Source of the DNA: Planctomycetaceae bacterium
Lineage (GTDB): Bacteria; Planctomycetota; Planctomycetia; Pirellulales; PALSA-1355
Reading direction: 5' to 3'
Assembly: GCA_003153375.1 (NCBI GenBank)
Contig: PLYM01000133.1
Span: 54,149 to 102,091 of the forward strand
DNA length: 47,943 nucleotides
Shown here: positions 1-47,943 of the stretch, piece after piece
How the letters are laid out: each line of letters opens with the position of its first letter
How positions within the stretch are numbered: position 1 is the first letter of the stretch
The notes under the pieces: model-generated
The model's database searches: none
Told to the model about the DNA's origin: nothing
What the model saw: only the letters and a program-made list of their open reading frames with translations
Position numbers and translations under genes: made by a program

Positions 1-771
1 GTGAACGCCCTGGTTGCCGATGTCGCCGTTGCCGGTCTCCCATTGCCAATGCCAGTTGTAGGGCACCAGGTTTGTGCGATAGGCCTGCAACGGCGCGGGA
101 CCGAGCCAGAGATTGAAGTCGAAACCCTCCGGCGCGTCTGAATCGGGCTGCGTGCCCACGCTCCACCGCGGCTTGCAGCAATAGCCCTTCGACACCAGCA
201 GCTTGCCGTACTTGCCCGACTGCAAGGCCGCGATCTCCTGGGCTCGCGATTCGTTGCTGCGCTGCTGCGTGCCGTGTTGCACCACGCGGCCGTACTTGGC
301 CGCCGCCTCGACGCACTTGCGGCCTTCGAACAGGTTGTGGCTGATCGGCTTCTCGACATACACGTCCTTGCCGGCCTGACAGGCCCAGATCGTGATCAGC
401 GAGTGCCAATGATTGCAGGTGGCCACCGACACGGCGTCCAGGTTCTTGTCCTCGAGCGCCGCGCGGATGTCGGTCACGCAGGTCGGCGTGTTGCCGCCGG
501 AGGTGGTCACCGATTGGCTGCGCGAGGGAAACAGCCGCGTGTCCGGATCGATCAGGTACGTGACCTTCACGTTCTCGTCTTTCAGCTCCTTGGCAAAGGC
601 ATCGATGTGCGACTTGCCCCGGCCATTGATGCCCGCCACGCCGACGCGAATCGTCTCGTTGGCCCCCAGCACCTTTCCCGAGGCCTTCGTGCCCGCAATC
701 GTGAACACCCCAAACGCCGCGCTAGCCGCGGCCGAAGTTTTGACAAATTGCCGACGCGAGATTCTGGCCAT
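1..771 (-). CDS. Gfo/Idh/MocA-family oxidoreductase, Tat-exported (C-terminus outside window)
   Basis: The first 257 codons are present, reading leftward from ATG at 771; the C-terminus lies beyond base 1. The N-terminus has a twin-arginine type leader (RISRRQFVKT, then an Ala-rich stretch), so export by Tat is likely. After it comes a Rossmann nucleotide-binding segment (IRVGVAGINGRGKSH) and the family signature around EKPISHNLFEGRKC, whose Lys is normally the catalytic-site EKP lysine. The later stretch with WLGPAPLQAY and NWHWQWETGNGDIGNQG is typical of planctomycete members, which act on sugars or related polyols with NAD(P). Substrate cannot be told from sequence. A GGAG lies about 10 nt before the start. 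A second, distinct member is at 42105-43391. Confidence 0.9.
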   Translation of the reverse strand, partial: MARISRRQFVKTSAAASAAFGVFTIAGTKASGKVLGANETIRVGVAGINGRGKSHIDAFAKELKDENVKVTYLIDPDTRLFPSRSQSVTTSGGNTPTCVTDIRAALEDKNLDAVSVATCNHWHSLITIWACQAGKDVYVEKPISHNLFEGRKCVEAAAKYGRVVQHGTQQRSNESRAQEIAALQSGKYGKLLVSKGYCCKPRWSVGTQPDSDAPEGFDFNLWLGPAPLQAYRTNLVPYNWHWQWETGNGDIGNQGVH

Positions 772-886
772 GGCAGGATCACTCCGTGTGAGCTGAGGCT
801 GGTAGTAAGGACGGTGGGACCGCTTATCGGAAGCCGATTCTAATCGACGCCGGGCCGGGAAACCAGCAAGTTGTGGGGAAGGTGGA

Positions 887-1024
887 GGGTGGCACCGACA
901 ACTCGTTGTCGGTGTTGCGAAGCAACAAGAGGAGCTTGGATTGCGAAACCCAGCGAGCCGAGGTCCGTGAGCGAAGGCCCTCCTGTGCCTGCGGCACACC
1001 GACAACCAGTTGTCGGTGCCACCC
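887..1024. repeat. REPIN-like palindromic element, copy 1
   Basis: The ends are a perfect 16-bp inverted repeat (GGGTGGCACCGACAAC at 887-902, its complement at 1009-1024). Each end also folds on itself (ACCGACAAC tc GTTGTCGGT on the left, ACCGACAAC ca GTTGTCGGT on the right). Two smaller hairpins lie inside (GTTGC gaa GCAAC and TGTGCC tgc GGCACA). Two hairpin units in opposite orientation about 100 bp apart match the organisation of REPINs, which are moved in trans by RAYT transposases. No RAYT gene is in the window. A near-identical copy is at 1528-1668. Confidence 0.8.
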
Positions 1025-1074
1025 GCGGACGTGACCTTGCCGCATTGGCCGAAATGATCGTGCAACTCGCCACA

Positions 1075-1298
1075 GTGGGCCAAAGGCCCAACCTGCCTAA
1101 GCCAGGGGCAGAGCGCAGCGCCGCCCCTGGAACGAATAGGCCCCCGAATCCTTTCAAGCCCTGAAGGGGCGTGCTGCCTCCGATCCGCGCGAACGGTCAG
1201 ACCGCCCCACAGGGCTTCGAACCGAAGACGGAATGGTCTGGCGACCCCGGTCCCTGGGCCGTTGGCCCAGGCTAAGTCAGGTTGGGCCTTTGGCCCAC
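1075..1298. repeat. Inverted pair of a GGGCCAAAGGCCCA-type dispersed repeat
   Basis: Two copies of the same roughly 97-bp repeat face each other: 1075-1171 in the plus direction and 1201-1298 in the minus direction. Each starts with GTGGGCCAAAGGCCCAACCTG, continues with a second short palindrome and ends near a GCCCTG-GGGGCG motif. Related single copies are at 12996-13085 and 13986-14075. The unit is a string of GC-rich hairpins and has no open frame of its own. Function unknown. With the REPIN-like copies it fills most of the gap between the oxidoreductase and the small genes. Confidence 0.65.
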
Positions 1299-1428
1299 AG
1301 CGATGCGGCCGCCCAACTCGCAGCGTTTGCCGGGGCCCGGTTCCGTCTTGGTGCGTTTCTCGCGCGTACATTAGAATGGGTCTCATTGAACGCATGAGCC
1401 GGCCGCGAACCATCGAGGGAGAATAACC

Positions 1429-1524
1429 ATGTTTGGGCTCGGGCCCGTTGAACTGCTCTGTATCGTGGCAGCCCTCGTCGTCATCGGCTTCATCATCGCG
1501 GCCCTTCGCGCGTCCCGGAAATAA
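1429..1524 (+). CDS. 31-residue TatA-N-terminus-like membrane peptide
   Basis: A short frame, ATG at 1429, preceded by a GAGGGAGA ribosome-binding site. The product starts MFGLGPVELLCIVAALVVIG and ends in ALRASRK. The first residues match the highly conserved opening of TatA/TatB (MFGLGPxELL, short periplasmic end plus transmembrane helix), but the amphipathic helix and acidic tail of TatA are missing; only a short basic end follows. It is either an independent small membrane protein or a tatA truncated by the REPIN-like element that begins 3 nt after its stop codon. The good ribosome-binding site argues that it is translated. No tatC is nearby. Confidence 0.5.
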   Translation: MFGLGPVELLCIVAALVVIGFIIAALRASRK

Positions 1525-1527
1525 CCG

Positions 1528-1668
1528 CAGGGTGGCACCGACAACTCGTTGTCGGTATTGCGCAGCAACAAGAGGAGCATCGATTGCGAAACCCCGAGAG
1601 CCGAGGTATCCGAGCGAATGCCTCCTGTGCCTGCGGCACAACGACAACAAGTTGTCGGTGCCACCTGC
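1528..1668. repeat. REPIN-like palindromic element, copy 2
   Basis: Same architecture as the copy at 887-1024. The terminal inverted repeat is 1528-1545 against 1651-1668 with one extra G on the left. Self-complementary ends (ACCGACAAC tc GTTGTCGGT on the left) and the internal GTGCC-TGC-GGCAC hairpin are conserved. By eye most positions agree with copy 1; differences include single-base changes inside the central part. It starts 3 nt after the stop of the TatA-like peptide. Confidence 0.8.
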
Positions 1669-1693
1669 GCGATGAGCGTCCTATAATGACCCA

Positions 1694-1843
1694 ATGAGCG
1701 GCCTGATCATCATTGGCAATCTCGGCGGCCAAATCGGTCAAGGACTCGCGCGGGGCGAGCCGTGGGCCTTTGGCGCGGTGGGCCTCGTTGTGGCGGCATT
1801 CGTCGTGCTCTACAAGCTGCAAAGCTGGTGGCGCACTCAGTAG
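1694..1843 (+). CDS. Small single-pass membrane protein (49 aa), unknown
   Basis: ATG at 1694 to TAG at 1843. The product has a glycine-rich N-terminal part, one clear transmembrane helix (FGAVGLVVAAFVVLYKL, about residues 26-42) and a short C-terminal tail (QSWWRTQ). The gene ends 9 nt before the next small gene at 1853 in the same direction, so the two could be co-transcribed. No family recognised. No strong ribosome-binding site is seen; the upstream bases CTATAATGACCCA include a possible -10-like TATAAT at 1682-1687, which would give a nearly leaderless message. Confidence 0.4.
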   Translation: MSGLIIIGNLGGQIGQGLARGEPWAFGAVGLVVAAFVVLYKLQSWWRTQ

Positions 1844-1852
1844 AATGGCCCT

Positions 1853-2086
1853 ATGAGCGAAGACGCCAAGTACGTCGCTGTGCCGTTCGATTTCTCACAG
1901 GGTTACCCGACTGCGCCAGACTTGTTCTATCAATGCGCCGTCTGTGGGGGCATCCTGCCATCTCAGCCGCCCGATAACCTTGGGTGCCCGTGCAACCGGC
2001 TTTTTATTGACGTTGAGGCTGGAAGGCTTTCCGTAGAGGAGAATGAAAAGCTCAGGCTGTTGCGCCGGGAATTTCCGAAAACCTGA
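1853..2086 (+). CDS. Small putative zinc-ribbon protein (77 aa)
   Basis: Starts at ATG 1853, 9 nt after the preceding small gene. The central part contains CAVCGG followed about 14 residues later by GCPCNRLFIDV, giving a CxxC and a CxC pair that could hold one metal ion. The C-terminal third is charged and helical (VEENEKLRLLRREFPKT). This resembles short stand-alone zinc-ribbon proteins found among immunity-like or uncharacterised families, but I cannot name the family. No membrane segment or signal peptide. Confidence 0.55.
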   Translation: MSEDAKYVAVPFDFSQGYPTAPDLFYQCAVCGGILPSQPPDNLGCPCNRLFIDVEAGRLSVEENEKLRLLRREFPKT

Positions 2087-2218
2087 TTTCAGACCGATCC
2101 CCACGCCCCTTTTCACCCCCATTTGCCCCGCCCCCGTCTGGGGACTAAAATGCACGGTTTGAACGCTCGCCGGGCGACAGGCGGGCGAATGGCGACGGGC
2201 TTGTCGGGGGAGTTGCGC

Positions 2219-2743
2219 GTGACCGTCAAAGAGCTGCTGCTGGATTTTGCCGATTTCGATCTCAACCATGTCATCGCCGACCTGGAGGCGATCCGGCGCT
2301 TCAATCCCCAGCGTTTCGAAATGGAACAGCTCACGGCCATGGTCTTTGACGACTTCGACCGCAAGATCTGCGCGGGATATAAGGACATCACCGAGAACGA
2401 GTTCTGGGTCCGCGGCCACATGCCCGGCATGCCGCTGATGCCGGGCGTGCTGATCTGCGAGTCCGCCGCCCAGATGTGCAGTTACTACGCCCACAAGCAT
2501 TGCTTGCTGGGCGACTGCAAGGTGGTCGGCTTCGGCGGCCTCGAGGACGTCCGCTTTCGCGACCCGGTGCGCGTCGGCGATCGGCTGGTCGTGGTCTGCA
2601 AGATGCTCAAGGTGCGCCCCGGCGCGATCATCGTCTGCCGCTTCCAGGCCTTCGTGCGTCAATCCATGGTGGCCGATGGCAAGATCAAGGGCATTCCGCT
2701 GCCGGTCGATGCTCTGGTGGGCCAGCAAAAGGCGACCACCTAG
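2219..2743 (+). CDS. fabZ: FabZ-like 3-hydroxyacyl-ACP dehydratase (hotdog fold)
   Basis: The product is about 174 residues and should dehydrate beta-hydroxyacyl-ACP in fatty acid synthesis. The hotdog active-site signature is present: GHMPGMPLMPGV with His67, then Glu81 in CESAAQMCSYY; the His-Glu spacing of 14 equals that of E. coli FabZ. The N-terminal extension (roughly residues 1-55) is longer than in E. coli FabZ, as in planctomycete homologues. I chose GTG at 2219 because GGGGGAG lies 6 nt upstream; upstream ATGs at 2150 and 2189 are in frame but add low-complexity residues and lack a good site. The rhomboid gene follows 60 bp downstream. Confidence 0.85.
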   Translation: MTVKELLLDFADFDLNHVIADLEAIRRFNPQRFEMEQLTAMVFDDFDRKICAGYKDITENEFWVRGHMPGMPLMPGVLICESAAQMCSYYAHKHCLLGDCKVVGFGGLEDVRFRDPVRVGDRLVVVCKMLKVRPGAIIVCRFQAFVRQSMVADGKIKGIPLPVDALVGQQKATT

Positions 2744-2803
2744 CCAGCCGGCGCGGCCAGCCGAGCGTCGCCGCCCCGGCAGCGACCCCAGCAGCGAGAA
2801 GTC

Positions 2804-3622
2804 ATGTTCCCGTTATACGACGACAACCCCACCTCTCGCTCGGCCTTCGTCACGCTCGGCCTGATCGCCATCAACACCGCCGTCATGGTCTGGCTGGCGA
2901 TGCTCTCGCCTGTGGATCGCGAAATCGCGCTGGTGCAACACGGCTTCATTCCCGAGCGAGTCTATCAACTGGCCAATCCCAACCTCGTGGTCAAGGTGCA
3001 GATCGAGGTCGACGCCCCCGCCGACGCACGGCTTCGCCTCGGGCCGCCGCAGCCCCAGAACGTGCGCGCCGTCGAGCTGTTCGCCGTGCCCTCGCAAATC
3101 TTTGCCTCGATCGTGGCCACGATGTTCCTGCACGGCGGCTGGATGCACCTGGCCGGCAACATGTGGTTCCTGTGGATCTTTGGCAACAACATCGAAGACC
3201 GCCTGGGCTCGCTGCTCTATCTGGCCTTCTACCTGGTCGGCGGCCTGCTGGCCACGAGCTGTCACTGGGCCTACGACCCGCACAGCACCGTGCCCGTCGT
3301 GGGCGCCAGCGGCGCGGTGGCCACGATCCTGGGCGCCTATGCCGTGACGTTTCCCAAGTCGAGCGTGCGGACGCTGATCTTCTATGGCATTTTCACGCTC
3401 GTCGACATCCCCGCCCTGCTGTGGCTGGGCTTCTGGTTCGGCGGGCAGTTGCTCGATGCGTTCGTCAACCGCGACCTGGGCGTCGCCGTCTGGGCCCACA
3501 TCGGCGGCTTCGTGGCCGGCGCGGCGTTGATGCCGATTCTCTCCTGGGGCGCGCCCCCACCGGGTAGCTCGTGGCGCGAGGAGCTGGAAAAGCACTTTGC
3601 GTTTCCCCCGCCCGACCGTTGA
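2804..3622 (+). CDS. Rhomboid-family intramembrane serine protease
   Basis: 272 residues, polytopic. Rhomboid hallmarks are all present: HGGWMHLAGNMWFLWIFG (about 110-127) with the HxxxN motif in the second core helix, catalytic Ser169 in GASGAVA, and the partner His232 in WAHIGGFVAG. An extra soluble loop of roughly 60 residues between the first and second helices (about 40-100) is typical of many bacterial members. The tail after residue 250 is short and proline-rich. It should cleave membrane-protein substrates within the bilayer; substrates are unknown. It follows fabZ by 60 bp and precedes trmB by 94 bp, all in one direction. Confidence 0.93.
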   Translation: MFPLYDDNPTSRSAFVTLGLIAINTAVMVWLAMLSPVDREIALVQHGFIPERVYQLANPNLVVKVQIEVDAPADARLRLGPPQPQNVRAVELFAVPSQIFASIVATMFLHGGWMHLAGNMWFLWIFGNNIEDRLGSLLYLAFYLVGGLLATSCHWAYDPHSTVPVVGASGAVATILGAYAVTFPKSSVRTLIFYGIFTLVDIPALLWLGFWFGGQLLDAFVNRDLGVAVWAHIGGFVAGAALMPILSWGAPPPGSSWREELEKHFAFPPPDR

Positions 3623-3716
3623 GCGATCCTGGGCCTGTCCCGCCGCTCATTCCGCTCGTTGATAGTGTCTCTATTTCTCTGCCGTTTTCTCGTCCGTCGT
3701 TTCAGGAAACCCTCGC

Positions 3717-4361
3717 ATGGGCCGCCGAGCCTTACGCCGCATCGATCCGGCACTCGATCTGTCGCCGTATCTCGCCCGGCTCGAAGCGCTGCCGCAGCCT
3801 TGGGATCGCGCTGCCCAGTTTGGCCGCCAGGCGCCGCTCGAGATTGAAGTCGGCAGCGGCAAGGGCCTGTTCCTCAGCGCCGCCGCCGCCGGCGATGCCG
3901 AAAGCGACTTCCTGGGCATCGAGATCCTGGCCAAGTACGCCCGCTACGTCGCTTCGCGCCTCGCGCAGAAGCAGTTGACCAACGCCCGCTGCATCCACGG
4001 CGACGCCCAGCACTTTTTCCGCGCCTGGCTCGGCCCCGACAGCGTGCGGGCCGTCCACGTCTACTTTCCCGATCCCTGGTGGAAAGCCCGCCACAAGAAG
4101 CGCCGCGTGATGTGCGAGCCGTTCCTCAAGGACATCGAGCGCGTGCTCGTGCCCGGCGGCACGCTCCACTTCTGGACCGACGTCGAAGAGTACTACCTGA
4201 CGTCGCTCGAGCTGATCGCCGCCCACACCCGCCTCATCGGCCCCCAGCCCGTCGTCGAAAAGCCCGCCGACCACGACCTCGACTACCGCACCCACTTCGA
4301 ACGCCGCATGCGCCTCAACCAAGAAAGCGTCTACCGCTCCGAATTCCACAAAGCGTCGTGA
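3717..4361 (+). CDS. trmB: tRNA (guanine-N7-)-methyltransferase
   Basis: 214 residues, the usual length for TrmB, which methylates N7 of G46 in tRNA with SAM. Motif I is EVGSGKGLF (44-52) and the family-specific substrate signature is YFPDPWWKARHKKRR (116-130), followed by FLKDIERVLVPGG. The C-terminal TDVEEYY and YRTHFERRM segments are also typical. Start ATG at 3717 has AGGAA about 9 nt upstream. A large inverted-repeat element begins 6 nt after the stop codon. Confidence 0.95.
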   Translation: MGRRALRRIDPALDLSPYLARLEALPQPWDRAAQFGRQAPLEIEVGSGKGLFLSAAAAGDAESDFLGIEILAKYARYVASRLAQKQLTNARCIHGDAQHFFRAWLGPDSVRAVHVYFPDPWWKARHKKRRVMCEPFLKDIERVLVPGGTLHFWTDVEEYYLTSLELIAAHTRLIGPQPVVEKPADHDLDYRTHFERRMRLNQESVYRSEFHKAS

Positions 4362-4366
4362 CTCCT

Positions 4367-4653
4367 CCCCACTAACCCGACGCGCCAGCGAGGGCCCCCC
4401 CGTCGTCGCCGAGCTACAAAGATTTTGCCACCCACGACGAAGAGTTAGCCACCGAGCACACAGAGAGGAAAAAAAGTGACGGAGACGAAATGGGCGAAAA
4501 ATTTCAAACGAAGCGAGTCGTGTACGATCCCAAACCAAATAACTTCTTCCTCGTCCTCTCGGTGTCCTCCGTGTGCTCTGTGGCTACCTTTCGTTTCTTC
4601 CGTGGCAAACCAAGCGGCGCAGGAGCCCTCGCTGGCGCGTCGGGTTAGTGGGG
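4367..4653. mobile_element. MITE-like element with perfect 29-bp terminal inverted repeats
   Basis: The left end (4367-4395, starting CCCCACTAACCCGACGCGCC) and the right end (4625-4653) are exact reverse complements over 29 bp. Inside, a second layer of inverted similarity is seen: GCCACCGAGCACACAGAGAG near 4450 against CTCTCGGTGTCCTCCGTGTG near 4557. The core includes TGTACGATC and GTGACGGAGACG. No transposase is encoded; open frames across it are low quality. A homologous element with the core in the opposite orientation is at 15950-16218. CACAGAG-type palindromic elements of this kind are, from memory, common in planctomycete and other environmental genomes. It could also act as a hairpin terminator between trmB and purF. 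Confidence 0.75.
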
Positions 4654-4712
4654 CAAGCGCAAAGGCGTCAGCGAGCGCGACTCGGCGGCGGCCGATTGAA
4701 GAATCGCCCACC

Positions 4713-6308
4713 CTACCCGAGTGGTTCCGAAGCCACGGCCACGGGACGGCTTTCGTAGGTCCGCGATTGGGTGCCGTCGGTGCGGTTGGCTAGCGCGATC
4801 TGATAGAGATCGTGGCCGGCTTTCGAGGGATATTCGCCGGTGATGCAGGCCTGGCAAAGCTGGTCGCTGTCGAAGGCGATGGCCCGCGCGATGCTCTCGA
4901 CCGGCAAGTAACGGAGCGAGTCGGCGCCCAACGAGGCGGCCATCGCGGCTTGCACTTCGGGGGTCAGCGGGCCTTCTTTCATGAAGTGCGGAGCGAACAG
5001 CTCGCTGATCGTCGACATGTCGATGCCGTAGAAGCACGGCGCCACGATCGGCGGACACGCCACCCGCACGTGGATCTCGCGGGCGTGGCCGAGCTCGCGA
5101 ATCCGCTTGATCAGCACCTTCATCGTGGTCGAGCGCACGATCGAGTCCTCGACCAGGATCACGCGCTTGCCCTCGAGCACTTCGCGCAGGGGAGTGTACT
5201 TGGTCTCGGCCTTGCGCTTGCGGCTGCCCGAGCTTTCGATGAACGTGCGGCCGGTGTAGCGATTGCGAATCAAGCCTTCGAGCGAGGGAATCTTGAGCCG
5301 GAAGGCCATCGAGTCGGCCGCGGCCTTGCTCGTGTCGGGCACGGGCACCACGATCGTATCGTCGTCGATCGGCACGTCCTCGAGCCGGGCCAATTCCTCG
5401 CCCAGGGCCTTGCGCGAAAGATAAACGCTGCGGCCGTCCATCGTGCTGGCCACGTTGGCAAAATAAATCCACTCGAAAAAGCAGTGGGCCCGTCGCGGGC
5501 TGGGGGCGAACCGCTGAATTTCCAGCCGTCCGTCGGTGATCGTCACGGCCTGGCCGGGCAGCAGTGACTTGATGTTCTCCGGCGCGAAGCCCAGGTTCAA
5601 CAGTGCCACGCTCTCGCTGGCCGCGGCAAACAGCGGGCCCTCGAACGCATAGCACAGCGGCCGCAGGCCCAGCGGGTCGCGGGCCACGAGCATGTCGCCC
5701 AGCGCGTTGAGCAGCACCAGGCAGTAGGCGCCGTCAAACTGCTTGCTGATGTTGCGCATGATGTCGATCAGCGGCGGATGGTCGCCCAGCGACAGCTCGC
5801 GGCCAATCGCGTGCATGATGATTTCGGTGTCGGTGTCGCGAGCCAGGTGGTTGTCGCTGTCGGCCAGCAGCCCCTTGCGCAGCTCCTGGTAATTGGCCAA
5901 CTGCCCGTTGAAGGCAAAGCTGAACCACTTGTGCTTCTGCACGTGGTGCCGCTCGAACGGCTGGGCATAGCTGCGGTCTTCCGGCCCGCAGGTCGCATAG
6001 CGCACCTGGCCGATGGCCGCCCGGCCCGAGTATTTGCGCATCAGACTTTCGTACTTGCCCCGATGGCTCAATCGGAACACCTCGCTGACGCCACCCAAGT
6101 CCTTATAGGTGTCGATCAACTGGTGGCGGCTGGGGTTATACGACGTCATGCCGGCCGAAAGCTGGCCGCGATTCTGGATATCGAGCAGCATCCGAGGGAT
6201 GAGCCGCGAGACTTCCTCGGGCCCCTGATCGGGGCACAGCGGGCTTTTGCCCCGGCCGCTGAGGTGATAGATCGCGGCCACGCCACATTCGTGCAGCAGT
6301 TCACTCAT
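4713..6308 (-). CDS. purF: Amidophosphoribosyltransferase (first step of purine synthesis)
   Basis: 531 residues. The N-terminal part is an Ntn-type glutaminase with Cys8 as nucleophile ([11 protein letters not shown]), followed by QVRYATCGP and [10 protein letters not shown]. The C-terminal part is a phosphoribosyltransferase with the PRPP loop [13 protein letters not shown] (383-395). Cys276, Cys425, Cys485 and Cys488 (the last two in CQAC) align with the four iron-sulfur ligands of the Bacillus-type enzyme, so an Fe4S4 form is likely. I chose ATG at 6308, which leaves a 7-residue propeptide before the nucleophile; a TTG five codons upstream (6323) is possible. The gene stands alone and ends about 60 bp from the inverted-repeat element. 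Confidence 0.96.
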
Positions 6309-6793
6309 GAAGATGAGGCCCAACGGGTTCGCGGTCGCCGCTGCGGTGCCAGCCCCCCCAGAATCGTTCTGCGAGAAGCGTCTAACTCATGGGCCGCCGG
6401 AAGTGCGGACAGTCCGGCGGTTTGGCTCTCTGGTGCAAGTGTTCCGCCTCTTGCTCCGAGCCCTCATTGTAGAAGCCCACCCCCGCTTTAACAACTCGCC
6501 GGCTTTCACGGCCATTTACCCGCCCTGCGCGCCGTTACATGTCCATTTACCTCCCGATCACCTGACCTCCGATCAGCGTGTCCTTGGCTGAGACGATGGG
6601 TCTCTGGCCGCCGTTTGCTCGCGCGATTGCCGCCGCTTCTTCCATCCGATTCACGCCCCACCACCCAGGGTTTTGGCCGCGCGAACCTCGCGGTATGATG
6701 CGATCTCTCACTAAGCTCCCCCGTTCCCTCTCCAGGCAACCAAAAAGGGGACGGGAGTCAAATTCAGAAAACCACCTCACCCGAAGCCTTGCG
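6309..6793. other. Intergenic region between divergent purF and proB
   Basis: 485 bp with no convincing gene. It should hold the promoters of both flanking genes. A weak sigma70-like match is listed at 6673-6699. Just before proB, 6742-6771 reads AAAAAGGGGACGGGAGTCAA and continues AATTCAGAAA, resembling a short dispersed motif seen in many bacterial intergenic regions. An in-frame upstream extension of proB through this stretch is open but has no protein-like content. Confidence 0.5.
6673..6699 (+). promoter_or_regulatory. Possible proB promoter
   Basis: TTGGCC at 6673-6678 and TATGAT at 6694-6699 with a 15-bp spacer (a 17-bp spacer if the -35 is read as TTTTGG at 6671). It would start transcription roughly 90 nt before proB. 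Based only on consensus similarity. Confidence 0.3.
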
Positions 6794-7960
6794 ATGACCG
6801 ACTTGTTGCGTCAGGAAATTGCCACCGCCGCCCACACCGTGGTCGTCAAAGTCGGCACCCGGGTGCTCACCGGGCCCACGGGCTTGCTGAATCAAGACCG
6901 CGTGGCGGCGCTGGCCGAAGAGCTGCACCAACTGATGGTCACTGGCCGCAAGGTGGCCCTGGTCACTTCCGGGGCCGTCGGCGCGGGCTTGGGTCAGTTG
7001 CACCTGCCCCGGCGGCCGGCCAACCTGGCCCAGTTGCAAGCCGTGGCCGCCGTCGGGCAAAGCCATCTGATCGAGACCTACGACCGCGGCCTGCGAGCCC
7101 ACGGCCGGCACGCGGCCCAGTTGCTGCTCACGGCCCACGACCTGGACGACCGCACCGGCTATCTCAACGTCCGCAACACGATCCGCGCGCTGTTCGAGTT
7201 CGGGGCCGTGCCGATCATCAACGAAAACGACACGGTCAGCGTCGACGAGCTGATGACCACCTTTGGCGACAACGACCGCCTGGCCGCCATGGTCACCAAC
7301 CTCATCCGCGCCCCGCTGCTGGTGCTGCTGTCCGACGTCGACGGGCTGTACGACGGCGACCCGCGCGACGAACGTTCGACGCTCATTCACACCGTCACCC
7401 GGCTCGATCCCTCGGTGTTCAGCCTGGTTCGCGACTCGGTGACCGGGCTGAGCAAAGGGGGCATGGCCAGCAAGCTGGAGGCCGCCCGCATCGCCACCAC
7501 GGCCGGCGAAAACGTGATCATCGCCAACGGCCGCACGCCGGGGAACCTGGCCAAGATCGCCGCCGGCGAGGTCGTGGGCACGTTGTTCCTGGCGCAGGGC
7601 CAGGCCCTGTCGGCCTTCAAACGCTGGATCGGCTTCACCGCCCAGCCCCGCGGCCAACTGGTGCTCGACGCCGGCGCCCGGCAGGCCCTGGAGCAAAAGG
7701 GCAAAAGCCTGCTGGCCATCGGCGTTGTCTCGGCCACCGGCACCTTCAAGAAAGGCGACGTCGTATCCCTGCAAGACGCCACCGGCGCCGAGTTCGCCCG
7801 CGGGTTGACCAACTACTCGCTGGCCGACGTGCTCAAGATCAAAGGCCTGAAGAGCGAAAAAATCGCCGCCGCCCTGGGCCATTGCCCTTATGATGAAGTC
7901 ATCCACCGCGACAACATGGCCCTGACGACCGAAGGGGGCAAAACCAAAGACGCGGGCTGA
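6794..7960 (+). CDS. proB: Glutamate 5-kinase
   Basis: 388 residues, full-length two-domain form. The amino acid kinase domain has VVVKVGTRVLTG near the N-terminus, ALVTSGAVGAGLG, the glutamate/ATP region PIINENDTVSVDE and FGDNDRLAAMV, then LLSDVDGLYDGDP. A C-terminal PUA domain starts near residue 290 (RGQLVLDAGARQALEQKGKS). It phosphorylates glutamate in proline synthesis. ATG at 6794 was chosen because protein-like sequence begins there (MTDLLRQEIATAAHTVV). proA is not adjacent. A DUF1559-type gene begins 7 nt after the stop codon, so read-through into that array is likely. Confidence 0.95.
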   Translation: MTDLLRQEIATAAHTVVVKVGTRVLTGPTGLLNQDRVAALAEELHQLMVTGRKVALVTSGAVGAGLGQLHLPRRPANLAQLQAVAAVGQSHLIETYDRGLRAHGRHAAQLLLTAHDLDDRTGYLNVRNTIRALFEFGAVPIINENDTVSVDELMTTFGDNDRLAAMVTNLIRAPLLVLLSDVDGLYDGDPRDERSTLIHTVTRLDPSVFSLVRDSVTGLSKGGMASKLEAARIATTAGENVIIANGRTPGNLAKIAAGEVVGTLFLAQGQALSAFKRWIGFTAQPRGQLVLDAGARQALEQKGKSLLAIGVVSATGTFKKGDVVSLQDATGAEFARGLTNYSLADVLKIKGLKSEKIAAALGHCPYDEVIHRDNMALTTEGGKTKDAG

Positions 7961-7967
7961 GGGCGAG

Positions 7968-8720
7968 ATGGCGGATGAGCAGGCGGAACGACCGAAGATC
8001 GGCGATGTAGGCCGTGCAATAGCCTGGATCCTCTTCATTTGCGTTGTCGTGGCGCTCCTCTACCCTGCGATTCCCAGTTCGCGACACATTCATGGGCGTC
8101 GAGACAGTTGCGCCAATAACATCAAGCAAATCGGCCTGGCGCTCAACGCCTATCACGACCAGTATCACTGCTTCCCGCCGGCTTATATTGCTGACTCGGA
8201 CGGAAAGCCGATGCACAGTTGGCGCGTGATCCTGTTGCCATTCTTCGAGGAGGCTGGGCTGAAGACCCTCTACGAGCAATACGATTTTTCCGAGCCTTGG
8301 AATGGACCACATAACAGCAAACTAGCCGTCGAGTTTTCGATTTATTGCTGCCCGAGCGCGGACGAAGCGCCCTTCAGCACCAACTACGTCGCCGTCGTCG
8401 GCGAGGAAACCGTCTGGCCCGGCACGCGAGGTATGTTGCTTGGCAACGTCACCGACGGAAAGTCGAAGACAATCTCCGTCGTCGAAGTCGCCAACAGCGG
8501 CATTCACTGGATGGAGCCCCGCGATCTGACCTTCGCCGAAGCCCAGCGCGGCATCAACATTCCGGGCGTCAAGCCGGGCATCTCCAGTAATCATGCCGGC
8601 GGCGCGCAGTTCCTGTTTTGCGACGGATCCGTGCATTTCCTAAGCGACAAGATACCGGCGGAAACGCTCCGCGCTCTGTTGACCGCCGAGGGCGGTGAGA
8701 TGGTTGAGATACCCGATTGA
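7968..8720 (+). CDS. DUF1559-type protein, array member 1
   Basis: 250 residues: a short cytoplasmic start, one transmembrane helix (about 18-36) and an exported domain. It carries the conserved DUF1559 body: CANNIKQIGLALNAYHDQYHCFPPAY, HSWRVILLPF, then the C-terminal H-X9-DG-type segment (SNHAGGAQFLFCDGSVHFL). The true prepilin signature (G|FTLVELL) is absent, unlike classic DUF1559 pseudopilins, so processing by prepilin peptidase is unlikely. It starts 7 nt after proB and is the first of four related units. Function of the family is unknown. Confidence 0.85.
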   Translation: MADEQAERPKIGDVGRAIAWILFICVVVALLYPAIPSSRHIHGRRDSCANNIKQIGLALNAYHDQYHCFPPAYIADSDGKPMHSWRVILLPFFEEAGLKTLYEQYDFSEPWNGPHNSKLAVEFSIYCCPSADEAPFSTNYVAVVGEETVWPGTRGMLLGNVTDGKSKTISVVEVANSGIHWMEPRDLTFAEAQRGINIPGVKPGISSNHAGGAQFLFCDGSVHFLSDKIPAETLRALLTAEGGEMVEIPD

Positions 8721-8743
8721 TTGAGACCTGGAACAGCCACCGC

Positions 8744-9496
8744 ATGAAGGACAAGCCACGAAAATCATCGCTGAAGAACAAACTGGGTTGCGCCGTCGCC
8801 AGCGTTGGCGCGGTGCTGGGGCTGGCGGCCCTGTTGCTGCCGATGATCTTCGCCGCGCGCTCCGGCGCGAAGCTAAATACCTGTAACAATCACTTGAAAC
8901 AGCTCGGCATCGCCCTGCTCAACTACGAGAGCGTCTATAAGTCCTTCCCGCCGGCATACGTCGCGGATGCCGACGGCAAGCCGATGCACAGTTGGCGCGT
9001 GCTGTTGCTCCCTTTCCTGGAGAGGCAGGATGTCTACAAAAAGTACGACTTCAACGAACCCTGGAACGGTCCCCACAATCGCCAACTGGCCGGCGAAATG
9101 GATTCTGTTTTTCGCTGTCCCGAAGCCACGGGCGATTCGCAAGAAACCAGCTACGTCGCCGTCGTCGGCTCCGACACCGGCTGGCCCGGCGCCACGCCGA
9201 TAAAGATTCGCGACATGAAGGACGGCCCCTCCAAAACCATCGCGATCGTCGAAGTCGCCAAATCGGGCATCAATTGGATGGAGCCCCGCGACCTGAAATT
9301 GATCGAAGCCATGCAGGGAGTCACCGTCCCCGGTCACGGGCCCGGCCTGAAGATCTCCAGCAATCACGCCGCCGGCGGCGCCAACGTCGGCTATTTTGAC
9401 GCACACGTCTCCTTTCTGCCGGTCGGTTTCTCGCCCGAGGTGCTTCGCGGCCTGCTCACCGCCGCCGGTGGCGAAATCATCAGGGTCCCGGATTGA
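8744..9496 (+). CDS. DUF1559-type protein, array member 2
   Basis: 250 residues from ATG at 8744; an in-frame TTG at 8717 overlaps the previous stop but adds nothing protein-like. A basic N-terminus (KDKPRKSSLKNK) precedes one transmembrane helix (about 13-35) and the exported body with CNNHLKQLGIALLNYESVYK, HSWRVLLLPFLER, YDFNEPWNGPHN and the C-terminal SNHAAGGANVGYFDAHVSFL. It is clearly a paralogue of the genes on each side. It lacks a prepilin cleavage motif. The end of the gene is duplicated immediately downstream (9520-9723). Confidence 0.85.
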   Translation: MKDKPRKSSLKNKLGCAVASVGAVLGLAALLLPMIFAARSGAKLNTCNNHLKQLGIALLNYESVYKSFPPAYVADADGKPMHSWRVLLLPFLERQDVYKKYDFNEPWNGPHNRQLAGEMDSVFRCPEATGDSQETSYVAVVGSDTGWPGATPIKIRDMKDGPSKTIAIVEVAKSGINWMEPRDLKLIEAMQGVTVPGHGPGLKISSNHAAGGANVGYFDAHVSFLPVGFSPEVLRGLLTAAGGEIIRVPD

Positions 9497-9519
9497 TCGG
9501 GGATCGGAAGAGGCAAAGG

Positions 9520-9723
9520 ATGATTGACCAACCAACCGCGAAGCCTGACGGCGACGGCTGCGGACCCGGGCTGAAGATTTCGAGCGATCACGTCCCCGGT
9601 GGAGCACATTTCGGTTTTTTTGACGCGCACGTCTCTTTTCTGTCCAATGGTCTCTCGCCCGACTTGCTACGCGACCTGCTCACGCCCGCCGGCGGCGAGG
9701 AGGTCGTGGAGCCTGGGCAGTAG
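9520..9723 (+). CDS. DUF1559 C-terminal fragment, array member 3
   Basis: 67 residues from ATG at 9520, with AAAGG directly before the start. Only the last domain of the family is present: GPGLKISSDHVPGGAHFGFF, DAHVSFLSNGLSPDLL and the terminal GGEE. The membrane helix and the N-terminal body are missing. It is most similar to the end of the preceding gene, so it probably arose by partial tandem duplication. The frame is intact and a ribosome-binding site is present, so it may be expressed as a small cytoplasmic peptide, or it may be a decaying remnant. Confidence 0.55.
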   Translation: MIDQPTAKPDGDGCGPGLKISSDHVPGGAHFGFFDAHVSFLSNGLSPDLLRDLLTPAGGEEVVEPGQ

Positions 9724-9787
9724 AAACGACCAACAACACCCTTCGCGGCGGTATCTTTCGAAACGTCCCTTTCCAGCGAGGTCCACC

Positions 9788-10567
9788 ATGAGTACCGATC
9801 CTGGCGCGGCGCCCAAACAAGGACTCTCGGGCTGTGTCATTGCCGCGATTGTCGTGGCCTTTGCCGGCGTGGCGCTGTTCTGCTTCGCGGGCATCGGCCT
9901 GGCGCTGCTGCTGCCGGCGGTGCAGGCTGCTCGCGAAGCGGGCCGTCGCAGCCAGTGCATGAACGACATGAAGCAAATCAGCCTGGCACTGTTGAATTAC
10001 CACGACGTCTACCACTCGTTTCCGCCGGCCTTCGTGGCCGATGCCGATGGCAAGCCGATGCACAGTTGGCGGGTCTTGATCCTGCCCTTCATGGAGCAGA
10101 ACCAGCTCTACCAGCAATACGATTTCAACGAGCCCTGGAATGGCCCGAAGAACTCGAGGCTGGCGTCGCAAATGCCCGCGCAGTTTCGCTGCCCCAGCGA
10201 TTCGGTCGATGGCAACAACACCAACTACGTGGCCGTCGTCGGTCCCGAAACCGTCTGGCCGGGGGCCGCTCCGGTCGGCGTTCGCGCCATTCGCGACGGC
10301 ACTTCCAACACCATCCTGCTGGTCGAGAACGTCGGCGCCGGCATCAACTGGCTGGAGCCTCGCGATCTCACGCTCGATGAAGCCCTCCGCGGCATCAACC
10401 CGCCCCATCAGCCGGGCATATCGAGCCACCACCCGGGCGGCGCCGACGCCGTGTTCTGCGACGGGCACGTGCAGTACCTCTCGGACGAGCTCAACCCCAA
10501 CACCCTCCGCGCGCTGCTCACCAAGGACGGCGGCGAACCCGTCAATCCCAACGAACTTGGCTATTGA
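9788..10567 (+). CDS. DUF1559-type protein, array member 4
   Basis: 259 residues. A membrane helix (about 14-39) ends in the family's classic LLLPAVQAAREAGRRSQC motif, followed by MKQISLALLNYHDVYHSFPP, HSWRVLILPFMEQNQLYQQY, YDFNEPWNGPKN and the C-terminal SSHHPGGADAVFCDGHVQYL. Among the four array members it is closest to canonical planctomycete DUF1559 proteins, though the usual FTLVELL segment is replaced by a plain helix. ATG at 9788 follows CCAGCGAGGTCCACC. It is convergent with ppk2. Confidence 0.88.
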   Translation: MSTDPGAAPKQGLSGCVIAAIVVAFAGVALFCFAGIGLALLLPAVQAAREAGRRSQCMNDMKQISLALLNYHDVYHSFPPAFVADADGKPMHSWRVLILPFMEQNQLYQQYDFNEPWNGPKNSRLASQMPAQFRCPSDSVDGNNTNYVAVVGPETVWPGAAPVGVRAIRDGTSNTILLVENVGAGINWLEPRDLTLDEALRGINPPHQPGISSHHPGGADAVFCDGHVQYLSDELNPNTLRALLTKDGGEPVNPNELGY

Positions 10568-10681
10568 TCGAGTAACGGATTGACCGCGCGCACTTGCCCC
10601 CGGATATCCGATGTCTTGTAGGTTTGATATCTCGCGGGCGTTGCGGCGATGGGTTCGATCCGGCCTCCGCCGGTGGCCGCG

Positions 10682-11638
10682 TCAATACACCTGCGGCACG
10701 AAGGTCTGGTCCTCCATGGGCGGCCGGGCATAGTCCTCGGCGTGCGCGCGGGGTGGCAGCTCGGGCGGGGTCGGCGTCAGATCCTCATAGGGGATGACGC
10801 TCAGCAGGTGACGAATGCAATTCAGCCGCGCCGAGCGTTTGTTGTCGGCCGGCACCACCCGCCACGGCGATTGCTTGGTGTCGGTGTGGGCGAACATTGC
10901 ATCCTTGGCTTTGGAATACTCGACCCACTTGGAGCGCGATTCGAGATCCATGGGGCTCAGCTTCCAACTGCGCGTGGGGTCTTTCATCCGCGCCTGAAAG
11001 CGGCTCTCCTGCTCGTGATCGCTGACCGAGAACCAGTACTTGACCAGCACGATGCCCGCACGAATCAGCATCTGCTCGAACTCCGGACAACTGCGCATGA
11101 ACTCCTTGTACTCGTTGTCCGTACAAAAGCCCATCACGTGCTCCACGCCCGCGCGGTTGTACCAACTGCGGTCGAACAGCACGATCTCTCCGGCGCAGGG
11201 CAGATGCGCGACGTATCGCTGAAAGTACCAACTGGTCCGATCGCGTTCCGTCGGACGCCCCAGCGCGACCACGCGACAGATGCGCGGGTTGAGACTTTCG
11301 GTGATGCGCTTGATGACCCCGCCCTTGCCGGCCGCGTCGCGCCCCTCGAAAATCACCACCACCTTCAAGCCCTCGTGCTTCACCCATTCCTGCAGCTTGA
11401 CCAGCTCGATTTGCATCCGCGCGAGCTCCTGCTCATAGAAATCCTTCTTCAGCCTGGGCGGCTGAAAGTGCAAATCGCCATGCTGGGCGGCCGGCCCCAG
11501 CGCCGCGCCGTTCGCCGCGCCGTGGTGCGCCGCGCCGTTGGTCGCCGCGCCGTTGGTCGCCGCGGCAGCATCCAACACTTGGCCCGACAAGGCCTGCTTC
11601 TTTTTCTTCTTCTTGCGTTTCTTTTCTTCAGTGGTCAT
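10682..11638 (-). CDS. ppk2: Polyphosphate kinase 2
   Basis: 318 residues. Walker A is GRDAAGKGG (99-107), Walker B region is LFDRSWYNRAG (154-164), and the lid segment GFCTDNEYKEF follows, as in class I PPK2 enzymes that use polyphosphate to phosphorylate nucleoside diphosphates. ATG at 11638 has GAGGAGG upstream at a good distance. The first 60 residues are unusual: a run of lysines and arginines (KKRKKKKKK), then an Ala/Asn/Gly-rich linker encoded by 15-bp tandem repeats (11502-11565). The basic tail may bind polyphosphate or nucleic acid; that is inference. Confidence 0.94.
   Translation of the reverse strand: MTTEEKKRKKKKKKQALSGQVLDAAAATNGAATNGAAHHGAANGAALGPAAQHGDLHFQPPRLKKDFYEQELARMQIELVKLQEWVKHEGLKVVVIFEGRDAAGKGGVIKRITESLNPRICRVVALGRPTERDRTSWYFQRYVAHLPCAGEIVLFDRSWYNRAGVEHVMGFCTDNEYKEFMRSCPEFEQMLIRAGIVLVKYWFSVSDHEQESRFQARMKDPTRSWKLSPMDLESRSKWVEYSKAKDAMFAHTDTKQSPWRVVPADNKRSARLNCIRHLLSVIPYEDLTPTPPELPPRAHAEDYARPPMEDQTFVPQVY
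11502..11565. repeat. 15-bp tandem repeat inside ppk2
   Basis: Units of GCCGCGCCGTTGGTC: perfect copies at 11529-11543 and 11544-11558, variants at 11502-11513 and 11514-11528, and a partial unit at 11559-11565. The unit is a multiple of three and codes TNGAA-type linker repeats on the minus strand, so copy number changes keep the reading frame. Confidence 0.8.
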
Positions 11639-12143
11639 CTGGCGGTTCCTCCTCGAAGAGTATTGTGACCGGCACGCGTCGTCTCCCGCCAGCGACTTTC
11701 CCAAAAATCGCGTGCCGCGGCCCGCATCGCGCGAGCAAATGTCGTACCCATCCCCAGCCGGCCCCGTCCCCCGAGCCCCGCCTGCCGCCAAAACGCAGAC
11801 GTCCCGCAGCTTTCTCGATGCTTCGCCGTCTGGCTCGCCTCCTGTCCCTGCCCACGACCATGGCGCGCGTCGCGCGATTCTAGCGCGTTCGCCCGCCACG
11901 AATGGGGCATCCCGCCCCGGCAGCACGTCAGCCTTAAAGCGCCGGTGGCACCGACCAAGGTCCGGTAATGCGCAACATCCAGAGGCCCTGAGCTTGGCTT
12001 CAGCCTCGCGCCGCGATTCGCTATCATGGCGGGGCTCTTGTGCCTGGGGCGCGACAAAAAAGGGGTGGTCGCGGCGATTCCCGCGACCCCTTGCCGCCCG
12101 GCGCGGCGAGCGTGCGGTCCGTTGACAGAAAGCGGAGGCGAAC
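11639..12143. other. Intergenic region between divergent ppk2 and the 12144 gene
   Basis: 505 bp without a supported gene. A fragment GGTGGCACCGACC at 11944-11956 matches the outer end of the REPIN-like elements at 887 and 1528 and may be a decayed single arm. A hairpin with an adjacent A/T run is listed at 12055-12092. The ribosome-binding site GGAGG of the next gene is at 12134-12138. Confidence 0.4.
12055..12092 (-). terminator. Hairpin with T-run on the minus strand
   Basis: AAGGGGtGGTCGCGG, a short loop and CCCGCGACCCCTT form an imperfect GC-rich stem at 12060-12092; on the minus strand it is followed by TTTTTTT (12061-12055). It would stop leftward antisense transcription from the 12144 gene region, since no minus-strand gene ends here. 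Confidence 0.4.
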
Positions 12144-12833
12144 TTGCCCATAACAGTCGGCACGGACACCTATGGTCGCGTCAAGACGGTGGCCGGCACG
12201 CCCATCGTCACCAAATTCGCGATGCTCCAGATGGTTCCGATCTATCCCGTCCAGTCGTTCTACTTTGCTGGCGTCGGGCCGACTCGCTGGAGCGGCATTC
12301 CGTTCATCGCGGGCAGCCAATCGTCGGCCATCCATGGCATTCCGCTGGCTGCCGTCGATCGCATGTCGGTTGTCGTGGCCTACGCCCGCGGCCTGTGCGC
12401 CATTCTGTTCCTCCTTGGTTTCGTTCCGCTTTTGATAGGCGGGATCATGTCGATCTCGGGTCCGCCCCCCGATCGCTTCGCGCGGATCGCGATGGTGGTC
12501 TGCGCAATAATATTTTTCATTGGGGCGATCGGTGGCTTGCTAACCTACACCCTGGCCCGCACGCCCGCTCGCGAGCACGCCATTCGCCACTACTGTGCCG
12601 AGCTACTGGGCATCTCCGCCGATCCGGCCCGCGTGCCGGCCGACATCAGCGCCCGACTCGATCAACTCGCCGACGAGCGCTGCCGCTGCGACGCCACGAC
12701 CCGCAATCGTTTGCTTCTCCAGCTCATTGCCGTGCGCGCCAAGATCGCCCAAGACGTCGAGATCGACCGCATGGAACTGAAGACCGACGAACTGCTGGCC
12801 CACCTGCAGCATGCCGACCGCGTGGCGGCATGA
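12144..12833 (+). CDS. Uncharacterised two-helix membrane protein
   Basis: 229 residues starting at TTG 12144, supported by GGAGG 5 nt upstream. The N-terminal 75 residues are soluble and rich in Pro and aromatic residues (TKFAMLQMVPIYPVQSFYF). Two transmembrane helices follow (about 79-101 and 114-136), separated by a short loop. The C-terminal 90 residues are helical and cytoplasmic (DQLADERCRCDATTRNRLLL), ending in a likely coiled region. No enzyme motif and no family recognised. The gene is followed by repeat-rich intergenic DNA. Confidence 0.7.
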   Translation: MPITVGTDTYGRVKTVAGTPIVTKFAMLQMVPIYPVQSFYFAGVGPTRWSGIPFIAGSQSSAIHGIPLAAVDRMSVVVAYARGLCAILFLLGFVPLLIGGIMSISGPPPDRFARIAMVVCAIIFFIGAIGGLLTYTLARTPAREHAIRHYCAELLGISADPARVPADISARLDQLADERCRCDATTRNRLLLQLIAVRAKIAQDVEIDRMELKTDELLAHLQHADRVAA

Positions 12834-12995
12834 CAACGCGTGCTGGGCCGAGAGAGAACCGTCCAATCGGCTCCCGCCACCCGTTCTTCGCCGCGCGCGC
12901 TCAATGGCCCAATTGCTTACTAGACGGCTGAGCCAGTCAATCGTTCACCGACTGGGCATTGCAGCGAGCCGGTGCTCAGCGTGCCACGCGTCTCT

Positions 12996-13085
12996 GTGGG
13001 CCAACGGCCCAATCTGCACCAGACAGGGGCACCGCCCCTGGGAACCGGAAGCCCACCCCTCGCGCCCTGAGCGCAAACGGGGCGG
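12996..13085. repeat. GGGCCAACGGCCCA-type dispersed repeat, copy
   Basis: Begins GTGGGCCAACGGCCCAATCT, then CAGGGGCACCGCCCCTGG, then GAAGCCCACCCCTCGCGCCC, ending at an ACGGGGCGG. It is nearly the same as 13986-14075; the two flank the gene at 13249-13920. Related, more divergent copies are at 1075-1298. Composed of successive GC-rich palindromes. The rest of the 415-bp gap between 12834 and 13248 shows nothing else. Confidence 0.7.
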
Positions 13086-13248
13086 AATTGCCTGCGATGC
13101 ATCGAGCCGCATTGCCGAACTGGGCCGATCGACGTGGCGATCACAAAAAGTTGTGCTGTCCGCCGACCGGACGATAAAATCGCTTGCGTCTCTTTGGTGT
13201 TCTCCAAAACGTCTGTCGACGCGGGCTGCGTTCACGTTGGGGGCGATC

Positions 13249-13920
13249 ATGGATTACTGGCAATTGCTGGCTGACGTTCCGCTGCCCACGCGAAGACAAA
13301 CGGTCCGATTCGCCGCCCACCTGGCCGAGGCCCACAGTTGGTACAAGCATCTCCCCTTCTTCCCGCCCGGCGCGTCGTTCGTCTTCTTTCTCAACCCGCA
13401 CGCGTGCATGGGCCTCAATTACATCGACGATGCCTTCACCGTCTTTGAGGTCAAAACGGCCGACTACTGCGATCATCCCAGCCGACTGGCGACAACAGAA
13501 TACCTGTGCCGGTTCGGGTATTGGGATTATTGGATTGCTGACATTCCAGGCTACCGAGAACACCAGGCGCCGCGGATTTATGGATTGGGCGAAGGCGGGT
13601 CGCTGACGTTGCCCGATGAAGTTGCCCAACATTGGTCCTGCTGCTTAACCGCTTTTCTGAAGGACGGACCCGTGTTGAAGGGTTGGCAATTCGACACCGA
13701 CCGAGCGGCATTTCGCAAGTATGCCCGGGAAAACCCACGTGAGCCGGAAGTCGCCCGCTACGCTCGTCTCGCCCGCAGGGCCCGCGCCGGTGAGACGCTG
13801 GAGCGAACCTTCCTCGTTCAACTCCTGCCGTCCGAAACCGCGGTGCAACGCGACTACGTTCTGCGAACGCTCAACCGCGTGCGAGAGGAATGCGCCGCAA
13901 TCAAGCAAGTCCGCGCCTAG
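13249..13920 (+). CDS. Conserved hypothetical protein (223 aa)
   Basis: Soluble protein from ATG at 13249; upstream in-frame DNA crosses the dispersed repeat and is not protein-like. The N-terminal third contains AEAHSWYKHLPFFPPGASFV, a stretch I recall from an uncharacterised bacterial family with a HSWYKHLP motif. The middle is aromatic and Tyr/Trp-rich (CRFGYWDYWIADIPGYREH), and the C-terminal third is helical and Arg-rich. No signal peptide or transmembrane helix. It stands alone between two copies of the same dispersed repeat. Confidence 0.75.
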   Translation: MDYWQLLADVPLPTRRQTVRFAAHLAEAHSWYKHLPFFPPGASFVFFLNPHACMGLNYIDDAFTVFEVKTADYCDHPSRLATTEYLCRFGYWDYWIADIPGYREHQAPRIYGLGEGGSLTLPDEVAQHWSCCLTAFLKDGPVLKGWQFDTDRAAFRKYARENPREPEVARYARLARRARAGETLERTFLVQLLPSETAVQRDYVLRTLNRVREECAAIKQVRA

Positions 13921-13985
13921 CCCCGGCAAATCGCAACCGCCCACCGGCAACGCGCTGCCGGCCGCTGCCGCAACGGCCATTCCCC

Positions 13986-14075
13986 GTGGGCCAACGGCCC
14001 AACCTGCACGAGCCAGGGGCATCGCCCCTGGGAGTCGGAAGCCCACCCCTCGCGCCCTGAGCCCCAACGGGGCGG
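13986..14075. repeat. GGGCCAACGGCCCA-type dispersed repeat, copy
   Basis: Same unit and orientation as 12996-13085, with most positions identical by eye (GTGGGCCAACGGCCCAACCT, CAGGGGCATCGCCCCTGG, AAGCCCACCCCTCGCGCCC, ACGGGGCGG). It lies in the 324-bp gap before the convergent gene at 14245. Confidence 0.7.
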
Positions 14076-14244
14076 TGCTGGCTAACGATTTATCGCGATG
14101 CGTTGGAGCAGTCAGCACCATCGAGCTGCATTCGGCGCGAAATCCCGAATCGGTTCCTGCCACCTTTTCCTTGCCCTTTTCCTTGCCTCGCCCTTCTCCA
14201 TGGACCGACGATCCCCGTCGGAGTGATCGCGAAGCGGCGCTGGA

Positions 14245-14982
14245 TCACAACGTTGATACGAACAATTTACCGCGCTTCGATTTCAGAACTTCAAGTTTGC
14301 CGCCGTGGCCGCTCTGTGAATAGATCTGTGGATGTCTGTAGCGAGCCTGAATAAGGTCCGTCGCGAACACGAACTGACCGTCGGGCAATTGCGTTAAAGG
14401 CAGCGTGGTAAGCTTGAAAATATATTGCCAATCCGGCTTTTCCTCCGTGATCAGATCGGCAACGCTCTCCTTGAGTTCGATAACTCCTAATGTACCACCG
14501 AATCCTTTGCTGTCCCACGACATGGCGCCTCTTTCGTGCCAATATCGTGCAAGATCGAAGAATCGCTCGGTGCGCAGCAAGCACGACTCGATGTCGAGCG
14601 GGATATCGGGCGACTGTGAGGCGACCGCCTTATGAATATGCGGCTTGCGTTGGACCGCTTGATCGTAAAGTACGGTGACCGAGTCCTGGTCATTCTGCGC
14701 GAGCAAGTGAAATAGCTCCTTAAGGCTATGTCCCTTCGGCGGCGGCGCCCCGTTTTTCCGGATGCAATGTAGGCACTTTAGCAATAGTTCCGTTCCCAGA
14801 AGCGTGAGCGTGACAATCGGAAAAATATAGAGGTCAATTCGGCCGGTGCGATTTCCTTCCCTTTCCAGCGCAGCCGCCGATTGTGTAAATCTCAGCGCGT
14901 GGTGAAAAATGTCGTACGGATCGATCTTCGCCGCTGGTTGTGACGCCGACCTCGCCGTCCGTGGATCCTTGCTTTTGCTCAT
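14245..14982 (-). CDS. Uncharacterised protein (245 aa), possibly HEPN-like
   Basis: Starts at ATG 14982. The middle is mostly helical (LYIFPIVTLTLLGTELLLKCLHCI at about 51-74, then GHSLKELFHLLAQ), an arrangement reminiscent of HEPN-like helical bundles in which a GH-LKELF segment follows the first long helix; no clear RX4-6H nuclease motif was found, so the assignment is tentative. The last 60 residues look beta-rich (FVFATDLIQARYRHPQIY). Codon use is visibly less GC-biased than in neighbours (many A/T third positions), which may point to recent acquisition. Confidence 0.7.
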   Translation of the reverse strand: MSKSKDPRTARSASQPAAKIDPYDIFHHALRFTQSAAALEREGNRTGRIDLYIFPIVTLTLLGTELLLKCLHCIRKNGAPPPKGHSLKELFHLLAQNDQDSVTVLYDQAVQRKPHIHKAVASQSPDIPLDIESCLLRTERFFDLARYWHERGAMSWDSKGFGGTLGVIELKESVADLITEEKPDWQYIFKLTTLPLTQLPDGQFVFATDLIQARYRHPQIYSQSGHGGKLEVLKSKRGKLFVSTL

Positions 14983-15148
14983 GCGCCGCTCTCAATAGTT
15001 AGTGATCTCCCTCAAACGGCTCGAAAACCGCTCCCATCCTTCGTTTGATAGCGAACAAGTTGACGGGAATGACCGGCCGGGGCAGAAAAGGTGCAGAGGA
15101 AAGAGACGGCTTCAGGAACCGACTTCAACTGTCTCGGGGTCGCCCCTC

Positions 15149-15904
15149 TCACTTCCGCTTCAAATTCTTCGCCGCGAAATCCGCGATGGCGCGGTGCGTC
15201 TCCGGCGAGCACCACGTGTCGATGATGGTCTCTTGCGTGAGCGCGGTTTGCCGCCGGGCGGATTCGATCATCGGGCGGCGGACGTCGAGCTTGGTGGCGG
15301 CGAAGGTGGCGGGGGCGACGAGGCCCATCTCAGTGGCGACGGCGTGGGCGCGCGGCAGGAGATCGGCGGGGTCGACGAGCTCGTCGACCAGGCCGCGGGC
15401 CACGGCTTCCTCGGGTTGCCAGGTGCGGCCGGTGAGGATCAAGGTGGAAAAATGCTCGCGGGGGGTGGTGTAGCGGGCGATCTCCAGGGCCCAGGCGGGG
15501 AATAGCACGCCGACTTGGATTTCGGTCAGGCCGATGCGGGCGGTGCCGCGGGCCAGCAGCCGCTGATCGCAGGCCAGCATGATGATCGCGCCGCCGGCGA
15601 TGGCGTGGCCGTTGACCGCGGCCACCAGCGGCTTGGGAAACGTGACCAGCCGCTCGAACGCCTCGACCATCTTGGCCACGAACGCCCGCACGTAGCTCTC
15701 GCCCCCGTCGATGATCGCCGGCAGATCGACGCCCGCCCCAAAAGCACTCCCCTGCCCCGTGAGGATCGCGGAGCGCGCGGGACTGCGCTCGATCGTGTCG
15801 AGCGCGGCGATTATTGCCGCGAGAAAATCCAGGTTCAGCGCGTTGCCCTTGCCCCGCACCATCCGCAGCACCGTGACAGAGCCCTGCGTTTCGAGTTCGA
15901 TCAT
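15149..15904 (-). CDS. Enoyl-CoA hydratase/isomerase family protein
   Basis: 251 residues, crotonase fold. The two oxyanion-hole regions are present (GSAFGAGVDL near 52-61 and NGHAIAGGAIIML near 98-110). Glu128 in IGLTEIQVG aligns with one catalytic Glu of rat enoyl-CoA hydratase (Glu144), but the second (Glu164) aligns with Thr154 in HFSTLILTG. Members lacking that residue are often isomerases or other acyl-CoA enzymes rather than hydratases, so the reaction is open. CAGGGAAT lies upstream of ATG 15904. Neighbours give no pathway clue; an inverted-repeat element begins 45 bp upstream of its start. Confidence 0.85.
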   Translation of the reverse strand: MIELETQGSVTVLRMVRGKGNALNLDFLAAIIAALDTIERSPARSAILTGQGSAFGAGVDLPAIIDGGESYVRAFVAKMVEAFERLVTFPKPLVAAVNGHAIAGGAIIMLACDQRLLARGTARIGLTEIQVGVLFPAWALEIARYTTPREHFSTLILTGRTWQPEEAVARGLVDELVDPADLLPRAHAVATEMGLVAPATFAATKLDVRRPMIESARRQTALTQETIIDTWCSPETHRAIADFAAKNLKRK

Positions 15905-15949
15905 CGAAGGATTCCCTGAAAGTTACGGTTTGGCTTTCGTGGCTCATTC

Positions 15950-16218
15950 ACTGACCCGCCGCGCAAGCAAGGGCGAATTGGAAACGACGAGGAGGTTTGC
16001 CACAGAGAGCACAGAGGCCACCGAGAGGACGAGGAAGAGGACGAAGGTATTTTCGAGCCTGGTTGTACACGATAAAGATTCGTTCGAAATCCCACCTCCC
16101 CTGATCGTCTCCGTCAGTTTTCTTCCTCTCCGTGGCCTCTGCGATCTCGGTGGCTCAATCTCCCCCGTGGCTTTTCGTCCAGCGTTCCGCCGTTCCCTTG
16201 CTTGCGCGGCGGGTTAGT
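15950..16218. mobile_element. MITE-like inverted-repeat element, second copy
   Basis: Ends are a 24-bp inverted repeat with one mismatch (ACTGACCCGCCGCGCAAGCA onward at 15950, complement ending at 16218). The core shows GCCACAGAGAGCACAGAGGC near 15999 against its complement-like partner near 16130. The central segment with TTGTACACGATAAAG and GTCTCCGTCAG is homologous to the element at 4367-4653 but inverted relative to it. No transposase gene. Confidence 0.7.
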
Positions 16219-16270
16219 GTAGGCGGGTTTCCTTCATCCTCCAGCCCTTTATAAAATCAGTCTGCTCTTC

Positions 16271-16334
16271 TTCTCTCTGCGGCCTCCGTGATCTCTGTGG
16301 CTCAATCTCCCCCGTAGCATTTCGCTCCGGCGGC
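16271..16334. repeat. Partial duplicate of the inverted-repeat element arm
   Basis: The stretch CTGTGGCTCAATCTCCCCCG and its flanks repeat, with few changes, the sequence at about 16127-16185 inside the neighbouring element. It is a single right arm without a partner on the other side. Confidence 0.6.
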
Positions 16335-16337
16335 GCA

Positions 16338-16372
16338 ACAAAAAACCCCCGGGCATTTTCTGCCCGGGGGTT
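16338..16372 (-). terminator. Rho-independent terminator of the Cys/Met-rich gene
   Basis: Stem AACCCCCGGGCA (16344-16355) pairs with TGCCCGGGGGTT (16361-16372) around a 5-nt loop; on the minus strand it is followed by TTTTTTGTT. It lies 33 nt after the stop codon of the gene at 16405-16872. Confidence 0.88.
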
Positions 16373-16404
16373 GGGGGGTGTCAACTATTGACGTTTGAGA
16401 CTGT

Positions 16405-16872
16405 TTAGCAGCAGCAGCAAACGGGGGTGCCGCCGAAGCAGACGCAGCACATGCAGCCGGCTTTCATGCAGGCCATCATGCACTCGCAGCAGGCCTGGCA
16501 CATGGCGCAGCAATCTTCGTCGCCGCTGGTGCAGGTGATGCACACGCCCATCTTGGTGTCGGTACACTCGCACTTGCACATGGCCATGTTGCACTGGCAC
16601 ATCATCATGCCGTTCATCAGGCAGCAGCAACTGCACATGCTGCCGGCCATCATCTTGCACATGTTCTGCAACGTGGCGGCCGCCAGCTCGTCTTCGCAGG
16701 TGCAGGTCATCTTCATGCCGCCCTTGCACTTTTCCATTTTCATGGTGCAACGGGGGACCATGCACATTTGCATGCCGCCCGGGGCCGCCGCCGGCATGCC
16801 GCCGGACATGGGCGACGCAATCGTGCCCATGGAACCCATCATCCCTTTGTCCATGACCATCATGCTCGTCAT
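16405..16872 (-). CDS. Cys/Met-rich protein, probable metal-binding (155 aa)
   Basis: I count 32 Cys and 32 Met in 155 residues, together about 41%. The first 35 residues are Met/Gly/Ala-rich with few Cys (GMMGSMGTIASPMSGGM). The rest is packed with CC, CxC and CxxC groups, for example MCSCCCLMNGMMMCQC, CCAMCQACCECMMACM and a final CCCC. No signal peptide is evident. Such composition suits Cu(I) or other soft-metal storage or buffering in the cytosol; it recalls copper-storage four-helix proteins in spirit, but the spacing is different and the family is one I know only as uncharacterised. AAGGAG precedes ATG 16872 and a strong terminator follows, so it is a single-gene unit. Confidence 0.88.
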   Translation of the reverse strand: MTSMMVMDKGMMGSMGTIASPMSGGMPAAAPGGMQMCMVPRCTMKMEKCKGGMKMTCTCEDELAAATLQNMCKMMAGSMCSCCCLMNGMMMCQCNMAMCKCECTDTKMGVCITCTSGDEDCCAMCQACCECMMACMKAGCMCCVCFGGTPVCCCC

Positions 16873-17562
16873 CGTGAACTCCTTTGTGACTGGCCGAAAG
16901 AACGATCGAGGCCGCTGGCCCGTGATCTGGTGTAAGGGACCCCGTGTTGTTTGGTCCGCAAGTCCTTCGACTGCTAGCGCGCCTCTGGAAGAGCCAGTGA
17001 GCGACGCCCCGACGATGAGAAAGCCTCCCCCGATCGGGTCGGCACTTTGTCTTGCCGTGAATATAGCGAGCCGCGCCGATCACGCAAGTGTTTGTCGCGC
17101 TTCAGCTTAATTGACGAGCAGTTTGATTGCGCTGCTAATCTCGTCCCAGGTGTGCGAGTGGTCACGGCGCAAGGCATGATTCGGAAGATTCGCCCTGGCA
17201 AGCGCATGCAGCTTGCAAGCCGGCGCGAGGTAGCCGCCAACCGGGCCCACGGCGAGCTTTTTTCGCGCCACCTCGATGTTGGGAAAAAACTCTCCCCGCG
17301 ACCCGCTCAGCCGGTCGAAAAACCGCCCTCGCGGAGCTTCTCGGCCGCAGGATTCCGGGCCCGCCGGGCAATTGGGGTCCGCCGGGCGAATGGGAAAGGG
17401 AAACAAGCTGAGCCAGCGCCAAAAGCCGGATTGAAGCTCTGCGGCAAGTTTGCTCGATACCCTGATTAGCTCCAATATGCGGACCGCACGTGCCAGGACG
17501 CGCCGACTTCACCACCCGGGATCCGCCCCGCGATCCCACTCTACCAACCCCTGGGCCACCGC
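16873..17562. other. Gene-free region upstream of the transsulfuration genes
   Basis: 690 bp. It must contain the promoters of the Cys/Met-rich gene (leftward) and the beta-synthase gene (rightward). Several open frames cross it on both strands, but their products are Arg/Pro/Ser-rich with no recognisable motif and no good ribosome-binding site. I saw no SAM or cobalamin riboswitch consensus and no tRNA. Confidence 0.4.
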
Positions 17563-18936
17563 ATGTTACGTCCTCATCATGTGCTGGACCTGATTGGCAA
17601 CACGCCGCTCGTCGAGCTCCGCGCCCTCGATACCCGGCCCTGCCGTCTGCTGGTCAAGCTCGAGAACCAGAACCCCGGCGGTTCGATCAAGGACCGCATC
17701 GGCCGCTCGATGATCGAAGCCGCCGAACGCGACTCCAAGATCGGCCCGGGCTCGATCCTGGTCGAAGCCACGGCCGGCAACACCGGCCTGGGCCTGGCAC
17801 TGGTGGCCGCGCAAAAGGGCTATCGCCTGATCTTGGTGATTCCCGACAAAATGAGCCGCGAAAAAGTGTGCCACCTGAAAGCGCTGGGCGCCGAGGTGGT
17901 CATGACCCGCAGCGACGTCGGCCGCGGCCATCCGCAGTACTACCAGGACCTGGCCGAACGCATCACCCGCGATACGCCCGGCGCCTACTACATCAACCAA
18001 TTCAACAATCCGGCCAACCCGCTGGCCCACGAGATGACGACCGGCCCCGAGATTTGGCAGCAAACCGAGGGACAAGTGGACGCCGTGGTCTGTGGCGTCG
18101 GGTCCGGCGGCACGCTGGCGGGCCTGAGCCGCTACTTTGCCCGCACCGCGCCGCAAGTTGAGATCGTGCTCGCCGATCCGGCCGGATCGGTTCTGGCCGC
18201 GTACCTGGAAACTGGCCAGATCGGCGAAGCCGGCTCGTGGGTGGTCGAGGGCATCGGCGAAGACTTCATCCCCGCCATTGCCGACCTGTCGCGCGTGACG
18301 CGCGCCTTCACGATCACGGACCTGGAGAGCCTGACCACGGCCCGCGAGCTGTTGAGCCGCGAGGGCATTCTGGCCGGCTCGTCGTCCGGCACCATGGTCG
18401 CCGCCGCGTTGCGCTACTGCCGCGAGCAAACCAAGCCCAAGACGGTCGTGACGTTTGTTTGCGACTCGGGCAATAAGTACCTCTCCAAGATGTTCAACGA
18501 CCACTGGATGCAGGACCAGGGATTTCGCGCGACGACCGAATTTGGCGACCTGCGCGACTTGATCGTGCGGCGCTTTGCCGAAGGAGCCGTGGTCAGCGTG
18601 ATCAGCGCCGAGCCTTTGGCGATCGCCTATACGCGGATGCGGCTCTATGACGTCTCGCAGTTGCCCGTGGTCGACGATGGTCGGATCGTGGGCATTCTGG
18701 ACGAGTCGGATTTGCTGCTGGCCGTCAGCGCCGGAGCGAGCGCATTCCAACAGCCGGTTTCAAGCTTCATGACCACGAAGCTCGAAACCGTGCGGCCGCA
18801 AACGCCGCTGGAGGAACTGCTGCCGATTTTTGATGCTGGCCGTGTGGCCATCGTAGCCGACGACAGCGGCTTCCATGGCCTGATCACGCGCGTGGACGTG
18901 TTGAATTATCTGCGACGTCGACAAAAGGTCGCCTGA
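17563..18936 (+). CDS. Cystathionine beta-synthase-like PLP enzyme with tandem CBS domains
   Basis: 457 residues. The PLP domain (about 1-320) has NPGGSIKDRIG with Lys43 as the Schiff-base lysine, EATAGNTGLGLAL for substrate carboxylate binding, VGSGGTLAG for the PLP phosphate and SSSGTMVA. The C-terminal part (about 330-457) is a pair of CBS domains (DVSQLPVVDDGRIVGILDES and VAIVADDSGFHGLITRVDVL), usually a SAM- or nucleotide-sensing module. The likely reaction joins serine or O-acetylserine with homocysteine to cystathionine, the first step of reverse transsulfuration; an O-acetylserine sulfhydrylase role cannot be excluded. The partner gene starts 15 nt downstream. Confidence 0.92.
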   Translation: MLRPHHVLDLIGNTPLVELRALDTRPCRLLVKLENQNPGGSIKDRIGRSMIEAAERDSKIGPGSILVEATAGNTGLGLALVAAQKGYRLILVIPDKMSREKVCHLKALGAEVVMTRSDVGRGHPQYYQDLAERITRDTPGAYYINQFNNPANPLAHEMTTGPEIWQQTEGQVDAVVCGVGSGGTLAGLSRYFARTAPQVEIVLADPAGSVLAAYLETGQIGEAGSWVVEGIGEDFIPAIADLSRVTRAFTITDLESLTTARELLSREGILAGSSSGTMVAAALRYCREQTKPKTVVTFVCDSGNKYLSKMFNDHWMQDQGFRATTEFGDLRDLIVRRFAEGAVVSVISAEPLAIAYTRMRLYDVSQLPVVDDGRIVGILDESDLLLAVSAGASAFQQPVSSFMTTKLETVRPQTPLEELLPIFDAGRVAIVADDSGFHGLITRVDVLNYLRRRQKVA

Positions 18937-18951
18937 ACGAGGAGATTTTCC

Positions 18952-20175
18952 ATGAGCACGGCCCCCTATTTCGACGCCCGTCCGCATCTGTTCACGCCCG
19001 TTACCATCAAGGGAGCGCCCGCGGCTCCGCACCTGGCCTTTGCGACGCGCACCGTTCACGCGGGTCAATCGCCCGATCCGACCACCGGGGCCGTGATGAC
19101 GCCCATCTATACGACTAGCACCTATGTGCAGCAATCGCCGGGCGTCCACAAGGGCTATGACTACGGACGTTCGCACAATCCCACGCGGTTCGCCTTCGAG
19201 CGTTGCGTGGCCGACTTGGAAGAAGGCACTGCCGGATTCGCGTTTGCCTCGGGCCTGGCCGCGATTGCCACGGTCTTGGAGCTGCTGGACCATGGTTCGC
19301 ACGTGCTGGTGTGCGATGACATCTATGGCGGCTCCTATCGGCTGTTCGAGCGCGTCCGACGCCGCAGCGCGAACCTCGATTTCAGCTACGTCGACCCCAC
19401 GAACCTGGCGGCCTTTGCCGCGGCCGTTCGTCCGAACACGCGATTGATTTGGATCGAAACCCCTTCGAATCCGCTGTTGAAGCTCGCCGACCTTTCGGCC
19501 ATTGCCGAATTGGCCAAGCGCCGGGGTATCATCTGCGTGGCCGACAATACATTCGCATCGCCGTTCGTGCAACAGCCGCTCAAATGCGGCTTTGACATCG
19601 TCGTGCACTCGGTGACCAAATATCTCAACGGCCATTCGGACATGATCGGCGGCGTGGCCGTGGTGGGCCCGCGCCAGGATCTGGTCGAACAGATGCGCTT
19701 CTTGCAGAACGCGGTCGGCGCGATCAGCGGACCCTTCGACAGTTTTCTAGCGCTCCGCGGGCTCAAAACGCTGGCGCTCAGAATGGAACGACACTGCGAC
19801 AATGCCCAACGGATCGCCGAGTGGCTCTCGGGACGTTTGGATGTTGCTCGCGTGCACTATCCCGGATTGCCAAGCCATGGACAGCATGAGCTGGCTCGAC
19901 GGCAAATGAAGAGGTTCGGCGGCATGGTCTCCGTCGTCCTCAAGGGCGGTGAGGCCAAGGCCCGACAAGTGCTCGAGCGATGCGAGTTATTTACGCTGGC
20001 CGAAAGCCTGGGCGGCGTGGAGAGCTTGATCGAGCACCCCGGCCTGATGACCCACGCGTCGATTCCGGCGGAAAAGCGCCGCGAGGTCGGCATCGACGAC
20101 GGCCTGGTGCGGCTGTCGGTCGGCATCGAGGATGTCAACGATCTTATCGCCGACCTCGATCGAGCGATGCGTTGA
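18952..20175 (+). CDS. Cystathionine gamma-lyase/gamma-synthase family PLP enzyme
   Basis: 407 residues, Cys/Met metabolism PLP family. Key segments: YDYGRSHNPTR (PLP phosphate of the neighbouring subunit), FASGLAAIATVL, VADNTFASPF and the Schiff-base Lys223 in HSVTKYLNGHSD. AGGAG precedes the ATG, 15 nt after the beta-synthase stop, so the two form an operon. Pairing with a beta-synthase favours a gamma-lyase role (cystathionine to cysteine) in reverse transsulfuration; gamma-synthase activity is an alternative not separable by sequence. An N-terminal extension of about 25 residues is longer than in E. coli MetB. Confidence 0.93.
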   Translation: MSTAPYFDARPHLFTPVTIKGAPAAPHLAFATRTVHAGQSPDPTTGAVMTPIYTTSTYVQQSPGVHKGYDYGRSHNPTRFAFERCVADLEEGTAGFAFASGLAAIATVLELLDHGSHVLVCDDIYGGSYRLFERVRRRSANLDFSYVDPTNLAAFAAAVRPNTRLIWIETPSNPLLKLADLSAIAELAKRRGIICVADNTFASPFVQQPLKCGFDIVVHSVTKYLNGHSDMIGGVAVVGPRQDLVEQMRFLQNAVGAISGPFDSFLALRGLKTLALRMERHCDNAQRIAEWLSGRLDVARVHYPGLPSHGQHELARRQMKRFGGMVSVVLKGGEAKARQVLERCELFTLAESLGGVESLIEHPGLMTHASIPAEKRREVGIDDGLVRLSVGIEDVNDLIADLDRAMR

Positions 20176-20275
20176 GCGGTCGCTCTCCTGCAGCGAGCTG
20201 CATTGCGGCGTCAAGCGCGCAGTTTGCCGCTGACGCCGCCGCGAGTTCTCCCCACATGAAGACCGCGATCCGCGC

Positions 20276-20512
20276 CTAATTCAAGCCCGAGAAGTTACGG
20301 GCGAAGAACCGTGGCGCCACTTGCGCCACGGCCTGTTGGTAAGCGGCCTGGTAGAGCTGCGCTTGCCAAGGTGCCTGCTGCATGGCGCACGGCACCATCA
20401 CCATCATCGGTTGGTGAGCCGGGGCGAACGGGGCGATCTGTCGTCCTTGACCGTCCTCAAACCGCGTCCCGGCGGTCGCACTAAACAGGCTTTGGATTCG
20501 ATCGTGATGCAT
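20276..20512 (-). CDS. Small Gln/Ala-rich protein (78 aa), unknown
   Basis: ATG at 20512 with AAGG 7-8 nt upstream; a longer in-frame opening runs into the promoter listed at 20549-20577 and is not used. The sequence has a polar N-terminal half, then HQPMMVMVPCAMQQAPWQ, then a helical Gln/Ala tract (AQLYQAAYQQAVAQ) and a final RFFARNFSGLN. No membrane helix or signal. The strong promoter directly upstream makes a real, well expressed gene likely. It is convergent with the transsulfuration pair. Family not recognised. Confidence 0.65.
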   Translation of the reverse strand: MHHDRIQSLFSATAGTRFEDGQGRQIAPFAPAHQPMMVMVPCAMQQAPWQAQLYQAAYQQAVAQVAPRFFARNFSGLN

Positions 20513-20548
20513 GGCAACGCCTTGATTTCGATGGCCGCGACACGCTTT

Positions 20549-20577
20549 AATATAACTTACTTTATAATCATAGTCAA
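20549..20577 (-). promoter_or_regulatory. Near-consensus sigma70 promoter of the 78-aa gene
   Basis: On the minus strand, TTGACT (20577-20572), a 17-nt spacer and TATATT (20554-20549). The surroundings are markedly AT-rich. Transcription would begin about 30 nt before the ATG at 20512. Confidence 0.7.
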
Positions 20578-20688
20578 TATCGAATTGCCTCATTTCCAGA
20601 CTTAAGCCATAAGTGCATGATAAGTATGGAAATAACAACGCCCCAGGCGAGCGGTTCAGATCTCGAATACCATTCGATTCGAGTGCTC

Positions 20689-20716
20689 TTGACGGCCGCT
20701 AAATGCCGATTACAAT
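20689..20716 (+). promoter_or_regulatory. Possible sigma70 promoter toward the BON gene
   Basis: TTGACG (20689-20694), a 16-nt spacer and TACAAT (20711-20716) on the plus strand. Just downstream, ATCATCA tgt TGATGAT (20724-20740) is a perfect 7-bp palindrome placed where an operator could sit. It would produce a leader of about 300 nt before the BON gene. Confidence 0.45.
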
Positions 20717-20814
20717 TCTTTAGATCATCATGTTGATGATATTAATCATGTTTTCGTTTCAGCGTCGCTGACCGGAACACCCGGAGGCACGCGGTGCACC
20801 CTTTGGAGGCCCGC

Positions 20815-20934
20815 ATGTTCCGGCACTCGCTCACCGCCACGTTGGCAGCTTTACCGTTGCCACTTCTCATTCGCCCCCGCCGGCAGACCACGCTCGGTCC
20901 CCCCGCTTCGAAAGAGCGCTGTTGTTGCTGGTGA
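20815..20934 (+). CDS. Possible 39-residue leader ORF
   Basis: ATG at 20815 preceded by GGAGG at a good distance. The product is MFRHSLTATLAALPLPLLI followed by a basic, Pro-rich end and a CCCW terminus. It lies in the leader between the promoter at 20689 and the BON gene. It may be a small secreted or leader peptide, or chance; no homology is known to me. Confidence 0.25.
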   Translation: MFRHSLTATLAALPLPLLIRPRRQTTLGPPASKERCCCW

Positions 20935-21044
20935 TATCCGTTGGGCGAACGGCTCGCCGCTGCGTGCACGCCGCCGCCCGCGCGCCGCCCGTCGTTCTTG
21001 CGTGTCCGTCCTGTTCCTTCCAACCACTCAGCTCCGATCCAGCC

Positions 21045-21398
21045 ATGGATTTCTATCAGCCGTCTTTCAGTTCATTTCAACCGCACGATCGTCTTTTCGG
21101 AGACGAAGATTTGCAACGGCGCGTTGCCATCTTCTTGACCACGCACGCCGGCGCCCAAGCTCGCCAGATTCGTGTTTCCGCGTCCGAGGGCCGAGTCACG
21201 CTGCGAGGCCGAGTCGATACTTCGGTTGCTCGCCAGCTCATTCAAGCTTGCTGCCGGCGCGTGGCCGGCGTGATCGACGTACACAATGAGATCCGCATCA
21301 GCGGTGCCCGTGCGACAGTGCGTCGCGTCGCGGCCGGCTGTGCGCACTTGATCATTTCCGATTCCCACTCGGCCGTAACCCAAGAATTCGCGGCATAA
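21045..21398 (+). CDS. BON-domain protein (117 aa)
   Basis: After about 25 polar, aromatic residues (DFYQPSFSSFQPHDRLFGDE) the rest is a single BON domain: LQRRVAIFLTTHAGAQARQI, then the conserved VSASEGRVTLRGRVDTSVAR and AGVIDVHNEIRI. BON domains bind phospholipids or sugars and are usually periplasmic, but no signal peptide is visible from ATG 21045; an upstream in-frame extension to 20922 does not supply a good one either. cysK follows 48 bp downstream in the same direction. Confidence 0.82.
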   Translation: MDFYQPSFSSFQPHDRLFGDEDLQRRVAIFLTTHAGAQARQIRVSASEGRVTLRGRVDTSVARQLIQACCRRVAGVIDVHNEIRISGARATVRRVAAGCAHLIISDSHSAVTQEFAA

Positions 21399-21446
21399 CT
21401 TTTCGTCCAACCCACACAGATTGGAAATCGAAAGTCGAGGTCCAAC

Positions 21447-22406
21447 ATGACAACGGTCTCTGCACCACGAATATTTGGCGACATTTCCCGTTGCATCGGG
21501 AACACGCCCTTGGTCCGCCTGCGTCAGCTCAACAAGGGCAACGTGAACACCGTCGTGGCCAAGATCGAGAGCGTGAATCCCTTGGGAAGCGTCAAGGATC
21601 GTATCGGTCGGGCGATGATCGAGTCGGCCGAACGCGACGGACTAATCGGCCGCGACCACGTCATCATCGAGCCCACGAGTGGCAACACCGGCATTGCCTT
21701 GGCCTACGTCTGCGCTGCCCGCGGCTATCGACTGACCGTCACCATGCCGGAGAGCATGAGCATCGAGCGTCGGCGCTTGCTGCGCGCCATGGGCGCCGAA
21801 CTGGTGCTCACTCCCGCCGCCGAGGGCATGCCGGGCGCCGTCCGCCGAGCGCAACAGATCGTGGCCGACAATCCGAGTATGTTCATGCCGAATCAGTTCG
21901 AGAATCCGGCGAATCCCGAAATCCACCGTCGCACCACGGCCGAGGAGATCTGGCGCGACTCGGGCAATCAAATCGACATTTTCGTGGCCGGCGTGGGCAC
22001 TGGAGGCACGATCACCGGCGTCGGAGAGGTGCTCAAGGCACGGAATCCAGAGATCCAGATCATCGCCGTCGAACCCGCCAACAGTCCGGTCATCAGCCAA
22101 CGGCTGGCCGGAAAGGAAATCCGTCCTGGCAAACATCTCATCCAGGGAATCGGGGCCGGCTTTGTGCCCAAGCTTCTCAATCTTAAGGTCGTCGACGAGG
22201 TCATCCGCGTGCCCGACGAAGCGGCGCTCGAAACGGCTCGTGCCTTGGCCGCGAAAGAAGGGATTGTCGCGGGCATCAGTTCCGGAGCCGCCGCCTGGGC
22301 GGCCTTGCAGGTTGCCAAGCGACCTGACAATCGTGGCGCGCTGGTCGTCGTGATGTTACCCGATGCAGGCGAGCGCTACTTGTCGACGAAGCTATTTCCC
22401 GAGTGA
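21447..22406 (+). CDS. cysK: Cysteine synthase (O-acetylserine sulfhydrylase)
   Basis: 319 residues, the usual CysK length. PLP Lys50 in [25 protein letters not shown] for the substrate carboxylate, [12 protein letters not shown] for the PLP phosphate, and the C-terminal [12 protein letters not shown]. It has no CBS domains, unlike the related enzyme at 17563. It forms cysteine from O-acetylserine and sulfide. Its nearness to the transsulfuration pair places two cysteine routes within 5 kb. Confidence 0.95.
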
Positions 22407-22518
22407 CGACGCGGCCCATGGACGACTTGCAACCCCGCGACCGCCGCAGCAAAATGACCGGCGGGTCGATTCTCCGACGCGCGCCAATGCGAACGGCCCC
22501 TACGCCCGCGGGGTCTCC

Positions 22519-24609
22519 GTGTCCACACTTGCCGACATCTTAACTCGAGCCAAGGAACTCCATCGCTCGGGCCAATTGGACCAGGCCGAATCGCTCTATC
22601 GGCAAGTGCTGGCGGCCGAGCCGGCGAACTTCGAGGCCCTTTTGCTGTGCGGGGCCGCTCTGCTGGGCCGCGCGCGGGCCAACGAAGCCGTTTCCTATCT
22701 GGCGCAGGCCGTCCGGATCAAGCCGAGCGATCTTGAGACGGGTCGCCACCTGGCAATCGCACTCGAGGCCACCGGCAGGTTCGATGATGCCGTCGCGGTC
22801 CTCGAACAGGCCCGACGGTTCCACCCGAACTCGATCGAGTTGAGTCAGGACTTGCAGCGCGTGCTGGCAGCGAAGGAATTCTTTCGTGGCTTCACGTTGG
22901 CTGCTCAGGGACAGCTCGACGAATCAGCCATGTGCTATCGGCGGGCCTTGGAGTTGAGGCCCGACTTTGCCGACGCGCACTACAATCTCGGCATCGGCGC
23001 TTTGAGTCAGCGACGGTATGACGAAGCCGAGCGATCGTTTCGCCGCGCCGCGGAGCTGAAGCCTGACTTTGCCGAGGCCCACAATAATCTGGCCCTCGCG
23101 CTGCGAGAACTCAACCGACCCGCCGAAGCGGCCCCATCCGTTCGGCGGGCCTTGCAGCTCCGACCGGATTTTGCCGAGGCCCACAACAACTTGGGCCTGG
23201 TGCTGCGGGATTTGGGTCAACTCGAATTGGCGGCCGAAAGCTTTCGCCGTGCGCTGGCTGCCAGGCCAGATTTTGCGATGGCTTTGAGCAACCTGGGCCT
23301 GGCTCTCATGGAACAGCAACGTTTCGACGAGGCGGCAACCTGCTGCCGACGGGCGATTGAATTAGAGCCTGGTTTTGCCGGTGCCCACGTCAACTTGGCG
23401 CTGGCGCTTCGCGAACAGAAGCAACTCGTCGAGGCCGAGGAGTGCTGCCGCAAAGCTCTTGTCCTGCAACCTGACTCGGCCGAAGCCCACAATTGCCTGG
23501 CCCTGGTGCTCCAAGACCTGGGCCAGACGGACGAATCAAGCGAATTGTTTCGGCGAGCCCTGGAGCTGAGGCCAGACTACGCTGAGCCCCACTTCAATTT
23601 GGCCAACAGCGCCGTGAACCGGCAGCAACTCGAGGAGGCCGGGAACGGGTATCGCCGCGCGATCGAGTTGAAGTCCGACTATGTCGATGCCCACTACAAT
23701 CGTGCCCTGACGCTGCTGATGATGGGGCAACTCGAGGCCGCCTGGCCCGAATATGAATGGCGGTTTCGACGTCGGGGCATGGCCGAACAGGCCCTGCCAG
23801 GCCGGCGTTGGACGGGCGAGCCGCTGGCGGGCCAGTCAATCCTGCTCCGCTGCGAGCAAGGATTTGGTGACACCTTGCAGTTCATCCGCTATGCCGAGCT
23901 TGTCAAACAACGCGGTGGAACCACGATCGTCGAGGTCACGCAGCCACTCATGCGCTTGATCGCAGGATGCCCGAGCGTCGAATCGGTCGTCATTGCCGGT
24001 GGGCCAGCGCCTCAATTCGACGTGCATTTGCCGCTTTTGAGCCTGCCAGGGATCTTTCGCACCTCGTTGGACACGATCCCCAACCGAGTGCCCTACCTCT
24101 CCCCTTCGCAGGAGTCGCTCGACGAGTGGCATCGCGAGCTCGGTTCGGTAACGGAATTCAAAATCGGCATCGCCTGGCAAGGCGACCCGGCTCATCGGGC
24201 CGACAGCTTACGTTCGATTCCGCTGGCCCAATTCGCTCCGCTCGCGGAGGTGCCCGGAGTTCGCTTGTACAGTTTGCAGATGGGGCCCGGGCGCGAACAG
24301 CTACGCGATTGGTCTGGGGCCCATGAAATCACGGATCTTGGCGACCGCGTGGGCGATTTTCACAATACCGCGGCCCTCATGCGCAATCTCGACCTGATCA
24401 TCACCTGCGACTCGGCGCCCGCCCATCTGGCCGGTGCCGTTGGCGTGCCCGTGTGGGTGGCCCTGGCCTATATTCCCGATTGGCGTTGGATGCTCGACCG
24501 CTCGGATAGCCCCTGGTATCCGACCATGCGGCTATTCCGCCAGCCGCAACCGGGCGATTGGCAAACCGTGTTCGGTGCCATGCAACGGCAGCTGGTCCGC
24601 ATGACCTGA
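22519..24609 (+). CDS. TPR protein with C-terminal glycosyltransferase-like domain
   Basis: 696 residues from GTG at 22519; the open frame begins earlier but the upstream part is Arg/Pro-rich and overlaps cysK. About residues 1-440 are consecutive tetratricopeptide repeats of 34 residues (for example AEAHNNLALALRELNRPAEA). The last 230 residues match the GT-B-like domain often fused to such repeats: RCEQGFGDTLQFIRYAELV, IGIAWQGDPAHRAD, then DLIITCDSAPAHLAGAVGVP, which is the nucleotide-sugar-side motif of heptosyltransferase/OGT-like proteins. It may glycosylate a protein or lipid; activity is unproven for this type. It converges with the lipoprotein gene 14 bp away. Confidence 0.87.
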   Translation: MSTLADILTRAKELHRSGQLDQAESLYRQVLAAEPANFEALLLCGAALLGRARANEAVSYLAQAVRIKPSDLETGRHLAIALEATGRFDDAVAVLEQARRFHPNSIELSQDLQRVLAAKEFFRGFTLAAQGQLDESAMCYRRALELRPDFADAHYNLGIGALSQRRYDEAERSFRRAAELKPDFAEAHNNLALALRELNRPAEAAPSVRRALQLRPDFAEAHNNLGLVLRDLGQLELAAESFRRALAARPDFAMALSNLGLALMEQQRFDEAATCCRRAIELEPGFAGAHVNLALALREQKQLVEAEECCRKALVLQPDSAEAHNCLALVLQDLGQTDESSELFRRALELRPDYAEPHFNLANSAVNRQQLEEAGNGYRRAIELKSDYVDAHYNRALTLLMMGQLEAAWPEYEWRFRRRGMAEQALPGRRWTGEPLAGQSILLRCEQGFGDTLQFIRYAELVKQRGGTTIVEVTQPLMRLIAGCPSVESVVIAGGPAPQFDVHLPLLSLPGIFRTSLDTIPNRVPYLSPSQESLDEWHRELGSVTEFKIGIAWQGDPAHRADSLRSIPLAQFAPLAEVPGVRLYSLQMGPGREQLRDWSGAHEITDLGDRVGDFHNTAALMRNLDLIITCDSAPAHLAGAVGVPVWVALAYIPDWRWMLDRSDSPWYPTMRLFRQPQPGDWQTVFGAMQRQLVRMT

Positions 24610-24623
24610 CGGCCCAGCCCGGC

Positions 24624-26417
24624 TCATTTTCGCGGCGCCGGCGCGCGTTCCAGGCGGCCTTGTGCTTGCATCGCGACGGGCTGCCGGTTGGCGTGTAGAC
24701 GAAGGATGCGGGCCAATTCGGCGATCGACGCGGGATCGCGATGAAGTTTTTCGTGCTTGGCGGGCACCAGCAGTTCGCTTTCGACGCCACAGATTCTCGC
24801 ACTCGAGACCGCGACCACGCCATCGCCCGGCTCTCGCAAGACCGTGCTGCCGCCGGTGCCGATGATCGAGTGCAACCGCACTCCGGGGTTGTATGGAGTC
24901 TGTTGCAATCCCAGTAATAGCGGGCTGGTGGGCTCGAGAAGATCGACCGATGTGGGACGAGAACGCGAGACCGACGGTTTGAAAACGTCCGCGTTGTCCT
25001 CCATCAGCTGCCGGTATTGGGCCTCTTCTTGGGGGTCATTGCTCACTAGGCTCGAGCCGATGCGCCCCGCCAGTCGTCGGCTCAGATTGCTGCCCTGATG
25101 CGGCGTGCCAATGAAGACCACGCTCGTAACCAGCGAGACGGGCTCGAAATAGAAGTCGCGCGCCAGTCTCATTTCCATCTGCGGTCCGGCTTGCACCTGG
25201 CTGAACGGCTGATCGGCAATCTGATTCCACATCAGATCGTATGAAGTCACCACTTGCATCTTCGCGATCAATCCGCCCAGGCTGTGCCCCACCAGCATCA
25301 TCTGGCCTAAAGCCGCGTCGGTCTGGTCCGGATCGTAGTACTTGCGAGCCAGCCGCAATCGGTCGCGCAGCTTCGCGGCCGAGTCCATCACGCCGCTGCC
25401 GGTGGGATAGCGAAAGACCCAAAACTGATAGCGCTCGTAGATATCGCTTTCGGCCATCAAGTCATTGGCCGTATCGACCCAGGTAATCGGATCCGAGTAG
25501 AGGCCGTGGATGAACACGACCGGAATCTTGCCGCGCTGATAGGGCTCTACCATGATGAGCTTGGGCTGGACCGAGGTGTCGCTCGGGGCGGTGAAGCCGC
25601 GCAGGTACTGCCTTGGCGATTCGCTCTCGGCGGCGGCATAGGGTGCGGTCAGGTCACGCGCCAGGGCCTGAGTCGATCCACTCCAAGATAGGGCATCGAA
25701 AACATGCGAATTGTAAAGCTCGAGGACACTGCCGCCCGGATCGACCCCGCTGGAGTTTGGATCGCCATTTCCGGCTGGCCGCAAGACCGCGGTCACCGCG
25801 AACGGCTGTTGCGGTCGAAAAAACAATTCGCCTGGCTTGTCGGCGACGCGCACTCCGACCAAGGGCATTCCCAATCCCGGCGTCGCATAGCGGCGAGAAA
25901 TATCGCTGCTCTCATGTGCGACCGCCGACTCCAAACGCGAAAAATCCGCGGGACGCCAGGCAAAGCCAAAATAACGGATGGGCACAAGCCGCGGGCCACC
26001 GTCATGGACCGCCAACTGCTTGCGCGGATCCAAGCGGCCGTAACGTTGGGCCGCATCAATTAGGCCAGCCAGGGCAAGATGGTACGCCTGCCACGCGGCT
26101 GAATCGGAGCCGTCGGTGCCCGTCATGACTCGCGCCGATTGCAGAGCGGCCTGGTAGTAGAGGTCCACGCATTGCTCGTCCTGGCGCCGATCCAAGTCGT
26201 CCGCTGCGGCGATCAACTGCTCGCTCTGAGCCGCCGTGGCCGCGATCAGCTCGGGTGACCAGGCGACGGAGGCACAAGGCGCGCTTGCTGAGACGGCGCG
26301 CAGAGTTACCGGCCGCGCCATCTCGTGGCTGCCCGAACGGCAGCCCAGCAAAGCGGCGCAGGCGAGAAGCAACGCCGCGACCAATCGGCGATTTGAACTT
26401 GTACCCTGGTGCTCCAT
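24624..26417 (-). CDS. Lipase-like alpha/beta-hydrolase lipoprotein
   Basis: 597 residues. A lipobox (LACAALLGC, Cys26) marks a lipid-anchored envelope protein. About residues 40-290 are a family-specific N-terminal region. The hydrolase part has VVFIHGLYSDPITW (oxyanion side, about 300-313), the nucleophile elbow GHSLGG with Ser379, and FIGTPHQGSN. A possible acid residue is in GDGVVAVSSA and the His in PAKHEKLHRD near the C-terminus. It resembles PGAP1/lipase-class esterases that act on lipids or acyl esters. ATG at 26417 is followed directly by a basic n-region. It is likely a single-gene unit. Confidence 0.85.
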   Translation of the reverse strand: MEHQGTSSNRRLVAALLLACAALLGCRSGSHEMARPVTLRAVSASAPCASVAWSPELIAATAAQSEQLIAAADDLDRRQDEQCVDLYYQAALQSARVMTGTDGSDSAAWQAYHLALAGLIDAAQRYGRLDPRKQLAVHDGGPRLVPIRYFGFAWRPADFSRLESAVAHESSDISRRYATPGLGMPLVGVRVADKPGELFFRPQQPFAVTAVLRPAGNGDPNSSGVDPGGSVLELYNSHVFDALSWSGSTQALARDLTAPYAAAESESPRQYLRGFTAPSDTSVQPKLIMVEPYQRGKIPVVFIHGLYSDPITWVDTANDLMAESDIYERYQFWVFRYPTGSGVMDSAAKLRDRLRLARKYYDPDQTDAALGQMMLVGHSLGGLIAKMQVVTSYDLMWNQIADQPFSQVQAGPQMEMRLARDFYFEPVSLVTSVVFIGTPHQGSNLSRRLAGRIGSSLVSNDPQEEAQYRQLMEDNADVFKPSVSRSRPTSVDLLEPTSPLLLGLQQTPYNPGVRLHSIIGTGGSTVLREPGDGVVAVSSARICGVESELLVPAKHEKLHRDPASIAELARILRLHANRQPVAMQAQGRLERAPAPRK

Positions 26418-26908
26418 GACCGCTGGCGGGGGCTCGATCCTTCGTGCCGAATGAGAAGTCGGCTATCAACCATCGCAAGGATACCACCCGAAACCCCGAT
26501 CCGCGGTTGGAACGAGCACGTTCGACGGATAATGGATGGTCGACCGCGCGCGTCACCCCGCTCAATTGACAGGATTGCTTGAGTCAACCAGATAGTCCGC
26601 GCGCTTGAGACAGACTCACCGCCGGCGAAAGCGCCCAATCGGCAAACCTTCCCTTTGGTTCTTTTCGGAGGCCACCGCGTGAGTGCCACAAGTCTGGGCA
26701 TGGGCAGGCGAGTTTCTACTCGCAAGAGGCTCGCGGGCGTACGATTTGTCGCCGTCTGGACGCGCTGAGGAAGTGGCCGAAGTTGCGATGGCTCATCGAA
26801 TTGCGTCGTCACGTTGCGCTCGGCGACACCATCGAGTCGGCCAAACGGTACGAACTTTGCTTTTGACTACCATTTGGCAAAAAAGGAAGCCCCTTTGGCG
26901 GCGCACCC
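26418..26908. other. Intergenic region upstream of phosphofructokinase
   Basis: 491 bp between divergent genes, with no supported gene of normal size. A 29-codon frame at 26679-26768 has GGAGG 7 nt before its GTG and codes a basic peptide (RRVSTRKRLAGVRFVAVW); this could be a leader peptide or chance. A TTGACA is found at about 26573 without a convincing -10. Confidence 0.35.
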
Positions 26909-28294
26909 ATGAAGCGGATCGGCATTCTCACGGCAGGTGGCGACACTCCAGCGCTCAATGCAACCATGCATGGCGTGGTGATGCGAGCCAACCAGTGCAA
27001 AGTCGAGGTCATTGGATTCATCAAGGGTTTTAGCAGCTTATTGAACCCGCGCGTGCCTCACGTGCGCCTGAATCCGCTGTTCACCACGATTCCGGATCTC
27101 GACCCCACGCGCGGTGGCACGGTGATCGGCGCTTCGCGAGACTATGTCGATCCCGGCGATCACACGACGATCCAGGAAGTGGCCGACCGCATCTCGCGGT
27201 TGCACGTTGACGGGTTGATCTGTATCGGCGGCGACGGCACGTTGAGCGGAATGCAGGCGTTTTGCGACTTCTTTCCGACCGCGTTGGCGCCCAAGACCAT
27301 CGACAACGATCTGGGACTCAACTATCGACACGAACCCGACGAATGGCAGCGCGAACCGTGCGAGGCCTCAGGCGGCCACCGTTATGTTCGCACTCCGCCG
27401 CGCAGCCGTTTCGACCTCAGTCAGCTCATTAACTACGTGACGCCCGGATTTGCGACGGCCGTCTACGTTTCGGCCACGGGTGTCGAACGCATTCGCACCA
27501 CGGCCGAGAGTCACCGCCGCATCGCGATCGTCGAAGTGATGGGTCGCCACTCCGGCTACCTGGCGCTGGGAGCAGCGTATGGCCAGCCCGACATCGTGCT
27601 CATTCCCGAGGCGCCGCTGAACGTCGATCGGCTCGTCGAAAGGATCGTGGAAATCTATGAATTGCAAAAAAACGTCGTGATCGTTTGTGCCGAAGGCGTG
27701 GTGGATGAAACCGGACGTGAACTAGGGGTGATTACCAACTCGACCGATCCGGCCGGCAATAAAATCTTCAGCAGCGCCGGCGACGCCTTGCGCCAGATCC
27801 TCATCGAACGACTCGGCGACACGTATTTTACGAGCAAGCGACGGAACGAATCGGCGCAGGCCGCCATCTTCACACGCAAGGTGGGACATACCCAGCGCGG
27901 CGGCCGGCCGGTCTACTTCGACCACTTTCACGCCGTCCAACTGGGCGGACACACGCTGGATTTGCTGCTAGAAGGCCACATGAACTCCGTGGCCATCTTG
28001 CAGCACGATCTCGACAAGGGCTTCTACGTCAGCGGAATCAACGCCAATGATTTTCGCGACCGCTGGGGCGTCATTCATGCCCGTCGCGTGCATCCGTCGT
28101 TTTACGATCCGGAGCGGCAGTCGCTGTCGCGCGTGGGAGTCGATTATCTCTCGCCAATTTTCGCCAACGCCCTGGGCACCGAGGATCTCGAATACGCCCG
28201 GCAGAATCTCTTCCGCCGCAGCAACCTGACCGAGCCCTACCACTCGGTCAATGTCGACGTCAACAAGCGAATCTGCTATCTCGATGCGTCCTAA
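26909..28294 (+). CDS. 6-phosphofructokinase family protein
   Basis: 461 residues, longer than E. coli PfkA (320). Conserved parts: ILTAGGDTPALNA at the N-terminus, GGDGT (107-111), PKTIDND (128-134) and MGRHSGY (211-217). Gly110 occupies the position that is Asp in most PPi-dependent enzymes, while Lys129 is the residue usually found in PPi-dependent and in some ATP-dependent (plant and trypanosomatid-type) enzymes. The phosphoryl donor is therefore uncertain, with ATP somewhat favoured. An insertion of about 40 residues after IDND (LNYRHEPDEWQREP and on) and an extended C-terminus are group features. It acts at fructose 6-phosphate in glycolysis. Confidence 0.9.
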   Translation: MKRIGILTAGGDTPALNATMHGVVMRANQCKVEVIGFIKGFSSLLNPRVPHVRLNPLFTTIPDLDPTRGGTVIGASRDYVDPGDHTTIQEVADRISRLHVDGLICIGGDGTLSGMQAFCDFFPTALAPKTIDNDLGLNYRHEPDEWQREPCEASGGHRYVRTPPRSRFDLSQLINYVTPGFATAVYVSATGVERIRTTAESHRRIAIVEVMGRHSGYLALGAAYGQPDIVLIPEAPLNVDRLVERIVEIYELQKNVVIVCAEGVVDETGRELGVITNSTDPAGNKIFSSAGDALRQILIERLGDTYFTSKRRNESAQAAIFTRKVGHTQRGGRPVYFDHFHAVQLGGHTLDLLLEGHMNSVAILQHDLDKGFYVSGINANDFRDRWGVIHARRVHPSFYDPERQSLSRVGVDYLSPIFANALGTEDLEYARQNLFRRSNLTEPYHSVNVDVNKRICYLDAS

Positions 28295-29028
28295 TGCAAC
28301 CGCGCCTCTGTTCGACCCGGCATGGGAGAACGTCGGGCGCGGCTGATTTTTCGTGCTGCTGCCGTTCGTCCTCCCGCCTCCGGTCTCCCGTTCATTATTT
28401 TTTTAAAGTGGCCTACAAACTCGCCTAGAAATCAGGCCAGCGTGTTCGCGATAATGCCTCGCAGTCGGTGGGCCAGAGTTGGCGCCTGAATGGCCGGGTC
28501 GTTAACGAGTGGCGCGACGGTCTACGTTCTTGGACCCCGCGTCGTTCCCAGCGTTCGCCCTGCGGCCCAAGTCAGCTCTCCGTCGAGAGGCGCGGGTTTT
28601 CGATCGAAACCCGCGCACCTTCGGCGGTCGTTGCATCATCGAGAAAGCCGCTTTAGCTGGGGAAGAGCGCCGTCGGCAGGGACAATGTCGGCGGAACTAA
28701 CGCAGCCCTGGTAATTACGGCGTTGTCCCGGCGCTGTTGCCATCGGCCGGGGGCCGAGGCCGCGTCTGCTACCTGTTCCTGGTTGATTTTTCAAGAACAC
28801 CGCCCCGGCCCAAACCGGTGGCAGTGGCGCCAAATTTTTATCACCTCACGATCGCCCTCGTGCGATTTCGCACGTCGCTCTGCGCGCCCGCCGTTCCTCG
28901 TCGTCTCTGAAATATTGGCCTCGCGATCGGCCCGCGGCCTTACTTAACGGCTGGCGAATGTGGACAATTGACAGTGAGCACGCCGACCCCGTTGCTCGCC
29001 CCGCGCTGTCGCTAAAAGGAATTCATTC
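28295..29028. other. Gene-free region before the ABC exporter operon
   Basis: 734 bp without a supported gene; short frames are Arg/Ser/Pro-rich. A perfect 10-bp palindrome GCGCGGGTTT-n7-AAACCCGCGC lies at 28590-28616 without a T-run, so it may be an operator or a repeat remnant rather than a terminator. A TTGACA at about 28964 could be the -35 of the exporter operon. Confidence 0.4.
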
Positions 29029-29777
<749 letters not shown>

Positions 29778-29781
<4 letters not shown>

Positions 29782-32294
29782 TGCTGCGGAGCTACACGTA
29801 CCGCGAGTTCATACGCCGTCCGGGTCGAACCTTGTTGACATTGGGCGGGATCGTCATTGGCGTGGCGGGCGTTTTTGCCATCGCGCTAACCGTCCACACG
29901 ACGCGGAACGCTTATCGGCAAATGTTCGCCGACCTGGCCGGTCGCGCCGAACTGGAAGTGGTGGCCGACGGCGGCGGTGGGTTCGATCCCGAAATCGCGG
30001 CCGGCCTCGCGGCCGTGCCGGGCGTCCGCTCAGCGCGCCCCGTGGTGCGCATGGTCGCCGGATTCGTGAGTGGATCCAATCCGCTGGGAGTGATGGTCGT
30101 GGGTGCCGACGCCTCGGCCGATGACGTTCTTGACCGCCTGGTTTCCGGCCGACGCATCGAAGCCGACGATGAGATTCTTCTGGTCGATAACTTCGCGAGG
30201 AGCTTGCACGTCGCCGAGCAGGCGACCGCGCGGCTGGTGACGCCTTCGGGCGTGAAGCGGTTTCGCGTCGTGGGCCTGGTCGAGCCCACGGGAATCGCCG
30301 GCTTCAATGGCGGGGCCGTGGTGTTCGTGTCGCTCCAAGCGGCGCGGCAATTGTTCAAGCTCTCTGGGCAAGTCACGGCGATCCCCATCGAATTGGTACC
30401 CGGAGCCGACGCCGAAGCGGTTCGAGCCACGATTGCCAGCCAACTTCCGGCGGGGATGTTGGTGCGATCGCCGGCTGCCCGTGGCGACCTGGCCCAACAC
30501 AGCCTGCTGGCCGCCGAGCAAGGACTTTCCGCGCTCTCGGCGGTTTCGGTCGTGGCGGGTGCGTTCGTGATTCTCAACTCCTTCCTGATGAGCCTTGGCG
30601 AGCGACGCCGACAGTTGGCGATCCTGCGCGCGATCGGAGTTACCAGTGGGCAGATTACGCGCTTGTTGCTGCGAGAGGCCTTGGTCTTGGGCGTCGTCGG
30701 CATGATCGTTGGCGTGGCTGTGGGTCTGGTGACTTCCATGTTGCTCGTGCAGGGCATGGAACGGCTGCTAGGCATTGAATTGCGCCACCTGGAACTTGCC
30801 CCGATGCCCTTCGTCGAGGCGGCATTGTTCGGTCCCGTCATGGCCCTTTTGGCCACGCTCGCTCCCTCGATTCGAGCCGCCAAACGGCCGCCCTTGGCCG
30901 ACTTGCTCGGGTTGCAAGCCAAGGGCAGCGACAGCATGGTCTCAAAAATGTCGCGACTCGGGCTGGCGGTCGGAATTGGATCGACGATTGGCGTGACCGC
31001 GTTCGTGATGGGATGGATTCCTCGCGAGGCCCAGAAATTCCTGGCGACTCCCCTGCTGTGCACCTTTCTCATCAGTGGCATTTTGCTGATGCCCACGCTG
31101 TATCCACGACTGGCTCGTGTGATGAGGCTGTTGTTTGGGCGACTGTGGGGCATCGAGGGACGGCTGGCCGCGCGGCAACTGGAGCGCAACGCCACCCGCA
31201 GCGGGTTGACGGCCGCCATCTTGTGCGTGGCGCTCGTGATTTCGATCTCGATGGGCCAGTCCATCCGCAACAGCATCCGCGACATCGAGGAGTGGTCGGA
31301 GCGCACTTTCACGGCCGATTACATGGTGCGCGGCTGTTTGCCCGAGTTGAGCTATTCGATTGGCGTGCAATTGCCCGAGTCGATGCACGATGAACTGGCC
31401 GCCATCAAAGGGGTGGAGAAGGTTCACGAGTTGAACTTGTTGCAGGTCAAGGCGGGCGGCGAGGACGTGGTCGTGCTGGCCCGATCGTTCGACGATCGCA
31501 CGGCGGCGACGCTCGACATCGCCGCGGGCGAGCGAGTCGCAGTGATCGAAGGGCTGTTTGCCGGCGACGCCGTGGTGGGCACCGCGCTCGCGCAGCGACT
31601 GAAGCTGCACATTGGAGACCGACTACCCTTGCGCACGCGAAAAGGCGAGCAGCATGTGCGCATCGCGGGCGAGGTGACCGAATATGTCGCTGGCGGGATG
31701 GCGCTGTACCTGGAGCGTAAGACGGCCAAGCGACTGTTCGACTTCGAAGGCGTCGACGTCTACATGGTCATGGCTCACAAGGAGTCCACGCTCGGCGTGG
31801 GCGAGGCGGTGCGTGCGTTTTGCGACAGTCGAGGTTTGATGTTCCAGTCCAACGCCCAGTTTCGCGAGCGCATTCGCCAGATGATGGGCGGCATCATCGG
31901 CTTTCTGTGGCTGCTGATGGCAGTGGTCTTTGTCGTCGCATCGTTGGGCATCGTGAATACCTTGACGATGAACGTCATGGAGCAGACACGAGAGATTGCC
32001 GTGCTGCGATCCGTGGCCATGCGGCGTAGCCAGATTCGATTGATGGTGCTGTATCAGGCGCTTAGCCTCAGCCTGTGCAGCCTGCCGCCGGGCGTCGCGA
32101 TGGGATTGCTCCTGGCATTTCTGATGAATCTTTCGACGCACGTGCTGTTGGGTCAGCCGGTCGAATTCCATGCCGAGGCCGGCTTTGTGCTCGGCTGTTG
32201 CGTTGCCTGTCTGCTCATTGGTTGGGCAGCGGCGTGGATTCCGGCTCGGCGCGCCTCGCGACTCGAGATCGTCGCAGCCTTGCAGTATGAGTAG
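29778..32294 (+). CDS. FtsX-type ABC transporter permease
   Basis: 838 residues, a double-length permease. The N-terminal helix (TLLTLGGIVIGVAGVFAIAL) is followed by a large periplasmic domain (about 45-245), then an FtsX-like three-helix block with the LGERRRQLAILRAIGVTSGQ coupling region. After a central membrane part and a second periplasmic domain comes a second FtsX block (about 710-838) with MEQTREIAVLRSVAMRRSQI. This duplicated layout is that of lipoprotein or antimicrobial-type exporters without an attached adaptor. No adaptor or outer-membrane gene is adjacent; cargo unknown. Confidence 0.92.
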
Positions 32295-32297
32295 CGA

Positions 32298-33749
32298 TTA
32301 CGTCGCCGAGATCGCGTCCGCGGGCGCATCGAGAGTGCCGGTGTCCGGCAGACTCGAGGCTCGAACGACGCGATTGCGTCCCATGCGTTTTGCGACCAGC
32401 AAGGCGTGGTCGGCCCGTTCCAACAGGGCGTGCATGTGGTCGTCGGGACCGGATCGCTCCGCCACGCCCAGACTGGCGGTCACTTGCACGGCCTGTCCTG
32501 CGACATGAATCGGATCGGCTAGCAAGGCGCGCCGCACGCGTTCGGCCAGGCCGTAGGCCCCCGCTTCATTCGCCTCGGGCACCACGATGCAGAATTCCTC
32601 GCCGCCATAGCGCGCCACGATGTCGGAGGGTCGACTTTCCTGCACCAGAATTCGGGCGATGACCTTGAGCACCGCGTCACCGGACAGGTGACCGTGCGTG
32701 TCGTTGATCGACTTGAATTCATCGACATCCAGCATCACGCACGACAATGTGCGTTCATGTCGGGTGCAACGACTCCATTCGCGTTCGAAGCGGTCCCACA
32801 GGCTGCGACGGTTGAGCACGCCGGTCAAAGGGTCAAGGCTCGACAGCTCGCGCATTTCCTGCTCTCTCTGCCGCGACTCCTCACGCTGCTGATCGACGTC
32901 GTTCAAAGCGCACGCGCTATACCACACGACGCGGCCAAACACCGCGACCGTCAGCACGGCATACACCGCGACTCCCGACGCGATCCCATACACCTCGAGT
33001 TGCTCGCCCTTGAGCAACAGCCATCCCAAGATGATCGGCAGCGCGGCCAGCCCGGGCAGCGCCGTTTTGACAAGCAGCCCACCGATGCGCTGCTTGCGGA
33101 ATGGCGCGGTCAATTCGAAATCGTCGCGGGCATAGAGCATCACGACGCTCAAGAGAAGAAAATTCACCGCGGTCTGCGGCGCCATCGACCCGTAGTTGTC
33201 GAACGAATAGACGGCCGTCGAACCATAGAAATAGCTGACAATGATATAGAGCGAAATCAGCAGCGTCGCCAACATCAAGCACTGCGCTGCGCGCCGCGCG
33301 ATGATGCTGGGAGAAACCAGCCAAAACAATGCCGCCCCCAACGTCTGAAAGCTGACCGTGGCCAACACCGACATCCGGCCGCGTATGCCAAGCGACGTGT
33401 CATCGTGGTAGAACAGCTCGTCGATGCCAAGATTGGAATGAAAGATCAATTCCGCCAGGGTTAACGTTGCGGCGAGCACGACGAACAGTCCGCACAGGCG
33501 CACGGCCAGATCACGCCACCAGCGGCGGCAGTCCTGGAAGATCCACAGCGCCATGCCGGCCACGATGAACAGCAGCGCCGCGTTGACCTTCATTCCGCGC
33601 GGTCCGAGCAATACCAGGCGCGGCACGACCGCGTGAAGGGACCACGCCAAGAGAACCGCCGCGCTAATCAGCATGACCGCGGAAGCGGCATACGAGACGA
33701 TGCGCGGGGGACGAGATGACAACAACGGTAGCTCGGTTGGGCACGTCAA
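32298..33749 (-). CDS. Diguanylate cyclase (GGDEF) with polytopic membrane sensor
   Basis: 483 residues from TTG at 33749, which has GGAGG 6 nt upstream; the frame is open further but upstream codons are Arg-rich and not protein-like. About residues 20-275 contain eight or so transmembrane helices, a membrane sensor of unknown ligand. After a short coiled linker the GGDEF domain (about 300-460) has an active GGEEF (382-386) and an inhibitory RxxD site (Arg373-Asp376) exactly five residues upstream. It should make cyclic di-GMP with product feedback. Divergent from the lipoprotein gene at 34058; its 3' end lies 3 bp from the end of the convergent ABC permease. Confidence 0.9.
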   Translation of the reverse strand: MTCPTELPLLSSRPPRIVSYAASAVMLISAAVLLAWSLHAVVPRLVLLGPRGMKVNAALLFIVAGMALWIFQDCRRWWRDLAVRLCGLFVVLAATLTLAELIFHSNLGIDELFYHDDTSLGIRGRMSVLATVSFQTLGAALFWLVSPSIIARRAAQCLMLATLLISLYIIVSYFYGSTAVYSFDNYGSMAPQTAVNFLLLSVVMLYARDDFELTAPFRKQRIGGLLVKTALPGLAALPIILGWLLLKGEQLEVYGIASGVAVYAVLTVAVFGRVVWYSACALNDVDQQREESRQREQEMRELSSLDPLTGVLNRRSLWDRFEREWSRCTRHERTLSCVMLDVDEFKSINDTHGHLSGDAVLKVIARILVQESRPSDIVARYGGEEFCIVVPEANEAGAYGLAERVRRALLADPIHVAGQAVQVTASLGVAERSGPDDHMHALLERADHALLVAKRMGRNRVVRASSLPDTGTLDAPADAISAT

Positions 33750-34057
33750 GGTGTTCCTCCTACGCCACTGAACGACTGCCCCGTCGCTATCAGCAATCAA
33801 TGCATGAAAACATAGGTTACCTACCGTGCATGGCCAACTTTTCAGCCGCCTGTTCGGTCGTTTTCGAAAATCGGAGGTCGCGCGGTGGTCGGCGCTTCGT
33901 GATCGGTGACGTGGACAGCAAGCTGACCACGCCTGACATTTGCCACTGCTAGCATCCGAGAATCGCGGCAGACGGCAAACTTTGCCTGAGCCGCGCAGGC
34001 GGAACATCCGATCTAATCGATAGGGATTTTCAGGCTTCCGGGCTTGAGAGCGCGGGA
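33750..34057. other. Divergent promoter region
   Basis: 308 bp between the diguanylate cyclase and lipoprotein genes. It includes a short palindrome TAGGTTACCTA near 33813. No clear -10/-35 pair or gene is visible. Confidence 0.35.
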
Positions 34058-35155
34058 ATGACCAGTCAGCACTCCAGGCCGAAACGCAGCGACGCACCGC
34101 GCGCACGGTATGTGCTGAGCCTGGCCGCGCTCGTAATCGTTGGCATGGGTGGCGGTTGCGCTCATTTGCGACTCGAGCGCAACACCATCAGCCAAGGCAG
34201 CACCCTCACCGAACTGCAATACAAGCAGGTGCTCGACAACCTGGCGATGTTCGCCTGCGTTCCCGACTCGCTGGCGTGGCACATCAAACTCACGGGCGGG
34301 GTGATTCAGGTCGCCGATCAAGGCTCCGGCTTCCTTGGCGGCAACTTGGGAGGTCCGGGCACCGTAGCGCCTAACTTTGGCTTGCAGCGCAACATCCTCA
34401 ATCAGTGGAACGTCGATCCCGTGACCGACTCGGACGAATTGGAACTGTTGCAACTGGCCTATCGCAAGGCCGTCGATCCGGCGGACGCCGACGGTTCGAT
34501 TCGTCGCGAGATGTATGGGAAGATCGGCGAACTCTCGACGAACTACCACATCGCGCTGTCGCGCGAAGTGGTTTCGGATCTGATCGAGGTCACCAAGCTC
34601 CATGCTCGCCCGGCGGAACTGCCGCGGTTGGAAAAGCTTCAGGCGGGCATTGAGAACCTTTATGCGCAAATCGAGGAACTCAGCGAAAAGGCCCAGGCCT
34701 ATGAACCCGACCACGCTCAGGCCGGCAGTGGCGAAACAACCACAAAGCTTGAGTTCCTCAAGGATGAGGCCATTCGACTGACCAGTGAGATCGGCCATAG
34801 CTCGACCGAGCCGGCCCGGTCGTTTCGCCATCCGGGCCGCAACGCCGGCCTGATCGAGCAGGCGCAAGGCAAGATCGAAGGCCTGCTCAAACTCAGCGAA
34901 ATTCCTCCCGACGGCGCGAATCCATTCTCGATGTGCTGGTTGCACCAAGGTGGCCGCAAGGACGTTCCGCCGTGTGCTTGCCTGGTGGGTCGCTATCGCG
35001 GTTGCGGCTGCGAATGCTTTGTGTGGGTCACGCCCGATCACATGAAAGAGTTTCGCGACTTCACGCTCATCGTCCTGAGTTTGGCTCCGTCAACCGCTCA
35101 GGATATGGCCGCTGCGCCCGCTGGATTGGGCGCTGCGAACAGTCCCAACTTCTAG
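34058..35155 (+). CDS. Uncharacterised lipoprotein (365 aa)
   Basis: A lipoprotein signal (YVLSLAALVIVGMGGGC, Cys about residue 34) follows a basic N-terminus. The mature part has an LTELQYKQVLDNLAMFA region, a Gly-rich stretch (GSGFLGGNLGGPGTVAPNFG), a coiled-coil-prone segment (LEKLQAGIENLYAQIEELSE, about 190-210), and a Cys-rich patch (PPCACLVGRYRGCGCECFVW, about 307-326) that may form disulfides. From memory, the pattern resembles planctomycete-specific lipoproteins that recur in many copies per genome. No enzyme motif. Function unknown. Confidence 0.75.
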   Translation: MTSQHSRPKRSDAPRARYVLSLAALVIVGMGGGCAHLRLERNTISQGSTLTELQYKQVLDNLAMFACVPDSLAWHIKLTGGVIQVADQGSGFLGGNLGGPGTVAPNFGLQRNILNQWNVDPVTDSDELELLQLAYRKAVDPADADGSIRREMYGKIGELSTNYHIALSREVVSDLIEVTKLHARPAELPRLEKLQAGIENLYAQIEELSEKAQAYEPDHAQAGSGETTTKLEFLKDEAIRLTSEIGHSSTEPARSFRHPGRNAGLIEQAQGKIEGLLKLSEIPPDGANPFSMCWLHQGGRKDVPPCACLVGRYRGCGCECFVWVTPDHMKEFRDFTLIVLSLAPSTAQDMAAAPAGLGAANSPNF

Positions 35156-35349
35156 GGGATCGGCTCGCGGCGCGGGCAACGCGGGGACGGTCCACGACCT
35201 CGAGGCCGCTTGCCGCTGGCCGTGCATTCAGGCCAGCCTAAGCCCGACGGCCGTGGCTGATTTTTTGCTCGCATTTCGCGACCATCATGGCCACAATGCT
35301 CAGTGGCAGTAGCAGGATCACTTAGCAGGCGCCCTGTGAGAGGCTCCCG

Positions 35350-36387
35350 ATGTCGATCGCCGAAGGCCATGCGAAAACCGTTCGCGACCGCGCTACGGAA
35401 ACGCTTCCAGAGCGGATCGACCTGCCCCAGCCTGCATTGCGCGTCGCGCCGACGCCATTGGTCAAGTTGTGCTACACGCTGGTCCATGCCGCGGAAGCGG
35501 TCGGCATCCGCGATCTGGCCGACGGCGAATACCTGCCGATGGATACGACTCTGGAACAAGGAATCGAGCGGCAGCTCAACTATCTGCTCGATGAGGTGGG
35601 CTGCAACCGACCGGGTTTTCGCCTGCTTGAGATCGGCTGCGGCTACGGTCATCTCCTGAGATTGGCCCGGCAGCGCGGAGCCCGCGCCGTGGGCGTCAAT
35701 CTTTCGCCCGAGCAAGTCCGGTACTGTAACGACCACGGTTCCCAGGTCTATTGTTGCGATTACCGCGATCTGCGAGACGCGTCTCAGTGGCACGGGCAAT
35801 TCGACGGCGTGATCGCCAATGGATCGCTCGAGCATTGGGTGCAGCCCGAGGATGTTCAGGCTGGGCGAATGAATCAGATCTATCGCGACTCATTCGAAAT
35901 TGCCGCGCGCGCGCTCGATCCGAAATTGACCGAGGCGCGGTACGTGACGACGGCAATTCACGTCGAGCGGGAAGTGAAGCCGGAGTATTTGTTGACCGCC
36001 TGGTATCGTCACCCCCGCGGTTCCGACCGCCGGCACTTCAGCCTGCTGCACAACTGGATGGGCGGTTACTATCCGATCGACGGCCAACTCGCATCGTGCG
36101 CGGGTCATTTTTTCTCGCTGGAGCGCGAGATGGATGGGACGTTGGGCTATAAAATCGCCAATGATTATCGGATGGCCAGGATGATGCGCGGGTTGTACAA
36201 GAACCCCAAACTGGTTTGGCGGCTCGCGCGGTCGCTGCTGCGACATCCGCGAGTTGCGGCCACGATGATGGAGTGCTACTACGTCGAACAATCGTGGGAC
36301 TGGCAGTTTCGCGGCGAGGATCCGCCCATGAGACTGCTGCGCCACACCTGGAGGCGCAAAGCGGCCCCTCATTCCTTGAGTGCCTAG
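35350..36387 (+). CDS. SAM-dependent methyltransferase, cyclopropane-fatty-acid-synthase-like
   Basis: 345 residues, cytosolic. SAM motif I is LLEIGCGYGHLL (92-103), followed by GVNLSPEQVRYCNDHG, which is the segment typical of cyclopropane synthase and mycolic-type methyltransferases, then FDGVIANGSLEHW (motif IV region) where those enzymes have the catalytic-loop Glu. The C-terminal half (YYPIDGQLASCAGHFFSLER onward) fits the lipid-binding side. It may modify lipid acyl chains, but a small-molecule substrate is possible. GAGAGG precedes ATG 35350. No neighbour defines a pathway. Confidence 0.82.
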   Translation: MSIAEGHAKTVRDRATETLPERIDLPQPALRVAPTPLVKLCYTLVHAAEAVGIRDLADGEYLPMDTTLEQGIERQLNYLLDEVGCNRPGFRLLEIGCGYGHLLRLARQRGARAVGVNLSPEQVRYCNDHGSQVYCCDYRDLRDASQWHGQFDGVIANGSLEHWVQPEDVQAGRMNQIYRDSFEIAARALDPKLTEARYVTTAIHVEREVKPEYLLTAWYRHPRGSDRRHFSLLHNWMGGYYPIDGQLASCAGHFFSLEREMDGTLGYKIANDYRMARMMRGLYKNPKLVWRLARSLLRHPRVAATMMECYYVEQSWDWQFRGEDPPMRLLRHTWRRKAAPHSLSA

Positions 36388-36435
36388 CGTGTTGGGAATC
36401 GATCGAGTCTGCCGCTTGGGGCGCGGCCCCGCCCG

Positions 36436-37734
36436 TCAATTGCCAGGCGCGGAAGTCTTGGAATCAGAACGGCGCAGCCAGCGGTCGGCGAAGTCGAGAT
36501 ATTTCATCCAGTCGTAGTCGGTCAAGGCGTGCTTGCCGACTCGGATGTGATAGCCGATGGTCTGGCCAATCGTAATGCCCACGGCGGGAAAATCGGCCGT
36601 CTGCAAGCCCTTTTCGCCCAGCAAGCGATAGACCGGATCGGCCCCCAAGGCGGAGAGAAACGCGCCTCTCGGATCGGCCCAACCATCGTCTTGCGCACTG
36701 GCAATATAGACGGGCCGCGGCGCGATCAGGGCCACCAGCTCGTGTTGATCGATCGGCAATTGATCCTCGTGATGGGCATACTTGGAGAAATTGCCGCAAA
36801 ACCAATGAGGAAACACCCGCGTGATGCGGGCCACGGTTTCGCCGAAGTCACGACGGCTGAGCGCAGCGCCGCCGCAGCCGGAATTGTTGGAGATGACCAG
36901 CGCGAATCGCGGATCTTCGGCTCCGGCCCAAAGTGCCGTCTTGCCCATTCGCGAATGACCAATCACCGCCACCCGCCGCGCGTCGACATCAGAGTCTTCC
37001 GACAGATAGTCGAGAGTCCGGCTCAGCGCCCAAGCCCAGGTGGCGATGGCGCCGGGTTCTTCTGCCGCCGGCGGGCCCTTTCGCCCCGGATAGAGATGCG
37101 ACAACACGCCATCGCGGAACTTCTGCTTGTCATCGGGACAAAACTCGTTCGCGTCGAGCGTGGCGATCGCATAGCCCCGCTCGAGGATCACTTCCATCAG
37201 GCGGTCTCCCGGCAGATTTTCGCTCTCGAGTTCAGCCAGGTGTTGCCCCGGCACGGGCTCGGCAGCTTTCGAGTCGAACAAGTGCATGCCGATAAACGCC
37301 GGCACCGGCCCCTTTGTCCCTCGCGGAACAAACAAGGTGATCGTGAAGCCGGGGTAGGTTTCTGAAGAATCTGAAAAGCTGAGCTGGATGCGCTTCCGCG
37401 TTGCTTTGTCGTGCACCGCCGAGGCCGTTTCCAGGACCTGGGCTCGAAGGGCCTGGGACGTCGGCGGTCGCTGGCCGTAGACGTGCGTCTCGAACAGTCG
37501 CAAGAGCTCACCGCGCCGCTCGTCGCGCCATGCCGCTGCTGCGATCACCGGCCGGCCATCTTGCATCTTGAGAGGATCGGGCAATGTGTAGGCGGGAGCT
37601 CGCGCCTCGTCATAGTTGAATTTCTCATCGTCCGCGCCGGCCACGGATACGCTCGCGACAAGCAGCCAGGCCGCGATCGCAGTCGATCGATTCCAGCGGG
37701 ACTGCGATGTCGTGGCCGGTGTTCGCAATGCCAT
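36436..37734 (-). CDS. CE15-like glucuronoyl esterase
   Basis: 432 residues with a signal peptide (helix at about 18-31, cleavage near VAGADDEKF). The alpha/beta-hydrolase domain has the nucleophile in GHSRMGKTALWAGAEDPRF (Ser261) and the CE15 hallmark NNSGCGGAALSRRDFGE (about 283-299). His396 or His402 in YHIRVGKHALTDYDW is the likely catalytic His. CE15 enzymes cut the ester between lignin alcohols and 4-O-methyl-glucuronic acid of xylan; bacterial members may also act on other uronate esters. No ribosome-binding site is obvious, but two 18-bp tandem repeats lie 10 nt upstream (37744-37779). It is followed by a convergent methyltransferase gene. Confidence 0.85.
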   Translation of the reverse strand: MALRTPATTSQSRWNRSTAIAAWLLVASVSVAGADDEKFNYDEARAPAYTLPDPLKMQDGRPVIAAAAWRDERRGELLRLFETHVYGQRPPTSQALRAQVLETASAVHDKATRKRIQLSFSDSSETYPGFTITLFVPRGTKGPVPAFIGMHLFDSKAAEPVPGQHLAELESENLPGDRLMEVILERGYAIATLDANEFCPDDKQKFRDGVLSHLYPGRKGPPAAEEPGAIATWAWALSRTLDYLSEDSDVDARRVAVIGHSRMGKTALWAGAEDPRFALVISNNSGCGGAALSRRDFGETVARITRVFPHWFCGNFSKYAHHEDQLPIDQHELVALIAPRPVYIASAQDDGWADPRGAFLSALGADPVYRLLGEKGLQTADFPAVGITIGQTIGYHIRVGKHALTDYDWMKYLDFADRWLRRSDSKTSAPGN

Positions 37735-37743
37735 CGTTGCACT

Positions 37744-37779
37744 TTCGATTCGGTAACTGGGTTCGATTCGGTAATTGGG
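37744..37779. repeat. Tandem 18-bp direct repeat upstream of the CE15-like gene
   Basis: Two adjacent copies of TTCGATTCGGTAACTGGG (37744-37761) and TTCGATTCGGTAATTGGG (37762-37779) with one difference. They occupy the spot where a ribosome-binding site or regulator site would be for the gene starting at 37734. Confidence 0.7.
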
Positions 37780-37855
37780 AGGGTATTCGCCGCGGCTGCT
37801 GGCTATTCTACCAACCCGAGCAGGGCTTCGCGGTCGCCAATCGCTGTGATGGCCT

Positions 37856-40048
37856 TCAGGGCGTGGCAGGCCGAAATAGTGCCCGGTAGTTGAAGCGGTC
37901 GTTCGGTGCTGCGTCGCCGTTCACGGTAAAGTCGGTCCAGTCGCCAGTCTGCTGAATGTTGTCCGCCCATTTGAAGTCGATCGCGGAGGGTAACGTGTCG
38001 ATATCGCAGGCCGCGCGTGGAAACGAGATCTCCAGTTCGTTGCCGTCCGCACTGTAGGGAATCGTTATGGGCGAGCCCCATGCATACGCCCCGCCAACAT
38101 TCCGCTCGAGGCTGGTCGTTGTCTGGCCCACCGTGCGATTGATCACGAAGTCGTAGCCAAGCCAGCCGGTTTTTGGATTCTGGTCCGCGTCAACGAACAG
38201 CAGCATCCAGTTCGGATCCGCGGAGCTCGTCAGCTTGTCCTTTGTTTTGACGTAGAAGTAAACGTTCTTGTCGTCGAAGCTGATCTTTGAGGACAAGATA
38301 TCGTTGCGCCCCGTGCGGTTGACGTAACGGGGTGCGTCGCCCCAGCCGGCGTGGTCACGCCGCACCGGATCGTCGATCGTGTCGAAGTACTCAGGGTGGA
38401 TGGCCGCCCAGTCCTTGAAACGACCGTCGATCGTAACGGGCCGCGATTGGACCAGGGGGATGGGGCGTGCGCCTTTGTAGCGGCGGATGTTCGCTACCAG
38501 CTGATAATAGTAATTGTCGCCGTGGCCACCCTTCATCGGCTCGATGTCACGGCTGAACTCGGTATCGAACTCGTCGACGAACGTCACCGGACCGGCGCCA
38601 TCCAGCGGCATATTGGCTGAACTGAAGCGGCCCGCGATCCACTCGTTCCAATTGGTGACAAAAATGAAAGCCGGGTCGATCTCCAGCGCCCGGCGCCATT
38701 GTTCGGCAAAGTTGTGGCCGGCAAAGTCGCGACCCTCGGTCCCCGGTTCTTTGCCGTCGTGAAAGCTCCGGCCGTGGGAACGCGGATTGGTAAACACGCT
38801 CAACTTGTCATCCGCCGCGTTTTGGGCCACTCCGACCGCAACCTCCTCGGGAACACCCGGTGTCTTGTAGAAGGCATGCTGCGGGTAGACCTCGAGCCAG
38901 CCCCATTGCTCGGAGCTCGTCGGGCCTTTGAAGTAGTCCGGCTGTGGCTTGCGGAAGGTGAAGAACCGGCGGATCTTTTCCGTGGTCCCGTCAGGAAATC
39001 GAATGCGTAGCGTGCGGTCTCCGGCGACCGCCGCGCCATCGGCAGTGGCTTCACCCTGGGCGAACACATCGGCGGCCTCGCTCCACCACCCCAACTTGCC
39101 TTGTGGGTCCGAGATTTCGAGATCGTACGTCCCCGCTGGTAACACGGCGTCGAGCTCCAGCATCAGCCACGCATTGTCCTGCACCTTGGTGAAGCGGCGA
39201 GACGCCAACTGCTCGCGCTTGGCTCCTCGACGATACAGCGACAGCGTGGCCGCGGAATCGGAGCTTGCCCAGGTGGGCAGTGAGCCGCCGACAGCGTCGA
39301 ACGGTCGATCCACCGTGAACGTCTGCCCCAACGTGTGGCCCGGCTGCAACTCGACCGGTGAGCTACGCTTGCCCTGCTCGAAATCCGCGCCGACCATGGC
39401 CGGGTCAGCCAGGATCAATGGCTTGCCCTCCCAACGGAACCAAAGGTCAGGATAGAGATTCTGCCTGTAAAGATCGTTCCAAAGGTCCCGCACGACCTTT
39501 TGCGGGTCGCCGAACGGGCAGAGGAAGGCGACCTGCGGCACTCGGTTTCCCGCGCTCCTGGATTGTTCGAACACGCGACATAGCGCTTTCCAGTTCTGAG
39601 GATAGGTGACCTGGTTGGTGACATCGAAGACGATCATGTCGACGCCGGCATCGGTGAGCATTTGCGCGTGCTTGCGAAGAACGCTCTCATCGTCGGAAGT
39701 GTAATAGCCGAAGATTGATTCGCCCCAATGATGCGGAGCCATCTCGCGTCCCCACAGGGCATTGCGAGGATCCTTGATGGCGGCTGGATCCCGGGCGACG
39801 ATCTTCGTGATGTCGAAAGGCCCCTCGCCCCCATGGTCGAACCACAGAAAATAAAAGACGCCGACAGTTCTGTTGGGCCGGGGCGGTCCGACCTTCGAGG
39901 CCAAAGGCAAGCTCCGGCCGAGTCCGTCTGTGGCAACCCATGTGTCACTCTGCAGATCCCGTGGCTCGGCCGCCGACGTCAGCTTGGCTGGAATTAGCGC
40001 CCAAACGATGCAGGTAGTGATTGCGATTAAGGCTCGAATGGCAACCAT
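37856..40048 (-). CDS. GH99-like secreted glycosidase with C-terminal carbohydrate-binding domain
   Basis: About 730 residues from ATG 40048 with a signal peptide (ALIAITTCIVWALIPAKLTSA). A TTG at 40099 with a GGAGGG upstream is an alternative start adding 17 residues. The catalytic-like region (about 55-560) starts VGVFYFLWFDHGGEGPFD and has HHWGESIFGYY and GVDMIVFDVTNQ, features of GH99/GH71-like (beta/alpha)8 proteins; acidic residues are abundant but I cannot assign the pair. The last 180 residues, from VTIDGRFKDWAAIHPEYF on, look like a CBM9/DOMON-type beta-sandwich binding domain. It is likely secreted to act on a polysaccharide. Same strand as the CE15-like gene, 120 bp upstream of it. 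Confidence 0.82.
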   Translation of the reverse strand: MVAIRALIAITTCIVWALIPAKLTSAAEPRDLQSDTWVATDGLGRSLPLASKVGPPRPNRTVGVFYFLWFDHGGEGPFDITKIVARDPAAIKDPRNALWGREMAPHHWGESIFGYYTSDDESVLRKHAQMLTDAGVDMIVFDVTNQVTYPQNWKALCRVFEQSRSAGNRVPQVAFLCPFGDPQKVVRDLWNDLYRQNLYPDLWFRWEGKPLILADPAMVGADFEQGKRSSPVELQPGHTLGQTFTVDRPFDAVGGSLPTWASSDSAATLSLYRRGAKREQLASRRFTKVQDNAWLMLELDAVLPAGTYDLEISDPQGKLGWWSEAADVFAQGEATADGAAVAGDRTLRIRFPDGTTEKIRRFFTFRKPQPDYFKGPTSSEQWGWLEVYPQHAFYKTPGVPEEVAVGVAQNAADDKLSVFTNPRSHGRSFHDGKEPGTEGRDFAGHNFAEQWRRALEIDPAFIFVTNWNEWIAGRFSSANMPLDGAGPVTFVDEFDTEFSRDIEPMKGGHGDNYYYQLVANIRRYKGARPIPLVQSRPVTIDGRFKDWAAIHPEYFDTIDDPVRRDHAGWGDAPRYVNRTGRNDILSSKISFDDKNVYFYVKTKDKLTSSADPNWMLLFVDADQNPKTGWLGYDFVINRTVGQTTTSLERNVGGAYAWGSPITIPYSADGNELEISFPRAACDIDTLPSAIDFKWADNIQQTGDWTDFTVNGDAAPNDRFNYRALFRPATP

Positions 40049-40604
40049 GAGCTTGATCCTGACAGACCTCAGTCCAATGTCGACGATTTGAAGCGACAAT
40101 CAAGCTGTCCCTCCAATGCGTCTCGGCTATCGTAACATGAAACTAGGTAAGCTGTCCGTTCGCGCTGCTTGCGGCCAGGTTCGGACAAAAGCGGCCTCCG
40201 ATCGTGGTCATGCTAAGGGGCCAAGCCGTAACGGTTCTCTTGAGAAGTTGAGGGGAGCCGCCGGCACTCGACGGGTTGCATCCGCAGCGAAACCGAGATC
40301 AGTCGGCAAGGACCGCGGAACGGCACGACCGAAGGGCGTTTGGACAATCAACCTCTGCCGCCGCTTCCCAACGGGTCAGCAATGAGTCGCCCACAGTCAC
40401 CAGGAAATCGACAATCCAACCCGATCGGCGTTTTGTGATACATTGCAGTTAGGGCCGACTGATTCCAGTCGCACGGGCAATGGTTCACATCCGATCGCTT
40501 TACCACGGCGATGACGCAGCGTGATATCCCGCCTCACTTCCACGGCGATATCCGCGCGATCTTTGTTCTGAAGGTCAAACTCCCCTCATACCAGGAGCCT
40601 TGCC
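40049..40604. other. Intergenic region between divergent glycosidase and prepilin-fusion genes
   Basis: 556 bp. No protein-like frame: the longest, 40116-40385, is a basic Arg/Lys/Gly-rich product without a ribosome-binding site. No hairpin terminator or clear promoter was seen. AGGAG at 40592-40596 belongs to the next gene. Confidence 0.4.
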
Positions 40605-41804
40605 ATGCCCACTCGAAACGATCGTGCATTCACAGTGGTTGAACTGTTGGTGGTTGTCGTCATTCTTGCGATCGCGATCGCGCTATTACTCCCCGCGGTG
40701 CAGTCGGCGCGCGAGACGGCCCGTAGTTCGAGCTTGAAATATCGATCGGAAGTAAACGATCAACAACCAGCGGCGAGTATCCAGCGGAGCACGGCGGCTC
40801 CGCCCCCAGCGCGCATTCAGGCCTTTACCGCCGAGGTCACCCTGACACCGCGGCTGAGCGTTGGCACGTCGGCGCCGGAGTCCATATACGAGGCGCGCTT
40901 TGTCGGCAAGCTTCGAGCGGCGCAGCCTGACGGGCAGGCTGGCAGTTGCGAAATCGCCCTTCCGCTTCCCCCCAAGATCATTTCCTTGGCCGACTTGTCG
41001 ATCACGGTCGCAGACCATGCCGGCAGCGTGTCGCTCCGCGACGGGAAGCTCGTTTGGCAGGGCCAGTTGCCGAACGAGTCGACCCCGATCGACGTCAAGT
41101 ACAGCGCCGTCGGCAAGGGCTTGTACGAACTGTCGGTCGCGCCCGGTGGCATCCTTGATCAATACGATGTGGCACTGGTGGCCAACGGCTCCGATGTGCG
41201 GTTGCTGGAATTATCTCTCCAGCCCACGAGTCTGGACTGGTCGGCCGGCACCAGCACCTATCGCTGGAACTATGATCGGCTGCTGTTCGGCCAGCCGGTG
41301 CGTGTGGACGTGCTGGGCATCGCGCCCATCGATCGACTCGGCGAGCTCACCTGGCTGGGTCCGATTAGCGTCGTCGCTTTTGGTCTGCTAATCGGACTGG
41401 TGGTCCAGGCATTGTCAGCATCTCGTTTCGACGTTTGGATGTTGCTGCTGACGGTCGGAACATTTGCCGGGGCGTATCCGTTGATGTACTTTGCCCAGGA
41501 ATACATCGCGCTGGGACCGGCGGTCGTCGTCTCCGCTGGAATCGCGATCGGGATCATCGGCCTGCGCGCCGTGACGCTGCTGGGCCTGTGGCGCGGTGTG
41601 TTGGGCATCGCCGTTCCGGCCACGGCCATTATGACCATTACGCTGATAGCCGCCATCTGGACGCCGCTGCAGGGCATCTTGCTCACGATCGAAGCACTCA
41701 GCTTCTTCATCGCGGCCATGATGCTCATGCCCAAGGTCAACGCCGCGGCGGACCGATTTTGGGCAATTACCCGCAACCCCAGTGCGGCAGCCGGCACGGC
41801 ATGA
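40605..41804 (+). CDS. Prepilin-leader protein fused to a polytopic membrane domain
   Basis: 399 residues. The N-terminus is a type IV prepilin-like signal: basic MPTRNDRA, then [20 protein letters not shown] and [12 protein letters not shown]. Glu13 is at +5 of the predicted mature protein, and Ala8 replaces the usual Gly at -1. Instead of a DUF1559 or pilin body, a beta-rich exported domain (about 70-235) follows, then five transmembrane helices (about 245-390, for example [14 protein letters not shown] and [18 protein letters not shown]). The downstream part vaguely recalls CreD-like inner-membrane proteins. AGGAG precedes the ATG. A frame fusion of a pseudopilin start with an unrelated membrane protein is unusual. 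Confidence 0.8.
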
Positions 41805-41815
41805 CCGGCTAAGGA

Positions 41816-41899
41816 GAGCCGTGGGCGATCGCCGAGCGTCAGGCCGGGACGCGGGCCAGCCGGACGTTTGATTTCGAGGGCGGCGGTCGCCCACGGCTC
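41816..41899. repeat. Inverted repeat, 18-bp arms
   Basis: GAGCCGTGGGCGATCGCC (41816-41833) and GGCGGTCGCCCACGGCTC (41882-41899) pair with one mismatch around a 48-nt GC-rich loop. It follows the stop of the membrane fusion gene by 11 bp. No T-run follows, so it is more likely a dispersed palindrome than a classic terminator. The remainder of the 300-bp gap to 42104 shows no gene. Confidence 0.65.
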
Positions 41900-42104
41900 G
41901 AAGGCCGGCTTCCACCGTTTCAGGTTCGACCAGCTGATACCCGTCCAGCCAGCGATTTCCGCAAGGGTGCCAGGATTCCTCGGAGCGGCACGGCTATGGA
42001 AGGGCAGTTCTGCAGGCGATATGCTTTCAGTCTGTGGGGAACGTGTTCAAGCACCCCTATCCCATGCTGTCGGCGATGGGATCAACACGACCAGGAGAGC
42101 AGTC

Positions 42105-43391
42105 ATGGCGAAAACAGTAACACACGTTCATCGGCGTCGGTTTTTGAAGACCGCCCTTTCGGCGAGCGCCGCGGTGATGGCCCCGCAGATCATTCCCAGT
42201 TCCGCTTTGGGGCGGGACGGCGCGGTGGCACCCAGCGAGCGGATTGTAGTGGGCGGAATCGGCATCGGCAATCGGGGAACCTATGACCTGGGATGCTTTC
42301 TGGATCAGAAAGACGTTCAGTTCGTGGCGGTCTGCGACATCAAAGCGGCTCGCCGCACCGCGGTCAAGAAAATGGTCGATCAGAAATATGGCAATGAACA
42401 GTGCGACATGATTCGCGATTTTCGCGAATTGCTCGACCGCAGCGATATCGACGCGGTGTTGATCGCCACGGGACCCAACTGGCACGCCACGGCCGCGATC
42501 AACGCCGCCAAGGCCGGCAAGGACATGTATTGCGAGAAACCCTGCACGAAGAATATCGCACAGAGCCTGACGCTGGCTGACACGATGCGCCGGACCGGGC
42601 GCGTGTTTCAAGCCGGCACGCAACGACGAAATCTGCCGCACTTCGCCTTCGCTTGCGAGTTGGCTCGAACTGGCAAGCTCGGCAAACTCAAGAGGGTTTA
42701 TGCCCACCCCGCCGGAATGACCGCCATCACCAGCGGATGGCTCCCGCCAGAAACGGAACCGTCGAAGGACATCGTTGACTGGGATATGTACCTTGGCCCT
42801 GCGGCCTGGCGTCCCTTCAATGCAAAGCTCCTCGACGGTTTCAACTTCGAAAAGGGGGGCGGACTGGTTGGCGGCGGCGTGTTGGAATGGGGCTCGCATT
42901 GCGTGGACCTTTGTCAATGGGCCGTCGGAGCCGACAACACGGCTCCCGTCGAGTACAACCCGCCCAAGGATGGCCGCCTGGTGGCGCGCTACGAGAACGG
43001 CGTGGAGTTGATCTTCCGTGAAACGGGCTGGCTTCCTTTGGGCTCATGCCCGGTGCGATTTGAAGGAGAGACAGGCTGGGTCGAAGCGGGCGACAGCGGA
43101 AAGCTCGTCTTGAGTTCTCCGGAACTGATCGCAGGCAGAACCGTTGCCGAAATCGACGGGTATCCGGCTACCTTCCATGTGCGCGACTTCCTCGACTGCG
43201 TGAAGTCCCGCAGCCTGCCCAAGGGCAATGCGGAGGCTGCCTGCTACGCGCACATTGCCTGTCATGCGGCAAACAACGCGATCTTCCTGGGACGCCAGCT
43301 GAAATACGATCTCAAGAAGCACGAATTCATCGGCGATGAACAAGCGAACCGCTTGCGATCCGAGGCGCTGCGCGAACCGTGGCGGCTGTAA
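42105..43391 (+). CDS. Gfo/Idh/MocA-family oxidoreductase, Tat-exported
   Basis: 428 residues from ATG 42105 with AGGAGAG upstream. The leader has a twin-arginine motif (HRRRFLKTALSASAAVMAP). The Rossmann part has VVGGIGIGNRGTYDLG and the conserved EKP (144-146) in YCEKPCTKNIAQS. The C-terminal alpha/beta domain includes GGGVLEWGSHCVDLCQWA, the position of the substrate-side residues. It would oxidise or epimerise a sugar or polyol in the periplasm-like space with tightly bound cofactor. The secreted HEAT-repeat gene follows 118 bp downstream; from memory this neighbourhood recurs in planctomycetes. Confidence 0.93.
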   Translation: MAKTVTHVHRRRFLKTALSASAAVMAPQIIPSSALGRDGAVAPSERIVVGGIGIGNRGTYDLGCFLDQKDVQFVAVCDIKAARRTAVKKMVDQKYGNEQCDMIRDFRELLDRSDIDAVLIATGPNWHATAAINAAKAGKDMYCEKPCTKNIAQSLTLADTMRRTGRVFQAGTQRRNLPHFAFACELARTGKLGKLKRVYAHPAGMTAITSGWLPPETEPSKDIVDWDMYLGPAAWRPFNAKLLDGFNFEKGGGLVGGGVLEWGSHCVDLCQWAVGADNTAPVEYNPPKDGRLVARYENGVELIFRETGWLPLGSCPVRFEGETGWVEAGDSGKLVLSSPELIAGRTVAEIDGYPATFHVRDFLDCVKSRSLPKGNAEAACYAHIACHAANNAIFLGRQLKYDLKKHEFIGDEQANRLRSEALREPWRL

Positions 43392-43509
43392 GAGACTTCA
43401 CGGAGTTTGGCGTTGGCTCGACACTGTATTTCCGCGGTGAGCTGGCACGCCGATCCCAAAGCGACACATCACCATCCCCTGCGAATACCCGACTTTCAGG
43501 ACTGGAATC

Positions 43510-45645
43510 ATGAAAACCATTTACCAAACCACAAGGTCAGTCGTTTTGCTCGCGGCCTTTGCGACGATGGCTGCTTGGGCCCTAGCTGCCGACGGCGATA
43601 GCGCGGCCAAGGAAAAAGAACTTATCGAGAAACTCCGATCGGACTCGCCTGCTGCCGAAAAGGCGGTCGCCTGCAAACAACTGGCCGTCTATGGCTCCCG
43701 CGATGCGGTTACGGATTTGGCGCGCCTTCTGACCGACGAGAGCCTTGCCTCGTGGTCGCGAATTGCGCTCGAGGCGATTCCCGGCCCGGAAGCGAGCGAA
43801 GCGTTGCGCAAGGCGATGCCGTCGCTGCAAGGAAGACTTCTGATCGGCACGATCAATTCGCTCGGTGTTCGCCGCGACGAGGGCGCCGTCGATCCCTTGA
43901 CCGCGCGCTTGCAGGATGCGGACACGGAAGTAGCGTCGGCCGCGGCGGTTGCCTTGGGGAAGATCGGAAACGGCGCCGCGACCAAATCGCTCCGCGGATC
44001 GCTGGTCGGCGCCCCGGTCAAAGTCCGCACGGCCGTTGCCGAGGGCTGTATCCTCTGTGCCGAACGTCTCATGGCCGAAGGAAAAGCTGGCGAAGCGATG
44101 GAAATCTATGACGAGGTGCGCCGCTCTGACGTTCCCAAACAGAAGATCATCGAGGCAACTCGCGGAGCGATTCTGGCTCGGAAGTCCGATGGAATTCCGC
44201 TCTTGATCGAGCAACTACGTTCCGAGGACAAGGGACTGTTTCAGATTGGCTTGGGCGCCGCGCGCGAGCTTCCGGGACGTGAAGTGGCCGATGCCCTGGC
44301 GGCTGAACTGAGCCGTGCCACGCCGGATCGAGCGGCCCTGATCCTTCTAGTCTTCCCCAATCGTAACGAATCGGGGCTTCCGTCGGCCGTTTTCGAGGTC
44401 GCCAAACGAGGTCCCAAGCCGGTGCGCATCGCGGCCATTGGCGTCATTGGGCGAATGGGTGACGCTGCCAGTTTGTCGACGCTGCTCGAGATCGCGAGCG
44501 AAAGCGACGAGGAGTTGACGCAAGCGGCGAAGACGGCGCTGGCCAACCTGCCGGATGCCAATGTCAATTCGGAGGTTGTGGCCCGACTCGCCAAGGCCGA
44601 GGGCAAGACGCTGGCGGTCTTGATCGAGCTGGTTGGGCTGCGGCGAATTGACGCGACGTCGGCTCTCGTCAAGGCGCTCGATCATCCCGGTGCCGCGATT
44701 CGCAGCGCTGCGCTGGCAGCGCTGGGGGCCACGGTCGGAGCCAAGGACGTGCCGTTGTTGGTTTCGCAGGTCGTTTCGCCCAAGAATTCTGGCGATGCGC
44801 AGGCAGCTCAAAAGGCCCTGCGCGCCGCATGTATCCGGATGCCCGACCGTGAGGGATGCGCCGCGGTGCTCGCCGCCGCGATGTCGCGTGCGCCAGCCTC
44901 AACCAAGGCGACCCTTTTGGAAATCCTCGGCGCTATGGGAGGACCCAAGGCGCTCGAGACGATTGCCGTCGCGGTCAAAGGGAACGATCCAGAACTTCAA
45001 GACACCGGCAGCCGATTGCTTGGCGAGTGGATGACCGTGGATGCCGGGCCGGCGTTATTGGATCTGGCGAAAACCGCGCCGAGCGACAAGTACCAGGTCC
45101 GTGCCCTGCGCGGTTACATCCGGCTGGCGCGCCAATTCGCCGGGTCGGATCAGCAACGCGCCGAAATGTGCCAGACCGCGCTGGATGTCTCGGGTCGTGC
45201 CGCGGAACAGCAACTGGTGCTGAACGTGCTCGAAAAATATCCCAGCGCCGACGGCCTCAAGGTCGTTATCAAAGCCACGGAAGTGCCGGCCTTGAAGGAT
45301 GATGCGACGCGCGCGGTACTGGTCATCGCTCAGAAGCTGGGCGATAAAGCCGGCGACGTGCGGGCGCTGCTATCCAAAATCGGCATGGACCCTGTCAAAG
45401 TGGAAATCATCAAGGCCGAGTACGGAGCCGGGTCAAAACAAAAGGATGTGACCGAGGCCCTTCAGCGGCGGGTTCGCGACTTGCCACTCATTACCTTACC
45501 CTCTCCAAGCTACAGCTCCAGCTTCGGCGGTGACCCGGTGCCGGGAACCCGGAAGCAGTTGAGGGTGCAGTACCGAATCAACGGTAAAGAAGGCGAGGCG
45601 TCGTTCCCGGAAGACGCGGTGGTCATGCTTCCGATGCCCAAGTAA
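43510..45645 (+). CDS. Secreted HEAT-repeat protein (711 aa)
   Basis: Signal peptide MKTIYQTTRSVVLLAAFATM with cleavage near ALA-ADGD. Roughly residues 35-600 are tandem HEAT-type helical repeats (for example DPLTARLQDADTEVASAAAV and ALIKALD-like units such as LVKALDHPGAAIRSAALAAL). The last 80 residues form a distinct domain (VEIIKAEYGAGSKQKDVTEA, then LRVQYRINGKEGEASFPEDA) that recurs at the end of planctomycete secreted proteins and may bind the cell surface or a sugar. It probably acts as a binding scaffold; no enzyme motif. Downstream of and co-directional with the oxidoreductase. Confidence 0.87.
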   Translation: MKTIYQTTRSVVLLAAFATMAAWALAADGDSAAKEKELIEKLRSDSPAAEKAVACKQLAVYGSRDAVTDLARLLTDESLASWSRIALEAIPGPEASEALRKAMPSLQGRLLIGTINSLGVRRDEGAVDPLTARLQDADTEVASAAAVALGKIGNGAATKSLRGSLVGAPVKVRTAVAEGCILCAERLMAEGKAGEAMEIYDEVRRSDVPKQKIIEATRGAILARKSDGIPLLIEQLRSEDKGLFQIGLGAARELPGREVADALAAELSRATPDRAALILLVFPNRNESGLPSAVFEVAKRGPKPVRIAAIGVIGRMGDAASLSTLLEIASESDEELTQAAKTALANLPDANVNSEVVARLAKAEGKTLAVLIELVGLRRIDATSALVKALDHPGAAIRSAALAALGATVGAKDVPLLVSQVVSPKNSGDAQAAQKALRAACIRMPDREGCAAVLAAAMSRAPASTKATLLEILGAMGGPKALETIAVAVKGNDPELQDTGSRLLGEWMTVDAGPALLDLAKTAPSDKYQVRALRGYIRLARQFAGSDQQRAEMCQTALDVSGRAAEQQLVLNVLEKYPSADGLKVVIKATEVPALKDDATRAVLVIAQKLGDKAGDVRALLSKIGMDPVKVEIIKAEYGAGSKQKDVTEALQRRVRDLPLITLPSPSYSSSFGGDPVPGTRKQLRVQYRINGKEGEASFPEDAVVMLPMPK

Positions 45646-45830
45646 TTGGATACACTCAGGCGTCTTGCATCGATCATCGGGCGATATGCCTGGCGGCCGG
45701 CGCATTGACGCGTGCTTTCCAGTTTGTTGGAACGTCTCGCGGGTCACGCGTAGTTGAGCGACTCAGTTTCTTTTCGTCGGTCTCGCAGTTGGTCGCACCC
45801 ATGGGTGCGCGCCGATGGTTTGGCCGGAAA

Positions 45831-45977
45831 GTCACGCCGCTTACCGACGCCAGCGTTCCGATACTCGCCCATTGCAGATCGCTGACATCCATTACGTTGT
45901 TCCGCTCCGACCTGACAGATGCGGGCCGAGAGCGGCTTCACCAGGCGTTTCCCGACCGTGAGATCGACGATCTCTAG
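45831..45977 (+). pseudogene. Leucine-rich-repeat gene remnant
   Basis: The frame ending at 45977 contains LTDASVPILAHCRSLTSITL followed by FRSDLTDAGRERLHQAFPDR, two leucine-rich repeats of the LTD-type common in planctomycete proteins. The in-frame sequence before 45831 is not LRR-like and there is no convincing start or signal. It is best seen as the 3' end of a degraded gene. Confidence 0.5.
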
Positions 45978-46014
45978 CATCAGCGGCGCGCGGATCGCAC
46001 CGCCGATCCGGCAC

Positions 46015-46046
46015 AAAGCCCCGACTCGTTTCCGATTCGGGGCTTT
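46015..46046. terminator. Hairpin terminator, bidirectional
   Basis: AAAGCCCCGACTCG (46015-46028) pairs with CGATTCGGGGCTTT (46033-46046) with one mismatch and a TTTC loop; A/T runs flank both sides. On the minus strand it starts 5 nt after the tRNA 3' end at 46052, the normal place for a tRNA terminator. On the plus strand it would stop read-through from the LRR remnant. Confidence 0.8.
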
Positions 46047-46051
46047 CAGAG

Positions 46052-46093
46052 TGCTCCCTGTTGGACTTGAGCCAACAACCCTCTGATTAAAAG
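46052..46093 (-). other. 3' half of tRNA-Lys(UUU), putative attachment site
   Basis: On the minus strand the bases fit a tRNA from position 32 to 73: anticodon loop CTTTTAA (46093-46087, anticodon UUU), 3' anticodon stem TCAGA, 5-nt variable loop GGGTT, T arm GTTGG-CTCAAGT-CCAAC with a perfect stem, acceptor strand AGGGAGC and discriminator A at 46052. No CCA is encoded. The expected 5' parts (TCTGA stem, D arm, GCTCCCT acceptor) are absent; the DNA just before position 32 reads GGGCT. A gene half beginning exactly in the anticodon loop is the typical remnant left at the distal end of an element integrated into a tRNA gene. Confidence 0.75.
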
Positions 46094-47036
46094 AGCCCTC
46101 CTGGAAGACGCCGAAATACCTGAAATCTCCGGGAGTTTTGCGATTGTGGCAGCCGCGGCGCGCATTGCAAGACGTTGCAAATGATTGCCTTATTCTGCGG
46201 GTGATCGCGGTATCTCGGCGAACGAATCCGGTAGTCTACCAGGTGCCAAAACAAGATGATCAACCACGGTCTTCGTGATCGCGCTCGTCGTGCAAGGCGG
46301 CCAGGATCGCCCGTCGAACATTCAACATGACTTGGACGTTTTTAGTCCGCTGCGCAACGTGAAGCGCGCAGCGGGCTGCTACTCCAAACGACAAAGAACA
46401 ACGATCGGAAATCATTTTTTTGAGAATCCGAAGCGAACGGACGAATGACACACAACTTGCCGCGACCGCGTGCAGCACTTGCCTTTCGAGCAGGCACCGA
46501 ATGCCGCGCGCATACTTGCGCATTTCGGTAATGACGAAGTTTTTGAGAATCGCACAAGTGCCGTGTCGAATCGGTCTTAGGCCACAATCGCAAACAGTTT
46601 TGCCACTGCAGCCGATCGAATTGGAACGCGGTTTTCATATAGCAAGTAGGTTTCTTGCCCCCAAGCAACGGCGCCGCCCCAGTCACCGACAGCGAATCGT
46701 GTCCCACCCTTTCTGCGATGCTGAGCGCCGCTCGAGTTGAGTTTCATGCCCCAGACTAATCAGTATCCGAACAACGATTCGAAGGGCTGGCCGAGTTCGT
46801 TGGTTCATCACGGCTCACCTATCGCGATTCGCAAGCTGTCTCGTCGTGGGAAGGGGCCGGCTGATTGAATCCAATCGTATTCGCCATCCGGCGGCCGGCG
46901 ACGACGTTGATGGTCGCCCTCTTGTGTGGCGGCTTGCCGGCCCTAGAGAACGACGTGCGTGAACGTCTTCCCCTCGTTGATCGAAGTTAAGTGATCCACT
47001 TCGTAACCTAACAGGCAACCAAACGAGCGAAAAAAT
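46094..47036. other. Gene-poor region, possible end of an integrated element
   Basis: 943 bp with no supported gene. Base composition is more mixed than in the flanking planctomycete genes. Open frames of about 90-120 codons exist on the minus strand (46260-46523 and 46342-46707), but they overlap each other, lack ribosome-binding sites and resemble no family. I saw no integrase remnant, tRNA or CRISPR-like array. Confidence 0.45.
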
Positions 47037-47943
47037 ATGAAAATCTCACTAATCCTGGCCGCCATCCTGGCGCTGATTTCTCTCTCCCTGTCTGCTTGCA
47101 ACATGCACCAGGAGGAGGCTCCCCACGAGCACCATAAGATCGTGGCCACCAGCCCTCAGTCGAAGTCCGTTATCCTCACCCAGCGATATGTCTGCCAAAT
47201 CCACTCGAAGCGGCACATCCAGGTCCGTGCCTTGGAGATGGGGTATCTCGAGGCGATCCCAGTCAGAGAGGGGCAGCAGGTGAAGGAGGGTGACCCGATG
47301 TTCAAGGTCATCCCAACCCTTTACCAGGCAAAGCTTGACGCCGAGGTAGCGGAGGCCCAGCTCGCGCAACTGGAGTTCGATTACACCAAGAAGCTCTACG
47401 AGGACAAAGTGGTCTCTCAGAATGAGGTGAAGCTGCTCGGGGCCAAGCGGGCAAAGGCCCAAGCCAGAGCGGACCAGGCGCGGGCTGAATTGAACTTTGC
47501 CACCGTCAAGGCACCTTTTGACGGCATCGTGGACCGTCTGCACCACCAGCAGGGCAGTCTGGTCCAGGAGGGAGAGATTCTCACGACCTTGTCTGACAAC
47601 AGCCTGATGTGGGTTTATTTCAACGTCCCCGAAAAGCAGTACCTCGAATACATGGCCGACCTGAATCAGCGTAAGGACGATCTGCAAATCGAGCTCATGC
47701 TGACGGGCAACAACAAGTTCCCGCAGATCGGCAAGATCGGTGCGATCGAGGCTGACTTCAACAATGCGAATGGGAACATCAAATTCCGCGCGGATTTTCC
47801 GAACCCGGACCGCCTGCTGCGTCACGGTCAGACCGGCAACGTGTTGATCCGCCGAGTGCAGAATGACGCCATCGTCATCCCTCAACGGGCGGTTTTTGAG
47901 GTTCTCGCCAAGCGGTATGTTTACGTCGTCGACAAAGATGATG
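47037..47943 (+). CDS. RND-type efflux periplasmic adaptor, lipoprotein (3' end outside window)
   Basis: 302 codons are present and the gene continues past the window. The start is MKISLILAAILALISLSLSA followed by the lipobox Cys21. Then come a lipoyl/barrel-sandwich half (MGYLEAIPVREGQQVKEGDP), a long alpha-hairpin (about 104-150, QLEFDYTKKLYEDKVVSQNE and RAKAQARADQ), the second lipoyl half (ATVKAPFDGIVDRLHHQQGS) and beta-barrel segments (MWVYFNVPEKQYLEY). This is the membrane-fusion protein of a tripartite RND pump, with pump and channel genes expected downstream. ATG at 47037 has only a weak AGCGA upstream. It lies on the predicted element side of the tRNA half. Confidence 0.9.
   Translation, partial: MKISLILAAILALISLSLSACNMHQEEAPHEHHKIVATSPQSKSVILTQRYVCQIHSKRHIQVRALEMGYLEAIPVREGQQVKEGDPMFKVIPTLYQAKLDAEVAEAQLAQLEFDYTKKLYEDKVVSQNEVKLLGAKRAKAQARADQARAELNFATVKAPFDGIVDRLHHQQGSLVQEGEILTTLSDNSLMWVYFNVPEKQYLEYMADLNQRKDDLQIELMLTGNNKFPQIGKIGAIEADFNNANGNIKFRADFPNPDRLLRHGQTGNVLIRRVQNDAIVIPQRAVFEVLAKRYVYVVDKDD

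Follow-up and report, generated by a model that had tools for sequence, protein, structure and literature searches.

Positions 46052-46093 (minus strand) of the window, that is, of the whole 47,943-nt stretch of DNA that was analysed (G000:C261:54149-102091), very probably mark the attR-type end, carrying the displaced fragment, of tyrosine-integrase-type islands that are arrayed in tandem with tRNA-Lys(CUU) as their attB. These 42 nucleotides are a genuine integration footprint of a known kind, and the anticodon-loop class of tRNA-targeted islands (site 'A') has already been described among Islander-type islands (PMC4383910). The right end of the window coincides with the end of its contig, and the assembly of the source genome is fragmented into 291 contigs. 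An earlier note on this DNA had pictured one element at this site; that picture gives way here to an array of several elements.

The fragment runs from anticodon-loop position 32 to the discriminator (CTTTTAATCAGAGGGTTGTTGGCTCAAGTCCAACAGGGAGCA, with CT immediately before it). As the earlier note held, it is a real 3' half of a tRNA-Lys, with a perfect T stem of 5 bp and with the 5' half of the tRNA missing. ARAGORN and Rfam at gathering thresholds call zero tRNAs in the window, and a permissive Rfam scan gives the half 21.3 bits, where the gathering score is 29; a reading of the Rfam alignment as a mini-tRNA was dropped because its score lies under the threshold. The half is not a chance resemblance, since the genome holds two further halves of the same gene, each identical to the intact gene over 44 bases (C154:11882-11925 and C232:3690-3733, both on the minus strand), although with an estimated contamination of 4.2% in the assembly either contig could be foreign. 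A pattern scan of genome contigs for the half-tRNA returned eight stretches, seven of them intact genes. The same pattern went unmatched in viral contigs, and plasmid and phage collections gave no DNA match to the site.

The parent of this fragment is tRNA-Lys(CUU) and not, as had been claimed, tRNA-Lys(UUU). Intact tRNA-Lys(CUU) genes from the same genus (G001 C102) and the same family (G003 C10) read GCTCCCTTAGCTCAATTGGCAGAGCATCTGACTCTTAATCAGAGGGTTGTTGGTTCAAGTCCAACAGGGAGCA, and the fragment shares 40 of its last 44 bases with the same-genus gene, compared with only 5 of the 29 bases before those. The 3' half of the genome's own intact tRNA-Lys(UUU), by comparison, is unlike the half in the window. 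The anticodon loop reads CTTTTAA in the fragment and CTCTTAA in the intact genes of the same genus and family, so that the apparent UUU anticodon results from a C-to-T difference at position 34. This is one of two substitutions in the tRNA part of the window half, the other being T to C at the first base of the T loop; both are to be expected of a displaced half that is out of use. The halves on C154 and C232 carry no such substitutions.

Beyond the discriminator, a terminator-like hairpin on the minus strand (46015-46046) folds computationally into 14-nt arms that are 93% complementary, closed by a 4-nt loop. The terminator hairpin claimed at this place is thus confirmed as a hairpin, starting 5 nt after the discriminator as described, while its call as a terminator is not: because only TTT follows the arms and a simple terminator scan does not call the structure, it is graded as terminator-like only. 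It is probably the native terminator of the tRNA gene.

On the other side of the fragment, positions 46094-46413 (320 bp, minus strand) form the adjoining end of an integrated element, recognized by homology to the flank of a tRNA-Phe half on contig C13. Over 137 alignment columns, 132 bp of this end match the C13 flank at 65.7% identity, with an alignment score of 31 that none of 400 shuffles reaches (maximum, 16). The flank of a tRNA-Asp half on C101 matches more weakly, its score being reached by 3 of 400 shuffles. Within the element end lies a near-palindrome, CCGGTAGTCTACCAGG (46228-46243), and the tRNA-Phe element has CCGGTAGTCTACCGG near its tRNA end; to judge from the letters, the near-palindrome may be a candidate binding site. 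The element end also shows a perfect 14-nt inverted repeat (46137-46150 and 46581-46594; TTTGCGATTGTGGC and GCCACAATCGCAAA) with arms 430 nt apart. Separately, a conserved leader, AAGTC..GCCGAAATC....TTAGATTACCTGCC, occurs ~8-45 nt past several integrase-bearing tRNAs (L002, L005, L013, L014, C182, the C101 half and L058), and most of these leaders then carry a variable palindrome centred on GTA..TAC. Leader and palindromes are possibly candidate sites for an integrase or a regulator.

Elements of the same build occur at other tRNA genes of this genome and at tRNA-Lys(CUU) in relatives. On C13, an intact tRNA-Phe (3744-3816) is followed 12.7 kb on by a Phe half that starts at 16406; the interval holds a Cus-type set of metal efflux genes and, next to the tRNA, a truncated ORF resembling an integrase. 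On C101, 15.6 kb separate an intact tRNA-Asp from a 42-base Asp half, and each of the two has an integrase as neighbour. In G041, a tyrosine integrase lies 3' of the intact tRNA-Lys(CUU) (79312), and two halves stand at 32234 and 19052; in G033 the intact gene (19155) has a half 2.1 kb away (21235). All these halves keep the parental orientation. Both genomes show an intact parent on the same replicon with the fragment on its 3' side, whereas the parent is absent from the fragmented assembly of the source genome. The same-genus tRNA-Lys(CUU) of G001 has a tyrosine integrase 54 nt downstream. An integrase inside the element is present for Asp in the source genome and for Lys in G001 and G041. 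In all fragments compared (Lys, Asp and Phe; three genomes), identity to the parent is lost at, or within 2 bases of, anticodon-loop position 32, which agrees with the crossover of the anticodon-loop class of tRNA-targeted islands. The fragment in the window likewise has the sharp 5' breakpoint and the end at the tRNA 3' terminus of a displaced tDNA fragment.

The DNA to the right of the half carries efflux cargo. An RND efflux membrane-fusion protein (47037-47942, plus strand; Pfam HlyD_D23, 3.7e-21) is truncated by the contig end, and contig C232 opens with the C-terminal 60 residues of such a protein, followed by its permease. Aligned to shared homologues, the protein pieces on C261 and C232 abut except for two missing residues, consistent with a gap of ~4 nt. 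Joining the contigs through this one split protein, rather than through reads, places ~5.6 kb with RND efflux genes between two halves of the same orientation. The order on C232 is an AcrB-like permease, whose reading frame is broken by short N runs, then a C5 DNA methylase fragment, then the second half-tRNA. Within the order, 37 of 197 genomes encode the efflux protein, the source genome among them, and no close copy was found in the three nearest relatives searched (G001, G002 and G003). Each member of the array has its own tRNA fragment. No integrase was found in the stretch bounded by the window half and the half on C232, and the methylase fragment occupies the position expected for one; this first unit is therefore classed as an integrase-less part of the array and not as an autonomous island, and it has probably become fixed or can be mobilised only in trans. 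Further along C232, an ORF at 18262-18624 was judged by eye to be integrase-like. The methylase-fragment ORF (L041 3302-3730) continues across the half-tRNA in antisense, which gives it the terminal peptide LLDLNQQPSD; peptide ends of this sort in annotations may be tRNA-fragment artefacts.

The earlier expectation that an element lies to the right of 46093, with the intact tRNA-Lys at its far end, holds in its first part. A displaced native half, with an anticodon-loop crossover and an element extending rightward, is well supported by the other copies, the related intact genes, the matching element end and the cargo missing from near relatives. The second part is not borne out in this assembly: further right, the first tRNA feature is the C232 half, no intact tRNA-Lys(CUU) was found in the 291 contigs, and no integrase was found in the first unit. 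A gene for a GAF/sigma-54 regulator, recognized by its sequence, precedes tRNA-Lys(CUU) in G001, G003 and G033. A close copy of this neighbour is absent from the assembly, where the best matches are paralogues at 42% identity, so the assembly seems to lack this part of the chromosome, and the intact gene would sit in a gap.

On the left, the presumed chromosome side is marked by a HEAT-repeat-like gene (43510-45645, plus strand) with a 74% identical protein in a same-genus genome. No half-tRNA was found at that same-genus locus, where only a two-gene block is conserved; because synteny is gone on both sides of the block, the locus is uninformative as an empty-site test. The window's left-hand genes do not stand beside tRNA-Lys(CUU) in G001 or G003. 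The left flank is presumed, rather than seen, to be original chromosome, because the comparison proposed earlier turned up no relative in which this left flank borders an empty site. A short ORF between the HEAT-like gene and the hairpin (45705-45977) resembles a leucine-rich-repeat remnant. Elsewhere in the window, an ORF of 155 aa (16405-16872, minus strand) is extremely rich in cysteine and methionine and is possibly metal binding or a spurious frame, and three similar consecutive ORFs of ~250-320 aa (7968-10567, plus strand) look like tandem paralogues.

These arrangements are best accounted for by repeated site-specific integration. The attP of an element would carry a copy of the tRNA 3' half, and a tyrosine integrase, presumably of the sort seen beside the intact genes, would recombine it with the tRNA gene of the chromosome, the crossover falling within the anticodon loop. 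At one end, the tRNA would be rebuilt intact; at the other, the native 3' half and its hairpin would be displaced to where 46052-46093 now lies. Later integrations into the rebuilt tRNA would then leave the further halves on C232 and C154.

A different history would make the half-tRNA a relic of one old integration whose element has mostly been deleted or rearranged, the efflux genes having come by other recombination and not as cargo. Such a history would suit the substitutions in the tRNA part of the window half, which the C154 and C232 halves do not share, as well as the absence of an integrase between the halves and the methylase fragment at the second one. It is nonetheless unlikely, given that the Phe element end shows homology, at about the same distance, to the flank on the right of the half and that the efflux genes lie between two halves of the same orientation.

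Other routes to the same fragments are far less plausible. Serine recombinases, and not tyrosine integrases, could have moved the Lys(CUU) elements, as serine-recombinase ORFs lie right of both further halves: one at C232 4020-4340 and a large one at C154 13264-14535 (L040), cut by the contig end and 1.3 kb from the half tRNA-Lys. The two ORFs, however, do not match one another, and in G001 and G041 the intact Lys(CUU) genes have tyrosine integrases as neighbours. Tyrosine integrases are, moreover, the only enzymes known to target tRNA genes (PMC4383910). The serine mechanism was set aside on account of the mutual mismatch of the ORFs and the integrases at the relatives' intact genes, and it is regarded as highly improbable. 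Displaced tRNA fragments and their other sources have been treated before (PMC9897764), and partial tRNA copies can indeed have other origins, such as CRISPR spacers (PMC9897764). Even so, chance or a gene-conversion duplication of the tRNA fragment, in the absence of site-specific recombination, is scarcely credible here: several fragments, derived from three tRNAs and spread over three genomes, share a break in the anticodon loop, keep the parent's orientation and have integrases beside their parents, and the common breakpoint and the element ends already contradict such an origin.

The array described here shares with Islander-type islands a displaced 3' tDNA fragment, a crossover in the anticodon loop, the parent's orientation and, in relatives, an integrase beside the intact tRNA. 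It differs from them in that the intact parent is unseen in the assembly, the first unit has no integrase and three fragments derive from one tRNA. Tycheposons, small elements of Prochlorococcus that integrate at tRNAs, offer a resemblance in outline: there too, tRNA genes gather stacks of small cargo elements and remnants of tRNA fragments. SGI1 has another attachment site and unrelated cargo. What the present array has in common with tandem islands such as SGI1 arrays is repeated integration at a single attachment site (PMC2297512).

The wider context is a genome rich in integrases beside tRNAs. For at least 12 of its 39 tRNA genes, a tyrosine integrase domain is encoded no more than 1.2 kb away on the 3' side: in six cases convergently, at 141-197 nt, and in six co-directionally, at 691-1179 nt. 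Five relatives, judged by eye, have at least 3 to 8 such integrase-flanked tRNAs each, from which it follows that the habit is common in the order, with the source genome at the high end. In the Islander survey, with its 3919 islands, just four arrays comprise at least three (PMC4383910). Its mean of 3.0 islands per genome having any (PMC4383910) can be set beside the 12 of 39 only as an indication, as the criteria differ. A limited literature search, among open papers, found no description of such abundance of integrase-flanked tRNAs in Planctomycetes. The site itself is textbook biology, and its value lies in pointing to this integrase-rich set of tRNAs. Two elements with related ends in the genome carry RND efflux systems. 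Tentatively, and with somewhat less than even confidence, Pirellulales may hold a diversified family of tyrosine-integrase elements in which each member is adapted to a different tRNA gene, a common leader lies beside the tRNA and efflux or metal-pump cargo is shuffled among members, so that about a third of the tRNA genes of one cell would serve as docks for stacked cargo.
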